Below are positions 1 to 64,000 of a stretch of 64,000 bases of DNA, one piece after another. Every line of letters begins with the position of its first letter. The stretch's first letter is position 1. The DNA lies in NCBI GenBank assembly GCA_020719045.1, contig DYQY01000008.1, forward strand, positions 1 through 64,000, written 5' to 3'. A model generated the notes under the pieces. It was not told the DNA's origin. It worked only from the letters and a program-made list of their open reading frames with translations, and did not search any database. Both the position numbers and the translations under genes were made by a program. Origin of the DNA: Candidatus Termititenax sp. GTDB taxonomy: Bacteria > Margulisbacteria > Riflemargulisbacteria > GWF2-35-9 > DYQY01.

Positions 1-242
1 AGGGTTCAAGGAACACGCAGAATTGCTACCAATAAATTTTTTTGATTTACAAACAACGCTGGGAAATTGAAACATTCTTTAAATGGATTAAACAGAATTT
101 AAAGATAAAATCCTTTATTGGAACCTCTAGAACCGCTGTAATGACTCAAATATGGATTGCCATGATTACCTACTTAATAGGATGGTATGTGAAACATCTT
201 AAGGACTTGCCTTGTACTCAGTTATCTTTCGGCTTTGGCTGA
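1..242 (+). pseudogene. IS4-family transposase, C-terminal remnant
   Basis: From position 42 the reading frame encodes a stretch starting IYKQRWEIETFFKWIKQ. It carries the Y-(2)-R-(3)-E-(6)-K signature of the C-terminal DDE domain of IS4-type transposases (Y, R, E and K all present). An in-frame TAA lies just upstream at 33-35, and the preceding bases do not extend the domain without a frameshift. The frame stops at 240-242, shorter than the family C-terminus. The copy therefore looks truncated and inactive. The catalytic aspartates would lie left of the window or are lost. No terminal inverted repeat could be identified. Confidence 0.7.
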
Positions 243-560
243 AAAACTACCGGACACTACTGAAATTGGGTAAATATCCATACATATATGAATGTGAAAA
301 TTGCTTTAATAATGACCATTTTCTCCACTACGAATTGCATAAAGAAATAGATGAGAAGCTTAGGAAACACTATGCCATAAAATCAGAGAATCCTATATAT
401 TTTCAATCTATTAAAATCTTTCGATATATTCTGAATGCCTTGCCATTATTGACTTAAAAAGCACTTTCCGAACAAATGGCGTTTTTTGCATATATGTTTA
501 AACCCTTTAAATACGGGAATAATGACTTTTGTAAGATAAAAAATAGTTTATATTACTATT
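243..560. other. Non-coding or decayed stretch after the transposase remnant
   Basis: An open frame of about 80 codons runs from 212 to 457 (+), but its product matches no family I recognise. It has no ribosome binding site and overlaps the decayed transposase. It could be further insertion-sequence debris. From 458 on I see only AT-rich DNA leading to a weak promoter-like pair (TTGTAA at 529-534 and TATTAC at 551-556, 16 bp apart) that could drive the sigma-factor gene. Confidence 0.4.
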
Positions 561-604
561 GAAAAAAGGAGGTAAGATACGTTATAACTAATATAGGATG
601 AATT

Positions 605-690
605 GGAAGGTCTAAATCGGATTGGCCCGCATGTCGGAAATCCCCTTTTAAGTTACAAGTGACCTTCCTCCAAATATTTTCTTAGGAGGG
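605..690 (+). promoter_or_regulatory. Structured leader of the sigma-factor gene, possible translational switch
   Basis: Two alternative pairings are visible. GGAAGGTC (605-612) is perfectly complementary to GACCTTCC (661-668), enclosing an inner stem GGATT (619-623) with AATCC (639-643) and a small CCG/CGG hairpin. The strand TTCCTCC (665-671) can instead pair with GGAGGGA (685-691), which is the ribosome binding site of the downstream gene. The two states are mutually exclusive, as expected of a riboswitch, thermosensor or protein-bound leader. No Rfam class was recognised; the function is inferred from pairing alone. Confidence 0.5.
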
Positions 691-695
691 AAAAA

Positions 696-1460
696 ATGGT
701 TTTAAATACGACAGATGAAAGAATAGTTCTACAAGGAATTCAACAGGGCGACAGAGAAAGTAAGGAAGTTCTTCTTACAAACAATCTTGGGTTACTTTAC
801 AAATACACCAGAAAATACAATCACAAATACTCTCAAGATATCTTTCAAGAAGCAGCAATAGCTTTTTTACATGCAGCAAAAAGATATGAATTCGATAGAG
901 GCACAAAGTTTTCTACATATGCTACTTTCTGGATTATGCAAGCAGCTAACAGAGGTTACCAGAAACTAGTTAGAGATGTAAGACTTCCATCAAACATTCT
1001 AGAAAACGTGCAGAAAATCAAAAAAGCAATTACTTATTACATGACTGAAAATCATTGCGAACCAGATACAGCTGAACTATCTAAAATAACTGGCATTAAC
1101 CAATCCAAAATCGAATACTACAAAATGTTCGCAGCCAACTCCTCTTCTTTAGATGTTGTTGTTGATGATAATGAAAATTCTCTTGGTAGTTACCTTGAAG
1201 ATCCGTCAATCCAAAGATTCGAAGAAAAGCTTGATGAAGAAGATTTAGACAACACATTATATGGTGCATTAGATAGTCTAAGCAGCAGAGAGAAATTTAT
1301 CATTGAACGTCACTTTGGACTAAAAGAGTTTGAACCAATGAGTCTTTCAGAAATTGCTAGACTATTACAAGTAAGTAGAGAAAGAGTTAGACAAATTAAA
1401 GAGAGAGCTCTTGCAAAAATAAAAACCGATTATAGTGAAGTACTAGAAGCTTATCTATAG
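696..1460 (+). CDS. RNA polymerase sigma factor, sigma-70 family (RpoD-like, short)
   Basis: This 254-residue protein directs RNA polymerase to promoters. It has sigma region 2 (about residues 25-100, with the FDRGTKFSTYATFWIMQA core typical of -10 recognition), a region 3 helix-turn-helix (about 120-150) and region 4 near the C-terminus (SLSEIARLLQVSRERVRQIKERAL), which reads the -35 box. It lacks the long region 1 of a primary sigma, so it is probably an alternative or group 2/3 factor. The start is set by AGGAGGG at 684-690, six bases before ATG. The gene stands alone behind a foldable leader, suggesting post-transcriptional control. It could be a reduced housekeeping sigma; flagellar FliA is less likely. 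Confidence 0.85.
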   Translation: MVLNTTDERIVLQGIQQGDRESKEVLLTNNLGLLYKYTRKYNHKYSQDIFQEAAIAFLHAAKRYEFDRGTKFSTYATFWIMQAANRGYQKLVRDVRLPSNILENVQKIKKAITYYMTENHCEPDTAELSKITGINQSKIEYYKMFAANSSSLDVVVDDNENSLGSYLEDPSIQRFEEKLDEEDLDNTLYGALDSLSSREKFIIERHFGLKEFEPMSLSEIARLLQVSRERVRQIKERALAKIKTDYSEVLEAYL

Positions 1461-1506
1461 AAGACTGAGTTTAACAAGAACAAGATTCTTAAACGTATTT
1501 TAAAAT

Positions 1507-1547
1507 CCTTCCCTTTTGAAGGGAAGGTGCCCGTTAGGGCGGAAGGG
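1507..1547. repeat. GC-rich double-hairpin palindrome after the sigma gene
   Basis: CCTTCCCTT (1507-1515) and AAGGGAAGG (1519-1527) form a perfect 9-bp stem. It is followed at once by GCCC-GTTA-GGGC (1529-1540) and then GGAAGGG, which could compete for the first stem. The block is far more GC-rich than its surroundings. It lies between convergent genes and could terminate both, but it lacks an adjacent long T-run. It resembles dispersed REP-like palindromes; only one copy was seen in this window. Confidence 0.55.
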
Positions 1548-1559
1548 TGAGATACCTTT

Positions 1560-1916
1560 TTAAAGGCTATTTAACATTGACTCAAGGTCAACTTCATCGG
1601 AACTCATATTCATGACTTTAGAGGACTCTTCTTCTAAATCGATGCCTAGGTCATCTATGGTTGCTTCCGTTGGCTCAAGAACTATTTCACTTTTTTTAAT
1701 TAAATTTTTTGGCTCTTCTTTTAAAACACTAGCAACTTTATTAACAGTTTCTGGAGAAGAAGCTTCACTTGAAAAACTTGGACTAGAGGATGAAAGCATA
1801 TTCTTAAGTTCATCAATACGAACATCAATCTTTGCTAGCTCTTCTCTTTGCTTTTGAAGAACATTCTCTTTAAGAACTTTTAACTCTTCAATCCTAATTT
1901 TTATAAATTCGTCCAT
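1560..1916 (-). CDS. Hypothetical coiled-coil protein with acidic tail
   Basis: This 118-residue protein matches no family I recognise. Residues 1-42 are a charged heptad-like helix (KIRIEELKVLKENVLQKQ and onward) likely to form a coiled coil. A serine-rich linker follows around 42-55, and the C-terminal half is rich in Asp and Glu and ends ESMLNSL. There is no signal peptide or membrane segment, so it is probably cytoplasmic. GGGGGA sits a few bases before ATG. It is convergent with the sigma gene and divergent from nifJ. The layout could suit a small adaptor or anti-sigma partner, but nothing in the sequence proves that. Confidence 0.6.
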   Translation of the reverse strand: MDEFIKIRIEELKVLKENVLQKQREELAKIDVRIDELKNMLSSSSPSFSSEASSPETVNKVASVLKEEPKNLIKKSEIVLEPTEATIDDLGIDLEEESSKVMNMSSDEVDLESMLNSL

Positions 1917-2037
1917 TTAGTTCCCCCGTATATCTCTATAATATATGAATTATAACAAACAATTCCTATTTAAGCATATAGTTTGAATTAGTTAAAAATA
2001 CAGCAAAAAAACACATATATCTTAGATGTTAATCGAT

Positions 2038-2091
2038 TTGCACAAAAAATCAATAGGTAGTAAACTAATAGCCGTTTGTGGAAAACACAAA
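2038..2091 (+). promoter_or_regulatory. nifJ promoter with downstream palindromic operator
   Basis: TTGCAC (2038-2043) and TAAACT (2061-2066) are 17 bp apart, a good sigma-70 promoter. The imperfect inverted repeat TTTGTG-GAAAA-CACAAA (2075-2091) begins close to the expected transcription start, a classic repressor position. Its TTGTG/CACAA arms recall Rex half-sites, but the 5-bp spacer is shorter than the 8 bp of the canonical Rex site. Confidence 0.55.
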
Positions 2092-2116
2092 AATCAGGTA
2101 AAGAGGAGTCCAAACA

Positions 2117-5100
2117 ATGAGTAATAATAAAATGGAAACTGTAGACGGAAACACCGCTGCGGCACACGTGGCATATGCCTTTAGTGAGCTTGCTGCAATA
2201 TATCCAATAACCCCATCTTCAAACATGGGAGAATATACTGATGCATGGTCAGCAGCAGGAAGAAAGAATATTTTTGGTGAAACTGTTGAAGTTATAGAAA
2301 TGCAGTCAGAGGCTGGAGCAGTAGGAACTTGTCATGGTTCTATTTCAGCAGGAGCATTAACAACAACATTTACAGCTTCCCAAGGTCTACTACTTATGAT
2401 TCCTAATATGTACAAAATTGCTGGTGAATTACAATCAACTGTATTCCACGTTTCAGCAAGATCTCTTGCTTGCCAATCATTATCTATCTTCGGAGACCAT
2501 TCAGACGTTATGGCAGTTAGAAATACTGGTTTTGCATTAATGGGAGCTGCTTCTATTCAAGAAACTCATGACTTAGCGATTATTTCTCATCTTGCAACGC
2601 TAGAATCAAGAGTTCCTTTCCTAAGTTTCTTTGATGGTTTTAGAACAAGTCATGAAATTCAAAAAGTTGAACTTAGTGACTATGACACACTTAAATCTTT
2701 TATTGACATGAAGTATGTTGAGCAATTTAGAAGCATGGCACTAAGACCAGAAAAGCCAATGCTAAAAGTTGGACAACAAGCTCCTGACGTATACTTCCAA
2801 GGAAGAGAAACAGTAAACAAATACTATGATGCTATTCCTGAAATAGTAAAAAAATACATGAAATTAGTTGGAGATAAACTTGGTAGAGAATATAATTTAT
2901 TTGACTATGTTGGAGCTAAAGATGCTGAAAAAATAATCATCGCTATTGGTTCTGCCTGTGAAACTATTGAAGAAACAATTGACTACTTATTAACTAAAGG
3001 TGAAAAAGTTGGACTATTAAAAGTAAGACTTTATAGACCTTTCTCTGTTAAAGACTTTGTTAGCGCAATCCCTGCTTCAGTTAAAAAAATTGCTGTACTA
3101 GATAGAACAAAAGAACCTGGTTCTATTGGAGAACCATTATATTTAGATACAATTACTGCCCTACAAGGCAAAAACATCAAAATAGTTGGTGGCAGATATG
3201 GACTTTCATCTAAAGAATTCACACCAAGTATGGTTAAAGCTGTTTACGACCACCTAGATGGTGCATGCACTCACAACTTTACTGTTGGTATTGAAGATGA
3301 TGTTACAAATACATCAATAAAGATTAATGAAATCATCGATACTGAACCAAAAGGAACTGTAAGATGCAAATTCTGGGGTCTTGGTTCTGACGGAACTGTT
3401 GGAGCAAACAAAAACTCAATTAAAATTATTGGGGATAACACTGACTTATATGCTCAAGGATATTTTGCATATGATTCCAAAAAATCTGGTGGCATAACTG
3501 TATCCCATCTAAGATTTGGTAAGACACCTATTAAATCTGAATACTTGTTAACATCAGCTGACTTTATTGCCCTTCACGTTCCTGCATACATCGGCAGATA
3601 CGATATCCTAGAAGGCATTGTTGAAGGTGGCACGTTCTTACTAAATTCACCTTGCTCTAGAGATGAAGCATTTGGTCTACTAACAAGAGATATGCAAGAA
3701 ACTATCATCAATAAAAAGATTAAATTCTACACTATTGATGCAGCCAAAATAGCTCATGAAGTAGGACTCGGCGGAAGAATTAATACTGTAATGCAAGCTG
3801 CTTTCTTTAAAGTATCTGGAGTTCTACCAGAAGCAGAAGCAATTGCTCTAATTAAAAAATACATAGAAAAAACCTTTAAGAAAAAAGGTGAAGAGATTGT
3901 TAAAATGAACTGGGCAGCTGTTGATAAAGCTTCTGAAGCACTAGTTGCGGTAAATGTTCCAGCTTCTGTTAATGATATTAAGGTTTCTGCTGAAATAAAG
4001 AAACTTATTCCTGATAATGCTGATGTATTTACAAAAACTATTATTGAACCAATCATGAGAATGAAAGGTGATAATATAAAAGTATCTGAAATGCCAATTG
4101 ACGGTATAATTCCAACAGCTACTTCACAAATCGAAAAAAGAGCTGTAGCACTAGAAGTTCCTTGCTGGGTTGACGACAAATGTATACAGTGCGGACAATG
4201 TGTACTTGTTTGTCCTCATGCTGCTATCAGAATGAAACAAATTGAACCTTCAGAACTAAAGAATGCACCTGCAAACTTTAAGACAATAAAATCTAACACA
4301 AAAAACACTAAGGATCTTCAATTTAAAATTCAAGTTTATACTGAAGATTGCCAAGGTTGTGGAAGTTGCGTAGAAACATGTCCAGCTAAAGAAAAGGCTA
4401 TCTTGATGAAGCCTATTCATGAAGAGTTTGACAAGGGAGAAATTGAAAATCAAAAATTCTTTGATGCTCTTCCTGAAAATGTATTAGATGGCGTAGACCC
4501 TACTACACTTAAAGGCAGTCAATTCAAACAACCATTATTTGAATTTAGTGGAGCTTGTGCAGGTTGCGGAGAAACTCCATATGTTAAATTAGTTACTCAG
4601 CTATTTGGAGAAAGAATGATAGTTGCTAACGCAACAGGTTGTTCATCTATTTATGGAGGAACATTCCCAACGATTCCTTACTGTGTTAACGAAAAAGGTC
4701 ATGGTCCAGCATGGGGCAACTCATTATTCGAAGATAATGCTGAATACGGTCTTGGTATGCGTCTTGGTGTAAACACTAACCGTAAACAACTTAAAAGCAA
4801 TATTAAACTTGCTTTAACCGAGAATATTTCTGGTGAGCTTAAGGCTGCATTAGAGAAAAATCTTGAACTTTGGGAAGCTAAATCATCTGAAGCAATTGAT
4901 GCTCAAGAAGCAACTAAAACGTTACTAGCTAAAGAAAAGCACTCATCTCCTGTTGTAAGTAAGCTAAAAGAATTACAAGACTATTTTGCTGAAAAATCAG
5001 TCTGGATATTCGGTGGTGACGGATGGGCATATGACATCGGCTATGGTGGATTAGACCACGTCCTTGCTTCTGGTAATAACGTAAACGTATTAGTAATGGA

Positions 5101-5647
5101 TACTGAAGTATACTCCAATACTGGTGGTCAAGCATCAAAAGCTACACCAAGAGGAGCAGTTGCGCAGTTCGCTGCTTCAGGTAAAAAAATGGGTAAAAAG
5201 AACCTTGGTTTAATGATGACATCATATGGTCATATCTATGTGGCATCAGTAAACATGGGAGCTAACAAGAATCAAGTTATCAAAGCATTAGTTGAGGCAG
5301 AAGCTTACAATGGTCCATCCATTGTAATTGCTTACTCTCCTTGTATTGCACATGGTATTGAGATGAAAGATTCTCAAGCCCATGCTAAAACAGCAGCTGA
5401 TACTGGATACTGGCCAATGTATAGATTCAACCCAGATCTTATCGAGCAAGGGAAAGACCCATTTACTTGGGAATCAAAGCCAGCTACTAAAGAATTTAAT
5501 GAAATGACTGATAACGAAAACAGATACCAATCATTAAAACGTTCAAATCCTACAGAAGCTGATAGATTATACAAATTAGCTCTAACTGACAACGCAAAGA
5601 GAATGTCTGATTTACAAAACTTAAAGAAAAATCCTTCTTCGCTCTAA
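2117..5647 (+). CDS. nifJ: Pyruvate:ferredoxin (flavodoxin) oxidoreductase
   Basis: This single-chain PFOR of 1176 residues, the usual length, oxidises pyruvate with CoA to acetyl-CoA and CO2 and passes two electrons to ferredoxin. The N-terminal pyrimidine-binding domain carries YPITPSS near residue 31. Two ferredoxin-type 4Fe-4S motifs (CIQCGQCVLVCP near 689 and CQGCGSCVETCP near 744) sit before the TPP domain. That domain has CAGCGETPY and GDGWAYDIGYGGLDH (near 966) for TPP-Mg binding. The start follows AGAGGAG. The gene is monocistronic, with a promoter and operator upstream and a strong hairpin terminator downstream. It supplies reduced ferredoxin that the hydrogenase encoded at 18.5-23.4 kb can use. 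Confidence 0.97.
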   Translation: MSNNKMETVDGNTAAAHVAYAFSELAAIYPITPSSNMGEYTDAWSAAGRKNIFGETVEVIEMQSEAGAVGTCHGSISAGALTTTFTASQGLLLMIPNMYKIAGELQSTVFHVSARSLACQSLSIFGDHSDVMAVRNTGFALMGAASIQETHDLAIISHLATLESRVPFLSFFDGFRTSHEIQKVELSDYDTLKSFIDMKYVEQFRSMALRPEKPMLKVGQQAPDVYFQGRETVNKYYDAIPEIVKKYMKLVGDKLGREYNLFDYVGAKDAEKIIIAIGSACETIEETIDYLLTKGEKVGLLKVRLYRPFSVKDFVSAIPASVKKIAVLDRTKEPGSIGEPLYLDTITALQGKNIKIVGGRYGLSSKEFTPSMVKAVYDHLDGACTHNFTVGIEDDVTNTSIKINEIIDTEPKGTVRCKFWGLGSDGTVGANKNSIKIIGDNTDLYAQGYFAYDSKKSGGITVSHLRFGKTPIKSEYLLTSADFIALHVPAYIGRYDILEGIVEGGTFLLNSPCSRDEAFGLLTRDMQETIINKKIKFYTIDAAKIAHEVGLGGRINTVMQAAFFKVSGVLPEAEAIALIKKYIEKTFKKKGEEIVKMNWAAVDKASEALVAVNVPASVNDIKVSAEIKKLIPDNADVFTKTIIEPIMRMKGDNIKVSEMPIDGIIPTATSQIEKRAVALEVPCWVDDKCIQCGQCVLVCPHAAIRMKQIEPSELKNAPANFKTIKSNTKNTKDLQFKIQVYTEDCQGCGSCVETCPAKEKAILMKPIHEEFDKGEIENQKFFDALPENVLDGVDPTTLKGSQFKQPLFEFSGACAGCGETPYVKLVTQLFGERMIVANATGCSSIYGGTFPTIPYCVNEKGHGPAWGNSLFEDNAEYGLGMRLGVNTNRKQLKSNIKLALTENISGELKAALEKNLELWEAKSSEAIDAQEATKTLLAKEKHSSPVVSKLKELQDYFAEKSVWIFGGDGWAYDIGYGGLDHVLASGNNVNVLVMDTEVYSNTGGQASKATPRGAVAQFAASGKKMGKKNLGLMMTSYGHIYVASVNMGANKNQVIKALVEAEAYNGPSIVIAYSPCIAHGIEMKDSQAHAKTAADTGYWPMYRFNPDLIEQGKDPFTWESKPATKEFNEMTDNENRYQSLKRSNPTEADRLYKLALTDNAKRMSDLQNLKKNPSSL

Positions 5648-5680
5648 AGAGCTACGCAGGACAGGCTATTTAATAATCAA

Positions 5681-5706
5681 AAAAAGCCCCAGTAAAGGGG
5701 CTTTTT
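5681..5706. terminator. Bidirectional intrinsic terminator after nifJ
   Basis: AAAAAGCCCC (5681-5690) and GGGGCTTTTT (5697-5706) form a 10-bp stem with loop AGTAAA. A T-run on either strand lets it end both nifJ and the convergent gene. Confidence 0.9.
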
Positions 5707-5719
5707 TGTTAGACTTACG

Positions 5720-6433
5720 CTAATCTAAAAAACCACGCACAGCCTTATCTATAATATTTCTATGATGGACATTCACATACTCAAATGATTTAGCTGCTGT
5801 AATAATATTCGGATTTATTCTTAAGTCCATAATTCTTCTGAAAAAACTATTAATATTTGATTCAAGCTCATTATCTGGAGGATCAATTTTAAACCCACGA
5901 CGAGTATCGTATCCGCTATTTGAGAAAAAATCATAATCAATATCCAAAACTACATTTCCAGCTTCACAATTTAACTCTGATAACCTAACAACCTCTAGCT
6001 CTACTTTCTTATATTGACTAACATTAAACCCACCAAAACCAAAGCTTTCAGCTGTTCGAGATTCCCAACTGTCAAAATATAATCTTGTTTTATAAGGAAC
6101 TTTTTCAAAAAATCCTAAATTTATCTCGCTTTTAGTTCTAGACTGAAACCTACTTACCTCAGGCAACCCATTTGGAACAACCCAAATAACTTTACCAATA
6201 ATTCCTAAAGTAATAGCTTCATTAATAAAATTTGCCTTAGTAGTCATAACAGGGTTACGCCCTAAAAACATATCACTATGAGTATCTACATGTATTACAG
6301 TTGCACCCTTCTGAATCAATCCATTAGCAACAGCTTCTTGCCAAAAAGCTAAAACTTTCTCATGACTGTCCACAATAGTATTTGGAATAGAACTAAAACT
6401 TAACGATGGTTTTAAACTAATTATTTTATACAT
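5720..6433 (-). CDS. UPF0489 (arginase-like fold) family protein
   Basis: This 237-residue protein shows the two diagnostic blocks of the UPF0489 family: VIHVDTHSDMF near residue 46 and LDIDYDFFSNSGYD near 163. The HxDxHxD and DIDxDFF pattern resembles the metal-binding motifs of ureohydrolases, so a metal-dependent hydrolase acting on a small molecule is plausible, but no substrate is known. There is no signal peptide. The start lacks a Shine-Dalgarno. A GATAAT box lies 5 bp before ATG, so the transcript may be leaderless, or the gene may be read from bioA just upstream (37 bp gap). Confidence 0.75.
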   Translation of the reverse strand: MYKIISLKPSLSFSSIPNTIVDSHEKVLAFWQEAVANGLIQKGATVIHVDTHSDMFLGRNPVMTTKANFINEAITLGIIGKVIWVVPNGLPEVSRFQSRTKSEINLGFFEKVPYKTRLYFDSWESRTAESFGFGGFNVSQYKKVELEVVRLSELNCEAGNVVLDIDYDFFSNSGYDTRRGFKIDPPDNELESNINSFFRRIMDLRINPNIITAAKSFEYVNVHHRNIIDKAVRGFLD

Positions 6434-6470
6434 AATAAATTATCGCTAATTTAATAAAAAAAATTCACTT

Positions 6471-7754
6471 TTATACAAATGATACAGTTGATTTCTTAAA
6501 AAAATCTAAATCCAATAATGTAGCTATTACACTAATAATTTTTTGAAGCTGCTCTTCACTAATTACATAGGCAGGCATTATATATACAATGTTTCCAAAT
6601 GGACGTAACCAAACTCCCCTTGAAACAGCCATTTTCTGAAATGCAGCCACATCAATAGTTTCTTTCATTTCAACTACGCCTATTGCACCTAAAACTCTCG
6701 CTTCTCTAACCGCCTTATTTGAAGCTAAAGGAGCTAGTCCAACCCTAAGTATATTTTCAATACTTAAAACCTTTTCCTGCCAATCCATAGAAGTGAGGAG
6801 TTCCAGACTTTTTGTAGCAACAGCGCAAGCTAGCGGATTTGCCATAAAGGTCGGCCCATGCATAAAGGTAGAAATACCATATGCTACTTGCTCAGTTGTT
6901 ATTGTTGCCGCCAAGCTCATATATCCACCAGTGAGTCCTTTGCCAACGCACATAATATCTGGTGTTATACCTGCCCACTCACATGCAAACATTTTACCCG
7001 TACGACCAAAACCAGTAGCTACTTCATCAATGATTAGCAAAATATCATACTGCTCACAAAGTTCTTTTGCTCGCTTAAGATACATAGGAGAATAAAACCA
7101 CATCCCTCCTGCGCCCTGCACTATAGGCTCTAAAATAAGTGCTGCTAAGTCTTGCTGGTGTCTCTTTATTTTGACTTCCAAGTCATGTATAAACTTATCG
7201 TCCCACTCTTTCCCGAGTTTACATTTTGGACGTTCAGAAAAAATCTGTTCCTTAACAACTCCTTTGAATAAACTATGCATACCAGAAATAGGATCGCATA
7301 CAGACATTGCACCTATTGTGTCGCCATGATATCCACCCCTAATGGTAATTAACTGTTTTTTCTCTGGATGACCCTGTGCTTGCCAATACTGAATCGCCAT
7401 TTTTATTGCTACTTCCACTGACACAGAGCCTGAGTCTGAGTAAAACACTTTATTCAAACCTTGTGGTACAATCTCAAGCAACTTCTTTGTAAGTGAAATA
7501 GCTGGCTCATGTGTAAGACCACCGAACATCACATGAGAAAAAGACTTTGTCTGATTCAATATGGCTTCATTTAAAGCTGGATGATTATATCCATGAATAA
7601 CACACCACCAGGAAGAAATACCATCAACCAATCTCGTACCATCCTCCAAAATTATCTCACAGCCTTCAGCTCCAACTACAGGATACACTTCTGGAGGATT
7701 ACTTAAAGAAGTATAGGGATGCCAAACATGTTCTTTATCAAACTTAAGATCCAC
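6471..7754 (-). CDS. bioA: Adenosylmethionine-8-amino-7-oxononanoate aminotransferase
   Basis: BioA (427 residues, normal length) transfers the amino group of S-adenosylmethionine to KAPA, giving DAPA in biotin synthesis, with PLP as cofactor. Visible are the N-terminal HVWHPYTSL, the substrate-pocket WWCVIHGYNHP, the IIDEVATGFGRTG motif and the PLP lysine in CVGKGLTGGY near residue 271. The start is GTG, preceded by GAGGAG, and it abuts the end of bioD, so the pair is translationally coupled. bioB and bioF are not in the window, so the pathway is split or incomplete. Confidence 0.95.
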   Translation of the reverse strand: MDLKFDKEHVWHPYTSLSNPPEVYPVVGAEGCEIILEDGTRLVDGISSWWCVIHGYNHPALNEAILNQTKSFSHVMFGGLTHEPAISLTKKLLEIVPQGLNKVFYSDSGSVSVEVAIKMAIQYWQAQGHPEKKQLITIRGGYHGDTIGAMSVCDPISGMHSLFKGVVKEQIFSERPKCKLGKEWDDKFIHDLEVKIKRHQQDLAALILEPIVQGAGGMWFYSPMYLKRAKELCEQYDILLIIDEVATGFGRTGKMFACEWAGITPDIMCVGKGLTGGYMSLAATITTEQVAYGISTFMHGPTFMANPLACAVATKSLELLTSMDWQEKVLSIENILRVGLAPLASNKAVREARVLGAIGVVEMKETIDVAAFQKMAVSRGVWLRPFGNIVYIMPAYVISEEQLQKIISVIATLLDLDFFKKSTVSFV

Positions 7755-8410
7755 TATTTGCTCCTCAAGGCAACAGCTAACTGCTCAACTACAAGGTCAA
7801 GATTTAACGTCTGCATATATGGAATTCTTATAACACGAAGTACCCCTGACAATTCAGTAATAGTTTTAACATTGTCTGACAAAATTAGCTCATCACAATC
7901 TTTGCTATCATTAAAAACCAATAAAGCTGGTAAACATCCAACACTTCTTAGCTTATCGATTGTTAATAATGCCTGATTAATAGAACCTAACTTATTAGCA
8001 ATAACTAATATTACTGGCAACCTTAGCTCCGTGATTATGTCCAAAACGAACTTACCCTGCCCTAAAGGCACCATTACGCCTCCTGCCCCCTCAACAACCA
8101 CAGCCTCGTATTGCTCTTTCAGCCTTTTAAAATCATTAATTATTTTCTCTATACTAATATCCTGATTATCTAAAGCTGCTGATAAGTGTGGAGAACACGG
8201 CTTCTTCAAAGAATAGGAATAGAATTCATCAGGACTTCCAGCAATATTATTTTGTTCTAAAACAAAAATGGTATCTTCTATACCGCCAGACTGAACTGGC
8301 TTATATGGAGCAACGTTAATTGATTTTGAACGTAACAACTTAATAAGTGCAGCAGTTACAATAGTTTTTCCGGCATTTGTATCAGTAGCTGTAACAAAAA
8401 AACTATTCAT
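7754..8410 (-). CDS. bioD: Dethiobiotin synthetase
   Basis: BioD (218 residues) closes the ureido ring of dethiobiotin from DAPA, CO2 and ATP. The P-loop TATDTNAGKT is at residues 6-15, the Mg/substrate segment YKPVQSGG near 38 and EGAGGVMVPL near 115. The frame is open further upstream to 8494, but the ATG at 8410 is preferred. It puts the P-loop at the family position and follows GGGAGAG, while the longer form would lie inside yjbQ. It sits between yjbQ and bioA in one leftward operon. Confidence 0.93.
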   Translation of the reverse strand: MNSFFVTATDTNAGKTIVTAALIKLLRSKSINVAPYKPVQSGGIEDTIFVLEQNNIAGSPDEFYSYSLKKPCSPHLSAALDNQDISIEKIINDFKRLKEQYEAVVVEGAGGVMVPLGQGKFVLDIITELRLPVILVIANKLGSINQALLTIDKLRSVGCLPALLVFNDSKDCDELILSDNVKTITELSGVLRVIRIPYMQTLNLDLVVEQLAVALRSK

Positions 8411-8418
8411 TATTGGGA

Positions 8419-8832
8419 CTACTCTCCCATAACCTTTATGATTATTCTCTTTGGCCTCTGACCATCGAACTCTGCATAATATACCTGTTGCCATGGACCA
8501 AAATCTAGCTTCCCCTTTGTTACTGGCACTATAACTTCATGATGAACTAACATACTTTTTAAATGTGCATCACCATTTGTTTCACCAGTCCAATGATGAT
8601 TGTAATCAGGGTTAAAAGGAGCTAATTTTTCTAGCCATTTATCAATGTCTTGGATAAGCCCACTTTCTGCATCATTTACGTATACGCCAGCTGTTATATG
8701 CATTGCAGAAACCAAAATCATGCCTTCTTTAATGCCACTCTTTTGAAGCGCATTTTCTACATCTTTTGTTATGTTTAAGTATTCTCTTTGCTTGTTAGTA
8801 TTAACCGTTAAGTATTCTGTATGAAACTTCAT
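8419..8832 (-). CDS. yjbQ: YjbQ family protein (UPF0047, thiamine-phosphate-synthase-like)
   Basis: This 137-residue protein matches the YjbQ/UPF0047 fold. Visible are [15 protein letters not shown] (near residues 44-58), [17 protein letters not shown] with the conserved histidines (near 79-95) and [18 protein letters not shown] at the C-terminus. Family members can show weak thiamine-phosphate synthase activity, but the physiological role is unsettled. It heads the yjbQ-bioD-bioA transcript. An extended -10 lies 9 bp before its ATG and no ribosome binding site is seen, so translation probably starts on a leaderless or near-leaderless message. Confidence 0.9.
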
Positions 8833-8841
8833 AATAGGTAG

Positions 8842-8850
8842 ATTATATCA
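8842..8850 (-). promoter_or_regulatory. Extended -10 promoter of yjbQ
   Basis: On the minus strand TGATATAAT (TGN plus perfect TATAAT) ends 9 bp before the yjbQ ATG, predicting a leader of only two or three bases. The -35 region is weak, as is usual for extended -10 promoters. Confidence 0.65.
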
Positions 8851-8859
8851 TAGAAGTTA

Positions 8860-9726
8860 CTAGCTATGTGACGGAAGGGTTAGCCACTCTACATTAGGAA
8901 AGCTTCGATACCAAGTAAGCTGACGTTTAGCAAAGTTTCTTGTTTTCTTTTTTATTAATTCAATACAATCATCTTTACTGAACAATCCCTCAAAATGCAT
9001 AATTACTTCCTTATACCCTAGCGCTTGCAAAGAAGTAAGGTCTTTACTATACCCCTTAGCCAAAAGCCCCTGAACTTCTACAAACAACCCCATCTCTACC
9101 ATCCTATCAACACGTTCTCCTATCCGCTTATACAGTAAGGCTCTGTCCATATCAAGACAGATTAGACGAAAATTCTCGGCAAAAGAGGTATCCATATTTT
9201 TCTGTTCTGAAAAAGGAATACCTGTTAGCTCAAAAACCTCTAGTGCCCTAATGATTCTAAATTCATCTCTTGGTTTTATCTTTTCTGCTGAAACTGAATC
9301 AACTCTCTGGAGCATCCTATGTAATTCCTCGACACCTTGCTTAGCAGATACTACTAAATACTTTGATCTTAATTCCTCGTTAGGTGATGATTCTGGTGCA
9401 GCATAATTATTTATAAGTGACTTGATATATAACCCAGTACCACCAACAACTACATATTTTTTATCTGTCTCAAACAATAACTGTCTCGCTTGCTTTGCAA
9501 ACTTAAACAAATTCCATTCCTCGTCTGGCTCAATGATATCCATTAAGTGATGATTAATTCCTGCCATTTCTTCCTTGGTTGGCTTAGCGGTGCCTATGTC
9601 CATATACTTATATACCTGCATTGAGTCTGCTGATATTATTTCCAAATTATTCTCTAATGCAAACTCAATAGAATACTTTGTCTTACCAACGGACGTGGCT
9701 CCAATAATTATCGGTATTCTATTCAT
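8860..9726 (-). CDS. miaA: tRNA dimethylallyltransferase
   Basis: MiaA (288 residues) adds a dimethylallyl group to A37 of tRNAs that read codons starting with U. It shows the P-loop GATSVGKT near residue 9, the ISADSMQVYKYMDIGTAKP block near 33-51, GGTGLYIKSLI near 95 and the C-terminal TRNFAKRQLTWYRS. The tRNA-Ser(UGA) at 34.2 kb is a likely substrate class. The ATG overlaps the end of dtd by four bases, so the two are translationally coupled. Confidence 0.95.
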   Translation of the reverse strand: MNRIPIIIGATSVGKTKYSIEFALENNLEIISADSMQVYKYMDIGTAKPTKEEMAGINHHLMDIIEPDEEWNLFKFAKQARQLLFETDKKYVVVGGTGLYIKSLINNYAAPESSPNEELRSKYLVVSAKQGVEELHRMLQRVDSVSAEKIKPRDEFRIIRALEVFELTGIPFSEQKNMDTSFAENFRLICLDMDRALLYKRIGERVDRMVEMGLFVEVQGLLAKGYSKDLTSLQALGYKEVIMHFEGLFSKDDCIELIKKKTRNFAKRQLTWYRSFPNVEWLTLPSHS

Positions 9727-10166
9727 AACTGTTTAGAATCCAAAATAAAAGTGACAGGACCATCGTTGTGAATTTCCACCTTCATATCTGCCGCAAAGAT
9801 GCCTTTTTCAACTGGGACATGTGATGATAATTGGCTACAAAAATAATCATAAAGTTCTTTTGCTCTAACAGGTTCTTCAGCGTTATCAAACGACGGTCTT
9901 CTTCCTTTTTTTAAAGAACCAGCTAAAGTAAACTGAGAAATAACAAGTGCACTACCATTTACGTCCTTAATGGAAAGATTCATTTTGCCTTGTTCATCAT
10001 TAAATATTCTTAAATCAACTAGCTTACTAACAACCTTGTGAATATCTTCATAATCATCACCTTTATAAACACCAAGAAGAATATTCATTCCTGTTGATAT
10101 CTTCCCAACAACAGAACCATCAACAACTACACTAGAGCCAGTAACTCTTTGGATAACACAGATCAT
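9723..10166 (-). CDS. dtd: D-aminoacyl-tRNA deacylase
   Basis: DTD (147 residues, usual length) removes D-amino acids mischarged onto tRNA. Visible are the N-terminal MICVIQRVTGSSVVVDG, the SQFTLAGSLKKGRRPSF catalytic segment near residues 77-93 and the C-terminal NDGPVTFILDS, which contains the Gly-cisPro chirality selector. It overlaps miaA by four bases and follows an unknown small gene by two, so these genes form one leftward unit with two tRNA-quality functions. Confidence 0.95.
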   Translation of the reverse strand: MICVIQRVTGSSVVVDGSVVGKISTGMNILLGVYKGDDYEDIHKVVSKLVDLRIFNDEQGKMNLSIKDVNGSALVISQFTLAGSLKKGRRPSFDNAEEPVRAKELYDYFCSQLSSHVPVEKGIFAADMKVEIHNDGPVTFILDSKQL

Positions 10167-10168
10167 AT

Positions 10169-10411
10169 CTAAATATCCTCAACAGATATTTCGTTCTCCG
10201 AAGGATCTTTTATGCCTCTAAGGAATTGACCAAGCTCGTCTTGTTTATTATTTCTTCCTTCTTTGTCATCTCGCTGCTCTTTCTCGTTTAATGCAAGTAC
10301 TGGGAAAATACCATCAGATAAATTTACTGAACTATTAACAGTACTACCTTCTGTCTTTTTCTTACTAACAGAGTCTAATCTTCTAAGTGGAACACCAGAA
10401 ATATCAACCAT
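10169..10411 (-). CDS. Hypothetical small hydrophilic protein
   Basis: An 80-residue protein of no recognised family. It is rich in Lys, Asp, Glu and Ser, with a central low-complexity stretch (EKEQRDDKEGRNNKQDELGQ) and no membrane or signal segment, so it is probably disordered and cytoplasmic. It overlaps the preceding unknown gene by eight bases and ends two bases before dtd. The close packing suggests real translation. Confidence 0.5.
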   Translation of the reverse strand: MVDISGVPLRRLDSVSKKKTEGSTVNSSVNLSDGIFPVLALNEKEQRDDKEGRNNKQDELGQFLRGIKDPSENEISVEDI

Positions 10412-11012
10412 TGCATCTCACTCCTTTTGTAAAAACCAAATGCTCTATTGCATTATGGCTCATATTTTCATCCTTTAGAATATCCATTATCTCTTTATGT
10501 AACTCATATAAATCAACTGATATTTTTTGATATACATCTGCAAAAGACTTAATATATTCACGAGGAGTAATATCCTGCTGTATTAAACCAATATTTATAT
10601 GTTTCATATCAGCACTAACTTTCATCTTAAGAGAACCAGTTTCAGCTTGAAAAAATATTCTGCTAATTACGTTCACATAAACATCTGTTTTTTCTTTATA
10701 CAAAAAAGAAACAGCATTAAAATCTGAACAAACAAAACAAAACTTTTCACTAATTTCTTTTGAAAACTTTTCAATACCTCTTATGCCAAGACTATTAAGT
10801 ACATCGTTATACTGCCTTAACACATCTTGTGTGTCTATAATTAATTCTTCCAAGCTCCCAGGCTTTAAAAGCTTTATTTGAAGCAAATGACCATAAGCAT
10901 TAAATCTAAAATATATAGAATCTCTTGAGTACTCGTACTCTTTCTGGTCAAAAACATTCATAAACCTTGAAAATAGACCATTTGCCAAACATATTTCTTG
11001 CTCGTCAGCCAC
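10404..11012 (-). CDS. Hypothetical protein, first gene of the dtd-miaA unit
   Basis: A 202-residue soluble protein that I do not recognise. It starts with GTG after a strong GGAGG. The composition is mixed alpha/beta with no signal peptide. The C-terminal third (residues about 140-190) is helical and could mediate oligomerisation. It heads the unit unknown-unknown-dtd-miaA and is divergent from the MATE exporter. Confidence 0.6.
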   Translation of the reverse strand: MADEQEICLANGLFSRFMNVFDQKEYEYSRDSIYFRFNAYGHLLQIKLLKPGSLEELIIDTQDVLRQYNDVLNSLGIRGIEKFSKEISEKFCFVCSDFNAVSFLYKEKTDVYVNVISRIFFQAETGSLKMKVSADMKHINIGLIQQDITPREYIKSFADVYQKISVDLYELHKEIMDILKDENMSHNAIEHLVFTKGVRCNG

Positions 11013-11136
11013 TAAGTTTCCTCCAATAAAATTATAGCTATATCAAATATAACAAATAAATAATTATATGTCTTTAATGACTAGTTGTTTTCTGTAAAAT
11101 ATCATCTTTCAACTTCTTCCTTTTAAACTTTACCCT

Positions 11137-11142
11137 TATACT
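11137..11142 (+). promoter_or_regulatory. -10 box directly before the MATE gene, leaderless
   Basis: TATACT ends seven bases before the ATG at 11150, and no Shine-Dalgarno is present. The spacing is the same as at trkA. The -35 region (CTTCTT about 18 bp upstream) is weak. Confidence 0.5.
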
Positions 11143-11149
11143 ATGCAAG

Positions 11150-12514
11150 ATGGATAAACACCAAAAAGCACTTGGCGAAATGCCAATCAATAAACTACTC
11201 ACAAAAATGGCGGCACCTGCAATAGTTGGTATGCTTGCCAATTCCTTATACAATGTCGTTGACACTATCTTCCTTGGTCAAGGAGTTGGAACAATCGCAA
11301 TTGCTGGAGTGACCATCGCTCTACCGATGCAAATGCTCATAATGGCAATCAGTTTTCTGGTTGGGGTTGGGGCAGCTTCAGTTATTTCGAGGAGACTTGG
11401 CGAAAAGAACACTGAGCTTGCTCATCAAGCTGCTGGTAATGCGATTACGTCTATACTCGTTACTAGCACTATCTTAACAATACTCGCACTGATCTTTATT
11501 GACCCTCTTCTGATTTTCTTTGGTGCTACAGAAGGCATATTGCCATATGCCAGAGATTATCTTGCTATTGTTCTGCTTGGCTCACCATTCTTTGGTTTTT
11601 CTATTGTTGCAAATAACATAATTCGCTCAGAAGGAAATGCTAAAGTAGCAATGATAAGCATGCTAATTGGGCTTGGTCTTAATATTATTCTTGATCCAAT
11701 ATTTATTTTTGGACTTCACTTGGGAATAAAAGGTGCAGCAATAGCAACTGCAATTTCACAAATTATTGCGTTCATGTACGTTTTAAACTATTTCATCTCA
11801 AAAAAAACTTCACTAATTCTAGAAAAAAAACACTTTAAAATTAACTTAAATATTCAAAAAGAAATAATCGCACTTGGTTCATCAAGCTTCTTAAGACAAA
11901 TAACATTTATAATACTAGCTATAGCTATTCAGAATTCACTTAAACTATATGGTGGAGATATTTATATCGCAGTATATGGAATTATTAACAAAATACAAAT
12001 GTTTGTAATGCTACCTCCTTTTGGACTAACTCAAGCTTATCAGCCAATAGTTGGATACAATTATGGAGCTAAAAAATATAACAGAATTATTGAAGTAAAT
12101 AGAAAAACTTTAAAAATAAGCACTATATACTGTACTGTGTTCTTTGTTATTATGATGCTATTTCCTGCTCAAATTATAAGTATTTTCACCCCAGACTCAG
12201 AAGCAATAAGACTTGGAACAATAGCGCTACAACTAAATATCTTATTCTTTCCCCTATTTGGGTTTCAAATGATTGGTGCTACCTATTTCTTGGCTGTAGG
12301 AAAAGCTTGGACAGCATTATTTCTAACACTAAGTAGACAAGTAATTATCTTAATCCCACTGGTCCTAATTTTACCTATTTTTTTTCAAGCTAACGGTATT
12401 TGGTATTCATTCCCTATCGCAGATGGATCCGCAATACTAATCGTATTTTTCTTCCTACGTAAAGAACTTAAACGTCTTAATGAGCTAAAACATATAAACC
12501 CCACTTCTCATTAA
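11150..12514 (+). CDS. MATE family multidrug/Na+ efflux protein
   Basis: This 454-residue inner-membrane protein has about twelve hydrophobic segments and the duplicated MATE fold. It has the N-terminal family block PAIVGMLANSLYNVVDTIFLGQ near residues 23-44 and its second-half counterpart around 250-290, where FLRQITF and PPFGLTQAYQPIVGYNYGAK are seen. Such proteins export cationic compounds in exchange for Na+ or H+. The substrate cannot be told from sequence. The start has no ribosome binding site and a -10 box immediately upstream, suggesting a leaderless message. The next gene has its own promoter, so MATE is probably monocistronic. Confidence 0.92.
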   Translation: MDKHQKALGEMPINKLLTKMAAPAIVGMLANSLYNVVDTIFLGQGVGTIAIAGVTIALPMQMLIMAISFLVGVGAASVISRRLGEKNTELAHQAAGNAITSILVTSTILTILALIFIDPLLIFFGATEGILPYARDYLAIVLLGSPFFGFSIVANNIIRSEGNAKVAMISMLIGLGLNIILDPIFIFGLHLGIKGAAIATAISQIIAFMYVLNYFISKKTSLILEKKHFKINLNIQKEIIALGSSSFLRQITFIILAIAIQNSLKLYGGDIYIAVYGIINKIQMFVMLPPFGLTQAYQPIVGYNYGAKKYNRIIEVNRKTLKISTIYCTVFFVIMMLFPAQIISIFTPDSEAIRLGTIALQLNILFFPLFGFQMIGATYFLAVGKAWTALFLTLSRQVIILIPLVLILPIFFQANGIWYSFPIADGSAILIVFFFLRKELKRLNELKHINPTSH

Positions 12515-12544
12515 ACAAATAGCTACGAGGGGCTAGCAAATAAA

Positions 12545-12568
12545 CCATTGAACCATTGAACTATTGAA
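12545..12568 (+). repeat. Three tandem 8-bp repeats at the trkA promoter
   Basis: CCATTGAA (12545-12552), CCATTGAA (12553-12560) and CTATTGAA (12561-12568) follow head to tail. Each contains TTGAA, so each could serve as a -35 or as part of a factor-binding array. Confidence 0.75.
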
Positions 12569-12577
12569 CGTTATAAT
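12548..12577 (+). promoter_or_regulatory. trkA promoter, leaderless
   Basis: TTGAAC (12548-12553) and a perfect TATAAT (12572-12577) are 18 bp apart. The ATG at 12585 follows after seven bases and has no Shine-Dalgarno, so transcription probably starts at or next to the start codon. Confidence 0.7.
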
Positions 12578-12584
12578 ACTAACT

Positions 12585-13934
12585 ATGAAGATTCTGATTC
12601 TTGGTTCTGGTGATGTTGGTTCATACTTAGCAGAAAAGCTTTCCTCTGAAGGACACAGAATTAGTATAATTGATAAAAAGATTAATCAAATCGAGAAACT
12701 TTCTTCATCATTAGATATTCTTGCTATACAAGACTCTTGCTTAAACCCAGAATCACTTAAAGAAGCTGAAGTTGCAAGCGCAGACATGGTTATTGCAGTA
12801 ACAAACTCCGATGAAACAAATCTGATTGCTTGTTTGTTAGCAAAAGAATTTGGTAACGCATATACTATTGCCAGAGTTAAAACACTAGAAGAAAACTACG
12901 GAGATTATTCCTTCCCATATAAAAAAATTGGAGTAAATAAGGTTATAAATTCCGACCTTTCTGCAACAAAAGATATTATAAACCTTAGTGCAACACAATA
13001 TAATTTTAATAAAATAATGGACTTTAACGAAGGGAAAATGCAACTTATTCGGCTGGACATTAATGATCATCCTCACCTAAAAAATAAACAATTAAGCACA
13101 CTTAAACAACAAATATGGAAATTCCCTTTTATGGTAGTTTTTGTTGTAAGAAAAGAAAATAATTTTATTCCCAAAGGAGACTTTATTCTTACTGAGGAAG
13201 ATCACATTTATATTATGATTAATCAAGGTGATATCAAAAAAATCCTGACTACCCTCCAACCTATTAAGAATAAAAACAAAAAGATCATTATTATGGGTGG
13301 CGAAGGCATAGCAATAAATGTAGCAAAAAGCCTAGAAGATATATATTCTAATATTACTCTAATAGAGCCTAACCAAGCTAAATGTGATGACGCATCTGAA
13401 CAACTTGACTCAACAATAATAATAAAAGGAGATGCTACAGAACTTAACCTCTTAATTGAGGAAGGGATACAAGATACTGACATATTTATTGCTGCTGGGA
13501 CAGACGACAAGAACAATCTTCTGGCAAGTATATTAGCTAAAAACAACGGTGCTAAGAAAGCTATTTGTTTAATGAAAAGACCTGATTATGTAACACTAGT
13601 CAACAAACTAGGAATTGACCATCTTATTGCACCAAGAGTTAGTGTATCTAATGAAATAATACAGCACGTACGAGGTGGAAACATTACTTCATTTTATGCA
13701 CTACCGGAAACAAATATAGAAATAATTGAACAAGAGATAACAAAGGAATGCACATTAACAAAAAACAAATTAAAAGACATCAAAATTCCTATTAGCTTAC
13801 TCGTTGGTGGTATTATTAAAACAAACAATACAACACTAATTCCTTCTGGTGACTATAAATGCAACGTAAAAGACAAAGTTGTTATCTTTGCTAGAGATAA
13901 TTCTCAAAAGGAAATTGAGGAACTTTTTGACTAA
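12585..13934 (+). CDS. trkA: Trk potassium uptake regulator, NAD-binding
   Basis: TrkA (449 residues) is the cytoplasmic gating ring of the Trk K+ channel. It has two tandem RCK units, each an N-terminal Rossmann NAD domain plus a C-terminal ligand domain. GSGDVGSYLAEKL at residue 7 and MGGEGIAINVAKSL near 237 are the two dinucleotide-binding loops. The frame is open to a TTG at 12564, but the ATG at 12585 puts the Rossmann strand at the N-terminus and sits just after the -10 box. The stop overlaps the trkH ATG by one base, so the two subunits are coupled. Confidence 0.93.
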   Translation: MKILILGSGDVGSYLAEKLSSEGHRISIIDKKINQIEKLSSSLDILAIQDSCLNPESLKEAEVASADMVIAVTNSDETNLIACLLAKEFGNAYTIARVKTLEENYGDYSFPYKKIGVNKVINSDLSATKDIINLSATQYNFNKIMDFNEGKMQLIRLDINDHPHLKNKQLSTLKQQIWKFPFMVVFVVRKENNFIPKGDFILTEEDHIYIMINQGDIKKILTTLQPIKNKNKKIIIMGGEGIAINVAKSLEDIYSNITLIEPNQAKCDDASEQLDSTIIIKGDATELNLLIEEGIQDTDIFIAAGTDDKNNLLASILAKNNGAKKAICLMKRPDYVTLVNKLGIDHLIAPRVSVSNEIIQHVRGGNITSFYALPETNIEIIEQEITKECTLTKNKLKDIKIPISLLVGGIIKTNNTTLIPSGDYKCNVKDKVVIFARDNSQKEIEELFD

Positions 13935-15376
13935 TGAACCCTAGAAGTATCTTCTTTGTACTTGGGAAAATGCTCACTTATTTTTCAGTTATTATCATGG
14001 TACCTTTAATTTATGCTTTCTTTGATAGTGGTAGTGATATTAAACCTTTCTTAATGACAATATACTTCAGCCTAGGAATTGGGCTTTCTTTACAAATTCT
14101 TACTCAAAAAGTTGACAATATCTCTCTTAAAGATGGCTTCTTAATTGTTACACTGGGATGGATTGCATACTCAATAATTGGAAGCATCCCATATCTTGTA
14201 TCTGGCACTTTCACTAGTTTTGGTGATGCTTTTTTTGAAACCATGTCAGGGCTTACAACAACTGGAGCTACTGTAATGACTAAAATAGAAGGAACTCAAA
14301 ACTCAATTCTTCTATGGCGTTCAATAACTCAATATATTGGAGGACTAGGAATTATTGTTTTAGCAGTATCAATATTGCCAGAAATAGGTCTTGGAGCTGT
14401 CAGACTATTCAATTCTGAAATGCCTGGTCCAACTAAAGAAAAGGTTTTTCCTAGAATAAAAGACACAGCCAAAACCCTTTGGATTATCTACATTGCACTT
14501 ACTATTGCACAGACACTATTACTAAAACTAACTGGTCTAAGCTTTTTCGATGCAATTAATCACTCATTAACAACGATGTCCACTGGAGGTTTTTCTACAA
14601 AAGATTTATCCATAATTAGCTTTAATAACCCAGCTGCTGAATGGATAATTGTTTTGTTCATGTTTATAGCTGGTCTAAATCTTACACTCCATATCAATTT
14701 TCTTAGAACCAAAAAGTTTAATTATTTTCACAACAGCGAATTTAAACTTTACCTCTTTATTGTTCTAATATCTTGGATATTTGTTATGCTTAATATCAAT
14801 TATCATAATAATATATCTCTCCTTAATAATCTAAGATTAGCTGGATTCCAAGTCATGACAATTATTACTACTACTGGATTTGTTTCAGCTGACTATGAAC
14901 TTTGGCCTCAATTCAGCCAATTTCTTCTTGTATTTCTTATGTTTTTTGGCGCCATGGCTGGATCTACTGCCGGTAGTGTTAAAATTGGAAGAGTACTGGT
15001 AATGGGAAAAAGTTTACTTAAAGAAATAACAAAAGTATTACACCCAAAAATGATTTATAAAATCAAAATAGATAAACAAGCAGTATCAGAAAACATTGTC
15101 AGGAACATCTCAATATTCATTTTCCTATACTTCCTTATTTTTATCTTTTCATCACTATTTCTAACCTTATTTCAAATAGACATTATTACATCAACTAGTG
15201 CTGTAGCTGCATGTCTCGGCAACATAGGTCCTGGATTAGGACTAGTTGGAGCATTAGATAACTACGCTTTTTTACCTATTGGAATAAAATACTTCTTGGC
15301 TTTCTTAATGATGGTTGGTAGGCTGGAAATCTACACGGTTATTGTAATATTCACACCGAGCTTTTGGAGAAAATAA
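13934..15376 (+). CDS. trkH: Trk potassium uptake channel subunit
   Basis: TrkH (480 residues) forms the membrane pore for K+ uptake with TrkA. Four pore loops with the expected glycines can be seen: TTTGATVMTK, TMSTGGFSTK, TTTGFVSADYELWP and GNIGPGLG. The intramembrane loop AGSTAGSVKIGR, a hallmark of TrkH, is also present. About ten transmembrane segments flank them. It is co-translated with trkA. The stop is one base from the stop of the convergent PHP gene, leaving no room for a terminator between them. Confidence 0.94.
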   Translation: MNPRSIFFVLGKMLTYFSVIIMVPLIYAFFDSGSDIKPFLMTIYFSLGIGLSLQILTQKVDNISLKDGFLIVTLGWIAYSIIGSIPYLVSGTFTSFGDAFFETMSGLTTTGATVMTKIEGTQNSILLWRSITQYIGGLGIIVLAVSILPEIGLGAVRLFNSEMPGPTKEKVFPRIKDTAKTLWIIYIALTIAQTLLLKLTGLSFFDAINHSLTTMSTGGFSTKDLSIISFNNPAAEWIIVLFMFIAGLNLTLHINFLRTKKFNYFHNSEFKLYLFIVLISWIFVMLNINYHNNISLLNNLRLAGFQVMTIITTTGFVSADYELWPQFSQFLLVFLMFFGAMAGSTAGSVKIGRVLVMGKSLLKEITKVLHPKMIYKIKIDKQAVSENIVRNISIFIFLYFLIFIFSSLFLTLFQIDIITSTSAVAACLGNIGPGLGLVGALDNYAFLPIGIKYFLAFLMMVGRLEIYTVIVIFTPSFWRK

Positions 15377-15377
15377 A

Positions 15378-16028
15378 CTAAGCTTCTATCCGATGCATAT
15401 CGCTATTACGAACAACTATGTAGTTTCCCCACTTTTCCCTGCCATCATCATTAGCTTTTGCAACTTCTACTGCATCAAAAGGCAAATCTGGGATAAAACC
15501 TAAATGAGAAATAAGACTATTTCGCTTTCTATTTATATGTGAAGGAATCACCATCCATTTCTCTGAATCAATATAATCAAAAATATGGTCAATAGAAATA
15601 CTTACAGCTCCACCTAAATAATATGGAATCTGATACAGCACTTCTTCGTCTTCGTTCACGACTGGTTGGTCGCCAAAAACCAAGGGATCGTTTTTAAATT
15701 TAGATATCTTTTCTGAAACAATTTTATCAAAAGCAAGTGCCCTATCTAAATCATCCGTAATACAAAGAACATGGATTTCTTCTCTTGTATTAAGCTCCAT
15801 CCCAAACAATGGGATTAAGCCAACTTTCTCACAAGCAGACTTAAATGCTGGACAATTCTGAGAAGTGTTGTGGTCAGTCAACGCAGCTACTTTTAAGCCT
15901 CGTTCAACTGCGTTATTAGCAATAAACCTTGGTGACATATATAAATCTGCACAGGGAGATAAACAAGAATGAATATGCAAATCAGCTAATCCTTGCTTGT
16001 TCAGCTCTATTATGCTTAATTTATCCAT
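15378..16028 (-). CDS. PHP domain metal-dependent phosphoesterase
   Basis: A 216-residue protein with PHP motifs: ADLHIHSCLSPCADLYMSP near residue 16 (HxH), LTDHNTSQNCPAF near 50, and the C-terminal SDMH, all metal ligands of the family. PHP proteins hydrolyse phosphoesters such as nucleotides. It is the last gene of the leftward rex unit, following a DRTGG gene by three bases, an order seen near [FeFe] hydrogenases in anaerobes. It stops four residues after SDMH, shorter than many relatives, and its stop lies one base from the trkH stop. C-terminal loss is possible. Confidence 0.85.
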   Translation of the reverse strand: MDKLSIIELNKQGLADLHIHSCLSPCADLYMSPRFIANNAVERGLKVAALTDHNTSQNCPAFKSACEKVGLIPLFGMELNTREEIHVLCITDDLDRALAFDKIVSEKISKFKNDPLVFGDQPVVNEDEEVLYQIPYYLGGAVSISIDHIFDYIDSEKWMVIPSHINRKRNSLISHLGFIPDLPFDAVEVAKANDDGREKWGNYIVVRNSDMHRIEA

Positions 16029-16031
16029 AGA

Positions 16032-16358
16032 CTAAAGCATTTTACCAATAAGATAACTAACCTTAAATTGGTTAAAATCTGTTACAAAGACTGCAATACG
16101 TTCCCTTTTTGCAATATCCATAAATTCTTCATCAGTATCTCTACCATTACAAACAACTAAAGCACCAATATCTAACAACTTACAAACAGCCAAAGTGTTC
16201 TTGTGTGCCTGAATAGAAATTAAGACGTTTGCTTCTCCAGCGTTTGCCATAACATCACTTAACAAATCCGAAGTATATCCAGCTTTTATCTCTGTATCTT
16301 CATAGTCTGGCTGAACTACTTTAAATCCCTCAACAAGTTCTAAGTCCGATATTTTCAT
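16032..16358 (-). CDS. DRTGG domain protein
   Basis: A 108-residue protein composed of one DRTGG-type domain (VNVLISIQAHKNTLAVC-like core around residues 45-60, then VVCNGRD and VFVTDFNQF). The domain occurs beside phosphotransacetylase and HPr-kinase-like proteins and is thought to bind a nucleotide or act as an adaptor; the ligand is unknown. The start at 16358 follows AAGGGAG and removes eight residues from the open frame. It starts within two bases of the end of the CBS-ATPase gene, and a second DRTGG gene lies on the other side of that gene. Confidence 0.75.
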   Translation of the reverse strand: MKISDLELVEGFKVVQPDYEDTEIKAGYTSDLLSDVMANAGEANVLISIQAHKNTLAVCKLLDIGALVVCNGRDTDEEFMDIAKRERIAVFVTDFNQFKVSYLIGKML

Positions 16359-16359
16359 A

Positions 16360-17289
16360 TTAACTCCCTTCTTGGCTATCAATCAAAATAACTGCCTGAA
16401 CAATTGTTCCTCTTCCAAGCTCAGAGGTAATATTAAACTCATCAGAAACACGCCTAACATTAGGAAGACCCATTCCAGCTCCAAAACCAAGCGACTTAAT
16501 AGTATTATCGGCTGTAGAAAACCCTTGTTTCAAAGCTAATTCAACATTTTCTATTCCTGGAGAGCTATCTCTTGCAACGATTACAGCCTTCTTCTTATCT
16601 AAGAAAAACTCTAGCTCACCACCATCAGAATGAATAGCAATATTTATCTCTAACTCGTAAGCAGCTACAGATACTCTTCTAACAAATTTAGGATCAAAAT
16701 TCCTATCTTTTAAAAGCTTCTTAATTTCATTTGAGGCTTTACCAGCATTTGCAAAATCCATCTTCTTAATCTTGAAAACCTCTTTTAAAGTTGTTAAATC
16801 TGGATCATTATCGCTTCTTATCTCACTTTCCAATCTTGCAACCTCGTGGTTTAGCTGAAAAAGAAGCTCATGAAGAATATCTCTACTGGTTATAATGCCA
16901 ACTAATTTTCTATTCTTATCAATAACGGGAAATCTTCCATACTTAAACTTTTCAAAATAAGTTATACCAAAAGCAAGTGGCATATCATCTTCTAAAACTA
17001 TAACATCAGTTGACATATGATTAAGAACTAATTCATCCATATAATCGCCATCAATAGCCCTAAAAACATCATCAATACTAATCATTCCAATTATCTCGTT
17101 ATCCTCAACTATTGGAATACCAGTAACTTCTGCCTCCTTCATAATTGACTTAGCTTCTTTAATAGTAACCGTTGAAGGAGCAGTTACTAGCTTTGTTGCC
17201 ATAATATCCTTTATCTTAGACCTATATATAACGTCTAATAAAATTGATGGTGAATTTTCTTGCAATAATTGAATATTCTTAACTGGCAT
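16360..17289 (-). CDS. CBS domain pair fused to anti-sigma-type HATPase
   Basis: The 309-residue product joins two parts. Two CBS domains (about residues 18-150: IKDIMATKLVTAPSTVTIKEA, then HMSTDVIVLEDDMPLAFG) would bind adenine nucleotides. A C-terminal GHKL ATPase of the RsbW/SpoIIAB kind follows (about 200-300: AAYELEINIAIHSDGG with the N-box, DSSPGIENVE, and the glycine-rich loop LGFGAGMGLPNVRR). It is therefore a likely energy-sensing Ser kinase or anti-sigma factor. ATG at 17289 follows AGGAAGGA; the open frame extends 12 residues further but into the upstream gene. It sits between two DRTGG genes. Confidence 0.85.
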   Translation of the reverse strand: MPVKNIQLLQENSPSILLDVIYRSKIKDIMATKLVTAPSTVTIKEAKSIMKEAEVTGIPIVEDNEIIGMISIDDVFRAIDGDYMDELVLNHMSTDVIVLEDDMPLAFGITYFEKFKYGRFPVIDKNRKLVGIITSRDILHELLFQLNHEVARLESEIRSDNDPDLTTLKEVFKIKKMDFANAGKASNEIKKLLKDRNFDPKFVRRVSVAAYELEINIAIHSDGGELEFFLDKKKAVIVARDSSPGIENVELALKQGFSTADNTIKSLGFGAGMGLPNVRRVSDEFNITSELGRGTIVQAVILIDSQEGS

Positions 17290-17291
17290 AG

Positions 17292-17654
17292 CTACCGTCC
17301 TTCCTGAAGATCGTATAATAAACACCCAGCATGATACTTTGAATGATGTGATGAAAACAAATTAATACCTAGCTCCTCTGCTAATGCTCTCATATTCTCA
17401 GTTACTTCTTTACCGTTTACTATAATTACTCCTGACATATCCATAATGCTTGCTGTTCTAATTGACTGGTCTGTTGCTAATGATGTTACAAGTAAGTCCA
17501 CATCGTGGCCGACCATTAAAACATCACTCATTAAGTCAGACAAAATTAGATTCTGAACATACAGTGAATCTAAATCAGAAACTTGATTAACTATACCCAA
17601 CTCCAACCTTGATACTACTTCTGCAAACGATACTTTCTTTAAATCTGAGCTCAT
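17292..17654 (-). CDS. DRTGG domain protein, second copy
   Basis: This 120-residue protein parallels the DRTGG protein at 16.0-16.4 kb (same length class, VGHDVDLLVTSLATDQSIRTA core, then VIIVNGKE). The two copies flank the CBS-ATPase gene and may form a hetero-oligomer with it. It overlaps rex by four bases, so it is co-translated with the redox regulator. The function is unproven; the domain is found near hydrogenases and acetate kinase pathways. Confidence 0.72.
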   Translation of the reverse strand: MSSDLKKVSFAEVVSRLELGIVNQVSDLDSLYVQNLILSDLMSDVLMVGHDVDLLVTSLATDQSIRTASIMDMSGVIIVNGKEVTENMRALAEELGINLFSSHHSKYHAGCLLYDLQEGR

Positions 17655-18283
17655 ATACTAGTTCCTTTTTCCATAAAATTTATATAATAAAACAAATTCT
17701 CTATACTTAACTCTAAGTTAACGTTATTCACAAAAACGCCATCTATTTCCCTCAAATTAACTCTAGCAAAATTCAGGAAACCCTTAACGCCTAATTTAAC
17801 TAACTTATCATATACCTCTGCAGCAACATTGTCAGGCACTGAAATGATGGCAACCTTAATATTTTTACCTAACAAGAACTCTTCTAATTTATCCATACCA
17901 TATACTGGACAAGTTAATGAACCACTAACAGTTTCTGGACTTATATCAAAGCCAGCAATCATCTCAAAGGTTTCACTATGAAATCCTTTATAGTTAATCA
18001 GCGCTCTTCCAATATTTCCACAACCAACTACAATAATACTCTCCCCACTAGTTGGTCCAACAATATCAGTGATGTCTTCTAGTAATTCTTTTATCTGATA
18101 GCCTCCTCTTTTATTACCAGCTATCTTAAGTAACGAAAAGTCTTTCCTAACCTGAGAGGCAGTAACCCCAGCAGTGTCAGCAATATTGTCGGAAAAAACC
18201 TTTAAAACACCAAGGTTCTTTAACTTAAGCAATGCGTTCTTATACCTTAATAACCTTACAACCAACTCTTTATTAAAAGTCAT
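17651..18283 (-). CDS. rex: Redox-sensing transcriptional repressor Rex
   Basis: Rex (210 residues) represses fermentative and hydrogenase genes until NADH rises relative to NAD+. The N-terminal winged helix (residues about 8-75: VVRLLRYKNALLKL and TAGVTASQVRKDFSLL) is followed by a Rossmann domain with VVGCGNIGRALINY near 83-96 and a C-terminal domain-swap helix (LSIENLFYYINFMEK). GGAGG precedes ATG. It starts the leftward unit rex-DRTGG-CBS/ATPase-DRTGG-PHP and is divergent from the hydrogenase operon, an arrangement that strongly suggests that operon is its target. A 17-bp palindrome overlaps its own -35. Confidence 0.94.
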   Translation of the reverse strand: MTFNKELVVRLLRYKNALLKLKNLGVLKVFSDNIADTAGVTASQVRKDFSLLKIAGNKRGGYQIKELLEDITDIVGPTSGESIIVVGCGNIGRALINYKGFHSETFEMIAGFDISPETVSGSLTCPVYGMDKLEEFLLGKNIKVAIISVPDNVAAEVYDKLVKLGVKGFLNFARVNLREIDGVFVNNVNLELSIENLFYYINFMEKGTSI

Positions 18284-18300
18284 TAATATCCTCCAGTATC

Positions 18301-18329
18301 ATTATAATGTTCTTTATTGTAACAATAAA
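18301..18329 (-). promoter_or_regulatory. rex promoter with overlapping palindromic operator
   Basis: On the minus strand TATAAT (18306-18301) is the -10. The perfect 17-bp palindrome TTTATTGT-A-ACAATAAA (18313-18329) covers the -35 position. It is the best candidate for autoregulation by Rex, though its half-site order (TTGT inward) differs from the canonical TTGTGAA-N4-TTCACAA. Confidence 0.6.
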
Positions 18330-18403
18330 CAGTATATATTACAAATATTAAAGCACAGCGTTGCTCATAAAATTCATTTAGATAGTAGTTTTATCTTTTT
18401 TTA

Positions 18404-18433
18404 TTGCAGATAAATATAGCATAGTATTATAAT
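18404..18433 (+). promoter_or_regulatory. Hydrogenase operon promoter
   Basis: TTGCAG (18404-18409) and TATAAT (18428-18433) are 18 bp apart. The -10 lies within a 12-bp perfect palindrome GTATTATAATAC (18424-18435), which may be incidental. The leader to the first gene is about 27 bases. Confidence 0.7.
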
Positions 18434-18466
18434 ACACTTAAAATTATTGCAAAAGTGGAGGCGACA

Positions 18467-18934
18467 ATGTCAGAACAGATTAATTTCTCTCAAGAACTAA
18501 ATGATTATATAGCGGAATGGAAGGACAAACCTGGGAATCTAATAATGATTCTTCATAAGGTACAAGAAGAGTTTGGGTATGTGCCAAGAAAAGCAGCATT
18601 AAAACTAACAGAAATGATTGATGTTACCCTAGCAAAAATATATGGAGTAATAACTTTCTATCATTATTTCAAACTTGAAGAACCAGGAAAATATCAAATA
18701 CAAGTTTGCATGGGCACTGCTTGCTACTTAAAAGGCGGACAAGACATTATTGATGAACTTGAAACAAACTTCGGGATTCCAGTTAATGGCACATCTGAAG
18801 ATAGAAAGTTTTCATTAGAAGCACTAAGATGTGTTGGTTGTTGTGGTCTTGCCCCTGTTATGATTATTGATAAGCAAGTATACGGAAAACTTACCAAAGA
18901 GGAAATTCCAGGGATTTTAAAGAAGTATCAATAA
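18467..18934 (+). CDS. NuoE-like [2Fe-2S] subunit of NAD-linked [FeFe] hydrogenase
   Basis: This 155-residue protein is homologous to the 24-kDa subunit of complex I (HymA/HydC type). It holds a thioredoxin-fold [2Fe-2S] cluster with cysteines in CMGTACYLKGG (near residue 84) and CVGCCGLAP (near 124). It passes electrons between the flavin subunit and the hydrogenase. The start at 18467 follows GGAGG by five bases; a GTG 12 bases upstream is in frame but overlaps that site. It is the first gene of a five-gene operon. Confidence 0.93.
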   Translation: MSEQINFSQELNDYIAEWKDKPGNLIMILHKVQEEFGYVPRKAALKLTEMIDVTLAKIYGVITFYHYFKLEEPGKYQIQVCMGTACYLKGGQDIIDELETNFGIPVNGTSEDRKFSLEALRCVGCCGLAPVMIIDKQVYGKLTKEEIPGILKKYQ

Positions 18935-18935
18935 A

Positions 18936-19466
18936 ATGCATTACACTGTTTGTGATTATATTTCAGATATTACTCAAAACTCCATAGAAGCTGGAGCAAG
19001 CGTTATTACTTTAGATATAAATGATAACAACAATATCTTTGAAGTAACTATTACAGATAATGGCAAGGGAATGGATGAGTCAACACTTAAAAAAGCTTTA
19101 AATCCATTTTACACAGATGAAGACAAAAAACATGATAGAGAAATTGGACTTGGTTTGCCATTTATTGTTCAAGCAATCCAGCAAGCACAAGGAGAAATAC
19201 TTATTAAATCTGAACCTAACATAGGAACAACTATTAAGTTTTCTTTTAATAAAAACAACATAGATACTCCACCTGTTGGTGATAAAGTAATAACTTATTT
19301 ATCGCTACTAAACTTTCCTGGCGAGTTCAATCTTGACATCCAAGAACATAACAATGACAAGGCTACATCATTTTCAAAGAAAGAAATCATTGAAGCAATC
19401 GGTGAAACAGATTCAGTTGAATCGCTAAGTCTAATAAAACAATATTTAATAGACAACATATTATAG
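18936..19466 (+). CDS. HATPase domain protein (anti-sigma/histidine kinase-like) in the hydrogenase operon
   Basis: A 176-residue GHKL ATPase without a sensor or dimerisation domain. The N-box is SDITQNSIEAGA near residue 9, the G1 box DNGKGMD near 46, and the G2-like EIGLGLPFIVQAIQQAQG near 71. The C-terminal third (about 115-176) matches nothing I know. It lies between the NuoE-like and 2Fe-2S genes, one base after the former, a position conserved in many anaerobe hydrogenase clusters. It may pair with the CBS-ATPase protein encoded across the rex promoter. A regulatory role is inferred. Confidence 0.82.
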   Translation: MHYTVCDYISDITQNSIEAGASVITLDINDNNNIFEVTITDNGKGMDESTLKKALNPFYTDEDKKHDREIGLGLPFIVQAIQQAQGEILIKSEPNIGTTIKFSFNKNNIDTPPVGDKVITYLSLLNFPGEFNLDIQEHNNDKATSFSKKEIIEAIGETDSVESLSLIKQYLIDNIL

Positions 19467-19475
19467 GAGGTAAAA

Positions 19476-19868
19476 ATGAGCAAACTTACACTAGATGACC
19501 TAAGAAAACTTCGAGAAGAGAAAACACAAGAATTTTCAAGAAGAAACAATGAGCAAGATAAGAGTTCAATTATCATCGGAATGGGGACATGTGGCATTGC
19601 TGCAGGCGCAAAAGAAACCTTAAACGCATTTATTGAAGCATTAGACACGAATGGACTAACCAATGTAAAGGTCAAACAAACCGGCTGTATGGGTTCATGT
19701 AATGTTGAACCAACAGTCGAAGTTGTTATCCCAGGGATGCCAACTGTTGTATATGGAAATGTAGATGGAACTGTAGCAAAAAAAATCGTATTAAAACATA
19801 TTATTGGTAAAGAACTGTTAGATGACCATATCCAGGACAAACCTGCTATGGACATTATTGAGAACTAA
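19476..19868 (+). CDS. Thioredoxin-like [2Fe-2S] ferredoxin
   Basis: A 130-residue protein. After a charged N-terminal helix (residues 1-28) it has the [2Fe-2S] thioredoxin-like fold: GMGTCGIAAGAKETLNAF near residues 31-48 and TGCMGSCNVEPTVEV near 68-82, supplying four cysteines. Such proteins are electron carriers or subunits in NAD-linked hydrogenases. GGAGG precedes the ATG. It is followed within 15 bases by the NuoF-like subunit, which has a similar domain fused at its N-terminus. Confidence 0.88.
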   Translation: MSKLTLDDLRKLREEKTQEFSRRNNEQDKSSIIIGMGTCGIAAGAKETLNAFIEALDTNGLTNVKVKQTGCMGSCNVEPTVEVVIPGMPTVVYGNVDGTVAKKIVLKHIIGKELLDDHIQDKPAMDIIEN

Positions 19869-19883
19869 AGAAAGGAATATAAA

Positions 19884-21671
19884 ATGGCATACAATACCTT
19901 CGTACTAATTTGTGGCGGAACAGCATGTGAATCTAGTAAATCAGATGAAATGTATAAACTCCTCCAAAAAGAAATATTTGATAACAACTTAAAAAATGAT
20001 GTTCAAGTAGTAAAAACTGGATGTTTTGGATTTTGTGAACAAGGTCCTATCATAAAGATTCTTCCAGATAACACCTTTTATGTAAAAGTAACTCCTGATG
20101 ATATTAAAGAAATTGTTCAAGAACACCTTGTAAAAGGAAGAACTGTTGAAAGACTTGAATATAAACCATCGGAAGATAAAGGAAGAGTAAAGATAGAAGA
20201 TATCGAATTTTACCAAAAACAATTTCGTATTGTTTTAAGAAACTGTGGCGTAATCGATCCAGAAAACATCAATGAATATATTGCAAGAGATGGATACTTA
20301 GCATTAGAAAAAGTTATTTTCCAAATGACTCCTGACGATATCATCAATGAACTAAAAATCTCTGGATTAAGAGGTCGTGGTGGAGCTGGATTCCCAACTT
20401 GGATGAAATGGAATCTTACAAAAAAAGAAAATGCTGACCAGAAATATGTTGTGTGTAACGCAGACGAAGGCGATCCTGGAGCATATATGGACAGAAGTAC
20501 TCTTGAGGGCGACCCACACTCCGTTCTTGAAGCTATGGCAATTTGCGGAAAAGCAATAGGCGCTAGTAGAGGATTTATCTATATCAGAGCTGAATACCCT
20601 CTTGCAATTACTAGACTTGAAATAGCTATTAAACAAGCTAAAGAGCTTGGTTTACTAGGCGACAATATCCTTGGATCAGACTTTAGCTTTGATATTGAAA
20701 TAAGACTTGGAGCTGGAGCTTTCGTGTGTGGAGAGGAAACTGCCCTACTTCGTTCTATTGAAGGTAGCAGAGGAATGCCAACACCAAGACCACCATTCCC
20801 TTCCGTCAAAGGACTATGGGAAAAACCAACTTGTATCAATAACGTTGAAACATGGGCCAATGTTCCAGTAATTATTAATAAAGGCGGAGCATGGTTTAGC
20901 AAAATTGGTACTGAAAACTCAAAAGGAACTAAAGTGTTTGCTTTAACTGGCAAAATCAATAACTCAGGATTAATTGAAGTTCCAATGGGAACTACTTTAA
21001 GAGAAATCATCTATGATATTGGTGGTGGCATTATAAACAACAAGAAGTTTAAAGCTGCTCAATCTGGTGGGCCATCTGGTGGAGTTATCCCTGAACAGTA
21101 TCTAGACACACCAATTGACTACAATAACCTTACCGCAATTGGTTCAATGATGGGTTCTGGCGGTCTAATTGTTATGGATGAAGATGACTGTATAGTCGAT
21201 GTAGTTAAGTTTTATTTACAGTTTACTGTAGATGAATCTTGCGGAAAATGTGCTCCTTGTAGAATTGGTGGAAAACAACTACTTTCTATACTGGATGATA
21301 TTTCTGCAGGTAACGCAACAGAACAAAGCATAAAGAACTTAAAAGCCATTTCAATAGCAATGAATAATGCCTCTTTATGTGGGCTTGGACAAACAGCAAG
21401 TAATCCTGTCATGTCTACCTTAAAATACTTTGAAGACGAATACCTAGAACACATTAATGGAAAGAAATGTAGCGCTGGAAAATGTAAATCGCTTATGACA
21501 TTTACGATAGTTGCTGATAAATGTATTGGTTGTACAGCATGTGCTAGAAAGTGCCCAGCTAATGCAATTATTGGAACAGTAAAACAAGTCCACGTAATTG
21601 ATCAATCAAAATGCATTAAATGTGGCGCTTGCGTAACTGCTTGTAAGTTTGACGCTGTCATTAAAGGATAA
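19884..21671 (+). CDS. NuoF-like flavin/NAD(H) subunit of [FeFe] hydrogenase
   Basis: This 595-residue HymB/HydB-type subunit oxidises or reduces NAD(H) through FMN. Domains in order: an N-terminal thioredoxin-like [2Fe-2S] domain (CGGTACE, then TGCFGFCEQGP), the NuoF core with GLRGRGGAGFPTWMKW near residue 161 and NADEGDPGAYMDR near 190, GAGAFVCGEETALL near 276, the 4Fe-4S site ESCGKCAPCRIG near 451, and two C-terminal 4Fe-4S motifs (CIGCTACARKCP, CIKCGACVTACK). With the NuoE-like and HydA subunits it may form an electron-bifurcating enzyme using ferredoxin and NADH together; whether it bifurcates cannot be decided here. Confidence 0.95.
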   Translation: MAYNTFVLICGGTACESSKSDEMYKLLQKEIFDNNLKNDVQVVKTGCFGFCEQGPIIKILPDNTFYVKVTPDDIKEIVQEHLVKGRTVERLEYKPSEDKGRVKIEDIEFYQKQFRIVLRNCGVIDPENINEYIARDGYLALEKVIFQMTPDDIINELKISGLRGRGGAGFPTWMKWNLTKKENADQKYVVCNADEGDPGAYMDRSTLEGDPHSVLEAMAICGKAIGASRGFIYIRAEYPLAITRLEIAIKQAKELGLLGDNILGSDFSFDIEIRLGAGAFVCGEETALLRSIEGSRGMPTPRPPFPSVKGLWEKPTCINNVETWANVPVIINKGGAWFSKIGTENSKGTKVFALTGKINNSGLIEVPMGTTLREIIYDIGGGIINNKKFKAAQSGGPSGGVIPEQYLDTPIDYNNLTAIGSMMGSGGLIVMDEDDCIVDVVKFYLQFTVDESCGKCAPCRIGGKQLLSILDDISAGNATEQSIKNLKAISIAMNNASLCGLGQTASNPVMSTLKYFEDEYLEHINGKKCSAGKCKSLMTFTIVADKCIGCTACARKCPANAIIGTVKQVHVIDQSKCIKCGACVTACKFDAVIKG

Positions 21672-21681
21672 GGAGAAACAA

Positions 21682-23439
21682 ATGACTGAAACAATGATAA
21701 AAATTAAAATAAATGAAACTGAACTAGAAGTACCAGCAGGAACTTCAATCCTTGATGCAGCAAAACAAGCAGGAATCAAAATACCTACACTTTGCTACCA
21801 TGAAGATTTACTTCCTACAGCATCTTGTGGTCTTTGCATTGTAAAGATTAAGGGTATGAACAAAAAAGTAAGAGCATGTGCTACTGCTGCAGAGAACGGT
21901 CAAGAAATAATCACACACGACTCTGAACTATACAATATTCGTAAAATTGTTCTTGAACTTATTCTTTCTAACCATCCTAACGAATGCTTAACCTGTCAAA
22001 GGAATGGTAACTGCGAATTACAAACACTTGCTAAAGAATTTGGAATAAGAGAACAAGTTTTCAAGCCTCAACTAAAACCAAAAAATATTGATAAATCAAC
22101 CACGTCATTAATACTTGATAGACAGAAATGTATATCCTGTGGAAGATGTGTACAAGTATGCCAAAATGTTCAAGATGTTTGGGCGTTAGAGTTTATCGGC
22201 AGAGGATTTAATACAAATATAGCACCTGCTGGAGACCTAGAGCTTAATGAAAGTCCTTGTGTTAAATGTGGCCAATGTAGTGCCCACTGCCCTGTTGGTG
22301 CAATAGTTGAAAAAGATGAAGTTGATAAGGTTTGGGAAGGTCTAAACGATACAACAAAGCATGCTGTTGTCCAATTTGCTCCTGCAGTTAGAGTAGCTTT
22401 TGGTGAAGGATTCAAGCTTGAATCGGGAGAAATAGTAACAAATAAAATCTACTCACTGTTGAAGAAGTTTGGGTTCAAAGCTGTATTTGATACTAACTTC
22501 TCTGCTGACTTAACTATTATGGAAGAAGGATCAGAGTTTGTAGATAAGTTTCTTAATAACCCTGCAAGCCTTCCATTAATAACATCTTGCTGTCCAGGCT
22601 GGGTAGATTATTTAGAAAAATACTATCCATGCTGTATTGAACATTTTTCTACTGCAAAATCACCTCAACAAATGCTTAGTGCACTTGCAAAAACATACTA
22701 CGCTGAAAAAAATGGAATAGACCCTAAAGATATCTTCATGGTTTCAGTAATGCCATGTACCGCAAAGAAGTATGAGATATCCAGAGATGAAAACATGTCT
22801 GCAAGTGGCATTCAGGACACTGATGTAGTTATTACAACTAGAGAACTTGTTAGAATGACCAAGTCTTCTGGCATTATTTTTGACGCATTACCAGAAGGAA
22901 AAGCTGACAGTATTCTTGGTGAATACACTGGTGCTGGAACTATTTTTGGTGTTACTGGTGGGGTTATGGAAGCAGCTATTAGATCCGCTTATTATCTAAT
23001 TACCAAAGAAGAACTTTCTGACATCAATATTACCCCAGTAAGAGGTCTAAAAGGCGTTAAAGAAGCAGAGATAGACATAAAAGGTACAAAAGTAAGAGTT
23101 GCTGTTGCTCACGGACTTAGTAACGTTAAAAAAGTAATGAACAAGATTAAAGAAGCTAAAGCAAAAGGTGAAGAGACTCCATGGCACTTTATTGAAGTAA
23201 TGGCTTGCGTTGGAGGTTGTGTTGGTGGCGGAGGACAACCTTATGGTGTAACAAACACAATAAGAAACAAAAGAACAGAAGGCATCTATACTGACGATAA
23301 ACAGTCTAAGGCTAGATGTTCACATCACAACCCGATGGTTCAAAAAGTATATGAAGAATACTTGGATCACCCAAATAGCCATAAGGCTCATGACCTACTC
23401 CATACTTCTTATACACATAGACCTGTTTACTTAAAGTAA
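21682..23439 (+). CDS. hydA: [FeFe] hydrogenase catalytic subunit
   Basis: The 585-residue subunit reduces protons to H2. From the N-terminus: a [2Fe-2S] domain (CYHEDLLPTASCGLC), a His/Cys 4Fe-4S site (HPNECLTCQRNGNC), two ferredoxin 4Fe-4S motifs (CISCGRCVQVCQ, CVKCGQCSAHCP), then the H-cluster domain. There L1 is TSCCPGW (residues 301-307), L2 MPCTAKK (near 357) and L3 ACVGGCVGGGGQP (near 509), so all H-cluster cysteines are present. The small-subunit-like C-terminus is fused. ATG at 21682 follows AGGAG. The maturases HydE, HydF and HydG are not in the window. It is the last gene of the operon and ends at a strong hairpin. Confidence 0.97.
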   Translation: MTETMIKIKINETELEVPAGTSILDAAKQAGIKIPTLCYHEDLLPTASCGLCIVKIKGMNKKVRACATAAENGQEIITHDSELYNIRKIVLELILSNHPNECLTCQRNGNCELQTLAKEFGIREQVFKPQLKPKNIDKSTTSLILDRQKCISCGRCVQVCQNVQDVWALEFIGRGFNTNIAPAGDLELNESPCVKCGQCSAHCPVGAIVEKDEVDKVWEGLNDTTKHAVVQFAPAVRVAFGEGFKLESGEIVTNKIYSLLKKFGFKAVFDTNFSADLTIMEEGSEFVDKFLNNPASLPLITSCCPGWVDYLEKYYPCCIEHFSTAKSPQQMLSALAKTYYAEKNGIDPKDIFMVSVMPCTAKKYEISRDENMSASGIQDTDVVITTRELVRMTKSSGIIFDALPEGKADSILGEYTGAGTIFGVTGGVMEAAIRSAYYLITKEELSDINITPVRGLKGVKEAEIDIKGTKVRVAVAHGLSNVKKVMNKIKEAKAKGEETPWHFIEVMACVGGCVGGGGQPYGVTNTIRNKRTEGIYTDDKQSKARCSHHNPMVQKVYEEYLDHPNSHKAHDLLHTSYTHRPVYLK

Positions 23440-23446
23440 CTTTCTT

Positions 23447-23477
23447 AATAAATCCCAGACTAGTTCTGGGATTTATT
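23447..23477 (+). terminator. Terminator of the hydrogenase operon
   Basis: AATAAATCCCAGA (23447-23459) and TCTGGGATTTATT (23465-23477) form a 13-bp perfect stem with a 5-base loop, eight bases after the hydA stop. Confidence 0.85.
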
Positions 23478-23487
23478 GTATCTATAT

Positions 23488-23505
23488 GTTACTATCTACA
23501 GTAAC
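23488..23505 (+). promoter_or_regulatory. Palindromic operator before trpR
   Basis: GTTACT-ATCTAC-AGTAAC is an 18-bp inverted repeat with perfect 6-bp arms, ending just before the ribosome binding site of the TrpR-like gene. Its size and position fit autoregulation by a dimeric TrpR. Confidence 0.55.
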
Positions 23506-23518
23506 TAGGAGCAATGTT

Positions 23519-23782
23519 ATGACAAATACCTATAATGAGCTATTAAACACTTTCACATCAATTACTGACAAAAATGAAATGAAGAAGTTTCTAGAAGAGA
23601 TACTAACGGACAAAGAGCGAAACTCACTTACTCTAAGGTGGCAACTAATGAAAGACTTAAACTCAGGCAAAAGCCAACGAGAAATCGCTAATGATTACCA
23701 CATGAGCCTATGCAAAATCACAAGAGGATCAAAAATACTAAAATCAGAGAATTCTATCTGTAAAAAATATATCGAACTATAA
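23519..23782 (+). CDS. trpR: Trp repressor family protein
   Basis: An 87-residue protein aligning with TrpR over its helical core: EILTDKERNSLTLRWQLMKDL, then the helix-turn-helix GKSQREIANDYHMSLCKITRGSK and LKSE. The TRGS and LK positions that touch DNA and tryptophan in the E. coli protein are kept. ATG at 23519 follows AGGAG by seven bases; a TTG 33 bases upstream would overlap the operator. TrpR proper is known mainly from gammaproteobacteria and chlamydiae, so its presence here suggests transfer or an older spread; a YerC-type relative is the alternative. No trp genes are in the window. Confidence 0.8.
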   Translation: MTNTYNELLNTFTSITDKNEMKKFLEEILTDKERNSLTLRWQLMKDLNSGKSQREIANDYHMSLCKITRGSKILKSENSICKKYIEL

Positions 23783-23790
23783 CTTGTTTA

Positions 23791-23819
23791 TTGACTAAAC
23801 CCTTGTTTTAAAATACTCT
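23791..23819 (+). promoter_or_regulatory. Promoter of the glycosyltransferase-phosphorylase operon
   Basis: TTGACT (23791-23796) and TACTCT (23814-23819) are 17 bp apart, giving a leader of about 35 bases with an AGGAG ribosome binding site. Confidence 0.55.
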
Positions 23820-23860
23820 ATACGAAGAAAATCTTACTCACAATTTTAGGAGCTATTATT

Positions 23861-25027
23861 TTGGTTATCAATAAAAATACTCAGAAAAATTTCGAACCTA
23901 CAATTTCTATAATCATTCCTGTGAAAAATGCGGAAAGAACACTAAAGACAACGTTTGAATACATGAACAACATTGATTACCCAAAAGATAAAATGGAGCT
24001 TATTATGGCTGACGGAGACTCAACCGATTCCACCATTGAAATAATAAGAAACTTTCAAAAACAAAACAAATGGGTAAAATTTGTTCAAGTTAAAAACTGC
24101 AAATCTGCTGGTCATGCAAGAAACGCTGCTATTCAAGAAGTAAAAAATGACTATGTTTTGTTTACTAATGGCGATTGTGCTCCTAATGCTGACTGGGTAT
24201 ACGAACTTATTAGACCATTTAAAAATGATGAAGTAGGTGGAGTTGGAGGAGAAATTCTAACCTTAAAAGTTGAGTCTGACAACTGGACAGAATCATATTG
24301 TGAGCAAACATTCTTTTTAAGTCCTAGAGAACGATGTGGAATCCAAAGATCTGGACTTATGCCGACAATTACCAAAGGATATGCTCATGAAGTTAATGGT
24401 GGCGATAATTGTCCATTCTTTGCAACAGCAAATTTTGCTGTCAGCACAGAGGCAATCAAAAAAATTGGTGGTAAATTCTGGGAACAACCAACTGGTGAAG
24501 ACGTGGATTTTTCTCTCAGAATAATGGAAGTAGGCTATAAGCTATATTTTGCAAAAGAAGCAGTTGTTAAGCACATGCACAGGGGCAGCCTAGAACAATT
24601 CAAAAAACAATTCTACGGATATGGGTACGGACATCCTCTACTTATTAACAAGCATGCTAAACAAAAAGGATTAGAAATTTACATCCAATATGGAAAATTT
24701 AAATTTATGGTACCTTTCCCTAAAAAAGGCATTATTCATATTGGAAACTTTCACCTAATGAGATTCTCTTTTACTATGACTATTCTTGCCTTAATACTAC
24801 AAATTATTTTCCCTGATAATGAGGGACTACCAATCATATCAAGCATTTCTATTAGTTCACTCATTTTCTTTTCTATACTTTACTTTAACCCAATACTTAA
24901 GCTTAAACCGCTAAGCAAATTCTTCACTTTTGCAAAAATTAGATACGCATCAAACAAAGCTTTCTACCAAGGCGCAAAAGATGGACAAAAAGTTTTCAAT
25001 GTAATCTGCATTGAACCTAGCTGGTAA
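23861..25027 (+). CDS. Family 2 glycosyltransferase, membrane-anchored
   Basis: A 388-residue GT-A enzyme. The N-terminal catalytic domain has ISIIIPVKNAERTLKTTFEYM near residue 13, MADGDSTDSTIEI near 50 and a DXD-like FTNGDCAPNADW near 95. A conserved ED follows in QPTGEDVDFSLRIMEVGY near 214. C-terminal hydrophobic segments (about 295-345) probably anchor it to the inner membrane. TTG is used as start after AGGAG. It precedes a GH94 phosphorylase by 37 bases. The pairing suggests synthesis and turnover of a beta-glucan or a storage or osmoregulated oligosaccharide; the sugar is not determined. Confidence 0.85.
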   Translation: MVINKNTQKNFEPTISIIIPVKNAERTLKTTFEYMNNIDYPKDKMELIMADGDSTDSTIEIIRNFQKQNKWVKFVQVKNCKSAGHARNAAIQEVKNDYVLFTNGDCAPNADWVYELIRPFKNDEVGGVGGEILTLKVESDNWTESYCEQTFFLSPRERCGIQRSGLMPTITKGYAHEVNGGDNCPFFATANFAVSTEAIKKIGGKFWEQPTGEDVDFSLRIMEVGYKLYFAKEAVVKHMHRGSLEQFKKQFYGYGYGHPLLINKHAKQKGLEIYIQYGKFKFMVPFPKKGIIHIGNFHLMRFSFTMTILALILQIIFPDNEGLPIISSISISSLIFFSILYFNPILKLKPLSKFFTFAKIRYASNKAFYQGAKDGQKVFNVICIEPSW

Positions 25028-25064
25028 AAACACTGATAATATAAAAAACTATAAGGAGAAGCAA

Positions 25065-27479
25065 ATGACAAATTATGGATATTTTGATGACGAGAATCAT
25101 GAGTATGTTATAACCAACCCAAAAACCCCAGTTAAATGGATTAACTATGTGGGTACTTTAAACTTTGGTGGAATAGTTGACCATACTGGTGGGTCAATTA
25201 TATGCAAGAAAGACCCTGCGTTAAATAGAATCGTTAAATACATCCCTCAGCTACCATCCTCAGACTTCAAAGGCGAGACACTTTATGTACGTATCAAAGA
25301 AAAAAGTGGTTATAAACTATTCTCCCCTTTCTTTGTTCCTACTCTTGATAAGTATGACCTTTTTGAATGTCATGTAGGTTGCTCATACCAAACCATTATC
25401 TCTGAGTTCTATGGAATAAGAACAGAAGTAAAAATCTTTGTTCCAGCTAACGAAGAAGTTGTTATTAGAGATATTACAGTAACTAACCTAAACAACCATG
25501 ATGTTGAATTAGATATTATTCCAGTTGTTGAGTATTCTCATTTTGATTCACTTAAACAATTTACAAACGCTGACTGGGTTCCACAAACAATGACAGTTGA
25601 CGCAATTAAGGAAAAAGCAGGAACAATAATTCACAAGCAATATGCTTTCATGAAAAGAGATACTGCGGTTAATATATTCACATCTAACTACAAAGTCGAT
25701 TCCTTTGAAACAGACAGAAAAAAATTCCTAGGTGATAATGAATATGGAAGCTGGAAGAATCCACTTTCATTACAAGAGCCATCTCTTTCTAACTATGAAA
25801 CAAGAAGAGGCGACAACATAAGTGCTCTGCTACATAAAATGGGTACTGTAAAAAAAGGTCAAACCGTAAGAGTTATTACATTACTTACACAACAAGATAA
25901 CATTGAAACAGCAATGCCAATCATTGAAAAATATAGAATAGAAAAAAATGTTGATAAAGCTTTTAGTGACTTAAGGGATTTCTGGAAAGACTTCTTCTCA
26001 TGTCAGCAGGTTGAAACACCAGACAAAGCATTTAACTCTATGGTTAATGTTCATAATCCAAGACAATGTCACACAACCTACAACTGGTCCAGATACTTGT
26101 CTCTTTACCAGCTTGGTCTAGGTTCTGATAGAGGAATTGGTTTCAGAGACAGTTCTCAAGATACTATGGGAATAATGTCTAACATGCCAGCAAACGGTAA
26201 AAGACTTATAAAGAATCTTCTTAGCGTTCAAAAACCAGATGGTTCAGCAATGCACCAATACTTCCCTCTAACTATGGAAGCAAACGAAGGCGACTCAAGA
26301 GAAGAAGAAGGACATAAATACTATGGTGATGACCATCTTTGGATTGTTCTAGCTGTCTCAGCCTACTTAAAAGAAACTGGTGACTATGATTTTCTAAATG
26401 AGGAAATCACGTTCTATGAAAAGCATACTCCTAATGATAAAAGACAAAAGGGAACTGTTTTAGAACATCTAAAAAGATCTCTTAACTTTACCAAAACAAA
26501 CACTGGTAGCCATGGGCTTCCGCTTCTAGGATTTGCAGACTGGAATGATACTGTTAATCTTAAAGGCAAAGCAGAAAGTATGTTCAATGCAAACCTTTAC
26601 GGTACTGCTCTAAAAGAAATAATTGAGCTACTTGACTACATGAACGACACAAAGAGCGTTGCATCTTACAAAAAAGACTATGAAGTTATGAGAGATAACT
26701 ATAATAATTCTGCTTGGGATGGAGAATGGTATATGCGTTATTTCCAAGAAGATGGCACACCATTAGGTTCATCAAAAAATGCAAATGGGAAAATATATAC
26801 GAATGGACAATCTTGGCCTATTATCTCTGGTTTTGCTCCAAAAGAAAGAGCAGAAAAAGCTCTTAACTCAGTTAATAAATACTTAAACACCAAATTTGGA
26901 ATTAAGCTTAGCTACCCTGGGTTTAATGGGTTTGACTGGAGAGTTGGAGGCATCTCAACATACCCACCTGGAGCGAAAGAAAATGGTGGTATCTTCCTTC
27001 ACGCTAATCCTTGGGTAATGATTGCTGAAACAATGATGGGGAATGGTGATAGAGCATTTCAGTACTATAACCAAATTAACCCAGCATCGAAAAACGATAT
27101 AATTGATTCTTTTGAGTGTGAGCCATATTCTTACCCACAAAACATTCTTGGAGATGAACATCCACAATTCGGACTAGCAAGAAACAGCTGGTTATCAGGA
27201 ACTTCCTCTTGGACATACCAAGCGGCAACAAAATACATCTGCGGGATTATGCCAACTCATTTAGGGTTAAAAATAGATCCTTGCATACCAAAGAAATGGG
27301 ACGGATTTAAAGCAACAAGAAAATTTAGAGGAGCTACTTACAAAATCACTGTTAAGAACCCAACCAATGCTTCAAAAGGTGTTAAATCATTTAAGGTTGA
27401 CGGCACAGAAACAGTTGGAAATATTGCTCCTAGTTTTACAGATGGGAAAGAACATACAATAGAAGTTGTTTTAGGATAA
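25065..27479 (+). CDS. GH94 sugar phosphorylase (cellobiose phosphorylase-like)
   Basis: An 804-residue inverting phosphorylase, the length of cellobiose phosphorylases, which split a beta-linked disaccharide with phosphate to give a sugar 1-phosphate plus free sugar. It shows the N-terminal FGGIVDHTGGSIICKKDPAL, the glucose-site GIGFRDSSQDTMG near residue 370, LGFADWNDTVNLKGKAES near 490 with the expected catalytic Asp, and the C-terminal GLKIDPCIP. There is no signal peptide, so it is cytoplasmic. The start at 25065 follows AAGGAG; an open frame of 18 more codons overlaps the upstream gene. Chitobiose- or laminaribiose-specific relatives cannot be excluded. Confidence 0.9.
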   Translation: MTNYGYFDDENHEYVITNPKTPVKWINYVGTLNFGGIVDHTGGSIICKKDPALNRIVKYIPQLPSSDFKGETLYVRIKEKSGYKLFSPFFVPTLDKYDLFECHVGCSYQTIISEFYGIRTEVKIFVPANEEVVIRDITVTNLNNHDVELDIIPVVEYSHFDSLKQFTNADWVPQTMTVDAIKEKAGTIIHKQYAFMKRDTAVNIFTSNYKVDSFETDRKKFLGDNEYGSWKNPLSLQEPSLSNYETRRGDNISALLHKMGTVKKGQTVRVITLLTQQDNIETAMPIIEKYRIEKNVDKAFSDLRDFWKDFFSCQQVETPDKAFNSMVNVHNPRQCHTTYNWSRYLSLYQLGLGSDRGIGFRDSSQDTMGIMSNMPANGKRLIKNLLSVQKPDGSAMHQYFPLTMEANEGDSREEEGHKYYGDDHLWIVLAVSAYLKETGDYDFLNEEITFYEKHTPNDKRQKGTVLEHLKRSLNFTKTNTGSHGLPLLGFADWNDTVNLKGKAESMFNANLYGTALKEIIELLDYMNDTKSVASYKKDYEVMRDNYNNSAWDGEWYMRYFQEDGTPLGSSKNANGKIYTNGQSWPIISGFAPKERAEKALNSVNKYLNTKFGIKLSYPGFNGFDWRVGGISTYPPGAKENGGIFLHANPWVMIAETMMGNGDRAFQYYNQINPASKNDIIDSFECEPYSYPQNILGDEHPQFGLARNSWLSGTSSWTYQAATKYICGIMPTHLGLKIDPCIPKKWDGFKATRKFRGATYKITVKNPTNASKGVKSFKVDGTETVGNIAPSFTDGKEHTIEVVLG

Positions 27480-27483
27480 CACA

Positions 27484-27499
27484 AATCAGCTAGCTGATT
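27484..27499. terminator. Palindromic hairpin after the phosphorylase gene
   Basis: AATCAGCTAGCTGATT is a perfect 16-bp palindrome five bases after the stop, followed by an AT-rich tail. It is probably a weak terminator. The remaining bases to 27640 show no other feature. Confidence 0.5.
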
Positions 27500-27640
27500 A
27501 TTATTTGTATGCTATATTAGAATCGTAATGGCGAATCAGAAAAGCTCTTACTACCAAACCTAAGGCTATTTGCTATTACCTTGATAAATCTCATTAAATA
27601 AATTATATCTTTAGATAATAATTAAAAGCAATGACAGTAT

Positions 27641-28906
27641 TTATTGTTGTATACGATATTCACCTTTAGCGACCCATCTAGGACACAACGGAATTATCAT
27701 TAAGTCAAATCCCTGCTCTCTTGCTAATTGCCTCAAGTTTTCCTGACCGTCTGTCTCTCTAACTAAGATACCTACACGTTTTACTGCTTTTGCACCAAGC
27801 CTAATTCTCATTTGTTCATCTTTCTTGACCCTAGCCTCATTTGAAAGCTGTCTTGAAATCTTAGAGACAAGCTGTTCTGCCTTCTCTAAACTATTTACTT
27901 CCCAGTTTTTAACCTCTATGCTTAATAAATTATTATTTTTATCTATAATATACATATCAACTTCATTGCCCTCTACTAAGCGGTCATCTACCTTAACATC
28001 AAAACCAACTATGGTAGAACCAAAAAACTTGAAATAATAAGCTACTAAGAGTTCACCGACAATTCCCTTTAACACATTCGATGAACCAAGATTAAACCTA
28101 TTAGCCTTAATCTCTGTTGCAATTTTAGAAATATAAGTTCTAAGTCCATCGGTTGGACTCAAACTAAAACCCCCACTATCCTCCAACTGAATGAACTGAC
28201 CAAACAGCTCACAAATTGTTTCCTTAAGTAATCTATTTGTAGAACCCTCAACTCCTTCGAAAGCAATATCAGTCAATAATACTTTTGGATCAATGTTTTC
28301 TGACTTAAAAGACCTGAAAATAAAGAAAAAGCCCTTAATAATTGAAGCTCCAATATGTCTATCATTATCTAATGTATCAATAAACCCAAACAATAGTCTT
28401 CTAGCTTTACTATTCATTATTGCAATAACTTCCAAAGCCCTATTTGTTATCCATGTTAGTCTCTGTGTAAATATTTTTCTATCCTTCTCATCACAACTAT
28501 CCATTATCTGCTTAACTAATCTTTTCCTTTTAATAAGCTCAAGTTGATCTTTTGTAGTTAGATCACCAAAGCTTTTTACATTAAAAGGGTATCCATAGTT
28601 TTCTCCTGCTGACTTAGATGCACCTCTAAAGATAAGCCACTCACGAACATCTTTTCTGTTCGATTCCCATAAAGTTGCAAGCTCACCTAAAGTTAAATCC
28701 TCAAGGTCCTTTTCTGACACCTCATCATCTGGCTCAAACCTATCAGCTAGCATTGAAACAAGTGTATCCAACATTCTACTATCTAACCAACTTATGCCAG
28801 AGCAACCAGAGAAGGAATTCTCTCTTTTATATCTAAGAATAATTGCTTCTAATGTTAACCCTTTTGGAAAAGCTGGTTGCCTTAAACTTACTAACTTCTT
28901 TAACAT
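27641..28906 (-). CDS. PD-(D/E)XK nuclease-like protein of unknown role
   Basis: A 421-residue soluble protein. The first 270 residues are helical and match no family I know. The C-terminal part has a restriction-endonuclease-like core: a helix glutamate in GIVGELLVAYYF near residue 282, the catalytic-type Asp in GNEVDMYIID near 315 and the SIEVKNW motif near 327 (D...ExK). It is therefore a possible DNA or RNA nuclease. It is a single gene with its own AAGGAT ribosome binding site, with no methyltransferase or toxin partner beside it. Defence, repair or competence roles are all possible. Confidence 0.65.
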   Translation of the reverse strand: MLKKLVSLRQPAFPKGLTLEAIILRYKRENSFSGCSGISWLDSRMLDTLVSMLADRFEPDDEVSEKDLEDLTLGELATLWESNRKDVREWLIFRGASKSAGENYGYPFNVKSFGDLTTKDQLELIKRKRLVKQIMDSCDEKDRKIFTQRLTWITNRALEVIAIMNSKARRLLFGFIDTLDNDRHIGASIIKGFFFIFRSFKSENIDPKVLLTDIAFEGVEGSTNRLLKETICELFGQFIQLEDSGGFSLSPTDGLRTYISKIATEIKANRFNLGSSNVLKGIVGELLVAYYFKFFGSTIVGFDVKVDDRLVEGNEVDMYIIDKNNNLLSIEVKNWEVNSLEKAEQLVSKISRQLSNEARVKKDEQMRIRLGAKAVKRVGILVRETDGQENLRQLAREQGFDLMIIPLCPRWVAKGEYRIQQ

Positions 28907-29023
28907 AACCCATCCTTAATAATTTATATCCAAAAAATTATCGATGAGTTAACCAACATATTGCACACGTTTTGAAAACAAAACAAAACTTAATATTAAC
29001 GTAACATAATTTTTGAATAAAAA

Positions 29024-29099
29024 TGGAGCTCCCGCCCAGGATTGAACTGGGGACCTCAGCCTTACCATGGCTGCGCTCTACCAACTGAGCTACAGGAGC
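29024..29099 (-). tRNA. tRNA-Thr (anticodon GGT)
   Basis: On the minus strand the acceptor arms GCTCCTG and CGGGAGC pair (one G-T), and the anticodon loop ATGGTAA gives GGU, reading ACC. The T-arm is GTTCAATCC. CCA is encoded and the discriminator base is U. D, anticodon and T stems all fold. Confidence 0.95.
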
Positions 29100-29128
29100 A
29101 TTGAGGAAACTAAATTATATCACAGAGA

Positions 29129-30223
29129 CTACTTACGTAAAGAATCAAGAACCTTTTTTAAACACTCAATAAAAAACTTATTTTCTTCTGGTAAACCAAT
29201 GCTTACTCTAATAGCCTCAGGAAAGCCAAAACCTGTCATAGGTCTAATAATAACCCCAAGCTTCATTAATGCCTGAAAAACGTCCTGTGCGTTCTTCTGA
29301 ATGTCAATAAAAATGAAATTAGCTTTTGTTGGCAGATACTTAACTCCAAGTTTATCTAATTCTTGGTATAAATACTCTTTTTGCGCCTCATTAATAGCTC
29401 TAACTTCTTCTATCCAACCATCCTCTTCTAAAACAGCAACAGCTAATTCTTGTGCAAGTGAGTTAACATTAAATGGTTGTCTTGCTCTATTCAGAACCTC
29501 AATAATTTCTTTCGATGCAATACCATAACCTATGCGACATCCAGCTAATGAATAAACCTTAGAAAATGTTCTTAAAATAATTATGTTTTCGTAGTTGTCT
29601 AACAGAGGAATTGACTGCGGATAATCATCACCATAGGCATATTCATAATATGCTTCATCTATTACTATAAGCACATCTGCTGGTGCTTTATCTAAAAATG
29701 ACTCTAATTGTTTAGCTGGAAAATATGTTCCAGTAGGATTATTTGGATTACATAAAAACACTACATTGGTATCATCACCTAGAGCCTTCGCAAAAGCATC
29801 TAAATCATAAGTATAATCCTTTAAAGGCGCTACTACACTTTTTGCATTCATTAATTTAGCAGAGAACTCATACTCAGAAAAAGTACCATTTGCTATTACT
29901 GCTGACTTCTCCTCTGATAAATAAGCTAAAGCGATTAATTGTAAAATCTCATCAGAACCATTACCAAAAATAAGCTGGCTTTTATCAACACCAAGCTTCT
30001 CGGCTAACTTGGTTCTCAACTTATAACATGAACCATCTGGATATAAAAACAATTCACTGAGTTTACTTTGTACCTTTTCTAGAGCTCTTTTTGGTACTCC
30101 AAGGTTATTCTCATTACTTGCTAATTTAATAACTCTCTCTAAGCCAAGCTCTCTTTGAACTTCTTCTATTGGTTTACCAGGCACGTATGGTTTGATGTCT
30201 AAAATGTTTTTATTGGCTTTCAT
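29129..30223 (-). CDS. hisC: Histidinol-phosphate aminotransferase
   Basis: HisC (364 residues) is a PLP enzyme that makes histidinol phosphate from imidazole acetol phosphate; relatives also act on aromatic amino acids. It shows IKLASNENNLGVPK near residue 33, GNGSDEILQL near 86, CNPNNPTGTYF near 159, IVIDEAYYEY near 182, the PLP lysine in RTFSKVYSLAGCRIGY near 220 and the phosphate-binding arginine near IRVSIG at the C-terminus. No other his genes are near, so an aromatic aminotransferase role is possible. GGAG precedes the ATG. Confidence 0.9.
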   Translation of the reverse strand: MKANKNILDIKPYVPGKPIEEVQRELGLERVIKLASNENNLGVPKRALEKVQSKLSELFLYPDGSCYKLRTKLAEKLGVDKSQLIFGNGSDEILQLIALAYLSEEKSAVIANGTFSEYEFSAKLMNAKSVVAPLKDYTYDLDAFAKALGDDTNVVFLCNPNNPTGTYFPAKQLESFLDKAPADVLIVIDEAYYEYAYGDDYPQSIPLLDNYENIIILRTFSKVYSLAGCRIGYGIASKEIIEVLNRARQPFNVNSLAQELAVAVLEEDGWIEEVRAINEAQKEYLYQELDKLGVKYLPTKANFIFIDIQKNAQDVFQALMKLGVIIRPMTGFGFPEAIRVSIGLPEENKFFIECLKKVLDSLRK

Positions 30224-30292
30224 AATGCTCCATATTTTATCATGTTTAAAAATCTTTTAAATGGGTAAAACGATAACTGTAAGGAGTAAAAA

Positions 30293-31126
30293 GTGCAAAG
30301 CAATCTATCAATTAACAATGTTCCAAACAATATTAAGAGCTACTCACCATCAACTGAGCAGCAAATAACTAAAGAAATTAAAGAATATTTTGAAAAGGAA
30401 CAACAGCCAACGAATAATGATTCTTTAACTCAAGGCATTAAAAGCTTGCTATCAAAACAATTAACAGTTAAAGATTTTGTAAAAAATATGATGAACTCTA
30501 ATAGCTCAAAAGCTACTGAAGACATCTCAAGTGTACTTAAAAGTTATGATGTTGAGACTCTATCAGAACAAGCAAATGATATTCCTAAACATATGGATCA
30601 ATTATTAAACCAATCGCAAAATAAAATTCAACAAAACAATACACAAATGAACAATTCTCCAATAATTGAAATGACTTCTCCTGCAGTACAAATCATGGCT
30701 TCAAACTTACTTGTACTTCTTAAGGATGGGAAAGTTAAAGAAGCTATTACAACTTTTGATAAAAATGGTGATGTGCTTGAAAAAATGATAGATTCATTTC
30801 TTTCTCAATCTTCCCAATCAGCAAAAGAAACTGCCAGTCTTATGAGCTTTATCCAAAATGTGGTTGCCCAAGGACTAGTGCTGTCTCCTGAACTACAAAG
30901 AATGCTAGAAGAAAAATACAAAAAACTTGAAAAACACTTATCCTTTTCTGAAGAAGTTAAAGCTGAAAAAGAAGAAGATATGGATACATTGTCTAATGAA
31001 GCCAAAGATTATGTTAAAGAAATAATGGACCTAAGACAACAACTTGAGTTCATGGATGGAGACACTGCTAATGAAGTACTTGTTGCATATGAAGAACTAT
31101 TAGAACTGATAGGAGCTGAGTCATGA
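30293..31126 (+). CDS. Hypothetical Gln/Ser-rich helical protein
   Basis: A 277-residue protein of no recognised family, starting with GTG after AAGGAG. The N-terminal half is rich in Gln, Asn and Ser and probably flexible. From about residue 125 it becomes helical with a likely coiled coil (about 200-265: LEEKYKKLEKHLSFSEEV, then KEIMDLRQQLEFM). There is no signal peptide. It overlaps the next small gene by four bases (ATGA), so the two are co-translated. Confidence 0.6.
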   Translation: MQSNLSINNVPNNIKSYSPSTEQQITKEIKEYFEKEQQPTNNDSLTQGIKSLLSKQLTVKDFVKNMMNSNSSKATEDISSVLKSYDVETLSEQANDIPKHMDQLLNQSQNKIQQNNTQMNNSPIIEMTSPAVQIMASNLLVLLKDGKVKEAITTFDKNGDVLEKMIDSFLSQSSQSAKETASLMSFIQNVVAQGLVLSPELQRMLEEKYKKLEKHLSFSEEVKAEKEEDMDTLSNEAKDYVKEIMDLRQQLEFMDGDTANEVLVAYEELLELIGAES

Positions 31127-31326
31127 CAGATGATAAATCAAGACATCTAGCTCTTTCATATAAAATCAATGAAATGATGCGACATTATGATGAACTACCT
31201 CCAGAAACTAAGGAAGAAATATTACGTTTTTTTAAAACTCCTGAAAGAATTACTGCCCTTAGATTAAATCCATTTAGGTTTTCTAAAAGAAAAAACTCCA
31301 ATAATTCCTTATATATTATGGTTTAA
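31123..31326 (+). CDS. Hypothetical small basic protein
   Basis: A 67-residue protein coupled by an ATGA overlap to the upstream unknown gene. It is helical at the N-terminus (HLALSYKINEMMRHYDELPPETKEEILRFF-type pattern) and ends in a basic stretch RFSKRKNSNN. I do not recognise it. It could be a small nucleic-acid-binding or regulatory partner, but that is only suggested by charge. Confidence 0.5.
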   Translation: MTDDKSRHLALSYKINEMMRHYDELPPETKEEILRFFKTPERITALRLNPFRFSKRKNSNNSLYIMV

Positions 31327-31338
31327 TCATCTCTCTTC

Positions 31339-31367
31339 TTGTTATAGTTAGCAAATAATAATAAAAT
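31339..31367 (+). promoter_or_regulatory. argB promoter, leaderless
   Basis: TTGTTA (31339-31344) and TAAAAT (31362-31367) are 17 bp apart, and the argB ATG begins seven positions after the -10. There is no Shine-Dalgarno, so the message is predicted to be leaderless. Confidence 0.7.
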
Positions 31368-31373
31368 ATATGC

Positions 31374-32228
31374 ATGATTGATAAATATATTGAAAAAGCA
31401 AAAATATTATTAGAGGCATTGCCTTACATACAAAAATTCTCAGGTAAAACTATTGTTATTAAATATGGTGGCGCTGCTATGGAAAACAAAGAGCTTCAAA
31501 AACTAGTTGCTACTGACATAGTTTTACTTAAATTTGTTGGCATTAATCCTGTCCTCGTTCATGGTGGCGGCAAAGAAATAACTTCCTGGCTTGATAAACT
31601 AAATATTAAAACAGAGTTTATTGATGGTCTTCGCAATACTTCACAAGAAGCAATGGAAGTAACTGAAATGGTCCTAACTGGCAAAGTAAACAAGGAAATC
31701 GTTGGACTTATAAATTCTGCTGGAGGAAATGCAATTGGACTCAGCGGAAAAGATGGAAACATGATTCAAGGTGAAAAAATCGACGAAAAGAAATATGGAT
31801 TTGCTGGAAACGTTACTAAAATAAATCCAAACATTATTTTAGACACTATTGCAAAAGGATATATTCCTGTAATTTCTACAGTCGCAGTAAATGAAAACAA
31901 TGAGACTTTAAACATAAATGCTGACTATGTAGCATCAGATATTGCAATATCAATACAAGCAGAGAAATTAATTTACTTATCGAATGTTGAAGGAATTCTT
32001 AATGAAAAAAAAGAAATAATAAAACAGATTATTGCTGAAGACGCAGAAACACTGATAAAAAACGGCACTATTTCTGGAGGAATGATTCCTAAGATTAACT
32101 CCTGTCTTGAGTCTATCCATGGTGGCGTTAATAATGTACACATCATCAGTGGCGAAATCACCCACTCTATCCTATTAGAACTGTTTACAGATTTTGGGAT
32201 AGGTACAATGATAAAGAAAAAGGAATAA
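31374..32228 (+). CDS. argB: Acetylglutamate kinase
   Basis: ArgB (284 residues) phosphorylates N-acetylglutamate in arginine synthesis. Visible are VIKYGGAAMENKEL near residue 28, PVLVHGGGKEIT near 61, the substrate loop GLRNTSQEAMEV near 84, GLSGKDGNMI near 123 and the C-terminal GGMIPKINSCLESI with HIISGEITHSIL. It is the first gene of argB-argF-glmU-like and is followed by argF after one base. A C-terminal arginine-inhibition segment is hinted at but no N-terminal extension is present. Confidence 0.95.
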   Translation: MIDKYIEKAKILLEALPYIQKFSGKTIVIKYGGAAMENKELQKLVATDIVLLKFVGINPVLVHGGGKEITSWLDKLNIKTEFIDGLRNTSQEAMEVTEMVLTGKVNKEIVGLINSAGGNAIGLSGKDGNMIQGEKIDEKKYGFAGNVTKINPNIILDTIAKGYIPVISTVAVNENNETLNINADYVASDIAISIQAEKLIYLSNVEGILNEKKEIIKQIIAEDAETLIKNGTISGGMIPKINSCLESIHGGVNNVHIISGEITHSILLELFTDFGIGTMIKKKE

Positions 32229-32229
32229 A

Positions 32230-33144
32230 ATGCCTCTTAATAAATTCATAAACATTAGCGACCTTTCTAAAGAGGAAATAGAAGAAATTATTAATATGGC
32301 AATGCTTCTGAAAAAAGAAGCTAAAGAAGGCGTCGTAAGAAACACTTTAAAAGGTAAGTCATTCGCACTAATCTTTGTAAAACCATCAACTAGAACATTT
32401 GTTTCCTTTCATGTTGCAATTACTCAACTTGGCGGACATCCAATTAGTATTCATCAATCCTCTATGGGAGGAAGAGAAAGCTTGCATGATGTTGCAAAAA
32501 CTCTTTCAAGATATGTTGATGGGATAATAATTAGAACTTTTGCACATGAAGAAGTAGAACAACTTTCCAAATATGCAGACATTCCTGTAATCAATGCTCT
32601 GACTGATAAATATCACCCATGTCAGATTATTGCAGATTACATGACAATTAAAGAAAACTTTAACAAAGAAAAAATAAAAATTGCTTACCTTGGTGATGGC
32701 TTTAATATTGCCAACTCACTGCTACAATTGTCTGCAATAACTGGCATGGATATAACTGTTGCCTCTCCAAAAGGATTTGAACCTGAAAATGACATGATTA
32801 AAGAAGCTAAGCATTTAGCCTTAAAAACAAATAGCAAAATATCAATAACCAATGACCCTAATAAAGCAGTTCTTGGAGCTGATGTTGTTTACACTGACAC
32901 TTGGACGTCCATGGGAATGGAAGAAGAAGCAAAACAAAGAATCAAAGTTTTTGCTAGCTACCAAGTGAATCAAAGACTATTTTCGTTAGCAAACAAAGAT
33001 GCAATTTTTATGCACTGCTTACCAGCTCATAGAGGACAAGAAATAACTGATGAGGTTATTGATTCTTCAAGGTCTGTAGTTTTTGATCAAGCAGAAAATA
33101 GACTTTGGACACAAAAAGCCATTCTACAACTAATGTACCAATAA
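32230..33144 (+). CDS. argF: Ornithine carbamoyltransferase
   Basis: ArgF (304 residues) joins carbamoyl phosphate and ornithine to citrulline. The carbamoyl-phosphate motif KPSTRTFVSFH (STRT) is near residue 50, HPCQIIADYMTI near 133, DTWTSMGMEEEAKQR near 224 and the ornithine-binding HCLPAHRGQEI near 263, all as in OTCases rather than ATCases. AAGGA precedes ATG and it is packed tightly after argB. argG and argH, needed to finish arginine, are not in the window. Confidence 0.95.
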   Translation: MPLNKFINISDLSKEEIEEIINMAMLLKKEAKEGVVRNTLKGKSFALIFVKPSTRTFVSFHVAITQLGGHPISIHQSSMGGRESLHDVAKTLSRYVDGIIIRTFAHEEVEQLSKYADIPVINALTDKYHPCQIIADYMTIKENFNKEKIKIAYLGDGFNIANSLLQLSAITGMDITVASPKGFEPENDMIKEAKHLALKTNSKISITNDPNKAVLGADVVYTDTWTSMGMEEEAKQRIKVFASYQVNQRLFSLANKDAIFMHCLPAHRGQEITDEVIDSSRSVVFDQAENRLWTQKAILQLMYQ

Positions 33145-33153
33145 GGAGATATA

Positions 33154-34113
33154 ATGTTTAACACTATAATACTTGCAGCAGGCAAAGGAACACGACTTAA
33201 AACAGAAAGCAGCAAGGTAGCTGTAGAGCTAATTAACAAACCTATTATCTTGCACCTTTTAGATAACATTTCCAACTGTACTATTCCTAAGGACACCTAC
33301 TTAATCATTGGTCATATGGGTGAAGAAGTTAGTGAAATAGTTAAATCTAAATATCCTGAAACACAATTCGTATGGCAAAGAGAACAATTAGGAACTGGCC
33401 ACGCTGTTGCACAAGTTGAACCTGTAATAAACATGAAAAATGACTCTACACTAATCTTAGCTGGGGATGTACCTCTTGTAAACGAAGAAATGATTAAAAA
33501 CTTTTTCGAATACCATGATGACCAAAAGTCGGATATAACTGTTCTAACAACAAAAATAGATGATCCAAAAGGATATGGCAGGATTATTCGCGATGCTAGC
33601 TTTAATAGATTAATAAAAATCGTAGAAGAAAAAGATGCTGATGAAACAGAAAAGAAAATATGTGAGATTAACTCAGGAATCTATTTAGTTAAAACAGCCC
33701 TACTCTTTAATTTGTTGAAGGACATTAAGCCTAACAACACACAAAATGAGTTTTATCTAACAGATATCATAAAAATAGGAAACGAAAGACATTTAAGCAT
33801 TCACCCATACCTATTTAACGAGTATGAGCTTCTAAGAGGAATTAACTCTAGGCATGACTTATCTAGTATTGCTCAATACATCTATAAATCATCTATCGAA
33901 AAACATCTTTCTAATGGAGTAACCATATTAAGTCCAGAAACAACTTTTATTGAACCAGAAGTTGAGATTGAGAAAGATGTTATTATAGAACCTTTTGTTC
34001 ATTTAAAGGGAAAAACCACTATAAAACAAGGTTCAAGGGTTTGCAGCCATGTCTATTTAAAGGATTATGCATCAAAACCCGAAGAAATCATTAAAGCCTA
34101 CTTTAAAAATTAG
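33154..34113 (+). CDS. GlmU-like N-acetylglucosamine-1-phosphate uridylyltransferase, short form
   Basis: A 319-residue protein with the whole nucleotidyltransferase half of GlmU: ILAAGKGTRLKTESSKVA near residue 6, WQREQLGTGHAVAQ near 75, LAGDVPLV near 102, GYGRIIRD near 141 and EINSGIY near 170. A beginning left-handed beta-helix (EPEVEIEKDVIIEPFVHLKG near 270) stops early. Bifunctional GlmU is about 450 residues, and the acetyltransferase active site is missing here. It may supply UDP-GlcNAc with acetylation done by another enzyme, or act on a different sugar phosphate. AAGGAG precedes ATG, nine bases after argF. Confidence 0.85.
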   Translation: MFNTIILAAGKGTRLKTESSKVAVELINKPIILHLLDNISNCTIPKDTYLIIGHMGEEVSEIVKSKYPETQFVWQREQLGTGHAVAQVEPVINMKNDSTLILAGDVPLVNEEMIKNFFEYHDDQKSDITVLTTKIDDPKGYGRIIRDASFNRLIKIVEEKDADETEKKICEINSGIYLVKTALLFNLLKDIKPNNTQNEFYLTDIIKIGNERHLSIHPYLFNEYELLRGINSRHDLSSIAQYIYKSSIEKHLSNGVTILSPETTFIEPEVEIEKDVIIEPFVHLKGKTTIKQGSRVCSHVYLKDYASKPEEIIKAYFKN

Positions 34114-34138
34114 TCATTTAATTGTAAAATGACATTCG

Positions 34139-34164
34139 GCTTTCAAATGGGTAAAGCTTTTTTT
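34139..34164 (+). terminator. Probable terminator of the argB operon
   Basis: GCTTT and AAAGC form a short stem with a 9-base loop, followed at once by a run of seven T. It lies 25 bases after the stop. Confidence 0.5.
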
Positions 34165-34194
34165 GTTTTTTTCTTTAGCTAAAAACTAAAAAAT

Positions 34195-34282
34195 GGAGAG
34201 TTGGCCGAGCGGTTGATGGCGGTAGTCTTGAAAACTATTGTGCAGAAATGTACCGGGGGTTCAAATCCCTCACTCTCCGCCA
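34195..34282 (+). tRNA. tRNA-Ser (anticodon TGA)
   Basis: The acceptor GGAGAGT pairs with ACTCTCC. The anticodon loop CTTGAAA gives UGA, reading UCA. A long variable arm, as in class II tRNAs, is present. The T-loop is GTTCAAATC, the discriminator base is G and CCA is encoded. The A37 neighbour makes it a MiaA target class. Confidence 0.96.
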
Positions 34283-34295
34283 TTTTTTTAATAAT

Positions 34296-34369
34296 TGGCC
34301 TGTGGTGTAATGGTAACACAAGTGGTTTTGGTCCATTCGTTTGAGGTTCGAGTCCTTACAGGCCAGCCA
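34296..34369 (+). tRNA. tRNA-Gln (anticodon TTG)
   Basis: The acceptor TGGCCTG pairs with CAGGCCA. The anticodon loop TTTTGGT gives UUG, reading CAA. The T-loop is GTTCGAGTC and CCA is encoded. It lies 13 bases after tRNA-Ser, so both are probably on one transcript. A hairpin overlaps its 3' end. Confidence 0.95.
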
Positions 34370-34389
34370 TTTTACTTTGTAAAATGGCT
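34365..34389 (+). terminator. Hairpin overlapping the 3' CCA of tRNA-Gln
   Basis: AGCCATTTTAC (34365-34375) and GTAAAATGGCT (34379-34389) form an 11-bp stem with a 3-base loop that contains the encoded CCA. It lacks a T-run, so it may be a processing or stability element rather than a terminator. Confidence 0.55.
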
Positions 34390-34424
34390 GTAGAAAGAGA
34401 ATTTCTCTTAAGGTTCGAAAACAA

Positions 34425-36230
34425 CTATCTTTTAACATACTTACTATCGACATATGGATCATTCTCATAGAAATCTCGATAATTCCAGAAAGTTTTCATG
34501 ATTACCTTCACATAGTTTCTTGTCTCAGTGTATGGTATCTTCTCAACAAACTCTTCTATCTCGAGTTGGCAATTCTCTGATACCCAAATTGCTGTCCTAT
34601 TTGGACCTGCATTATAACAAGACAAAACGTATTCCGTAGTATTTGGGTGTCTTTTTGTCATGTCTGCAAAATATTTAACCCCAAACTTAATATTTGTTGT
34701 TGGATTATCTAAATCGTAATTACTCATTCCAAAACCTTTAGCTACTACTTTTGCAGTAGACTCCAATAGCTGCATCAAACCACGTGCATTGCTCTTTGAT
34801 CTAGCGGCATAGTTAAACCGACTTTCCTGTCGCATAAGAGCTAAAAGCATATAAGGATCAACGGAGTACTTATTAGCTTCTTCCCTTACCTCTTCCCAAT
34901 AGTACAATGGATTAGACTTTTCCCAAAAAACAATAGGCATTGATGATAGGTTGCCTCTATATTGAAAATTAGCCCAAACTCTATCACTTATACCTAACGC
35001 GTTATAAGTATCCCCAAGCTTTTCATATAACTCAATTAAATACAGCGCTAACTGTAAATTATTAGTATTTGCATAAAACTTTGGTCTTAAATAAATTGCC
35101 GCTGTATCATAGTCACCAAGACTAATATATAACTGAGCCTTTGGACTAATCGATTTAATATCAATAGCTCTCTTAAACTCTACTGGCTCTCTATGAAACC
35201 TCTTACCCAAATATTGCGCAGCAAGATGACCATAATAAGTCCAAGGGAACTCATTATAAAGACGCTTATAAATCTCCTTCTTTCTTATTGGATTTGCATC
35301 TGGCATTAAAGAAAGAATAAACAAAGAAGCTGGAGCAAAAGATTGATCTGGATTATCATTATTAGCAATATCAGAAAAATATTTCTCTGCAGACTGATAG
35401 TTGCTAGAAACAAAAAGTATTCTTCCTAACTGAAACCGAATATCATCAGCAATACTACTTTTAGGAAACATCTTTAAATACTTAACATAGCACTCTTCTG
35501 CCTCTTTATGCATGTCTTTTACGCGATACAATCTAGCTAACTCAGGTAAAACCATCTCCATTAAGGTACTGTTGGACTCATGGTTATTTCTTAAATACAC
35601 AAATGCCTCAATGCCATCATCAATCCCCTTCTGCGCATTAATAAGCTTTGCTTTCTGAAAACGTGCTAAATTAATAAACTTATTATCGTTAGAATTTATA
35701 ACATCTGCAAAATAACTGTAAGCATCTTCGAACTCACCTAACTTTGTAGCATTGATAGCTGAAAGATACGTTGCTTCAACTAACTTGTCTTGTGTTCTAT
35801 AATTTTGAAACCAATGCTGAAGAGCCTTTTTACTATCAGCCCATCTTGATCTAGAATTATATATCTTTGCTAAAGACCATATCTCCTCAGATGTAAATCT
35901 AGTCAAATCATCTTTCTTAAAATAATAATCCATAATCTCATTTCTTAGTCCAGTTGCTAAAATAAAACCTGGATATAAACTAAGCAACTTCTCATATATA
36001 GGTATGGATTCTTCCCAAGAAGACAACTGACCAAAGTAATATAAAGAAAAGTCCTGTACCTCAGATGGAACCTGACTTATCTCACTAAAAATAAAATAGC
36101 TCTCCATCCTCTGATTATTCTTTAACAACTTCCTTGCCCTAGAATAGTCGCTAAGTGTATCAGCGTTTATTGCTGTGGATAAGAAAATAAAAATCACAAA
36201 AAGGAATATTTTATTAATTAAAAATCTCAT
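34425..36230 (-). CDS. Soluble lytic murein transglycosylase (Slt70-like) with TPR repeats
   Basis: A 601-residue protein with a signal peptide (residues 1-23), so it is periplasmic. A long superhelical region of TPR-like repeats (about 25-430) precedes a C-terminal lytic transglycosylase domain. There MLLALMRQESRFNYAARSKS near 465-484 holds the catalytic Glu, and SNARGLMQLLESTA and SCYNAGP are the other family motifs. It cuts peptidoglycan glycan strands between MurNAc and GlcNAc. This layout is that of Slt70. It is monocistronic; the upstream ferredoxin ends at a terminator. Confidence 0.9.
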   Translation of the reverse strand: MRFLINKIFLFVIFIFLSTAINADTLSDYSRARKLLKNNQRMESYFIFSEISQVPSEVQDFSLYYFGQLSSWEESIPIYEKLLSLYPGFILATGLRNEIMDYYFKKDDLTRFTSEEIWSLAKIYNSRSRWADSKKALQHWFQNYRTQDKLVEATYLSAINATKLGEFEDAYSYFADVINSNDNKFINLARFQKAKLINAQKGIDDGIEAFVYLRNNHESNSTLMEMVLPELARLYRVKDMHKEAEECYVKYLKMFPKSSIADDIRFQLGRILFVSSNYQSAEKYFSDIANNDNPDQSFAPASLFILSLMPDANPIRKKEIYKRLYNEFPWTYYGHLAAQYLGKRFHREPVEFKRAIDIKSISPKAQLYISLGDYDTAAIYLRPKFYANTNNLQLALYLIELYEKLGDTYNALGISDRVWANFQYRGNLSSMPIVFWEKSNPLYYWEEVREEANKYSVDPYMLLALMRQESRFNYAARSKSNARGLMQLLESTAKVVAKGFGMSNYDLDNPTTNIKFGVKYFADMTKRHPNTTEYVLSCYNAGPNRTAIWVSENCQLEIEEFVEKIPYTETRNYVKVIMKTFWNYRDFYENDPYVDSKYVKR

Positions 36231-36270
36231 ATATGAATTCTCGAATACTATACCTTTTTTGTCTACAACA

Positions 36271-36297
36271 AAAAAGGAGGCTTTTGACCTCCTTTTT
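36271..36297 (-). terminator. Terminator after the ferredoxin gene
   Basis: AAAAAGGAGG (36271-36280) and CCTCCTTTTT (36288-36297) form a 10-bp stem with a 7-base loop; a T-run follows on the minus strand. Confidence 0.8.
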
Positions 36298-36322
36298 ATA
36301 TATTTATTAATCTATGGAAAAA

Positions 36323-36493
36323 TTAATCTTCAGAAATAGCACTTACTGGACATGTGTCAGCACAAGCACCACAAGAAATACAGCTAGAAGCATCAATAAC
36401 TCTTTTACCATCAGCTTCAGATATAGCTTCTACTGGACATGATGAATCACATGCTCCACAATTAATACAATCATCACTAATCTTATAAACCAT
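36323..36493 (-). CDS. 2[4Fe-4S] ferredoxin
   Basis: A 56-residue clostridial-type ferredoxin read directly from the sequence: it begins MVYKISDDCINCGACDSS and has two CxxCxxCxxxCP motifs, CINCGACDSSCP and CISCGACADTCP, each binding a 4Fe-4S cluster. It is a small cytoplasmic electron carrier and a plausible acceptor for the PFOR and donor to the hydrogenase. GGAGGG lies six bases before ATG. It follows pgeF by 64 bases and ends at a terminator. Confidence 0.95.
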   Translation of the reverse strand: MVYKISDDCINCGACDSSCPVEAISEADGKRVIDASSCISCGACADTCPVSAISED

Positions 36494-36557
36494 TTATTTC
36501 CCTCCTTTAATAATAAAATCAGCCATATGTTACGACCGCTGAACCTAATTGTCAACC

Positions 36558-37253
36558 TTAAGAACTAATCCAAACAAGCATACAAAACCTGCCTGATTCT
36601 TTACCCTCTTTTCTGTATGAGTAATGAACATTTCCACACATTGTACAGCCATCTTCAAAACGAATATTCTCTTGTTTTATACCACAAGACAATAACTGTG
36701 TATTGATAACGTCTTCTAAGTTAAGAAAAAGCACATCACCCTTCACATTCAAGGCGCTATCATCAAAATACCCCCTGAACTCCTCACCTACTTCATAGCA
36801 ACAACCTTTTGCAAACGGAGCAATGATTACACTGGTGTGCTCATGATTACAATGCATTTCCTCTTTCATGTACTGAAGCACATTACTAATAATACCTGCT
36901 CTTGTACCTTTCCAACCTGAGTGTATTGCTGCCACAACTCCACTCTTTTCGTTATAAACAGCTAGCAGTGGACAATCAGCGCCTTGCACCATCAACACCA
37001 AATTATTCTCTTTTGTAACAAGTGCATCAACATCTGAAATCGCGTCTTCAAAACTATAAGCGCCCCTACCTTTATGCTCTATAGTTGCTACTAAAAAATC
37101 AGCGCTATGGCATTGATTCATCACCACAAAATCATCTAGCTGTAGATTTAACTTTGAACAAACTAATTTGCGATTAACTAATACATCACCTGAGCCAGCA
37201 TAAAACGACATATTCCCATCTTCACGATTAGAAATGTAATAATTAAATACCAT
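36558..37253 (-). CDS. pgeF: Laccase-domain protein (PgeF/YfiH family)
   Basis: A 231-residue member of the DUF152 family. It has NQCHSADF near residue 47, GADCPLLAVYN near 95 and AIHSGWKGTRAG near 113, which supply the zinc-binding His-Cys-His set. Family members have been shown to act as purine nucleoside phosphorylase/adenosine deaminase or to edit peptidoglycan precursors carrying L-Ser; which applies here is open. The start overlaps the end of apbE by 11 bases. Being next to envelope and lytic-enzyme genes favours a wall-related role. Confidence 0.88.
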   Translation of the reverse strand: MVFNYYISNREDGNMSFYAGSGDVLVNRKLVCSKLNLQLDDFVVMNQCHSADFLVATIEHKGRGAYSFEDAISDVDALVTKENNLVLMVQGADCPLLAVYNEKSGVVAAIHSGWKGTRAGIISNVLQYMKEEMHCNHEHTSVIIAPFAKGCCYEVGEEFRGYFDDSALNVKGDVLFLNLEDVINTQLLSCGIKQENIRFEDGCTMCGNVHYSYRKEGKESGRFCMLVWISS

Positions 37254-38241
37254 TGCTCTTTTTAATATTTAAGCCTTCTTCTGTTTTTTCAATAAAGACA
37301 GCCTCAACATCATCCAAGGCGTTAACTATCTTAAGCCCCTCATCGGCGCCCATCACAAAAAGCCCTGTGGCTAAAGCATCTGCTCTGGCAACATTCTCAG
37401 CCACAACAGTGACGCTTACCAAATCGCTAATAACAGGATACCCTGTTTTAGCATCTATAATATGATGATACTTTTTGCCATCTTCAGCGAACCTAAAATT
37501 TCTGTAACTTCCACTAGTCGCTACCCCTTTGTTATTCAACCTTAAGGTCATAATTCCTTCTTTTTCTATCTCTGGATATGCAACAACAACATCCCAACCT
37601 TCACGATAAAATTCATCACCATGAACATATAATTCTCCACCAATTTCTACCATAAAATCTTTTTTATCTAGTCTTTTTATAACCTCAACAACCTTATCAA
37701 CCACATAGCCTTTGGCAACAGAAGCTAAGTCAATTGTTACATCTTTCTTCTTAACAACAATATTATTAGTAATTATCAACTTATCATAACCAACATACTT
37801 TATTAAAGAATCCACCTCAAACTTTGAAGGATAATTATATCTATCATCCCTACCAAATCCCCACAGTCTTACAAGAGGATCAACCGTTGGATCATAATGA
37901 CCATTAGTATTTCGATAAACCTCTCCTGCTAATACAAGAACCCTAAAGAACTCATCAGCTACATAATACTCAACATTTGGAGAAGCTGAGTTTAGCTTAC
38001 TAACCTCACTATCAGGCTCAAATGTTGAAAAAATCATATTCATCCTAGCTATCTCATCTTCAACAGCCATCTTCATAAAATATAATTTTTCTGGAGAAAT
38101 ATATCTGTCATAAACAACTACTTTATAAGTAGTTCCAATCGCGTAACCACTAAAGCTATATGCATGACGATTAAAAATCACATAAAGAATTAAAGAAATA
38201 ACTAAAACAAATAACGAAATACTAATAATTATCTTTTTCAT
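37243..38241 (-). CDS. apbE: FAD:protein FMN transferase
   Basis: ApbE (332 residues) attaches FMN covalently to Thr or Ser of exported flavoproteins such as Rnf/Nqr subunits. An N-terminal membrane anchor (residues 5-23) is followed by YAIGTTYKVVVY near 37, TVDPLVRLWGFG near 119, VTIDLASVAKGYVVDKV near 168 and the Mg/FAD motifs GVATSGSYRNF and HHIIDAKTGYP near 255-270, ending with RADALATGLFVMG. It is export-anchored, so it acts in the periplasm. Its targets are not in this window. It overlaps the upstream glycosyltransferase by 20 bases. Confidence 0.92.
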   Translation of the reverse strand: MKKIIISISLFVLVISLILYVIFNRHAYSFSGYAIGTTYKVVVYDRYISPEKLYFMKMAVEDEIARMNMIFSTFEPDSEVSKLNSASPNVEYYVADEFFRVLVLAGEVYRNTNGHYDPTVDPLVRLWGFGRDDRYNYPSKFEVDSLIKYVGYDKLIITNNIVVKKKDVTIDLASVAKGYVVDKVVEVIKRLDKKDFMVEIGGELYVHGDEFYREGWDVVVAYPEIEKEGIMTLRLNNKGVATSGSYRNFRFAEDGKKYHHIIDAKTGYPVISDLVSVTVVAENVARADALATGLFVMGADEGLKIVNALDDVEAVFIEKTEEGLNIKKSNGI

Positions 38242-39121
38242 TTATATATCCTTTTTGAAAATAATATTCACGAAGCAAAATCTTCTTCCATCGCGATAAC
38301 ACCCTTTCCTCTTTTAACTCATTTATCCACTTTTCTTTTAATCCTGGATTATAAGTTAATAATTGATAAATAAGCTTATTAAAAAAATTAATACCTAAGA
38401 ATGCCTTTAGTTTAGGGTATTTATTAATAATTATATGAACAGACTTACCCATATTTTCTCTTCTATATACCTCTTCTAGATTAGACCACACATGAAAATG
38501 ATAATTCTCTGCTTTATCCGAATAAATCAATTTCTTATTTCTTTTCCTAAGTAACTCATAGCCAAAAGCCACATCTTCCCACCCATAATTCTTAAAAACT
38601 TCATCAAAACCACCAGTTTCATCAAAGTACTTCTTAGGAAAAGACAAATTTCCTGTCAAACAATAGTAAAAATCTAGATTTTGACCATCCTTTACCTTAT
38701 GAGTTATATATGGCCTCCTTAAATGCTCCAAGACTGGCAATTGCTCAGCTTTCAACACCCAAGTCTTACCTTCTACCAAAACATCGAAATTATGTTTCAT
38801 TTGGACAGAATAATGCTCTTTAAGCAAATCACGATGAGCAATCATGTCAGCATCTGTTATTAATACTAATTCTGACGATGATTCTTTGATACCCCTATTT
38901 CTAGCTGACGCTTTTCCTTCGTTTTTCTGCCTAATATATTTAAGCTGATAACTATACTTTGCAGATTTTAAATATTTTTCAGTATTATCTGAACTTTCAC
39001 TATCAACTACAATAACCTCAAACCACTCATGATTAAAAGACTGATTTTCTAATGAATCTAATACTAGTTTGAGCTTATCAAATAAATTATAGGTACCAAT
39101 TACCACGCTTAGTTTTACCAT
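38222..39121 (-). CDS. Family 2 glycosyltransferase
   Basis: A 299-residue GT-A transferase with LSVVIGTYNLFDKLKLVLDSL at the N-terminus, VVDSESSDNTEKYL near residue 39, ARNRGIKES near 77, the DXD metal site LITDADMIAH near 90 and GWEDVAFGYELL near 185. There is no clear membrane segment, so it is a cytoplasmic or peripheral enzyme of surface polysaccharide synthesis. ATG at 39121 is preferred over one six bases upstream, because the -10 box ends just before that one. It heads the unit GT2-apbE-pgeF-ferredoxin. Confidence 0.85.
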   Translation of the reverse strand: MVKLSVVIGTYNLFDKLKLVLDSLENQSFNHEWFEVIVVDSESSDNTEKYLKSAKYSYQLKYIRQKNEGKASARNRGIKESSSELVLITDADMIAHRDLLKEHYSVQMKHNFDVLVEGKTWVLKAEQLPVLEHLRRPYITHKVKDGQNLDFYYCLTGNLSFPKKYFDETGGFDEVFKNYGWEDVAFGYELLRKRNKKLIYSDKAENYHFHVWSNLEEVYRRENMGKSVHIIINKYPKLKAFLGINFFNKLIYQLLTYNPGLKEKWINELKEERVLSRWKKILLREYYFQKGYINEKDNY

Positions 39122-39127
39122 ACACAT

Positions 39128-39155
39128 ATTGTATTAAAACTATTCAAATTTGCAA
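39128..39155 (-). promoter_or_regulatory. Promoter of the glycosyltransferase-apbE unit, leaderless
   Basis: On the minus strand TTGCAA (39155-39150) and TACAAT (39133-39128) are 16 bp apart. The ATG at 39121 follows six bases later without a Shine-Dalgarno. Confidence 0.6.
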
Positions 39156-39198
39156 TTATTCTTTTTATATGATATTTTTTAAATGGGGGAATTCAGTT

Positions 39199-39540
39199 AT
39201 GAAAAATATTAAAGTATCATATATTAATGAAGCATGCTATCTAGTAATTGATGGCGATATAGAGTTTAATGAGTCAGAAGACTTACTTAATATCGTTAAC
39301 ACTCAACTCCCGAAACAATATTCTAAAATAGTAATAGACCTTGGAAATTGTAGCTACATTGATAGTCTTGGACTTAGCACCCTCAATATTGCTTATGATT
39401 TAGCCAAAAATAACAACAAATCATTGCTTTTGTGTAATCTCAATAGAGACTGTGAAGATATTCTTTTTATGACTACACTTTGGAGTAAAGTACCGATAAA
39501 AAAAGACCTTAACCAGTGTCTTCAGTCAGTAGCCTCATAA
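39199..39540 (+). CDS. STAS domain protein (anti-anti-sigma-like)
   Basis: A 113-residue STAS domain. It shows the phosphorylatable-serine motif in CSYIDSLGLSTLN near residue 51 (IDSLGLS, as in SpoIIAA/RsbV), which a partner HATPase kinase such as those at 16.4 or 18.9 kb could phosphorylate. GGGGGA precedes ATG at 39199; the open frame extends ten residues further without support. It stands alone on the plus strand and overlaps acpS tail to tail by 19 bases. Confidence 0.85.
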   Translation: MKNIKVSYINEACYLVIDGDIEFNESEDLLNIVNTQLPKQYSKIVIDLGNCSYIDSLGLSTLNIAYDLAKNNNKSLLLCNLNRDCEDILFMTTLWSKVPIKKDLNQCLQSVAS

Positions 39541-39908
39541 CAGACAACAGTTGCTATTGCCAGTCCAGCATCGTGAGTAATAGAAAGATCAAATGAAAGA
39601 TTATTCTTTTCTACAAACAACTTTGTCTTTCCACTGAAAACTAAAAAAGGTCTGCCATCCTCATCATGATTAACAGCTACTTCCTTCATAATTAAATCCT
39701 TCATGCTTGGGACTGCCTTAAAAAAAGCTTCTTTTGCTGCAAATCTTGCTGCTATTCTATCAAGTTTTACTGACTCATTGTCCGCTTTAAAGATATAAGT
39801 TAATTCTTGCTCAGAAAAAACTCTGTTCTTAAAATGTTCATCAATAAGAATATCCTTGAATCTAACAACCGAAACTACATCAATACCCGTGGTATATTTA
39901 TTTCCCAT
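39522..39908 (-). CDS. acpS: Holo-[acyl-carrier-protein] synthase
   Basis: AcpS (128 residues) transfers phosphopantetheine from CoA to ACP. It shows TGIDVVSVVRFKDIL at the N-terminus (Mg-binding Asp), RVFSEQELTYIF near residue 30 and RIAARFAAKEAFFKAV near 50 (the WAAKEA-type motif), ending LSITHDAGLAIATVV. ATG at 39908 fits the family start. It overlaps wecG by 11 bases. The 3' end overlaps the STAS gene, so there is no terminator between these converging genes. Confidence 0.92.
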   Translation of the reverse strand: MGNKYTTGIDVVSVVRFKDILIDEHFKNRVFSEQELTYIFKADNESVKLDRIAARFAAKEAFFKAVPSMKDLIMKEVAVNHDEDGRPFLVFSGKTKLFVEKNNLSFDLSITHDAGLAIATVVCYEATD

Positions 39909-40626
39909 TTCTCTTTTCACAAAAATACAGCTGTAATAATTCAAAAGGAATAAGGTACATTCTCTTTATTCTCATTGGCTCTTGAAGTAATCTAAAGAAC
40001 CATTCCATCCCAACTTTTTGCATCCATCTTGGAGCTCTTTTAAGAACACCAGCAATAACATCAAAGCTCCCACCAACAGTAACTTTAATAGGCACTTTAA
40101 TTTGTTTTTCGTATTTGCTAATAAACAATTCTTGTTTAGGAAAACCAGTTCCAACAAATAAAATATCTGCACCACTACTGTTTACTTGCTTAATAATGTC
40201 ATTCTCTTCTGACTCAGCAAAATATCCATCATGGAAACCTACTACTTCAAAAGAAGGAAATAACTTTGCTGTCTTTGAAACAGCTTTCTCCACATTTTCT
40301 TTCTTTGCACCTAAATAATAAACTTTATATTTTCTATTGGGGTTAGTACCAAGTGCATAAATGGTATCAATGCCAGTCACTCTGTTCGTCACGTTTTTCT
40401 TAAAAATCTTTGCTAATAAAACAAGAGTAATGCTGTCAGGTAACAGAATATTTGCAGACTTAAGAATGCCTGATAAATCTGGGTCTTTATAAGATGCATA
40501 AAGAATTTCTGTAGTTGGTGTAACAATAAAACAACTCTTCTTTTTAGCTATGTAAGAATTAATCTCTTTAATGAGAATGTCGTAACTTCCTGAAAAAAAA
40601 GTAAATCCTAATAAGTTATTATCCAT
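39898..40626 (-). CDS. WecG/TagA/CpsF family glycosyltransferase
   Basis: A 242-residue GT26 enzyme, usual length. It has SCFIVTPTTEILYAS near residue 31, ILLPDSITLVLL near 60 with the DG-like catalytic Asp, RVTGID near 82, LFVGTGFPKQELFI near 155 and GGSFDVIAGVLKRAPRWM near 185. Such enzymes add ManNAc or ManNAcA to a lipid-linked GlcNAc in wall teichoic acid or enterobacterial common antigen synthesis. Next to csaB it suggests a polymer linked to the cell wall. AAGGA precedes the start. Confidence 0.9.
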   Translation of the reverse strand: MDNNLLGFTFFSGSYDILIKEINSYIAKKKSCFIVTPTTEILYASYKDPDLSGILKSANILLPDSITLVLLAKIFKKNVTNRVTGIDTIYALGTNPNRKYKVYYLGAKKENVEKAVSKTAKLFPSFEVVGFHDGYFAESEENDIIKQVNSSGADILFVGTGFPKQELFISKYEKQIKVPIKVTVGGSFDVIAGVLKRAPRWMQKVGMEWFFRLLQEPMRIKRMYLIPFELLQLYFCEKRNGK

Positions 40627-40696
40627 AGGTCCTTCGCCAACAAAGTATTGATATAATTTACTAGAAATAGCTTGTTTTGTCTAATGAAATATAAGT

Positions 40697-41713
40697 CTAA
40701 AAAAACTTTACCAACACGTTTCCTATGAGTTCTGGAACTGATTCCTTCTCCATGTCTTCCATTGTGCAACTTAGCACATTTTTATGCACCACTTTTTCTT
40801 TATATGCATTTATAAGAATATTCTTGTTTACATTCTCATTACCAATACATATTTGCTTAACCATCTTTGAAAAACCAGTCCCTTTGTCTCCTTTTCCCAA
40901 ATATACAAATGGGGTACGAGCTGAAGCACTAAAAACCAAACTATGATATCTTTGACCAATGAAAAAATCCATCTGCTTTATATTTCCCATAAGGACTGAA
41001 GGGTTCTCTTCTTCTAAAATGTCTATATTTAGCTTTTTCTTAAGAATATAATAGGATGCCATGTCTGCTGGATTAAAAGGAATAAATATTAAATCTACAT
41101 TGGTGGCTTTCTGGAAATCTACTAAAAGTTTGAGATAACTATTCGTCAACTGTCCAGCCATTATATTTATACCTACATAACCTTTATACTGATTATCTTT
41201 TTGGTATGGCTGAAGAAAAAAAGCAGAATCCATTACAAATCTAATATTCTTTTTTACCTTTAGCTCATTCACTAAATATTCCCTACTTTGATAATCTCTA
41301 ACACTTACCCTATTTGCTAAGAGTATTGCTCTTTTCAAAAGCCTACGACTAATAAAATGTTTTAAACGATCAAAACCTTGAGCATAAAAAATTACTTTCT
41401 TTCTGTAAATTCTACAAAGCTGTGCAACCCCTGTATAATAAAACATATTCAAAATGCTTGTTTGATCCTGAAAAAGGCTTCCACCAGCAAAGACAATAAT
41501 ATCGCAATAATTAACACCAGCAACTAAATGCGTAAGTTTCTTCCTTGAAAAGACTATGACATCATATTTCTCTTTTGTAATCTCTGGAGCATCAGTAAAA
41601 ACCGCAATTGAAATTGGCTCATGATACTTTTTGCACTGGCTAATCATTGCCTGCAAGATAGCTTCATCGCCAACATTTTGATTACCAAAATAACCAACAA
41701 GTCCAATTTTCAT
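40697..41713 (-). CDS. csaB: Polysaccharide pyruvyl transferase (CsaB-like)
   Basis: A 338-residue enzyme of the PS_pyruv_trans family. It shows the N-terminal GYFGNQNVGDEAILQAMI near residue 6, VFAGGSLFQDQTSILN near 74, VGINIMAG near 180 and the C-terminal GQRYHSLVFSASARTPFVYLG near 253. It transfers pyruvate from PEP to a sugar of a cell-surface polymer; in bacteria with SLH-domain surface proteins this ketal is the docking site. It is coupled to the flavoprotein gene upstream by a one-base overlap. Confidence 0.9.
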   Translation of the reverse strand: MKIGLVGYFGNQNVGDEAILQAMISQCKKYHEPISIAVFTDAPEITKEKYDVIVFSRKKLTHLVAGVNYCDIIVFAGGSLFQDQTSILNMFYYTGVAQLCRIYRKKVIFYAQGFDRLKHFISRRLLKRAILLANRVSVRDYQSREYLVNELKVKKNIRFVMDSAFFLQPYQKDNQYKGYVGINIMAGQLTNSYLKLLVDFQKATNVDLIFIPFNPADMASYYILKKKLNIDILEEENPSVLMGNIKQMDFFIGQRYHSLVFSASARTPFVYLGKGDKGTGFSKMVKQICIGNENVNKNILINAYKEKVVHKNVLSCTMEDMEKESVPELIGNVLVKFF

Positions 41714-42657
41714 TAATAAACTAGAAGATACCTTTCGATTGCTTTTGAAGCAATATGTGCATCGTTAATACCAGAAACTGTCATACTATTAGAATTTAAC
41801 CGACAAGCACCAATTGCATAAACCCCAGGAATCGAAGACTCCATTTCCTCATTCACTTCTATATAATTATTCTTATACATGCGTTCCTCTGATATATAAA
41901 AAGTATTTGCAAGGGGATAACTACAATCAAACACGCAATCCACAGTTATGGTATCACTGTTATCCAGCATAATTTTTTTAATACAAGTATCTCCAATTAA
42001 ATCAAAAAACTTTTGTTTGTAGATGGTAACATTTGCTAAAGAATATAGTCTATCTGTCATGACAGCACTTGCTTCGAAGATTTCTGATTCTAAAATCAAA
42101 TGTACCTTTTTAGCCAATGGACTAAAATATTCAGCAATCCTCAAAGCATGGATATTGCCTCCCAACACAGCAATGCTCTTACCAATATAATAAACAATGT
42201 CCATCATAGGATCTATAGATAAATCTAAGTTTACATTAGGCACTTCTCGTTTCGTAAAAGTAACTCCTGTTGCAATAACAACTGTTTTACCTAAAAAAAC
42301 CCCGTCACTCATAAACACCTTTTTAACTCTTTCAGCTATCTCATATACTGAAACAACTTTACTCTGCTTCACATGAATATTCTTTTCCTTCAACATTGTC
42401 TCTACTCTACTTTTAGAAAATACATCACTTTTAAACAAGACTCCCAGCTCTTTAAATTCTGAAACAACTTCTAAAACACTCAATAGTCCAGTTTCTTCTA
42501 TTAGTAAAACACTAAACCCTTTGTCAGCGACCTCGACTGCAACACTTATACCAGAAGTGCCACCTCCGATTACTATCACATCATATACAAATGGAAATTC
42601 ATCTTGCAGTTTCTGAAAATCAATTTTTTCTAAAGTTTGCATTCTATCTTTCGCCAC
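41713..42657 (-). CDS. Thioredoxin-reductase-like flavoprotein lacking the CxxC
   Basis: A 314-residue two-dinucleotide-domain flavoprotein. The FAD motif VIVIGGGTSGISVAVEVADKG is near residue 27, VVIATGVTF near 125, the NAD(P) loop SIAVLGGNIHALRIAEYF near 160 and VYAIGACRLNSN near 278. The redox-active CxxC that thioredoxin reductase carries around 135-140 is absent; only VPNVNLDLSIDPMMD is there. So it is not a disulfide reductase; a ferredoxin-NADP reductase-like or other oxidoreductase is more likely. It sits between lptA and csaB. Start 42657 or 42642. Confidence 0.72.
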   Translation of the reverse strand: MAKDRMQTLEKIDFQKLQDEFPFVYDVIVIGGGTSGISVAVEVADKGFSVLLIEETGLLSVLEVVSEFKELGVLFKSDVFSKSRVETMLKEKNIHVKQSKVVSVYEIAERVKKVFMSDGVFLGKTVVIATGVTFTKREVPNVNLDLSIDPMMDIVYYIGKSIAVLGGNIHALRIAEYFSPLAKKVHLILESEIFEASAVMTDRLYSLANVTIYKQKFFDLIGDTCIKKIMLDNSDTITVDCVFDCSYPLANTFYISEERMYKNNYIEVNEEMESSIPGVYAIGACRLNSNSMTVSGINDAHIASKAIERYLLVY

Positions 42658-43153
42658 TTATCATAAAACTAGTTTGATTATCTGAATATATCTTATTCTT
42701 TTCCAAATCTAAGGTTATGTCATTACTCTTAAGCACATTCTTCCCTTGATGAACCATTGTTTCACCCTTAAAAACCATCAGCCCCTTATCAATATAATAG
42801 ACAAGTTTTTGGCCATAAACGACATAATCCTTATAGATAACTTTTACGTCTCTAGATGCATTTATAACATTTAGCTCCCTGTCAAAAACCATCTCATTAC
42901 AGTAAATTTTTACACCTTTATAGTCTGATACTATATTGTCAAAAAGGTTAATCTTTTTTTTAGACTCCTTATATGTTGCTTTATCAGCCTTTATCTCCAA
43001 TGCACCCTGATTAATTACTATCTTATCACTTGCCTCAAAATAATTTGTGGCTAGATTAACCTCAAATTTCTCAGCCTTAATCTTAATAGGATTAGCCTCT
43101 TCTGCAAAACTAAATATAGAAATAAATAAAGCTAAAACTATTATCCTAATCAT
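42644..43153 (-). CDS. lptA: LPS transport periplasmic protein LptA-like
   Basis: A 169-residue protein with a signal peptide (1-17) and an OstA/LptA beta-jellyroll of repeated short strands (FEVNLATNYFEASDKIVINQGALEIKA-type pattern, then VKIYCNEMVFDREL and KLVYYIDKGLMVFKG). LptA bridges LPS from the inner membrane to the outer membrane. It overlaps lptC by eight bases, as is usual. lptB, lptF, lptG and lptD are not in the window. Confidence 0.82.
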   Translation of the reverse strand: MIRIIVLALFISIFSFAEEANPIKIKAEKFEVNLATNYFEASDKIVINQGALEIKADKATYKESKKKINLFDNIVSDYKGVKIYCNEMVFDRELNVINASRDVKVIYKDYVVYGQKLVYYIDKGLMVFKGETMVHQGKNVLKSNDITLDLEKNKIYSDNQTSFMISGER

Positions 43154-43565
43154 TCAAAGTTAACTCTCCTCCGCGAAATGTTTTTAACAAGTATCTTTTC
43201 ATATCATATTCTAATTCATTACCCCTGTAAACGTGACGACCATGTTTAAAATATACGTTGGAGCTAGCATATACAACATCGTTGTCAGGATAAAAATTAA
43301 TTACATTAGCAGAAATAGTAAACCCCTTTTCGGAATCAATGGTAGACTCGTACATAACAAATAATTTGTCATACATTTCAATCTTCTTTGCCTTTACCTT
43401 AAAGCCTAACTCGCCCTGCAAAAAGTGCTCGATATCAGCATCAAGCAAAACTAAATTTGGCTCTAGCTTCTTATTTTCAGGAGATTTGTAGGTAAAGTCG
43501 ACACTCGTAAAAACTAAATATAATAATAAAATAATCAGAAAAGGAACAATGTATTTACTTATCAT
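43146..43565 (-). CDS. lptC: LPS export protein LptC-like
   Basis: A 139-residue bitopic protein: one N-terminal transmembrane segment (residues 5-22), then a periplasmic LptC fold (about 45-139). It includes FLQGELGFKVKAKKIEMYDKL and VVYASSNVYFKHGRHVYRGNELEYD, the alternating strand pattern of OstA-type domains. It receives LPS from the ABC transporter and passes it to LptA. The overlaps on both sides (TPR gene upstream by 11, lptA downstream by 8) indicate one operon. Confidence 0.8.
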   Translation of the reverse strand: MISKYIVPFLIILLLYLVFTSVDFTYKSPENKKLEPNLVLLDADIEHFLQGELGFKVKAKKIEMYDKLFVMYESTIDSEKGFTISANVINFYPDNDVVYASSNVYFKHGRHVYRGNELEYDMKRYLLKTFRGGELTLND

Positions 43566-44190
43566 TCTTTAGGTTATCTATACTATACTTATTGAAAACA
43601 CTGGATGCCTGCATTGATCCTACCTTAACTAAAGTTCCAGTTAATCCAAAGTAATCTCCCACTTGCTGCTGTCCATAACCTTTGGCAAGAAACAAAGCAA
43701 CACCATCAGGCTCATACCTAATAGCTTCTTCAATTATTTGAAGACCCTTTTTCCAGTCCTTCTTTTCTCCATGTATATAGGCAACATATCCTAGTGCCCA
43801 CCCCTTTGCAGAGCTCTCAGGACTTAAACTAACTACCTTATAAAAATATTCCTTAGACTCTTCCTTTTTGTCATTAAAATAAAGAGCAAAAGCATGATTG
43901 AAGTTTGCCTTCCAATCACCTGAAGCTACTTCCAGCTCCTCAGTTGTTTGACCTAGAATCTTCTTAGCAAAGCTTGGATCTATTTTATTTATACTTGCAA
44001 GTTCATTAAAGCCCTCTTGTAAAAAACCTGTTGACGCATAAGCCATAGCTAAATTAAATTTGACTCTTAAGTCGGAAGTTGTCTGTGCTGTTTTATATGC
44101 AACCTTAAGATCTTTCCACTGAGCTTCCGAAATCATAGAAAAACTCAAACTAAAAGTTACAAGAACAAAAAAAAGTAACTTACTGCTCAT
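43555..44190 (-). CDS. Periplasmic TPR-repeat protein
   Basis: A 211-residue protein with signal peptide (1-22, ending around SEAQ) and several TPR-like helical pairs (NLAMAYASTGFLQEGFNELA near 45, HAFALYFNDKKEESKEYFYKV near 90, ALGYVAYIHGEKKDWKKGLQI near 125). It is a scaffold for protein contacts in the periplasm; its partner is unknown. The ATG at 44190 follows within the end of ugd; the open frame extends ten residues upstream. It is coupled to lptC. Confidence 0.7.
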   Translation of the reverse strand: MSSKLLFFVLVTFSLSFSMISEAQWKDLKVAYKTAQTTSDLRVKFNLAMAYASTGFLQEGFNELASINKIDPSFAKKILGQTTEELEVASGDWKANFNHAFALYFNDKKEESKEYFYKVVSLSPESSAKGWALGYVAYIHGEKKDWKKGLQIIEEAIRYEPDGVALFLAKGYGQQQVGDYFGLTGTLVKVGSMQASSVFNKYSIDNLKNDK

Positions 44191-45517
44191 CACTTGGCCT
44201 CCCAATAGAAAAATATACAAAACCTTTTTCCTTCATTTTATTTGATTCATATAAATTTCTTCCATCGAAAATTACTTTACGCTTCATTAAAGAAGCCACT
44301 CTATCAAAGTCAGGTGTTCTAAACTCATTCCACTCAGTGTGAATAATAAGAGCTTCTGCATTCTTTAAAACATCATAAGCGTTATCATGATAACCTATTC
44401 TGTTCCCTAAAATTCTTTTTGCATTATCCATAGCAACAGGGTCAAAAGCATCTATAATGCAACCCTTACTTAGTAATACCTCGATAACATCTAGTGATGG
44501 AGCTGCTCTCATATCATCTGTCTTTGGCTTAAAAGAAAGACCCCAAACTGCAATCCTTGCTCCTTTTAATGGTATTCCTTTCAAAGCAAAATAATTAATA
44601 ACTTTTTGAGCTAATATTTTCTTTTGTTTTTTATTTACTTCCTCAACAGCGTTTAACAAATCCATACTAAGTCCATTATCTTTGCCTGTCTTAACAATAG
44701 CTTTAACGTCCTTTGGAAAACATGACCCGCCATAACCAACTCCAGGGAATAGAAATTTATTTCCTATTCTTGAATCAGCGCCTATAGCTGTTCTAACAAA
44801 ATCTATATCTGCGCCAACTTTTTCACATAACCCAGACATCTCATTCATAAAAGAAATCTTTGTAGCCAAGATAGCATTAGCTGCATACTTAGTAACCTCA
44901 GCACTTCTATTATCCATTAAATGTATACGATTATTTGTTCTAATATACGGAGCATATAATTCTGACATAATTGACAAAGCTTTTTCCGAACTTCCGCCCA
45001 AAACAACTCTATCTGGCTTTGAAAAATCATCTAATGCAGAGCCTTCTTTTAAAAACTCGGGATTACTAATCACGTCAAATTCAAACGAAACATTCCTTAG
45101 CTGTATCTCTCTACTAATAGTCTCTCTAACTAAATCAGCAGTCCCAACAGGAACTGTTGATTTATTAACAACTACTTTGTATCCATTAATATTGTTTCCA
45201 ATATCTTTAGCTACTTGAATAACATAACTAAGGTCTGCAGAACCATCTTCCTCAGGTGGAGTTCCAACCGCAATAAATAATACCTCGTTGTCTTTTACAG
45301 CGCTCTTAATATCTGTTGTAAACATTAATCTTTTTTCTCGAATATTCCTGGTCATCAAAGAGTCTAATCCTGGTTCATATATAATCGGATCGCCTTTCTT
45401 TAATCTAGCAACCTTCTTCTCATCTATATCTACACAAGTTACTTGATTGCCAGTATCAGAAAAACAAGCCCCAGCGACTAATCCAACATATCCAGTGCCA
45501 ATAACTGCAATTCTCAT
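44180..45517 (-). CDS. ugd: UDP-glucose 6-dehydrogenase
   Basis: A 445-residue dehydrogenase making UDP-glucuronate from UDP-glucose with two NAD+. The NAD motif IAVIGTGYVGLVAGACFSD starts at residue 3, NKSTVPVGTADLVR near 118, the catalytic Lys-containing YAANAILATKISFMNE near 212 and the catalytic Cys in GVGYGGSCFPKDVKAI near 260. It ends in the UDP-binding domain (VWGLSFKPKTDDMRAAPS near 325). UDP-GlcA is a building block for surface polysaccharide and fits the glycosyltransferases downstream. GGGGGG precedes the ATG. Confidence 0.95.
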   Translation of the reverse strand: MRIAVIGTGYVGLVAGACFSDTGNQVTCVDIDEKKVARLKKGDPIIYEPGLDSLMTRNIREKRLMFTTDIKSAVKDNEVLFIAVGTPPEEDGSADLSYVIQVAKDIGNNINGYKVVVNKSTVPVGTADLVRETISREIQLRNVSFEFDVISNPEFLKEGSALDDFSKPDRVVLGGSSEKALSIMSELYAPYIRTNNRIHLMDNRSAEVTKYAANAILATKISFMNEMSGLCEKVGADIDFVRTAIGADSRIGNKFLFPGVGYGGSCFPKDVKAIVKTGKDNGLSMDLLNAVEEVNKKQKKILAQKVINYFALKGIPLKGARIAVWGLSFKPKTDDMRAAPSLDVIEVLLSKGCIIDAFDPVAMDNAKRILGNRIGYHDNAYDVLKNAEALIIHTEWNEFRTPDFDRVASLMKRKVIFDGRNLYESNKMKEKGFVYFSIGRPSDEQ

Positions 45518-45532
45518 ATTGCCCCCCCTAAA

Positions 45533-48070
45533 CTATTGATATTCTATTCTTTGTATATATGACCTATTATCTCTAGTTAATACTTTTAATTTTATAGTAT
45601 CTGCTATTTTCCTTACTGTTATATTAAACATCCCATTCGTTACAGGGACAACTTCATCATTTATATATAAAGCAACTACTTGATTATCAATCTTTCCCTT
45701 TACATTGACGTTGCTTCCTAAGTCGCTAATATCACTTATTGATACTTGATTATCCAGTGCCTTAATGTCTGTTCTTGCTTTAAACACATAATCTACAGCG
45801 CCTTTTCCCTCTAAAATAACAGTTCTCGGTGAATCTAAATTAAAAGAAAAAGGTGCGCTAGAAATATCAACCTTAACAGTATACTTTGAGAAATCATCAG
45901 CAGGTATAGAATAAAGACCATTTGCATCAGTCTTCATTACTTCTTGATTTACAAAAACTCTTACACCAGGCAAAACCTTGTCTTCATTATCATAAGCGCC
46001 ATTACTATTTACATCCACATACACTCTTCCATGAACTTTACCTGAAATTAATACACCAAAGTTTGCTAGAACCCTTGATGAATTATCAATTAATATCATT
46101 CTTGGATGGTCATAAGTGTGGATAATATCAGAATGCTCTTTATGTATAGCAATATCATAATCTCCAACTGGCACATCTCTTAAAGTATAAATCCCTTGTT
46201 TATTTGTTGTAACAACTGATCCATTTGAAAGTTTTACACTAACACCTGGAACACCAACTTCACCTTCATCATAGTTAGCATTCATGTTCTCGTCTTTAAA
46301 AACAATCCCTGTAATAACTGAATTACCTCCACCTAAACGCAGATTGTAATCAAAATTCTGTGAATACTCTACTCTCAGCTCATCTAATAAAGAATCTGCT
46401 CTCAAGTATGGATCTTCATTATTAATCCTTCTGTATCCTCGAATTACAAACTTCCCATCATTATTAGGATACCAAGTATACTGAAGCATATAATAATGCA
46501 GATACTTCCATCCTGATCTCCACTGATTATACATATCATTCTCAACATATCTTGTCTGGAACTGATAAAAACCATCAAGGCTCATATTCCCGTTGTTAAA
46601 AAATATTGGATTCATAATTATAAAATTATCATACTCTTGCTCATTACGATTTTCTGAGGCTGTATAATACCTATACTGCTTTCCAGTTGCTTCAAATTGA
46701 TAAGTAAATGGACTTACAATTGGAACTTTAAACCCAACTGAATGTTGAGTTCTATCATAGTCTCTAGTTGGAGAACGCAAATCATCATAGTCTAAAGGTT
46801 TATATCTGTACCACACTGATACAGGACCGATATCATTATAAAGCTTTAACTGATACGACCTATTCTGATAAAAATAATTATCAACTGTCGTTCTATCTGC
46901 TTCTGCCTTACTGTTTGAATAATCTGCTTGAATATTAGGCAGTAAACCATTAATTTTTGAAGCCCTATAATTTGCAAACAAATAATCTGTTTGATTGACT
47001 AATGGTTCGTTATTAACATGTTTCTGATAATTCTCACCATTGTATCCGACATCCCAAACAGCATCAGGTCTATAAAATAGACTATATTTAAAGCCTGTAT
47101 AACCAGCATAATTTTCGATGCCAACTGGCATCAAGAAACCTTCATCTATTGCTAGATATCTGAGTGAAGCATTAATCCCTGAAAGTGAATCATAGCTCAG
47201 TTTTAAGTCTCTACCTATCTTACTATTACTATCTCTACCTATTTCACCATATACTTTATATCCACGTACTGCCCAATCATACAATAAACTTAAAGATTGG
47301 TTACTTAAGTTAATGCCAACCTGATTACTTCTATCGATATTATATAGCAACTTTGCATAGGCAATGTTCTGATAACTACGCATATTTTCTCGCTCTAAAA
47401 CACTCCCCCAGTAACCAAAATTATTTCTTCCATAAAACAAAAATGCCTCAATGTCGTTATATTTATTCATCCAGCTTAAACCTTGAAGTGGCTGTGAAGG
47501 CATTACAATAGTTGATTTGCCTTGTATATACTGGTCTCCAGCCTCAAACACACCTATCTCGCTATCTAATCTAGCATTAAACTCGTATACTCCCCTAAAC
47601 TCTGGCTTATCCTTAATGCCGACTCTTCCATAAAACCCACCCAAAGGAGTAGGTCCCTTGGTGTCTAGCTTGTAATACATATAATGATAAAACCAATTAT
47701 TCTCAGAAAATGCAGAGGTGGAATCTCCTCTTCCATATCCAGCAGTAAAGTTTGAAACAAACTTCTTACCACTATAATCAACATTAGACATTTTCTTCTC
47801 GCCAAATAAAGGCTTAGTATTAATATTTACAACGTAAATATCCTTTTTAGAGCCTTTCTTAATTACTATAAATTTTGACTTACCTGGTTTTAACCCTTCT
47901 ATAAGTAAATTTTCTTCACTTATAGAAATAGCAATATTATCAGGATTATCAATAATCAAAACCTTTTCAACATCAACTACTCTTACTGCCTTGGATTCTT
48001 TATAATCAATATCAATTACTGCTGAAAATAATAAAGATGAAAGCAAAAAGAAAGCTAAAAGTCTTCTCAT
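45533..48070 (-). CDS. Usher-like outer-membrane protein with two SdrD-B-type domains
   Basis: An 845-residue exported protein (signal peptide 1-17). Residues about 25-85 resemble the N-terminal domain of pilus secretins (VRVVDVEKVLIIDNP, then ISISEENLLIEGLKPGKSKFIVI). Residues about 105-575 show dense alternating aromatic strands typical of a large outer-membrane beta-barrel. Near 590 and 690 come two SdrD-B/CNA-B-like domains with calcium-loop patterns DENMNANYDEGE and DVNSNGAYDNED. The whole length suits a fimbrial usher, but I see no classical PapC-type N-terminal domain. It overlaps a PapD-like chaperone gene by four bases. A divergent chaperone-usher system is inferred. Confidence 0.6.
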   Translation of the reverse strand: MRRLLAFFLLSSLLFSAVIDIDYKESKAVRVVDVEKVLIIDNPDNIAISISEENLLIEGLKPGKSKFIVIKKGSKKDIYVVNINTKPLFGEKKMSNVDYSGKKFVSNFTAGYGRGDSTSAFSENNWFYHYMYYKLDTKGPTPLGGFYGRVGIKDKPEFRGVYEFNARLDSEIGVFEAGDQYIQGKSTIVMPSQPLQGLSWMNKYNDIEAFLFYGRNNFGYWGSVLERENMRSYQNIAYAKLLYNIDRSNQVGINLSNQSLSLLYDWAVRGYKVYGEIGRDSNSKIGRDLKLSYDSLSGINASLRYLAIDEGFLMPVGIENYAGYTGFKYSLFYRPDAVWDVGYNGENYQKHVNNEPLVNQTDYLFANYRASKINGLLPNIQADYSNSKAEADRTTVDNYFYQNRSYQLKLYNDIGPVSVWYRYKPLDYDDLRSPTRDYDRTQHSVGFKVPIVSPFTYQFEATGKQYRYYTASENRNEQEYDNFIIMNPIFFNNGNMSLDGFYQFQTRYVENDMYNQWRSGWKYLHYYMLQYTWYPNNDGKFVIRGYRRINNEDPYLRADSLLDELRVEYSQNFDYNLRLGGGNSVITGIVFKDENMNANYDEGEVGVPGVSVKLSNGSVVTTNKQGIYTLRDVPVGDYDIAIHKEHSDIIHTYDHPRMILIDNSSRVLANFGVLISGKVHGRVYVDVNSNGAYDNEDKVLPGVRVFVNQEVMKTDANGLYSIPADDFSKYTVKVDISSAPFSFNLDSPRTVILEGKGAVDYVFKARTDIKALDNQVSISDISDLGSNVNVKGKIDNQVVALYINDEVVPVTNGMFNITVRKIADTIKLKVLTRDNRSYIQRIEYQ

Positions 48071-48822
48071 TTAACCTTAATCTCTTCCATAAATATCTTA
48101 TCATTACCAAAATCTAAACTAAGAATTAAAGTGAGCCCCTTCGCATTTAAGGCATAACTAGAAAGAAGCAAAGAATCACTTTCACTTCTTGTTTTGTCTG
48201 GCAAGGTTGAAAGACTGGAAATCTCTTTCTTAATTACAACTGTATTTTTGTCATCTAGTAATAAAAGCGTTAAATTTGGTCTTAACAAAACATTCCCATT
48301 ATTACGAATATTAAATCTATAATACAACTTATTACCGATTAAACTAGCAGACACAGTATCAACTTTATAATTAACTAAAGACCTCTCTGTAATCTCCTTA
48401 TAAATAATACTGCCTATTCTTCCTCCAAAGCTAACCCCACTTCCTTTTGGCTCAGCAACTGGTCTTGCCTCAAAAAATAACACCCCATATTCGCCAGCAG
48501 TATCTGTCTTTGACGCTTTAACATTCATCATTACCTGTTTAGACTCTCCAGCTTTTAGCTTTAGCAAAGTTGGATAATACACTACATCATCAAGCAATGA
48601 ATACTCTGTTGTTCCTGCTGGAACAAATATCTTCTCCGAACCCTTAAGTTGCCAATCGTTTAAATATACTCTTACTGATATTTCTTCCGAACCTTTATTC
48701 GTTACAGTAAATGTTCTTCTAATATTTGAATCAGGATCCATCTGCAAAGTATAATTAGATGGAGCTACAGAAAGATTTACTGCAAAAGCTACACTTAATA
48801 AACATATAAATATTTTTTTCAT
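48067..48822 (-). CDS. PapD-like periplasmic chaperone
   Basis: A 251-residue protein with signal peptide (1-18). Residues about 20-115 form an Ig-like domain of the pilus-chaperone type (TFTVTNKGSEEISVRVYLND, then LKLKAGESKQVMMNVKASKTDTAGEYGVLFFEA). A second beta domain follows (about 145-250). Chaperones of this kind hold pilin subunits by donor-strand complementation. It lies immediately before the usher-like gene and after two small secreted proteins, the usual content of a chaperone-usher locus. Family assignment is by pattern, not by a strong motif. Confidence 0.62.
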   Translation of the reverse strand: MKKIFICLLSVAFAVNLSVAPSNYTLQMDPDSNIRRTFTVTNKGSEEISVRVYLNDWQLKGSEKIFVPAGTTEYSLLDDVVYYPTLLKLKAGESKQVMMNVKASKTDTAGEYGVLFFEARPVAEPKGSGVSFGGRIGSIIYKEITERSLVNYKVDTVSASLIGNKLYYRFNIRNNGNVLLRPNLTLLLLDDKNTVVIKKEISSLSTLPDKTRSESDSLLLSSYALNAKGLTLILSLDFGNDKIFMEEIKVK

Positions 48823-48834
48823 TTTACTCTCCTA

Positions 48835-49392
48835 TTACTCTACAGTAACATTAATCCTAACATTCTTATTTAAAGCTGCCTTTGCATTATTTGGAATATT
48901 CATTATCCAATTAAAGGACAGCCACATCCAACTATTATCACCACTTGAATTAACTACATTTAAAATAGTTGTTTCTGCGTTTTTCAACTGAACAGAAGAA
49001 TTGGATCTGTACTTCTGGGTCCCAACTGGGTCTCCTGCATCTAAATATGCAGTATAACTTGCAGCATCTGCTGGAGAAACAGTTAAAACATTTTGCGTTG
49101 AATAACCATAATATAAATCATAATACAAATATGGTTGATTACTGCTATCTAACGGGAATCCATCATCAATAACTTCTGCATAAACCTTAACAACAAAAGA
49201 ATCTCCAGCAGGAACATCCATCGTAACAGAGGTTGCTGAATATGGTGATGTTAACCCATTAATATACACTAACGGCTTCCTTAATGGATGCACTGTCTCA
49301 GCATACATAGTTGACCAACCAGTTGTATAAGTAACGCTCGGTACTGCAAAAGAAAAACTTAACAATAGCAATAAAATAAACAGCTTTTTCAT
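48835..49392 (-). CDS. Secreted protein, candidate pilin or fibre subunit
   Basis: A 185-residue protein with signal peptide (1-16, SFA/VPS). The mature part is beta-rich (SATSVTMDVPAGDSFVVKVYAEV, then QPYLYYDLYYGY and LNKNVRINVTVE), with no cysteines and many Ser, Thr and Tyr. The last strand alternates hydrophobic residues, as expected of a donor-strand partner. No family recognised. It lies 12 bases before the chaperone gene and 24 after another secreted protein, which supports co-function as a surface subunit. Confidence 0.6.
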   Translation of the reverse strand: MKKLFILLLLLSFSFAVPSVTYTTGWSTMYAETVHPLRKPLVYINGLTSPYSATSVTMDVPAGDSFVVKVYAEVIDDGFPLDSSNQPYLYYDLYYGYSTQNVLTVSPADAASYTAYLDAGDPVGTQKYRSNSSVQLKNAETTILNVVNSSGDNSWMWLSFNWIMNIPNNAKAALNKNVRINVTVE

Positions 49393-49416
49393 ATCAACAG
49401 CCTTTCAAATAATCGG

Positions 49417-49923
49417 CTACTCTGTAAGAGTAAATGCAACTATAGATCTGTACTTGCCACTGTTTTGTGTTTTAGGAACATTTAACCTAAACTTAAAAAA
49501 CAAATCAGTGCCATCTGGAAAATTATTATATTCAGAAACTGCAGACGAATATGTTAACACTGGGTCTAGTGTAAATGCCTGCGCATCTTTACCGTACCAA
49601 ACACCTCTCGCATTTGCGCCTAAATGACCATACCAATAGAAATTAGAGTTAGGGATAACATTGTTTCCATCAGTTAGCTCCATTGTGTCATGTATCTTTA
49701 GTTGCCATGGTTCGCCGTTATTTGTCTTTACATTAACCTTTATTCCTTCGTTATCAGGAATATCCGACAAAAACTGCCCAGGTCTTACGCTTGGCACTTC
49801 CAATGTGTACCTATCAACATCTATTTCATACACACTTTGAACATTAACTACAACATTAAGTCTTGCTGTAGCTGAGAAACCCATAGCTCCCAACAATACA
49901 ATAACTAATAATAATCTATTCAT
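49417..49923 (-). CDS. Secreted protein, second candidate fibre subunit
   Basis: A 168-residue protein with signal peptide (to about residue 20). The mature part is beta-rich and ends NSGKYRSIVAFTLTE, a pattern like the last strand of spore-coat-U or WxL-type surface domains. It lacks cysteines. ATG at 49923 is chosen because AGGAG lies six bases before it; a TTG two codons upstream is in frame. It resembles its downstream neighbour in size and export but not obviously in sequence. Confidence 0.6.
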   Translation of the reverse strand: MNRLLLVIVLLGAMGFSATARLNVVVNVQSVYEIDVDRYTLEVPSVRPGQFLSDIPDNEGIKVNVKTNNGEPWQLKIHDTMELTDGNNVIPNSNFYWYGHLGANARGVWYGKDAQAFTLDPVLTYSSAVSEYNNFPDGTDLFFKFRLNVPKTQNSGKYRSIVAFTLTE

Positions 49924-49932
49924 AGACAACTC

Positions 49933-50592
49933 CTAGTTACCAACCATGTCGATAAGCTTAATGTCATCGATTGCCATGTCCACACTTCCTTCTTTTTCGT
50001 CAGCAAGAACGATAATTTGAAAATGAATTAATCCTCCAGAACCATCTTTTGAATCAAAGTTTCTTTTATTATCGCCAACAGTTGGATTAACGTCTTTAAA
50101 ATTAACTAATGGAATTAGAATAGCCTTCCAGCCTTTCCAATTAACTGGTTGAGTAAACTCAAACTTGTCATCAAAAATTGGCGAATAGTTGTCCTCAACA
50201 TCCTGTTCAAGAACCATATTCTTATTATCGTCATCATACACCTGTAAACTTAACTTACCGCTTTTTGGTCCATTACCATAAACCATAAGCTTAAGATGAG
50301 TATATCTGCTAGCGTCTTTACCAACGTATGTTCCTAGTCCTCCAACATACCAACCCTTAGTTTTTCCTTTAAGAGCAAGCACTTGTGTGCCTAAATAACT
50401 TACCATAGGATCACCTTTATATATCATTGCATTAACAGGAATTGCATTAATATCCCCAAACGTCCACCAAGCCGGAGCCTCCATTATTGTCCCATCGTCA
50501 AAATTATCCAAATCAAATACTTTTGGCATCTTTCCCTCTTCGGCATATGCAAAAGCTACTAACATTAATAACACTAATACTATTTTCTTCAT
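49933..50592 (-). CDS. Exported beta-sandwich protein (CIA30/carbohydrate-binding-like)
   Basis: A 219-residue protein with signal peptide MKKIVLVLLMLVAFAYAEE. The mature domain opens VFDLDNFDDGT, continues with LKLMVYGNGPKSGKLSLQVYDDDNK and ends VDMAIDDIKLIDM. This galactose-binding-like jelly roll pattern is typical of carbohydrate-binding or CIA30 modules, so it may bind a surface glycan. The start at 50592 is fixed by the signal peptide. It is first in the five-gene set that leads into the usher-like gene, and could be a tip adhesin. Confidence 0.62.
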   Translation of the reverse strand: MKKIVLVLLMLVAFAYAEEGKMPKVFDLDNFDDGTIMEAPAWWTFGDINAIPVNAMIYKGDPMVSYLGTQVLALKGKTKGWYVGGLGTYVGKDASRYTHLKLMVYGNGPKSGKLSLQVYDDDNKNMVLEQDVEDNYSPIFDDKFEFTQPVNWKGWKAILIPLVNFKDVNPTVGDNKRNFDSKDGSGGLIHFQIIVLADEKEGSVDMAIDDIKLIDMVGN

Positions 50593-50733
50593 TTTTCTAT
50601 TTCTCCCTTCAATGTTCTTACTGCCTATTATTATACAAGACATGCTCTCGTGTTGGCAAATATTATAGCCAGTTATTTATCGAAAATATTCATCGTTATT
50701 CCCACCTATATTAATTAGGGACTATATTTTAAA

Positions 50734-51495
50734 TTAATCACCTATAAAGCAACCTGCTCCAATTGCTCCATTAAGTTGATTATATTTAGGAATTATTATT
50801 TCCACACTGTTTTCTTTTTTTAGAAACTCAAGTATTGCCTTATTCTTTGATACTCCTCCAACAAAAACAATTGGTTCACTTTCTACCATTGTAGACAAAA
50901 CCGATGATACTCGCTCAAACACACTATAATTCACACCTGCAGCAATGCTTGAGTTTGGAACACCCTCAAAGATTTTACTAAGCACTTCCGACTCTCCAAA
51001 AACTGCACAAGTATTACTTAATTGCTGAGGATTGCTGTAATAACTGGAAAGGTCATCCAAAGAAATATTAAGCACGCCAGCCATGTTTTCTAAATATCTT
51101 CCTGAACTTGCTCCACATTTATCGTTCATGAATACATCAACTATTTTTTTATTGGCAACTTTAACTATCTTGGTGTCTTGCCCACCAATATCTAATAGAA
51201 TAAAATCACTAAGCCCTGTTTGATGCATAGCTCCTATCGCATGTGCCTTTTGTTCTGATATTGTTCTTATCCCTTCAATATGAACACCATGCTTACCATA
51301 TCCAGTAGCAGTTATCTTATCGTCCGATGTTAGCCCTAACTTTTCCAAATCTAAAACAAAAGTGCTAGATAATTGCTTACGAAAGCTGTTATAAAAACTT
51401 ATTGAATCAAAAATCCTACTATCCTTAAGCTCACCTACATCATCTAAATAAGCAACTTTGACAGAGCGACTACCTAGATCAATTCCGACTTTCAT
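50734..51495 (-). CDS. HgdC-type 2-hydroxyacyl-CoA dehydratase activator (BadF/BcrA ATPase)
   Basis: A 253-residue ASKHA-fold ATPase. It has GIDLGSRSVKVAYL at residue 4, TATGYGKHGV near 62, DIGGQDTKIV near 99, NDKCGASSGRYLENMA near 119 and NTCAVFGESEV near 158. The Cys in the latter two motifs bind the bridging 4Fe-4S cluster. Such activators use ATP to inject an electron into a dehydratase or benzoyl-CoA reductase. No partner HgdA/B or BcrB/C subunit is visible here. It overlaps ligA by four bases at the end of the flagellar operon. Confidence 0.88.
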   Translation of the reverse strand: MKVGIDLGSRSVKVAYLDDVGELKDSRIFDSISFYNSFRKQLSSTFVLDLEKLGLTSDDKITATGYGKHGVHIEGIRTISEQKAHAIGAMHQTGLSDFILLDIGGQDTKIVKVANKKIVDVFMNDKCGASSGRYLENMAGVLNISLDDLSSYYSNPQQLSNTCAVFGESEVLSKIFEGVPNSSIAAGVNYSVFERVSSVLSTMVESEPIVFVGGVSKNKAILEFLKKENSVEIIIPKYNQLNGAIGAGCFIGD

Positions 51496-53495
51496 ATCTT
51501 AATCATCTCCTCAAGTTGAGACTCACTTATGACTTGCACGCCAAATTCTTGTGCTTTTTGTAGCTTGGAACCTGCGTTGTCACCAGCAACAACAAAATCT
51601 GTATTCTTACTAACACTACTAGCAACTATCCCTTGGTGAGACTTAATCAAATCAGTCAACTCAGAACGAGAGTATTTATCAAAACTACCAGTAATAACAA
51701 ACTTTTTATTAAGTAAGCTACTGCCTGAAATATTCTTCTCTATCTCAAAATTAAAACCATGCTCCTCTAAGTACCTAAAAAGCTCTCTTGCTCGCTCGCT
51801 TTCAAAGAAATCCTTTAGTAAACAAGCTGTTTTCTCGCCAATACCATCTATCTCTGAAAATTCTTCTACTTTCATACTAAAAAAATCATTATAAGAAGAA
51901 ACTGATGAAACCAATAGTTCTGCTGCTCTTACCCCAACCTGTTTAATGCCTGTTGCGAAAAGAATCTTTGCAAGCCCTATACTTTTCGCTTTCTCTAGCT
52001 GAGAAAGTATATTAGTTACTGTCTTTTCTCCCATTCGCTCTAAGCTACTTAACTTCTCACTGTCTAACTCAAATAATTGAACCCAATCCGTAACAACTTC
52101 CTGTTCAACCATCTGTTCTATTAACTTATCGCCAATTCCGCTTATGTTAAAGGCGTCTCTTGATACAACATGAATAAGTTGGGCTTTTAGTCTTCCCTTG
52201 CACTTAATATTTGGACAATAAATAGCTACATTATCCTCTTCTTGTTTTAATAAAGTACCGCAAACAGGACACTCTGTTGGAAACACTATTTCTTTTCTGT
52301 TCTCGCTTCTGTGAGAAACCATCACTACAGCAGGAATAACCTCTGCAGCTCTTTTTACTACAACCTCATCATTAATGGCTACTCCCTTTTCTTCTATAAA
52401 ATCACTATTATGCAAAGTTGCTCTTTCTACGGTTGCTCCTGATAGCTCAACTGGCTTTAAAACAGCAACAGGTGTTATTGTTCCAAGCCTTCCCACCTGA
52501 TACAAAACATCCTCTAAAACAGTATTAGCAACTTCTTCAAAGAACTTAAAAGCAATAGCCCATTTAGGTGTTTTCATATTTGTACCTAAAAGCTCTTGAT
52601 ATTTAAACTCCTCAACCTTGACTACTACACCATCAAACTCATAACCCAAAGAATCACGTTTCTTTTCCCAATCTTCACAATACGCTATAACCTGACTAAT
52701 ATTAGCTTTTGCTATGTAATGCTCATTTACTTGAAATCCCTGCTGCTTAAGCCACTCAAGCATTTGAGACTGAACAACTAATCCATGCTCAGCTGCTGCA
52801 ACCACGAAATATGGATAAAAACTTAGTTCTCTCTCCCCGACTATCTTGCTATCCAACTGCCTAATTGTTCCTGCTGCTGCGTTTCGTGCATTAGCAAACT
52901 CAGCTTCACCTTCTATTGTTCTCTGCTTATTAATCTCTATAAGTCTATCCTTCTCTAAATAAACTTCACCTCTTACCTCAACATCCACCTTACTAAGTAA
53001 CTGTTTTGGTATGTCTGAAATCATTTTTATGTTCTCGGTTATATCTTCACCGGTCTTACCATCACCCCTGGTTATGCCCTTTACCAACACACCTTGCTCA
53101 TAAATAAGACTGATTGCTAGACCGTCCATCTTAAGCTCACAACAGTAGGTTAGGTCTTCTAGCTCATTTACCTCTTTCAAGAGTGTTTTCTTTACCCTAG
53201 CATCAAAATCTAACAACTCTTGTTTAGAATAAGAGTTTGCTAAACTAAGCATAGGAACTTGATGTTTATACTTCTGAAAAGAAGCTGAAACAGTACCACC
53301 AACCTTATTCGTTGGTGAATCAGCAAAAATTAAATGAGGATAATTTTCTTCTAAATAGCCTAATTCTTTAACCTTTGTGTCATACTCAAAGTCTGTGATT
53401 ACAGGCAAATCTTGATCATAATATTTTTGATTATGCTCTTTGATTTCCTTAACTAACTCTTTGATTCTATTTTGTATTTTCTTTTCGCTTACCAT
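51492..53495 (-). CDS. ligA: NAD-dependent DNA ligase
   Basis: LigA (667 residues, standard length) seals nicks in replication and repair. The Ia domain and adenylation motif ELKMDGLAISLIYEQG put the reactive Lys near residue 118; GDGKTGEDITENIK, an OB fold, the zinc finger CPVCGTLL...CPNIKC near 405-425, HhH repeats (about 445-570) and a C-terminal BRCT domain (about 590-667: LNKKFVITGSFDKYSRSEL) follow. It is encoded after comEA with nine bases between and is translationally coupled to the HgdC-like gene. Confidence 0.96.
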   Translation of the reverse strand: MVSEKKIQNRIKELVKEIKEHNQKYYDQDLPVITDFEYDTKVKELGYLEENYPHLIFADSPTNKVGGTVSASFQKYKHQVPMLSLANSYSKQELLDFDARVKKTLLKEVNELEDLTYCCELKMDGLAISLIYEQGVLVKGITRGDGKTGEDITENIKMISDIPKQLLSKVDVEVRGEVYLEKDRLIEINKQRTIEGEAEFANARNAAAGTIRQLDSKIVGERELSFYPYFVVAAAEHGLVVQSQMLEWLKQQGFQVNEHYIAKANISQVIAYCEDWEKKRDSLGYEFDGVVVKVEEFKYQELLGTNMKTPKWAIAFKFFEEVANTVLEDVLYQVGRLGTITPVAVLKPVELSGATVERATLHNSDFIEEKGVAINDEVVVKRAAEVIPAVVMVSHRSENRKEIVFPTECPVCGTLLKQEEDNVAIYCPNIKCKGRLKAQLIHVVSRDAFNISGIGDKLIEQMVEQEVVTDWVQLFELDSEKLSSLERMGEKTVTNILSQLEKAKSIGLAKILFATGIKQVGVRAAELLVSSVSSYNDFFSMKVEEFSEIDGIGEKTACLLKDFFESERARELFRYLEEHGFNFEIEKNISGSSLLNKKFVITGSFDKYSRSELTDLIKSHQGIVASSVSKNTDFVVAGDNAGSKLQKAQEFGVQVISESQLEEMIKI

Positions 53496-53504
53496 AATCC
53501 TATT

Positions 53505-54065
53505 CTAATCCAGAGTGATATACTTCTCCATAGCATTAAACTTGGCTTGACCAATACCTTTAACTTTCAAGAGGTCTTGCTTATCACTAAAATACCCTTT
53601 CTCTTCTCTATAAGCTATTATTCTTTCTGCATATGATTGCCCAATACCTGGTATTTGCGTTAACTCTGACACACTCGCTTTGTTAATGTTAACTAGGCCA
53701 ATTTGCTTTTCAACCTTGGCTGAGCTAGTATTCTTTGCTTCTTTCCTACTACTTGGAATACGATACAGTTTCCCGTCCTTTAACACTTCTGCTAAGTTAA
53801 ACTTCTGCAAATCCGCATCTGGCAATGGTTCAACTATTAATAAAAGCTCATATAAATGATAATTCTCAGTTACTTTATAAATCCCTGGTTTACGAACCGC
53901 ACCGTCTACCTGAATAACAACTTTATTAACTTGAGAAGTAGCTTCTGTCCGCTCAAGAATCTGTACACTTTTGCTTTTACCTTGCTCGTAAATATAAATA
54001 CCCAGTAGGGAAATAAGAACAATCAAAATAGGCCAAAATAACTTATTAAGCTTTTTCAACGTCAT
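53505..54065 (-). CDS. ComEA-like helix-hairpin-helix DNA-binding protein
   Basis: A 186-residue membrane-anchored protein. One transmembrane helix (about 10-27) is followed by an SLBB-type beta-grasp domain (VVIQVDGAVRKPGIYKV near 52) and two helix-hairpin-helix motifs at the C-terminus (LVNINKASVSELTQIPGIGQSYAERII near 125 and DLLKVKGIGQAKF near 165). In competence ComEA binds incoming DNA at the membrane. The ATG at 54065 lies inside the end of flhB; a start at 54122 is open but adds only a basic tail. A place in a flagellar operon is unusual. Confidence 0.85.
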   Translation of the reverse strand: MTLKKLNKLFWPILIVLISLLGIYIYEQGKSKSVQILERTEATSQVNKVVIQVDGAVRKPGIYKVTENYHLYELLLIVEPLPDADLQKFNLAEVLKDGKLYRIPSSRKEAKNTSSAKVEKQIGLVNINKASVSELTQIPGIGQSYAERIIAYREEKGYFSDKQDLLKVKGIGQAKFNAMEKYITLD

Positions 54066-55149
54066 TCTCTTTCTCTTCTTGTTTATAGCGATTCTTTCTC
54101 TTACGCTTGATCTCATAAACAAGCGCCAATAATTCAGCTACTTCTGTATACAAATCTGGTGGAACTTCTTGACCAACATCTGTAGTATTAAACAAATCCC
54201 ATGCCAGCACTTTATCTTCTAGAATATAGATATAATTCTCATCAGCTACTTTCTTGATTTCCTCTGCGATTAACATCTTCCCCTTGGCTACAACTTCTGG
54301 TGCTTTCATTATCTCTGCATCGTACTTAATAGCAACTGCTATGTGCGTTGGATTAGTAACAACTGCATCAGCCCCGGCAGCACCTTTGGACTGTCTACCA
54401 CCGGATAAAGATATTGCCATATCCCTCTGTCTTTGCTTAATCAAAGGGTCTCCTTCGAGCTTCTTATACTCGTCCTTTATTTCTTGTTTACTCATTCTCA
54501 TTTGCTTCATAAATTGGCTTCTTTGGTAAAAATAATCAAAAGCAGCAACAGCCAAAAAGAACATCCCTACCCTAATTGCCACGTCAAAAGCTATTTTGCC
54601 AGCCATAGCAACAGAGGCAAGAATAGGCATATTCGATGTTTCCATAAGTTCAGGCAAGATTGGAAAAATAGCTTTGTACATAATGAACACAATTATTGCC
54701 ATTTTCGCAATAGACTTAGCTAACTCAACCAACCCTTTCATAGAAAAAATTCTTTTAAACCCCTCGATAGGGTTTAATTTACTTAGTTTAGGGATAAGTG
54801 GATCAGTAGAAAAATTAAAACCAGACTGAAGAGATTCAATTACTATTGCTACAAAAAAACCAATCAAAATTATTGGCAACAAGGACAATAATAAAAGATG
54901 ATAGCCTTTTTCTAGAATCTTTGTCGCATATAAAACTGACATCTCATCACCAATGGCATTAAATGTCAGAATAAAATAATTTTTTGTATCTTCCCATATT
55001 TTAGGAAGAAAAGCTTGAAGCGAATAATATGATGTAAAAAACAAAAAAGCTGTTGTAATTTCTTTACTCTTAACAACCTGACCTTTTTTACGAGCTTCCC
55101 TTAACTTATGGGGGGTCGGTTCCTCTGTTTTGTCTCCCTGGTCACCCAT
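54046..55149 (-). CDS. flhB: Flagellar type III export protein FlhB
   Basis: FlhB (367 residues) controls the substrate switch of the flagellar export gate. Four transmembrane segments fill residues about 30-215. The cytoplasmic domain has the self-cleaving NPTH site in VVTNPTHIAVAIKYD near 268, then ADENYIYILEDKVLAWDLF. The Lys/Glu-rich tail runs into the comEA start. It follows fliR by one base. Confidence 0.95.
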   Translation of the reverse strand: MGDQGDKTEEPTPHKLREARKKGQVVKSKEITTAFLFFTSYYSLQAFLPKIWEDTKNYFILTFNAIGDEMSVLYATKILEKGYHLLLLSLLPIILIGFFVAIVIESLQSGFNFSTDPLIPKLSKLNPIEGFKRIFSMKGLVELAKSIAKMAIIVFIMYKAIFPILPELMETSNMPILASVAMAGKIAFDVAIRVGMFFLAVAAFDYFYQRSQFMKQMRMSKQEIKDEYKKLEGDPLIKQRQRDMAISLSGGRQSKGAAGADAVVTNPTHIAVAIKYDAEIMKAPEVVAKGKMLIAEEIKKVADENYIYILEDKVLAWDLFNTTDVGQEVPPDLYTEVAELLALVYEIKRKRKNRYKQEEKENDVEKA

Positions 55150-55150
55150 T

Positions 55151-55924
55151 TCACAACACCTTTACGTTATGATAAAAATACATAATCTGAACAGCTATAT
55201 CATCCATAACCGTCACGACTTTAGCAATCAAAGTAGGTATCATAAGCAGTAGGATGTATGCTCCCAACATTGGTTTTATCTGAAACCCTAAAAAGAAAAC
55301 ATTAACTTGTGGTGCTAATCTAGCTAGAAGCCCCAATGAAAAATCCAACATAAATATAATAATAATTATTGGCATAGCAATCGTTACAGCAATAAAAAAC
55401 ATTTTTGATCCCAAATCTGCCAAATGTTGTAAGCCCATTGGATAGGCCACCTCGCTAAACAAAGGTATTGCCTTGAAACTTTCAAACATCCCAGTTAGAA
55501 CTAAGTGATGCCCATCAATAAGCAAAAACACAACTATTGAGGTAATGTACAACAATCTACCAATAATAGTTTCTTGGCTGCCTGTTGAAGGATCGAAAGT
55601 TGCAGCAACGCTTAACCCCAATTGCATATCCATAAGTGACCCTGCTAGCTGTATGCCATAAAAAATAAATCTAACTATAAGACCGATAAATAAACCTATT
55701 AAAAACTCATTAACAAAAGCAAGCACTAATACAATCTGATTTTGTGGGATTATCATATTCTTTGGAATAGTTAAAAAGAAAATTACACTTACCCAAAAAG
55801 CAAACATAAGCTTAACCATCTGAGAAATAGATCTTTCACTAAAAAAAGGCATTAGGATGAAGCATCCAATGACTCTTGCTAAAATAAACATAAATAAAAG
55901 AAGACTTGCTCCGTCAATAATCAT
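55151..55924 (-). CDS. fliR: Flagellar export protein FliR
   Basis: FliR (257 residues) is part of the FliPQR export gate in the inner membrane. It has about six hydrophobic segments, and the family stretch FIGLIVRFIFYGIQLAGSLMDMQLGL near residue 76-101 and APQVNVFFLGFQIKPMLG near 205. It abuts fliQ with no gap and flhB by one base, the conserved fliQ-fliR-flhB order. Confidence 0.94.
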   Translation of the reverse strand: MIIDGASLLLFMFILARVIGCFILMPFFSERSISQMVKLMFAFWVSVIFFLTIPKNMIIPQNQIVLVLAFVNEFLIGLFIGLIVRFIFYGIQLAGSLMDMQLGLSVAATFDPSTGSQETIIGRLLYITSIVVFLLIDGHHLVLTGMFESFKAIPLFSEVAYPMGLQHLADLGSKMFFIAVTIAMPIIIIIFMLDFSLGLLARLAPQVNVFFLGFQIKPMLGAYILLLMIPTLIAKVVTVMDDIAVQIMYFYHNVKVL

Positions 55925-56188
55925 TTACAAATACGCTATTGAAGACCACATCGTGTTTATCCATGCCTCTAAAGTTGAAGCCATCCAAGGAAAGCTTATT
56001 GAAACAACTAGAAAAACAACTATCATTTTCGGAACAAAAGTAAGTGTCTGCTCTTGAATCTGAGTAACAGCTTGAAATAATGATATAAGTAAACCAACGA
56101 CTAATCCAGCTCCAACAACTGGCAAAACTAAAGAAAGTTGAATAGTAATTGCTTGTCTTAAATAGTCGGTTGCAGTGTTTAAATCCAT
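55925..56188 (-). CDS. fliQ: Flagellar export protein FliQ
   Basis: FliQ (87 residues, normal) has two transmembrane helices and the family segment VVGAGLVVGLLISLFQAVTQIQEQTL near residue 23, plus PKMIVVFLVV. Four copies wrap around FliP and FliR in the export gate. It follows an unknown secreted-protein gene by two bases, where fliP would normally be. Confidence 0.94.
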   Translation of the reverse strand: MDLNTATDYLRQAITIQLSLVLPVVGAGLVVGLLISLFQAVTQIQEQTLTFVPKMIVVFLVVSISFPWMASTLEAWINTMWSSIAYL

Positions 56189-56190
56189 GA

Positions 56191-57060
56191 TTAATTAGTA
56201 TACACCCTTTCCTTAACAATTGTAACGGTTGTTGGGTAGTTTGAACCCGGTAATGGGAAGGTTAAAAATCTAACAATTCCAGGTCTATTTATAGTGACTG
56301 TTTTGATCTTTTTATCCGCATGACTATAAACACTAAATAGCTCATCACCAAACTTAAAAACACAAGAAGCTGGACCTCCATTTGCGGTAAATAATAGTTG
56401 ATACTCACCTATCTCCGAGAAATCAATATAGTACTCATAAAACACACCATAATTTCCAATCAAAGTATGGTGACCATTATCTATATAGCCTGGTTCAGCC
56501 CCTATCATTAAATTATGCCGAATATCACCTTTGGACACTTTAATAATTTTTGAGACAGTCTTATTCATAAACACATATTGGTTGTAGTCTAATTGTATTA
56601 AAGAAGGTTTTTCAAAAAATATTTGAACCCTATAAATGGCTTGATTATTCTCCGGGAAAACATCCACAATCCCAGACAAAACATCTTGGGTTGGCATCCG
56701 AACTTTCCATTCTAATGGGAAGCTTGATTCCTGCAAATTATTATAAGTAATTAAAAATCTTTCACCTAACACCTTCCCAACAAATAATTCACTTTTGTTT
56801 GGTCCAGCCAAAGCGCTTCTCGTTTTAAATTTTGAATCTTCTGAAGAGGTAATTTGAATATATAAATTACCAACCCTATTGGTACGATTAACATGAGAAA
56901 GAAACAACCTAAAACTTCCCGTAACCTGAATATCTAGAACTGATCCATCTTCAACTATACTCTCTGGCTCATTACTAAATATTATCTTATCTGGTTCAAT
57001 AGAACAGAATACGAAACTTAAGAAAAACAGGAAAAGACTGAGTCTTCTAGCTAGGACCAA
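56191..57060 (-). CDS. Unknown exported protein inserted between fliP and fliQ
   Basis: A 289-residue protein with a signal peptide (about 1-20, FLFFLSFVFCS), so it is periplasmic or outer-membrane. The mature protein is beta-rich with repeated hydrophobic strands (FRLFLSHVNRTNRVGNLYIQI near 52, YYIDFSEIGEYQLLFTANGGPASCVF near 215) and no motif that I recognise; FlgA is not indicated. It overlaps fliP by 14 bases and lies two bases before fliQ, so it is translated within the flagellar operon. A basal-body or collar role is an inference from context only. Confidence 0.65.
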   Translation of the reverse strand: MVLARRLSLFLFFLSFVFCSIEPDKIIFSNEPESIVEDGSVLDIQVTGSFRLFLSHVNRTNRVGNLYIQITSSEDSKFKTRSALAGPNKSELFVGKVLGERFLITYNNLQESSFPLEWKVRMPTQDVLSGIVDVFPENNQAIYRVQIFFEKPSLIQLDYNQYVFMNKTVSKIIKVSKGDIRHNLMIGAEPGYIDNGHHTLIGNYGVFYEYYIDFSEIGEYQLLFTANGGPASCVFKFGDELFSVYSHADKKIKTVTINRPGIVRFLTFPLPGSNYPTTVTIVKERVYTN

Positions 57061-57721
57061 GATAACTCATCATAAGACCTCTTGAGATTAAGTTAAATCC
57101 ATCGACTAACACAAACAAAAGTATCTTGAATGGTAAGGATATCATTACCGGAGATAACATCATCATACCTAAAGACAGTAAAATATTTGCTACCAATAAA
57201 TCAACAACAATAAACGGTAGAAAAAGTATAAAAGAAATAATAAAAGCTGTCTTTAATTCACTAATCATAAAGGCTGGAATTAACACATATGTAGGGATAT
57301 CATCTTTTTGGCTAATCTTCTTTAAATCCAACCCTGCAAACTGCGCAAACAAAGCCAAATCCTTCTCCGAGGCTTGCTTAAACATAAACTCCCTTAATGG
57401 CTTCTGCCCTATTTCTATTGCTTTTGCTTGTGTTATTTTCCCATTCACATACGGTTTAAGAGCGTTCTCGTTAATATCATTCCAAACAGGCGACATAATA
57501 AAAATTGTCATAAATAAAGCAAGCGAAACAATAACCATATTTGGAGGAGATTGCTGTGTTCCAAGAGCACTTCTAAGCATTCCAAAAACAATTGTTATTC
57601 TTAAAAAAGAAGTAACAGAAATTAAGAAAAATGGAACGAATGAGATAAGGGACAAAAATAACATTAAATTAACAGAACTACTGAACTGAATCGGTGTGTC
57701 TATTAGATTAGTTAAGTCCAT
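57047..57721 (-). CDS. fliP: Flagellar export protein FliP
   Basis: FliP (224 residues) forms the core ring of the export gate. It has the family motifs LISFVPFFLISVTSFLRITIVF near residue 23 and RSALGTQQSPPNMVI near 50, then the C-terminal helices with MMMLSPVMISLPFKILLFVLVDGF near 186. The usual long cleaved N-terminus is absent or very short here. It overlaps fliO by 14 bases and the unknown secreted gene by 14 bases. Confidence 0.94.
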   Translation of the reverse strand: MDLTNLIDTPIQFSSSVNLMLFLSLISFVPFFLISVTSFLRITIVFGMLRSALGTQQSPPNMVIVSLALFMTIFIMSPVWNDINENALKPYVNGKITQAKAIEIGQKPLREFMFKQASEKDLALFAQFAGLDLKKISQKDDIPTYVLIPAFMISELKTAFIISFILFLPFIVVDLLVANILLSLGMMMLSPVMISLPFKILLFVLVDGFNLISRGLMMSYLGPS

Positions 57722-58094
57722 CTTTGCTTTCCTTATTTGCCTTTGGTTTTCTTATAACTTTCTCTTTAATAAGTTTCCCTTGAACCTCATTAACCACAGT
57801 ATCTTTTGACTGCTCTTTTTCCTGCAATATAGTTGAAAAAGCAGGCACTTCTTTCAATGGATGAATAAAGTTAATTGTCTTATTACTAACGCCCATTAAA
57901 AATTCCTGAGCATCAACTTTTACGATATAAACAACAACACCTGGATTTAAAAACATTTGATCAATAAACTGAATTCTTCTATTTTTCTTATTCAATTTAT
58001 TATTACCAGGAAGCTTAGTTAAAACATAGTAAACAACATATAAAATTGCACAAATTGCGAATAGAGATAAGGTTATTCTTAAATAATGAATCAT
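57708..58094 (-). CDS. fliO: Flagellar assembly protein FliO-like
   Basis: A 128-residue bitopic protein: a transmembrane helix (residues 6-26), then a short cytoplasmic beta domain with FIDQMFLNPGVVVYIVKVDAQEFLMGVSN near 43-71 and a Lys/Glu-rich tail. FliO assists FliP ring assembly. Identification rests on topology, the FliO-like core and its place between fliN and fliP, with a four-base overlap to fliN. Confidence 0.8.
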   Translation of the reverse strand: MIHYLRITLSLFAICAILYVVYYVLTKLPGNNKLNKKNRRIQFIDQMFLNPGVVVYIVKVDAQEFLMGVSNKTINFIHPLKEVPAFSTILQEKEQSKDTVVNEVQGKLIKEKVIRKPKANKESKDGLN

Positions 58095-59029
58095 GATTTA
58101 ACTATGTCTTTAATCATTATCCCGTATTTATTATCGATTGCTACTACCTCGCCAGTTGCAATCAATTCACCATTAATTTTAAGCTCAAGTGGCTCACCAT
58201 AAAACTTATCAAGTTCAATAACTGACCCTTTTGAAAGGTCATGAACATCCTTTAATGAAAGTGTTGTTTTTCCAAGGAAAACATCAATGGTAACTGGAAT
58301 ATTAGAAAACAAATCTACCTTAAACTTTGAACCAGTTATTAAGTTGTTAATTTCTGGAAAATCCAGCTTCTTAACATTAACAAAATCCTGATTTGTTTCC
58401 TCAGAAATTTGATTATAATCATAACCCATGTTTCCCATCTCAGTTCCTTTATTTTCTTCAATCTCTAGAAAATCTTCATCAATATTAATTGTGTCATTTT
58501 GAGCATAATTTGTAAATGAATTATTATCTTTAAACGTAGCAAAATCTGCAAAGTCTTCCTGGTCATTTTCTTCAGATTCCTCAGGTTCTTCAGGGATTAC
58601 TACTTCTTCTTCCGCTTCTTCCTCTTCGTCTATCTGAACCATAGACTTACTCAAGATTTCATTAATGTCACTTGAAATATCCCCAAGTTCATTTTGGCTT
58701 ACACTTATGTATTCATCACTATTATTAGTTTGATTATCATCAAGCTCTAGTTCCTTGTCTAGCTCATCTAAATCTAAATCGCTACCAAGTAAATCCTTAT
58801 CATCAAAATTAAAACCATCTAGATTAAAGACATCCTTATCATCACTTTCCAAATCCAAGTCAAAAACTTCTGTTTCTTCCTCTTCTAAAAAAGACTCTTT
58901 AACTAAGCTTTCTTTTGAGTCATCACCTAAGGAAAGGTCATCAAGCCCACTTAACAAGTCGCCTTCACCAAAAAAATCATCTTCCAACATTTTCTTTAAA
59001 TCATCTTTTTTCACTATAGTTTCTCCCAA
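58091..59029 (-). CDS. fliN: Flagellar motor switch protein FliN with long acidic N-terminus
   Basis: A 312-residue protein whose last 80 residues are a SpoA/FliN domain (VDLFSNIPVTIDVFLGKTTLSLKDVHDLSKGSVIELDKFYGEPLELKINGELIATGEV pattern, about residues 235-305). The preceding 230 residues are extremely rich in Asp, Glu and Leu with repeats such as FDLDLESDDK and LDLDELDKELEL, and are probably disordered. FliN is usually about 100-140 residues, so this is a large extension. The start overlaps fliM by 16 bases. Confidence 0.88.
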   Translation of the reverse strand: MGETIVKKDDLKKMLEDDFFGEGDLLSGLDDLSLGDDSKESLVKESFLEEEETEVFDLDLESDDKDVFNLDGFNFDDKDLLGSDLDLDELDKELELDDNQTNNSDEYISVSQNELGDISSDINEILSKSMVQIDEEEEAEEEVVIPEEPEESEENDQEDFADFATFKDNNSFTNYAQNDTINIDEDFLEIEENKGTEMGNMGYDYNQISEETNQDFVNVKKLDFPEINNLITGSKFKVDLFSNIPVTIDVFLGKTTLSLKDVHDLSKGSVIELDKFYGEPLELKINGELIATGEVVAIDNKYGIMIKDIVKS

Positions 59030-60090
59030 TCAAACTCTTCTTCTTCTGTTTCATCATTTAGTAATGAAACAAAATCTACACCTTTTTCTTCCTCAAGATT
59101 AACCTTGTCGAAAGAATTCATCAAAAGTTCCTCTTCTTTAGAATTGTCATCAAAAATAGGACTTACATTACTACTACTTGTATCAGCAACTTGCTCATTA
59201 TCTATTTGCTCTTCTAATTTTATAGCATACTTACCCTCGCTTTGACCAACTGTTGTTAAAAAGGTCAACTGATCAGCCAATACAAAACGCAGCATCTCTC
59301 CAATTTTGTTCTCTAATACTAAAACATCACCACGCTGAATATTCATAAACTCACCGAAAGTTAATTTAGCCTGACCAAACTTCACAGTTACATCTGTACT
59401 GATTCCTCTTTTCATATTATCTGACAAAACCACATCATCTTTCTTACTTACCACAATTCTTTCAATAAACTTATCCGCAGAATGTTGTGAATAAAAAAGC
59501 TTCATTTTTGACTCTACTCCATCTGAAAAGCCAATACAAAAGTGTACATTTATAAAGTCCTGATTTGCTGCTACGTACTTCATTGTTCCGAATTTACCTT
59601 TATGAAAATTTACTTTATAGTCCTTGCCAAGAAAGTTTGTTTCAAGAAAAAACTTAGTAAAAAAATCTTCATAAAAACTATTAATTAAAACCATTTCCAT
59701 ATCAGTAAACGAAAATCCGCCTACTTTACCAATATCCACTCCAAAATACATCCCAAGTAGGTTTCTTAAAAAATCTCTATCTAATGAAAAAACAAAAGAA
59801 CCCTTTGAGTCCTGATACTCAACAGTAAGCTCATCACCTAAGATACTTTCCATATCGTTGCTGTGAACTTTATTAACAGAGATGGACTTAAGGTTAAACA
59901 TAAACGAATACTTATTCTTTGCTTTTAAAGAAATTGTTTCCATCCATTTAGATAAAATATTGATATCTAAGAGAATCTTCTTTCGAGAACTTTCAGGCAA
60001 ATCTTCCTTGATGTCAGAATTACTATCTGGTTGATATAAATGCCACTGCTTTAATGCTTGTGGCAGTTTAACCTCCATGCTAACTACCAT
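59014..60090 (-). CDS. fliM: Flagellar motor switch protein FliM-like
   Basis: A 358-residue protein in the fliM position. The middle part resembles FliM (KVGGFSFTDMEMVLINSFYEDFF near 125) and residues about 225-290 form a SpoA domain (STDVTVKFGQAKLTFGEFMNIQRGDVLVLENKIGEMLRF). The N-terminal LSQDEIDALL helix that binds CheY-P is not seen, and an acidic tail is added at the C-terminus (about 300-358). So chemotactic switching may work differently. The start is 60090 or 60078; neither has a strong Shine-Dalgarno. Confidence 0.78.
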   Translation of the reverse strand: MVVSMEVKLPQALKQWHLYQPDSNSDIKEDLPESSRKKILLDINILSKWMETISLKAKNKYSFMFNLKSISVNKVHSNDMESILGDELTVEYQDSKGSFVFSLDRDFLRNLLGMYFGVDIGKVGGFSFTDMEMVLINSFYEDFFTKFFLETNFLGKDYKVNFHKGKFGTMKYVAANQDFINVHFCIGFSDGVESKMKLFYSQHSADKFIERIVVSKKDDVVLSDNMKRGISTDVTVKFGQAKLTFGEFMNIQRGDVLVLENKIGEMLRFVLADQLTFLTTVGQSEGKYAIKLEEQIDNEQVADTSSSNVSPIFDDNSKEEELLMNSFDKVNLEEEKGVDFVSLLNDETEEEEFDWEKL

Positions 60091-60093
60091 TCA

Positions 60094-60948
60094 CTATGTT
60101 CCTAACTGTTGTATTATATTTTCTATTTGCTGACTAGCAATTTTAACTGCTGTCAAACTTGCTGACATCGCTCTTTGTATTTCCATTGCATCAACTGTTT
60201 CTCCGATGAAAAATACGTTTGATTTCTCTACTGACTGAGACATAACCTGTCCCATACCATTATATAATGGTGGTGCAGGCTCAAAAGGAATTCCTGCAGC
60301 TGGAGTAGCTTTATATGTTGAACCATCATGCTGAATTAATGCTGATTTATTTGGAAAGTCAGTAAGCGCAACCTGATATAACGGTATACCAGCTTCTAGA
60401 CCTTTAGCAGAAAGTGCAAAATCCTCTACGAGAATACCTCTGGTACCCTCAAACTGCCATCCAGCATTAGCTGTATTCTTAATAACAATTGGCTCTATCT
60501 TCGTAGTATCAAACTCACTGTTACCTGCATATTTGTATCCATAAACATTTCTTCCTGAATTATCTAATAGCTCGCCCGTGTCATTTAGCTGAAAATTACC
60601 TGCTCTTGTATACAAAAAAGTAGTTCCATTATCTGGAGATACAATAAATAACCCGTTACCCTGTATCGCAGCATCCATCATGTTACCGGTTCCAAGTTCT
60701 CCTTGAGAAAAATCAATAGCAATATTGGCTAAAGCAACACTAGAACCCTCTTGATGAGGATTTGTTCCGCCTTGTTGCAAAGTTCCAGCTGACCCTGTGT
60801 TAATAACCTTATTAAATACTGTTTTAAACGAATATTTTAAGGACTTATATCCCGTCGTGCTCATGTTGCCCATATTCGCTGTCTGAAGTCTTAGCGCGGT
60901 CTCAAATGCCCTCATAGCATTCTCGCCATTTTTCATTATGTCTAACAT
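60094..60948 (-). CDS. Flagellar hook/basal-body rod family protein
   Basis: A 284-residue flagellar axial protein. The N-terminal rod motif is MRAFETALRLQTANMGNMSTTGYKSLK near residue 12-38, the internal FlgEFG segment IQGNGLFIVSPDNGTTFLYTRAGNFQLNDTGELLDNSG (near 115-150) is clear, and the C-terminal coiled helix ends SLTAVKIASQQIENIIQQLG. Length and content fit FlgG or FlgF better than the longer hook protein FlgE, but the three cannot be separated here. It is exported through the type III gate. Spacing to neighbours is two to three bases. Confidence 0.85.
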   Translation of the reverse strand: MLDIMKNGENAMRAFETALRLQTANMGNMSTTGYKSLKYSFKTVFNKVINTGSAGTLQQGGTNPHQEGSSVALANIAIDFSQGELGTGNMMDAAIQGNGLFIVSPDNGTTFLYTRAGNFQLNDTGELLDNSGRNVYGYKYAGNSEFDTTKIEPIVIKNTANAGWQFEGTRGILVEDFALSAKGLEAGIPLYQVALTDFPNKSALIQHDGSTYKATPAAGIPFEPAPPLYNGMGQVMSQSVEKSNVFFIGETVDAMEIQRAMSASLTAVKIASQQIENIIQQLGT

Positions 60949-60950
60949 AA

Positions 60951-61421
60951 TTAGCCTGCCTTTCTTACTTCTAACAATTGGTCAATCTGAACTAAGTCTC
61001 CATCTATCTTAAAATAAATTCCACCATTATCATTTACCACGCTCTGAATAATCCCAGTTAACCTTTGACCTTTGTAAGAGTATATCGCTTCTTTTTCTAT
61101 TAGATTCGCTGCCCCGTTTAAAAGTTCCAACTGACTTGAAGATGTACTGGAACCTGACTGCTGTGTTTGTATATTAATCATCTGAGAATAGTAATCATAA
61201 CTTGAAGAAAAAGGATCATAAGATGAACTTGAACTACTAGATGAACCACCAAGTAAACCACCAGTAGAATCACTACTATCATCCTGAGATAAAAAATTCT
61301 CGAATATACTAGTAAAACTTTGCTGAAAATATAGAACTGCTTCTTCTGGTTTTGACGGATCAAACTTGTTTGCTACATTAGCAGTAAGTCCGTAATTGTA
61401 TATACCTAAATCGCTACTCAT
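60951..61421 (-). CDS. FlgD-like hook-capping protein, short
   Basis: A 156-residue protein that begins the flagellar operon. The N-terminal helix has the FlgD pattern (YFQQSFTSIFENFLSQDD near 32) but in place of the usual QDPTNPM there is a serine-run linker. The C-terminal domain IEKEAIYSYKGQRLTGIIQSVVNDNGGIYFKIDG with LVQIDQLLEVRKAG matches the FlgD tail. FlgD caps the growing hook and is normally over 200 residues, so the central beta domain is missing or replaced. ATG lies ten bases after a -10 box. Confidence 0.65.
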   Translation of the reverse strand: MSSDLGIYNYGLTANVANKFDPSKPEEAVLYFQQSFTSIFENFLSQDDSSDSTGGLLGGSSSSSSSSYDPFSSSYDYYSQMINIQTQQSGSSTSSSQLELLNGAANLIEKEAIYSYKGQRLTGIIQSVVNDNGGIYFKIDGDLVQIDQLLEVRKAG

Positions 61422-61431
61422 AATACTTTTA

Positions 61432-61460
61432 AAGTTAGCACTGTAAAATTACAGTGTCAA
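61432..61460 (-). promoter_or_regulatory. Promoter of the flagellar operon
   Basis: On the minus strand a perfect TTGACA (61460-61455) and TAACTT (61437-61432) are 17 bp apart. The ATG at 61421 comes ten bases later with no Shine-Dalgarno. A CTGTAA/TTACAG inverted repeat lies in the spacer (61441-61454). This is a sigma-70 promoter, not the GCCGATAA type used by FliA. Confidence 0.6.
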
Positions 61461-61601
61461 TGACGTCAAAACCAATAATATAAAGCCTATCATATAAATT
61501 GACCATAAATAAATAACACCCCATCCTTTTTTACCAATAAAAAGCAATTATACTCTTAAGACACCTGTGGATAACTTTAATACATTTATATTTTGTGTTA
61601 T

Positions 61602-62591
<990 letters not shown>

Positions 62592-62600
62592 TTAAGAAAA

Positions 62601-62627
62601 AAAAAGCGGACATAAAGTCCGCTTTTT
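62601..62627 (-). terminator. Intrinsic terminator between rpmA and obgE
   Basis: An 11-bp stem (AAAAAGCGGAC with GTCCGCTTTTT), loop ATAAA, is followed on the minus strand by a run of T. It lies only 18 bases before the obgE ATG, so it may attenuate rather than fully stop obgE expression. Confidence 0.8.
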
Positions 62628-62653
62628 ATTATATAACAAAACTAAATACTTTA

Positions 62654-62917
62654 TTAGGCTACTGCTTCTGCTTCTACGCTGACTCTTTTGATGTTACCTT
62701 TTCCTGTTTCGAACTTTACTGTTCCTGCGATTAACGAGAATATAGTGAAATCTCTTCCTAGTCCTACATTCTTCCCTGGTTTGAATTTTGTGCCTCTTTG
62801 TCTAAGAATGATGTTACCTGCAATTACTTGTTCGCCACCAAATTTTTTAACACCTAAGTATTTAGGATTGCTGTCTCTTCCGTTACTTGAACTTCCTTTA
62901 CCCTTTTTATGAGCCAT
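62654..62917 (-). CDS. rpmA: Ribosomal protein bL27
   Basis: bL27 (87 residues) of the large subunit, whose N-terminus reaches the peptidyl-transferase centre. It starts [17 protein letters not shown], with the usual [31 protein letters not shown] core. It starts 19 bases after the rplU stop. The N-terminus is the form without the Firmicute-type cleaved prepeptide. Confidence 0.97.
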
Positions 62918-62936
62918 TTTTGTTTCTCCCTATTAT

Positions 62937-63404
62937 TTACTCTGCTTTTTTAGCAGTTGTTTTCTTTACAGTCTTAGTTTCAGCAGAATCAGCAGCTTTT
63001 GCTACTTTCTTTACTGCTGGCTTTTTAACTTCTGGAGTTGCATCAGTTGCAACTACAGTTTCAACTTTTTCTTTAACAGGCTTACTATCTGCTTTAACAA
63101 TTTCTTTAATGTTAAGTAAAGTGTATTGTTGTCTGTGTCCTTGTTTTTTATGATAACCTGTCTTGTTTTTATATTTAAAAACTATAACTTTCTTGTCTTT
63201 AACTTCTGGATCAACAACTTCAGCTTTAATAACATATCCTTCAATAAAAGGTGTTCCAACGCTGATTTCTTTACCATCATTTACAAAAAGAACTTTATCT
63301 AAAACCAATTTAGCCTTATCTTTCTCAGCTAATTTGTCGACATAAAGTTTCATACCTTTTTCTACTTTGTACTGTTTACCAGAAACTTCTACTATTGCGT
63401 ACAT
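62937..63404 (-). CDS. rplU: Ribosomal protein bL21 with charged C-terminal extension
   Basis: bL21 (155 residues) of the large subunit. Residues 1-102 are the normal protein (MYAIVEVSGKQYKVEKGM start, KYKNKTGYHKKQGHRQQYTLL near 78). Residues about 103-155 add a Lys/Ala/Val-rich tail (VKKPAVKKVAKAADSAETK and more), so the protein is about half again as long as usual. AGGAG precedes ATG. The promoter lies about 50 bases upstream. Confidence 0.96.
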   Translation of the reverse strand: MYAIVEVSGKQYKVEKGMKLYVDKLAEKDKAKLVLDKVLFVNDGKEISVGTPFIEGYVIKAEVVDPEVKDKKVIVFKYKNKTGYHKKQGHRQQYTLLNIKEIVKADSKPVKEKVETVVATDATPEVKKPAVKKVAKAADSAETKTVKKTTAKKAE

Positions 63405-63459
63405 AATTTCTCCTGTTCATTGCTTAATTAACTGTTTGGTTCATGCAAACCGGCTATAA

Positions 63460-63488
63460 ATTTTAACCTCAAAGACAACTAGTGTCAA
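63460..63488 (-). promoter_or_regulatory. rplU-rpmA promoter
   Basis: On the minus strand TTGACA (63488-63483) and TAAAAT (63465-63460) are exactly 17 bp apart, a near-consensus strong promoter. In the leader GTTTG and CAAAC can form a small hairpin before the ribosome binding site. Confidence 0.75.
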
Positions 63489-63510
63489 CAAAGAAAAACG
63501 TGTTTTTAAG

Positions 63511-64000
63511 CTATTTTTCTTCCAGCATAAAAACACAATAATCTGCTCTCAAATTAGGGAGCAACTTAATTATCTTTTTAGCCTCTCCATTTGAGGAAGA
63601 TAAAGGAATTGTTTTAATAATCTTTATTCCTATATCTTTGCAAAAATCCATAAAATCACTAATCGTTAAGACTCTAAGGTTCGGAGTATTGTACCACATA
63701 TGTGGTAAGGCTTTTGTTACAGGAGTTCTGCCTTTAAACATCAGGTCAAATCTGCACTTCCAATAGCCAAAGTTAGGAACACTTACAATCGCTTTCTTTC
63801 CTACCCTCACAACCTCTTTAATTGCCTGATCTGGCCTTGCAACTTGCTGTAAGGTCTGGGAAAGAATAATAAAATCAAAAGCTTTATCCTGATAATCAGG
63901 AAGACCTTTGTTTAAATCATATTGAATAACACTAAGCCCTTTACTAACACATTCGGCTACCTTTTCTTCATCAAGCTCTAACCCAAATGCTTGTATGTTT
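63511..64000 (-). CDS. metW: MetW-like methyltransferase, partial
   Basis: The visible 162 residues are the C-terminal part of a MetW protein; the N-terminus lies beyond the window. After the SAM-binding acidic end (AFGLELDEEK) come VIQYDLNKGLPDY, FDFIILSQTLQQVARPDQAI and KKAIVSVPNFGYWKCRFDL, all family hallmarks, and LPNLRADYCVFML at the end. MetW works with MetX homoserine acetyltransferase in methionine synthesis, so metX is expected just outside. Confidence 0.92.
   Translation of the reverse strand, partial: NIQAFGLELDEEKVAECVSKGLSVIQYDLNKGLPDYQDKAFDFIILSQTLQQVARPDQAIKEVVRVGKKAIVSVPNFGYWKCRFDLMFKGRTPVTKALPHMWYNTPNLRVLTISDFMDFCKDIGIKIIKTIPLSSSNGEAKKIIKLLPNLRADYCVFMLEEK

Follow-up and report, generated by a model that had tools for sequence, protein, structure and literature searches.

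A conserved operon of Margulisbacteria: a probable fibre-assembly system of the WxL/WxLIP type with an unconventional usher-like barrel

Margulisbacteria are a little-known bacterial phylum. The described systems closest to the Margulisbacterial locus analyzed here are the classical and archaic chaperone-usher pili (type 1, Csu), the alternative chaperone-usher pathway (CFA/I, ECP), and the Gram-positive WxL/WxLIP proteins (DUF916-DUF3324). The usher fold is an outer-membrane barrel of about 24 strands. Among the chaperones, the donor residues of EcpB and the carboxylate anchor Arg89 of EcpB and CsuC have been described (PMC4654587). For WxLIP, the predicted role is that of a stabilizing partner that completes the WxL sandwich (PMC10599100).

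The locus shares with the classical and archaic pili the overall logic and subunits that end at the last strand, and FimD and PapC lead the structure matches of its barrel. However, it has no match to Pfam Usher, PapC_N or a subunit family, and the barrel combines a secretin-type N-domain with C-terminal SdrD_B domains and shows no plug-sized insertion. With the alternative pathway it has in common the chaperone fold (CfaA is the best structural match), a chaperone profile match to EcpB that includes the F1-G1 donor region, and the gene order subunit-chaperone-barrel; in contrast, it has no usher N-domain or visible plug-sized insertion in the barrel, no match to EcpC or EcpA, and a different residue at the carboxylate anchor. 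The Gram-positive proteins share a two-Ig partner, homologous over both domains (E 6e-13), and small W-x-L subunits whose homology is collinear (E 9e-6), encoded side by side; unlike them, the locus has a soluble chaperone lacking a transmembrane anchor, a degenerate second WxL motif (F-x-L) in the subunits, and an additional outer-membrane barrel and CBM protein. Of the initial annotation, which described a chaperone-usher-like locus, the reading of chaperone and subunits stands; the WxL/WxLIP (DUF916) kinship had been missed, and ugd is only a neighbor.

The window analyzed comprises 64,000 nucleotides of contig DYQY01000008.1 from Candidatus Termititenax sp. The cassette consists of five ORFs for exported proteins on the minus strand at 45533-50592:

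49933..50592, minus strand: jelly-roll protein, exported, with a CBM11/CIA30-like carbohydrate-binding fold; likely ligand-binding component
49417..49929, minus strand: subunit 1 (170 aa), a WxL-like single beta-sandwich with an N-terminal alternating strand
48835..49392, minus strand: subunit 2 (185 aa), a homologue of subunit 1; candidate tip or cap
48067..48822, minus strand: periplasmic chaperone with two Ig-like domains, of the PapD/CfaA/EcpB/WxLIP superfamily
45533..48070, minus strand: barrel protein (845 aa), a usher-like outer-membrane beta-barrel
44180-45517: ugd, directly after the barrel gene; neighbor of the cassette
50630..50659, minus strand: promoter-like site TTGCCA-18-TATAAT (11/12), just upstream of the first gene; a consensus match

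From the jelly-roll gene to ugd, the intergenic gaps measure 3, 24, 12, -4 (an ATGA overlap) and 15 bases, in agreement with the tight packing (gaps of at most 24 bases) noted initially. An alternative upstream ATG of the jelly-roll gene lies at 50643; the Met at 50592 is favored as the start because of the promoter-like site at 50659-50630, a type of site whose total count is no higher than in shuffled sequence.

Five more genomes of the order share this five-gene arrangement, and one genome of the same class has it with an additional subunit; the grouping is not due to chance. The arrangement is also seen in Marinamargulisbacteria and further afield, and 17-19 of the 74 phylum genomes contain the chaperone, subunits and barrel together. 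The synteny search proposed for barrel plus chaperone revealed a cassette conserved among relatives. In the four inspected genomes in which chaperone or subunits lack an adjacent barrel (G001, G032, G038 and G057), the contig stops at that point; G027 has only partial, chaperone-like matches. The apparent absence of chaperone and barrel from the sister genome G001 was not taken as a loss, as its contig stops 540 bases past subunit 1. A single-protein query with the barrel against the genome contigs gave no match.

AlphaFold modeling, Foldseek and profile-profile comparison place the chaperone firmly within the PapD/CfaA/EcpB/WxLIP superfamily. Its model contains two Ig-like domains with a long F1-G1 hairpin, and the best Foldseek matches are CfaA, E. 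faecium WxLIP, Caf1M, FimC and CsuC (E 2e-10 to 5e-9), with 9i1y and 9i25 also among the best structures. On sequence, it is nearest to the Gram-positive DUF916/WxLIP proteins: comparison with actinobacterial DUF916 by hhalign covers both domains (P 97.9%, E 6e-13, score 97.6), and Pfam DUF916 (WxLIP_PGBD) gives sub-cut-off matches in 5 of 11 chaperones (best 2.5e-5). The chaperone profile scores 51.9 against E. coli EcpB (shuffle maximum, 21-23), and among 177,635 PDB sequences EcpB ranks first, but with an E of 0.085. The fold and a donor-strand-like G1 strand support the proposed PapD-like chaperone:

48397..48435, minus strand: G1 strand, V130-S-F-G-G-R-I-G-S-I-I-Y-K142, with alternating hydrophobics aligned with EcpB donor residues

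Residues V130, F132, G134 and I136 align with EcpB A111, A113, A115 and I117 and are conserved in the family. The position of EcpB Arg89, the subunit carboxylate anchor, is occupied by glycine 113 in the aligned chaperone; R135 in the G1 strand, basic and conserved, may be an alternative anchor. The protein ends soon after the second domain, with no C-terminal transmembrane anchor, whereas an Arthrobacter DUF916-type protein has a C-terminal transmembrane helix.

The two subunits share homology with one another and with WxL domains, the subunit 2 family being collinear with WxL proteins (P 82.9%, E 9e-6). The first motif, W-x-[LI], occurs in 22 of 29 subunits, where shuffled sequences would give 3.8, and the second WxL motif position holds F-x-L or similar residues. 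Three segments of subunit 1 are of interest:

49699..49707, minus strand: W-x-L motif, W75-Q-L77, assessed by motif count against shuffles
49834..49866, minus strand: N-terminal alternating hydrophobic segment, ARLNVVVNVQS, a putative donor strand absent from subunit 2
49420..49452, minus strand: C-terminal strand, YRSIVAFTLTE, where the chain ends as in subunits lacking a G strand

The extra alternating N-terminal strand belongs to type 1 subunits. Because the chains stop right at the last, F-like strand, the small exported beta proteins fit the initial description as chaperone-usher-type subunits; the incomplete Ig fold without strand G and the N-terminal donor strand are read from sequence signatures. 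Against FimA and EcpA, the C-terminal strand alone aligns, and weakly.

The barrel protein has the following architecture:

47816..48025, minus strand: N-terminal secretin/pilus-formation-type domain (PF13629-like), residues 16-85, from profile matches in the family
46349..47764, minus strand: predicted beta-barrel of about 25-26 strands, residues 103-574, from a low-confidence model
47480..47539, minus strand: residues 178-197, conserved motif GDQ...P.QPxQG, recalling the GDxYTxxDIFDSxxFRG of classical ushers
46049..46309, minus strand: residues 588 to about 674, first SdrD_B domain, containing a DxNxNxxxDxxE loop
45776..46030, minus strand: second SdrD_B domain, residues about 681-765
45536..45775, minus strand: additional beta domain at the C-terminus, residues about 766-845; the G002 and G007 relatives lack it

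The secretin/pilus-formation-type domain and the two SdrD_B domains with calcium-loop motifs had both been recognized at the outset. PF13629 matches 8 of 13 barrel family members (best 1.3e-9); the window barrel alone does not reach E 1, and the solved secretin 8jvb gives a weak match (E 0.13), rightly placed at profile positions 13-94. For the SdrD_B pair, PF17210 (E 4.3e-14) and SdrD 10ps (E 9.5e-12) agree, and both domains carry DxNxNxxxDxxE loops; they are absent in the G010 group. The pair is located where ushers have C-terminal beta-sandwich domains, with a weak, collinear FimD C-terminal profile match (score 35).

The barrel had been likened to an usher, a reading that the structure search supports and sequence does not. 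In a Foldseek search with the AlphaFold model (mean pLDDT 57.8; TM to FimD about 0.3), ranks 1-9 are FimD/PapC (E 6e-15 to 3.5e-10), with porins close behind at 1e-8 and AlgE also listed. Pfam Usher (PF00577) finds nothing in the genome up to E 10, nor in the 13 barrels up to E 1, in a search where E. coli gave a positive match as control; no PapC_N-type domain matches the barrel family, the PF13629-type domain standing in its place. No plug-sized insertion between strands was seen in the low-confidence model or the alignment. Direct comparison with FimD and EcpC gave no match, but is uninformative, since EcpC barely matches classical ushers and scores no better. No Pfam or NCBIfam family names the barrel system, its relatives are mostly annotated as hypothetical, and no paper on such a system was found in the literature search, so the earlier suggestion of an undescribed class of exporter is reasonable.

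The jelly-roll protein contains a CBM11-like domain and no pilin domain, and is kept in the cassette of every relative whose upstream DNA is present. The initial label of adhesin-like jelly roll holds for the fold; since a CBM11-like domain occurs without a pilin domain, an adhesin role is putative.

Taken together, the operon probably serves fibre assembly of the WxL/WxLIP type in a diderm cell, with an usher-like barrel that departs from the canonical form. The WxL-like subunits would be secreted into the periplasm with their beta sandwiches incomplete and be completed there by the G1 strand of the two-domain chaperone, and the complexes would pass to the outer-membrane barrel, which would export the subunits. 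Subunit 1 would polymerize as the N-terminal strand of the next subunit replaces the chaperone strand, and subunit 2, which has no such strand, would start or cap the fibre. The jelly roll may be displayed with the fibre or exported by the same route; if it binds polysaccharide, the whole would be a glycan-binding fibre. Donor-strand exchange and polymerization are what we infer, because WxLIP may be a permanent clamp and not a chaperone; the direction of transport, fibre formation and the ligand are likewise putative.

A clamp of this kind would make for a static surface complex, equivalent in diderms to the Gram-positive WxL/WxLIP one, in which the two-Ig protein stays bound, no fibre forms, and the SdrD_B-bearing barrel serves as outer-membrane anchor or conduit. 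DUF916 and WxL proteins as nearest sequence kin, the predicted stabilizing role of WxLIP (PMC10599100), the few subunits and single CBM, and polysaccharide-use neighbors in some relatives are consistent with it. The chaperone nevertheless lacks the C-terminal transmembrane anchor of the Arthrobacter protein, the extra N-terminal strand of subunit 1 suits subunit-subunit exchange, and ushers rank first for the barrel; we consider this arrangement rather unlikely.

The neighborhood could suggest another function, with the barrel as a porin or an exporter of polysaccharide, ugd as the source of UDP-glucuronate, and the small proteins, chaperone and CBM as accessory factors in glycan capture or export. 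Downstream of the cassette lie ugd, a pyruvyl transferase and glycosyltransferases, GH26 and sugar-transport genes adjoin it in two relatives, and porins and AlgE are among the structure matches. However, the cassette leads into ugd here but not generally: ugd is missing beside it in G002, G005 and G007 and was rejected as a system member. The 25-26 or so strands exceed those of 16-18-stranded porins, and polysaccharide export has no use for a donor-strand chaperone, which makes this function distinctly improbable. A plain but divergent member of the alternative (CFA/I, ECP) clade, as CfaA (structure) and EcpB (PDB sequence) as best chaperone matches might suggest, is very improbable given the higher DUF916 score, no EcpA or EcpC match, no usher N-domain, no plug-sized insertion seen and no conserved Arg89 anchor.

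The fibre-assembly reading admits a bolder version, which we put forward tentatively: a third, undescribed branch of Ig-chaperone-dependent assembly, in which a plugless usher exports and polymerizes WxL-type subunits, with the secretin-type N-domain recruiting and SdrD_B at the exit. WxL complexes and chaperone-usher pili would then share one ancestral subunit-chaperone pair, and the barrel would occur only where an outer membrane exists. In WxL-DUF916 pairs of single-membrane actinobacteria, no barrel gene is adjacent. As its chaperone and subunits are WxL relatives, the operon links two surface-assembly systems treated as unrelated. If the fibre-assembly reading is right, these systems would have a common origin, donor-strand surface assembly would extend to deep-branching diderm phyla (Margulisbacteria, Deinococcota), and an usher seemingly without plug or classical N-domain would make the need for those parts directly testable.

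Beyond Margulisbacteria, the search covered a plasmid collection. The barrel query also matched proteins of Staphylococcus, Pelagibacterium and Nitratireductor through SdrD_B; these were discounted, as the cassette is missing there. Comparable four-gene clusters were found in Deinococcus plasmids and Vibrio replicons, the Deinococcus cluster with both chaperone and barrel queries. Like the cassette, they encode small proteins, a homologous chaperone and a large protein with C-terminal CarboxypepD/SdrD_B domains, all on the same strand. Unlike it, they show no CBM11-like gene, their barrels are too divergent to align with the cassette barrel, and the Deinococcus large protein has an Ig-like N-terminal domain instead of the secretin type. 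These clusters, unrecognized so far and annotated as hypothetical, would gain a name and a testable function if the fibre-assembly reading holds.

The putative export locus occupies the following stretch of the window:

45533-50592, minus strand: five-gene cassette in the order jelly roll, subunit 1, subunit 2, chaperone and usher-like barrel

The gene order proposed in the initial annotation was recovered in full, with gaps of 3, 24, 12 and -4 bases between successive genes and 15 bases between the barrel gene and ugd. All five proteins start with a signal-peptide-like stretch. The top promoter-like site of the region (11/12) immediately precedes the jelly-roll start at 50592, and the scan of the region gave no terminator-like sites in the gaps between the five genes. 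The neighbourhood is very compact: the start of a TPR gene overlaps the end of ugd (43555-44220), and flhB overlaps a comEA-like gene (54046-54122). Downstream of lptA, genes for a WecG/TagA glycosyltransferase and a polysaccharide pyruvyl transferase (CsaB-like) were found at 39898-41713; they possibly serve to make a pyruvylated polymer of the cell wall by which the outer membrane is tethered.

The named relatives are Candidatus Margulisbacteria and Marinamargulisbacteria. In five genomes of the same order the cassette has an identical gene order and an equivalent chromosomal position, preceded by fliR, flhB, comEA-like, ligA and BcrAD-type ATPase genes and followed by the TPR gene, lptC and lptA. 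A member of the same class keeps the order with one additional subunit. Within the order, protein identity to the window runs at 50-56% for the jelly roll and about 50% for subunit 1, falls to 36-42% for the chaperone and 29-35% for the barrel, and is lowest in subunit 2, at about 20%. Of 74 genomes of the phylum, 19 gave a profile match to the chaperone, 17 to the subunits and 20 to the barrel; 17 of these last carry near-full-length barrels. Chaperone or subunits without an adjoining barrel in four genomes (G001, G032, G038 and G057) are explained by contig ends, while in another genome (G027) the chaperone-like matches are partial and the barrel match is to SdrD_B only. The cassette leads into ugd in the window, but ugd is absent next to it in three relatives (G002, G005 and G007) and is thus only a frequent neighbour. 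In G004, a tandem repeat of ~36 bases lies between the comEA-like and downstream genes (L013:2218-2641), reading as repeats of SSHFVRLSMTKRI on one strand and of FVMLSLTKCDDI on the opposite one.

The chaperone was modelled by AlphaFold2 as two Ig-like domains (mean pLDDT 79.8, pTM 0.53), and a Foldseek search of the PDB matched this model to CfaA, Caf1M, FimC, CsuC and Enterococcus faecium WxLIP, the last both alone and bound to WxL (E 2e-10 to 5e-9), in agreement with the PapD-like assignment made earlier. EcpB ranked first of all PDB sequences for the family profile, at only E 0.085; direct hhalign comparison gave a score of 51.9 (E 6e-7), against at most 21-23 for shuffles and 38 for other beta-sandwich proteins. 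With the EcpB residues taken from PMC4654587, V130, F132, G134 and I136 of the window chaperone align with the donor residues A111, A113, A115 and I117, but the anchor Arg89 is matched by glycine 113. Residue 135 of the same strand is arginine, conserved or lysine in all aligned family members, and may be an alternative anchor. The strongest relatives of the family are actinobacterial DUF916 proteins, aligned over both domains (P 97.9%, E 6e-13; E 1.5e-17 with Deinococcus members added). Since EcpB and DUF916 fail to match one another in that comparison, the chaperone family bridges them. Its place in the PapD/EcpB/WxLIP superfamily has good support.

The two subunits are homologous to each other (hhalign E 7e-19) and have no Pfam family, apart from one relative's weak match to DUF4402. 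Of 29 subunits, 22 have W-x-[LI] at the position expected (3.8 in shuffles); it is present in subunit 1 of the window (W75-Q-L77) and missing from subunit 2. The subunit 2 family can be aligned with WxL proteins along its whole length (P 82.9%, E 9e-6); pooled subunits scored 27.7 against WxL compared with at most 11.5 for column-shuffled WxL alignments. Nearly all subunits have their last strand within a few residues of the chain end. Type 1 subunits begin with an alternating hydrophobic strand, mostly missing from type 2, which by analogy with chaperone-usher subunits could be an N-terminal donor strand.

Both unusual features attributed to the barrel protein were found: two SdrD_B domains in the window protein (10 of 13 family members; C-terminal domains to PDB SdrD, E 9.5e-12) and, across the family, a secretin/pilus N-domain (PF13629 in 8 of 13; PDB secretin at E 0.13). 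Both are dispensable in evolution, since the 582-aa barrels of the G010 group have no SdrD_B domains and one G032 copy has no N-domain. The low-confidence model (pLDDT 57.8, pTM 0.42) contains about 25-26 strands at residues 103-574. FimD and PapC fill the first nine places in its PDB search (E 6e-15 to 3.5e-10), followed by porins from 1e-8; with TM-scores near 0.3 and low model confidence, this ranking is support and not proof. The usher reading proposed initially has some structural support, but the barrel matches no Pfam Usher profile, has no usher N-domain and shows no plug-sized insertion between its predicted strands. Because defining features of the usher family were looked for and not found, the barrel is better kept out of that family; the case for usher-like function is not weakened by this. 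A GDQ...P.QPxQG motif, placed where about the fifth strand ends, is similar to the classical-usher motif GDxYTxxDIFDSxxFRG, a likeness that may serve as a lead. In the G010 group the short barrel is followed by a cell-wall amidase that carries Cu_amine_oxidN1 and AMIN domains (L048:4788-7046, G010).

Beyond the phylum, plain tblastn led from the chaperone to Deinococcus and Vibrio replicons and from the barrel to another Deinococcus, all in clusters of the same type, mostly annotated as hypothetical. With the chaperone of a class-level relative (G007) as query, Deinococcus was matched at 2e-12, and comparison with the chaperone family gave E 1e-13 to 1e-23 for Deinococcus and 5e-5 for Vibrio. 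The large proteins of these clusters match the window family through CarboxypepD/SdrD_B domains and not in the barrel region, so they count at most as putative barrel homologues. The Deinococcus deserti gene at L122:5965-6735, annotated as a FimB/Mfa2 family fimbrial subunit, belongs to the chaperone family (hhalign E 1.6e-13), and its name is therefore probably wrong. A Vibrio parahaemolyticus cluster (NZ_CP062152.1, L117:4855-9012) encodes a DUF4402 protein, a small protein, a chaperone and a 786-aa protein that contains a plug-like stretch, VDAEVDIFRNGFYLKTV, and ends in CarboxypepD/SdrD_B domains; every gene but the first is annotated as hypothetical, and it looks like an unrecognised usher operon.

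We lean towards reading the cassette as chaperone-usher-like export and assembly of WxL-type subunits that bear or accompany a carbohydrate-binding protein; no prior description of such a system was found in the literature searched, with incomplete coverage. The main rival is a static surface complex resembling WxL/WxLIP, with the barrel as its anchor. Around the WxL-DUF916 pair of Arthrobacter, Streptomyces and Curtobacterium, 3.5-5 kb of flanking DNA holds no large barrel-like gene, whereas the clusters of Deinococcus and Vibrio include a large protein; the contrast fits a barrel role at the outer membrane.

As to the carbohydrate-binding part of the assembly reading, jelly-roll members match SGBP_B_XBD (1e-5), CBM_11 (6e-5) and CIA30. 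Second, more distant clusters with small subunits and a DUF916-like chaperone were found in two relatives (L114:5725-7309 in G004; L115:6230-9467 in G003), on contigs that both end at the cluster. One G003 protein (L115:6743-8206) combines a CBM11-like jelly roll and a subunit-like domain in a single chain, supporting a physical link between the two kinds. Genes for GH26-CBM9 proteins and sugar ABC transporters adjoin the cassette in G057 and G032 (L111:2080-3711; L113:3733-5409), hinting at mannan or similar glycans as the target. Given these family matches, the fusion and the GH26-CBM9 neighbours, the jelly-roll ligand is likely a polysaccharide. The gene after the G003 fusion protein begins with a carboxypeptidase-regulatory-like domain.
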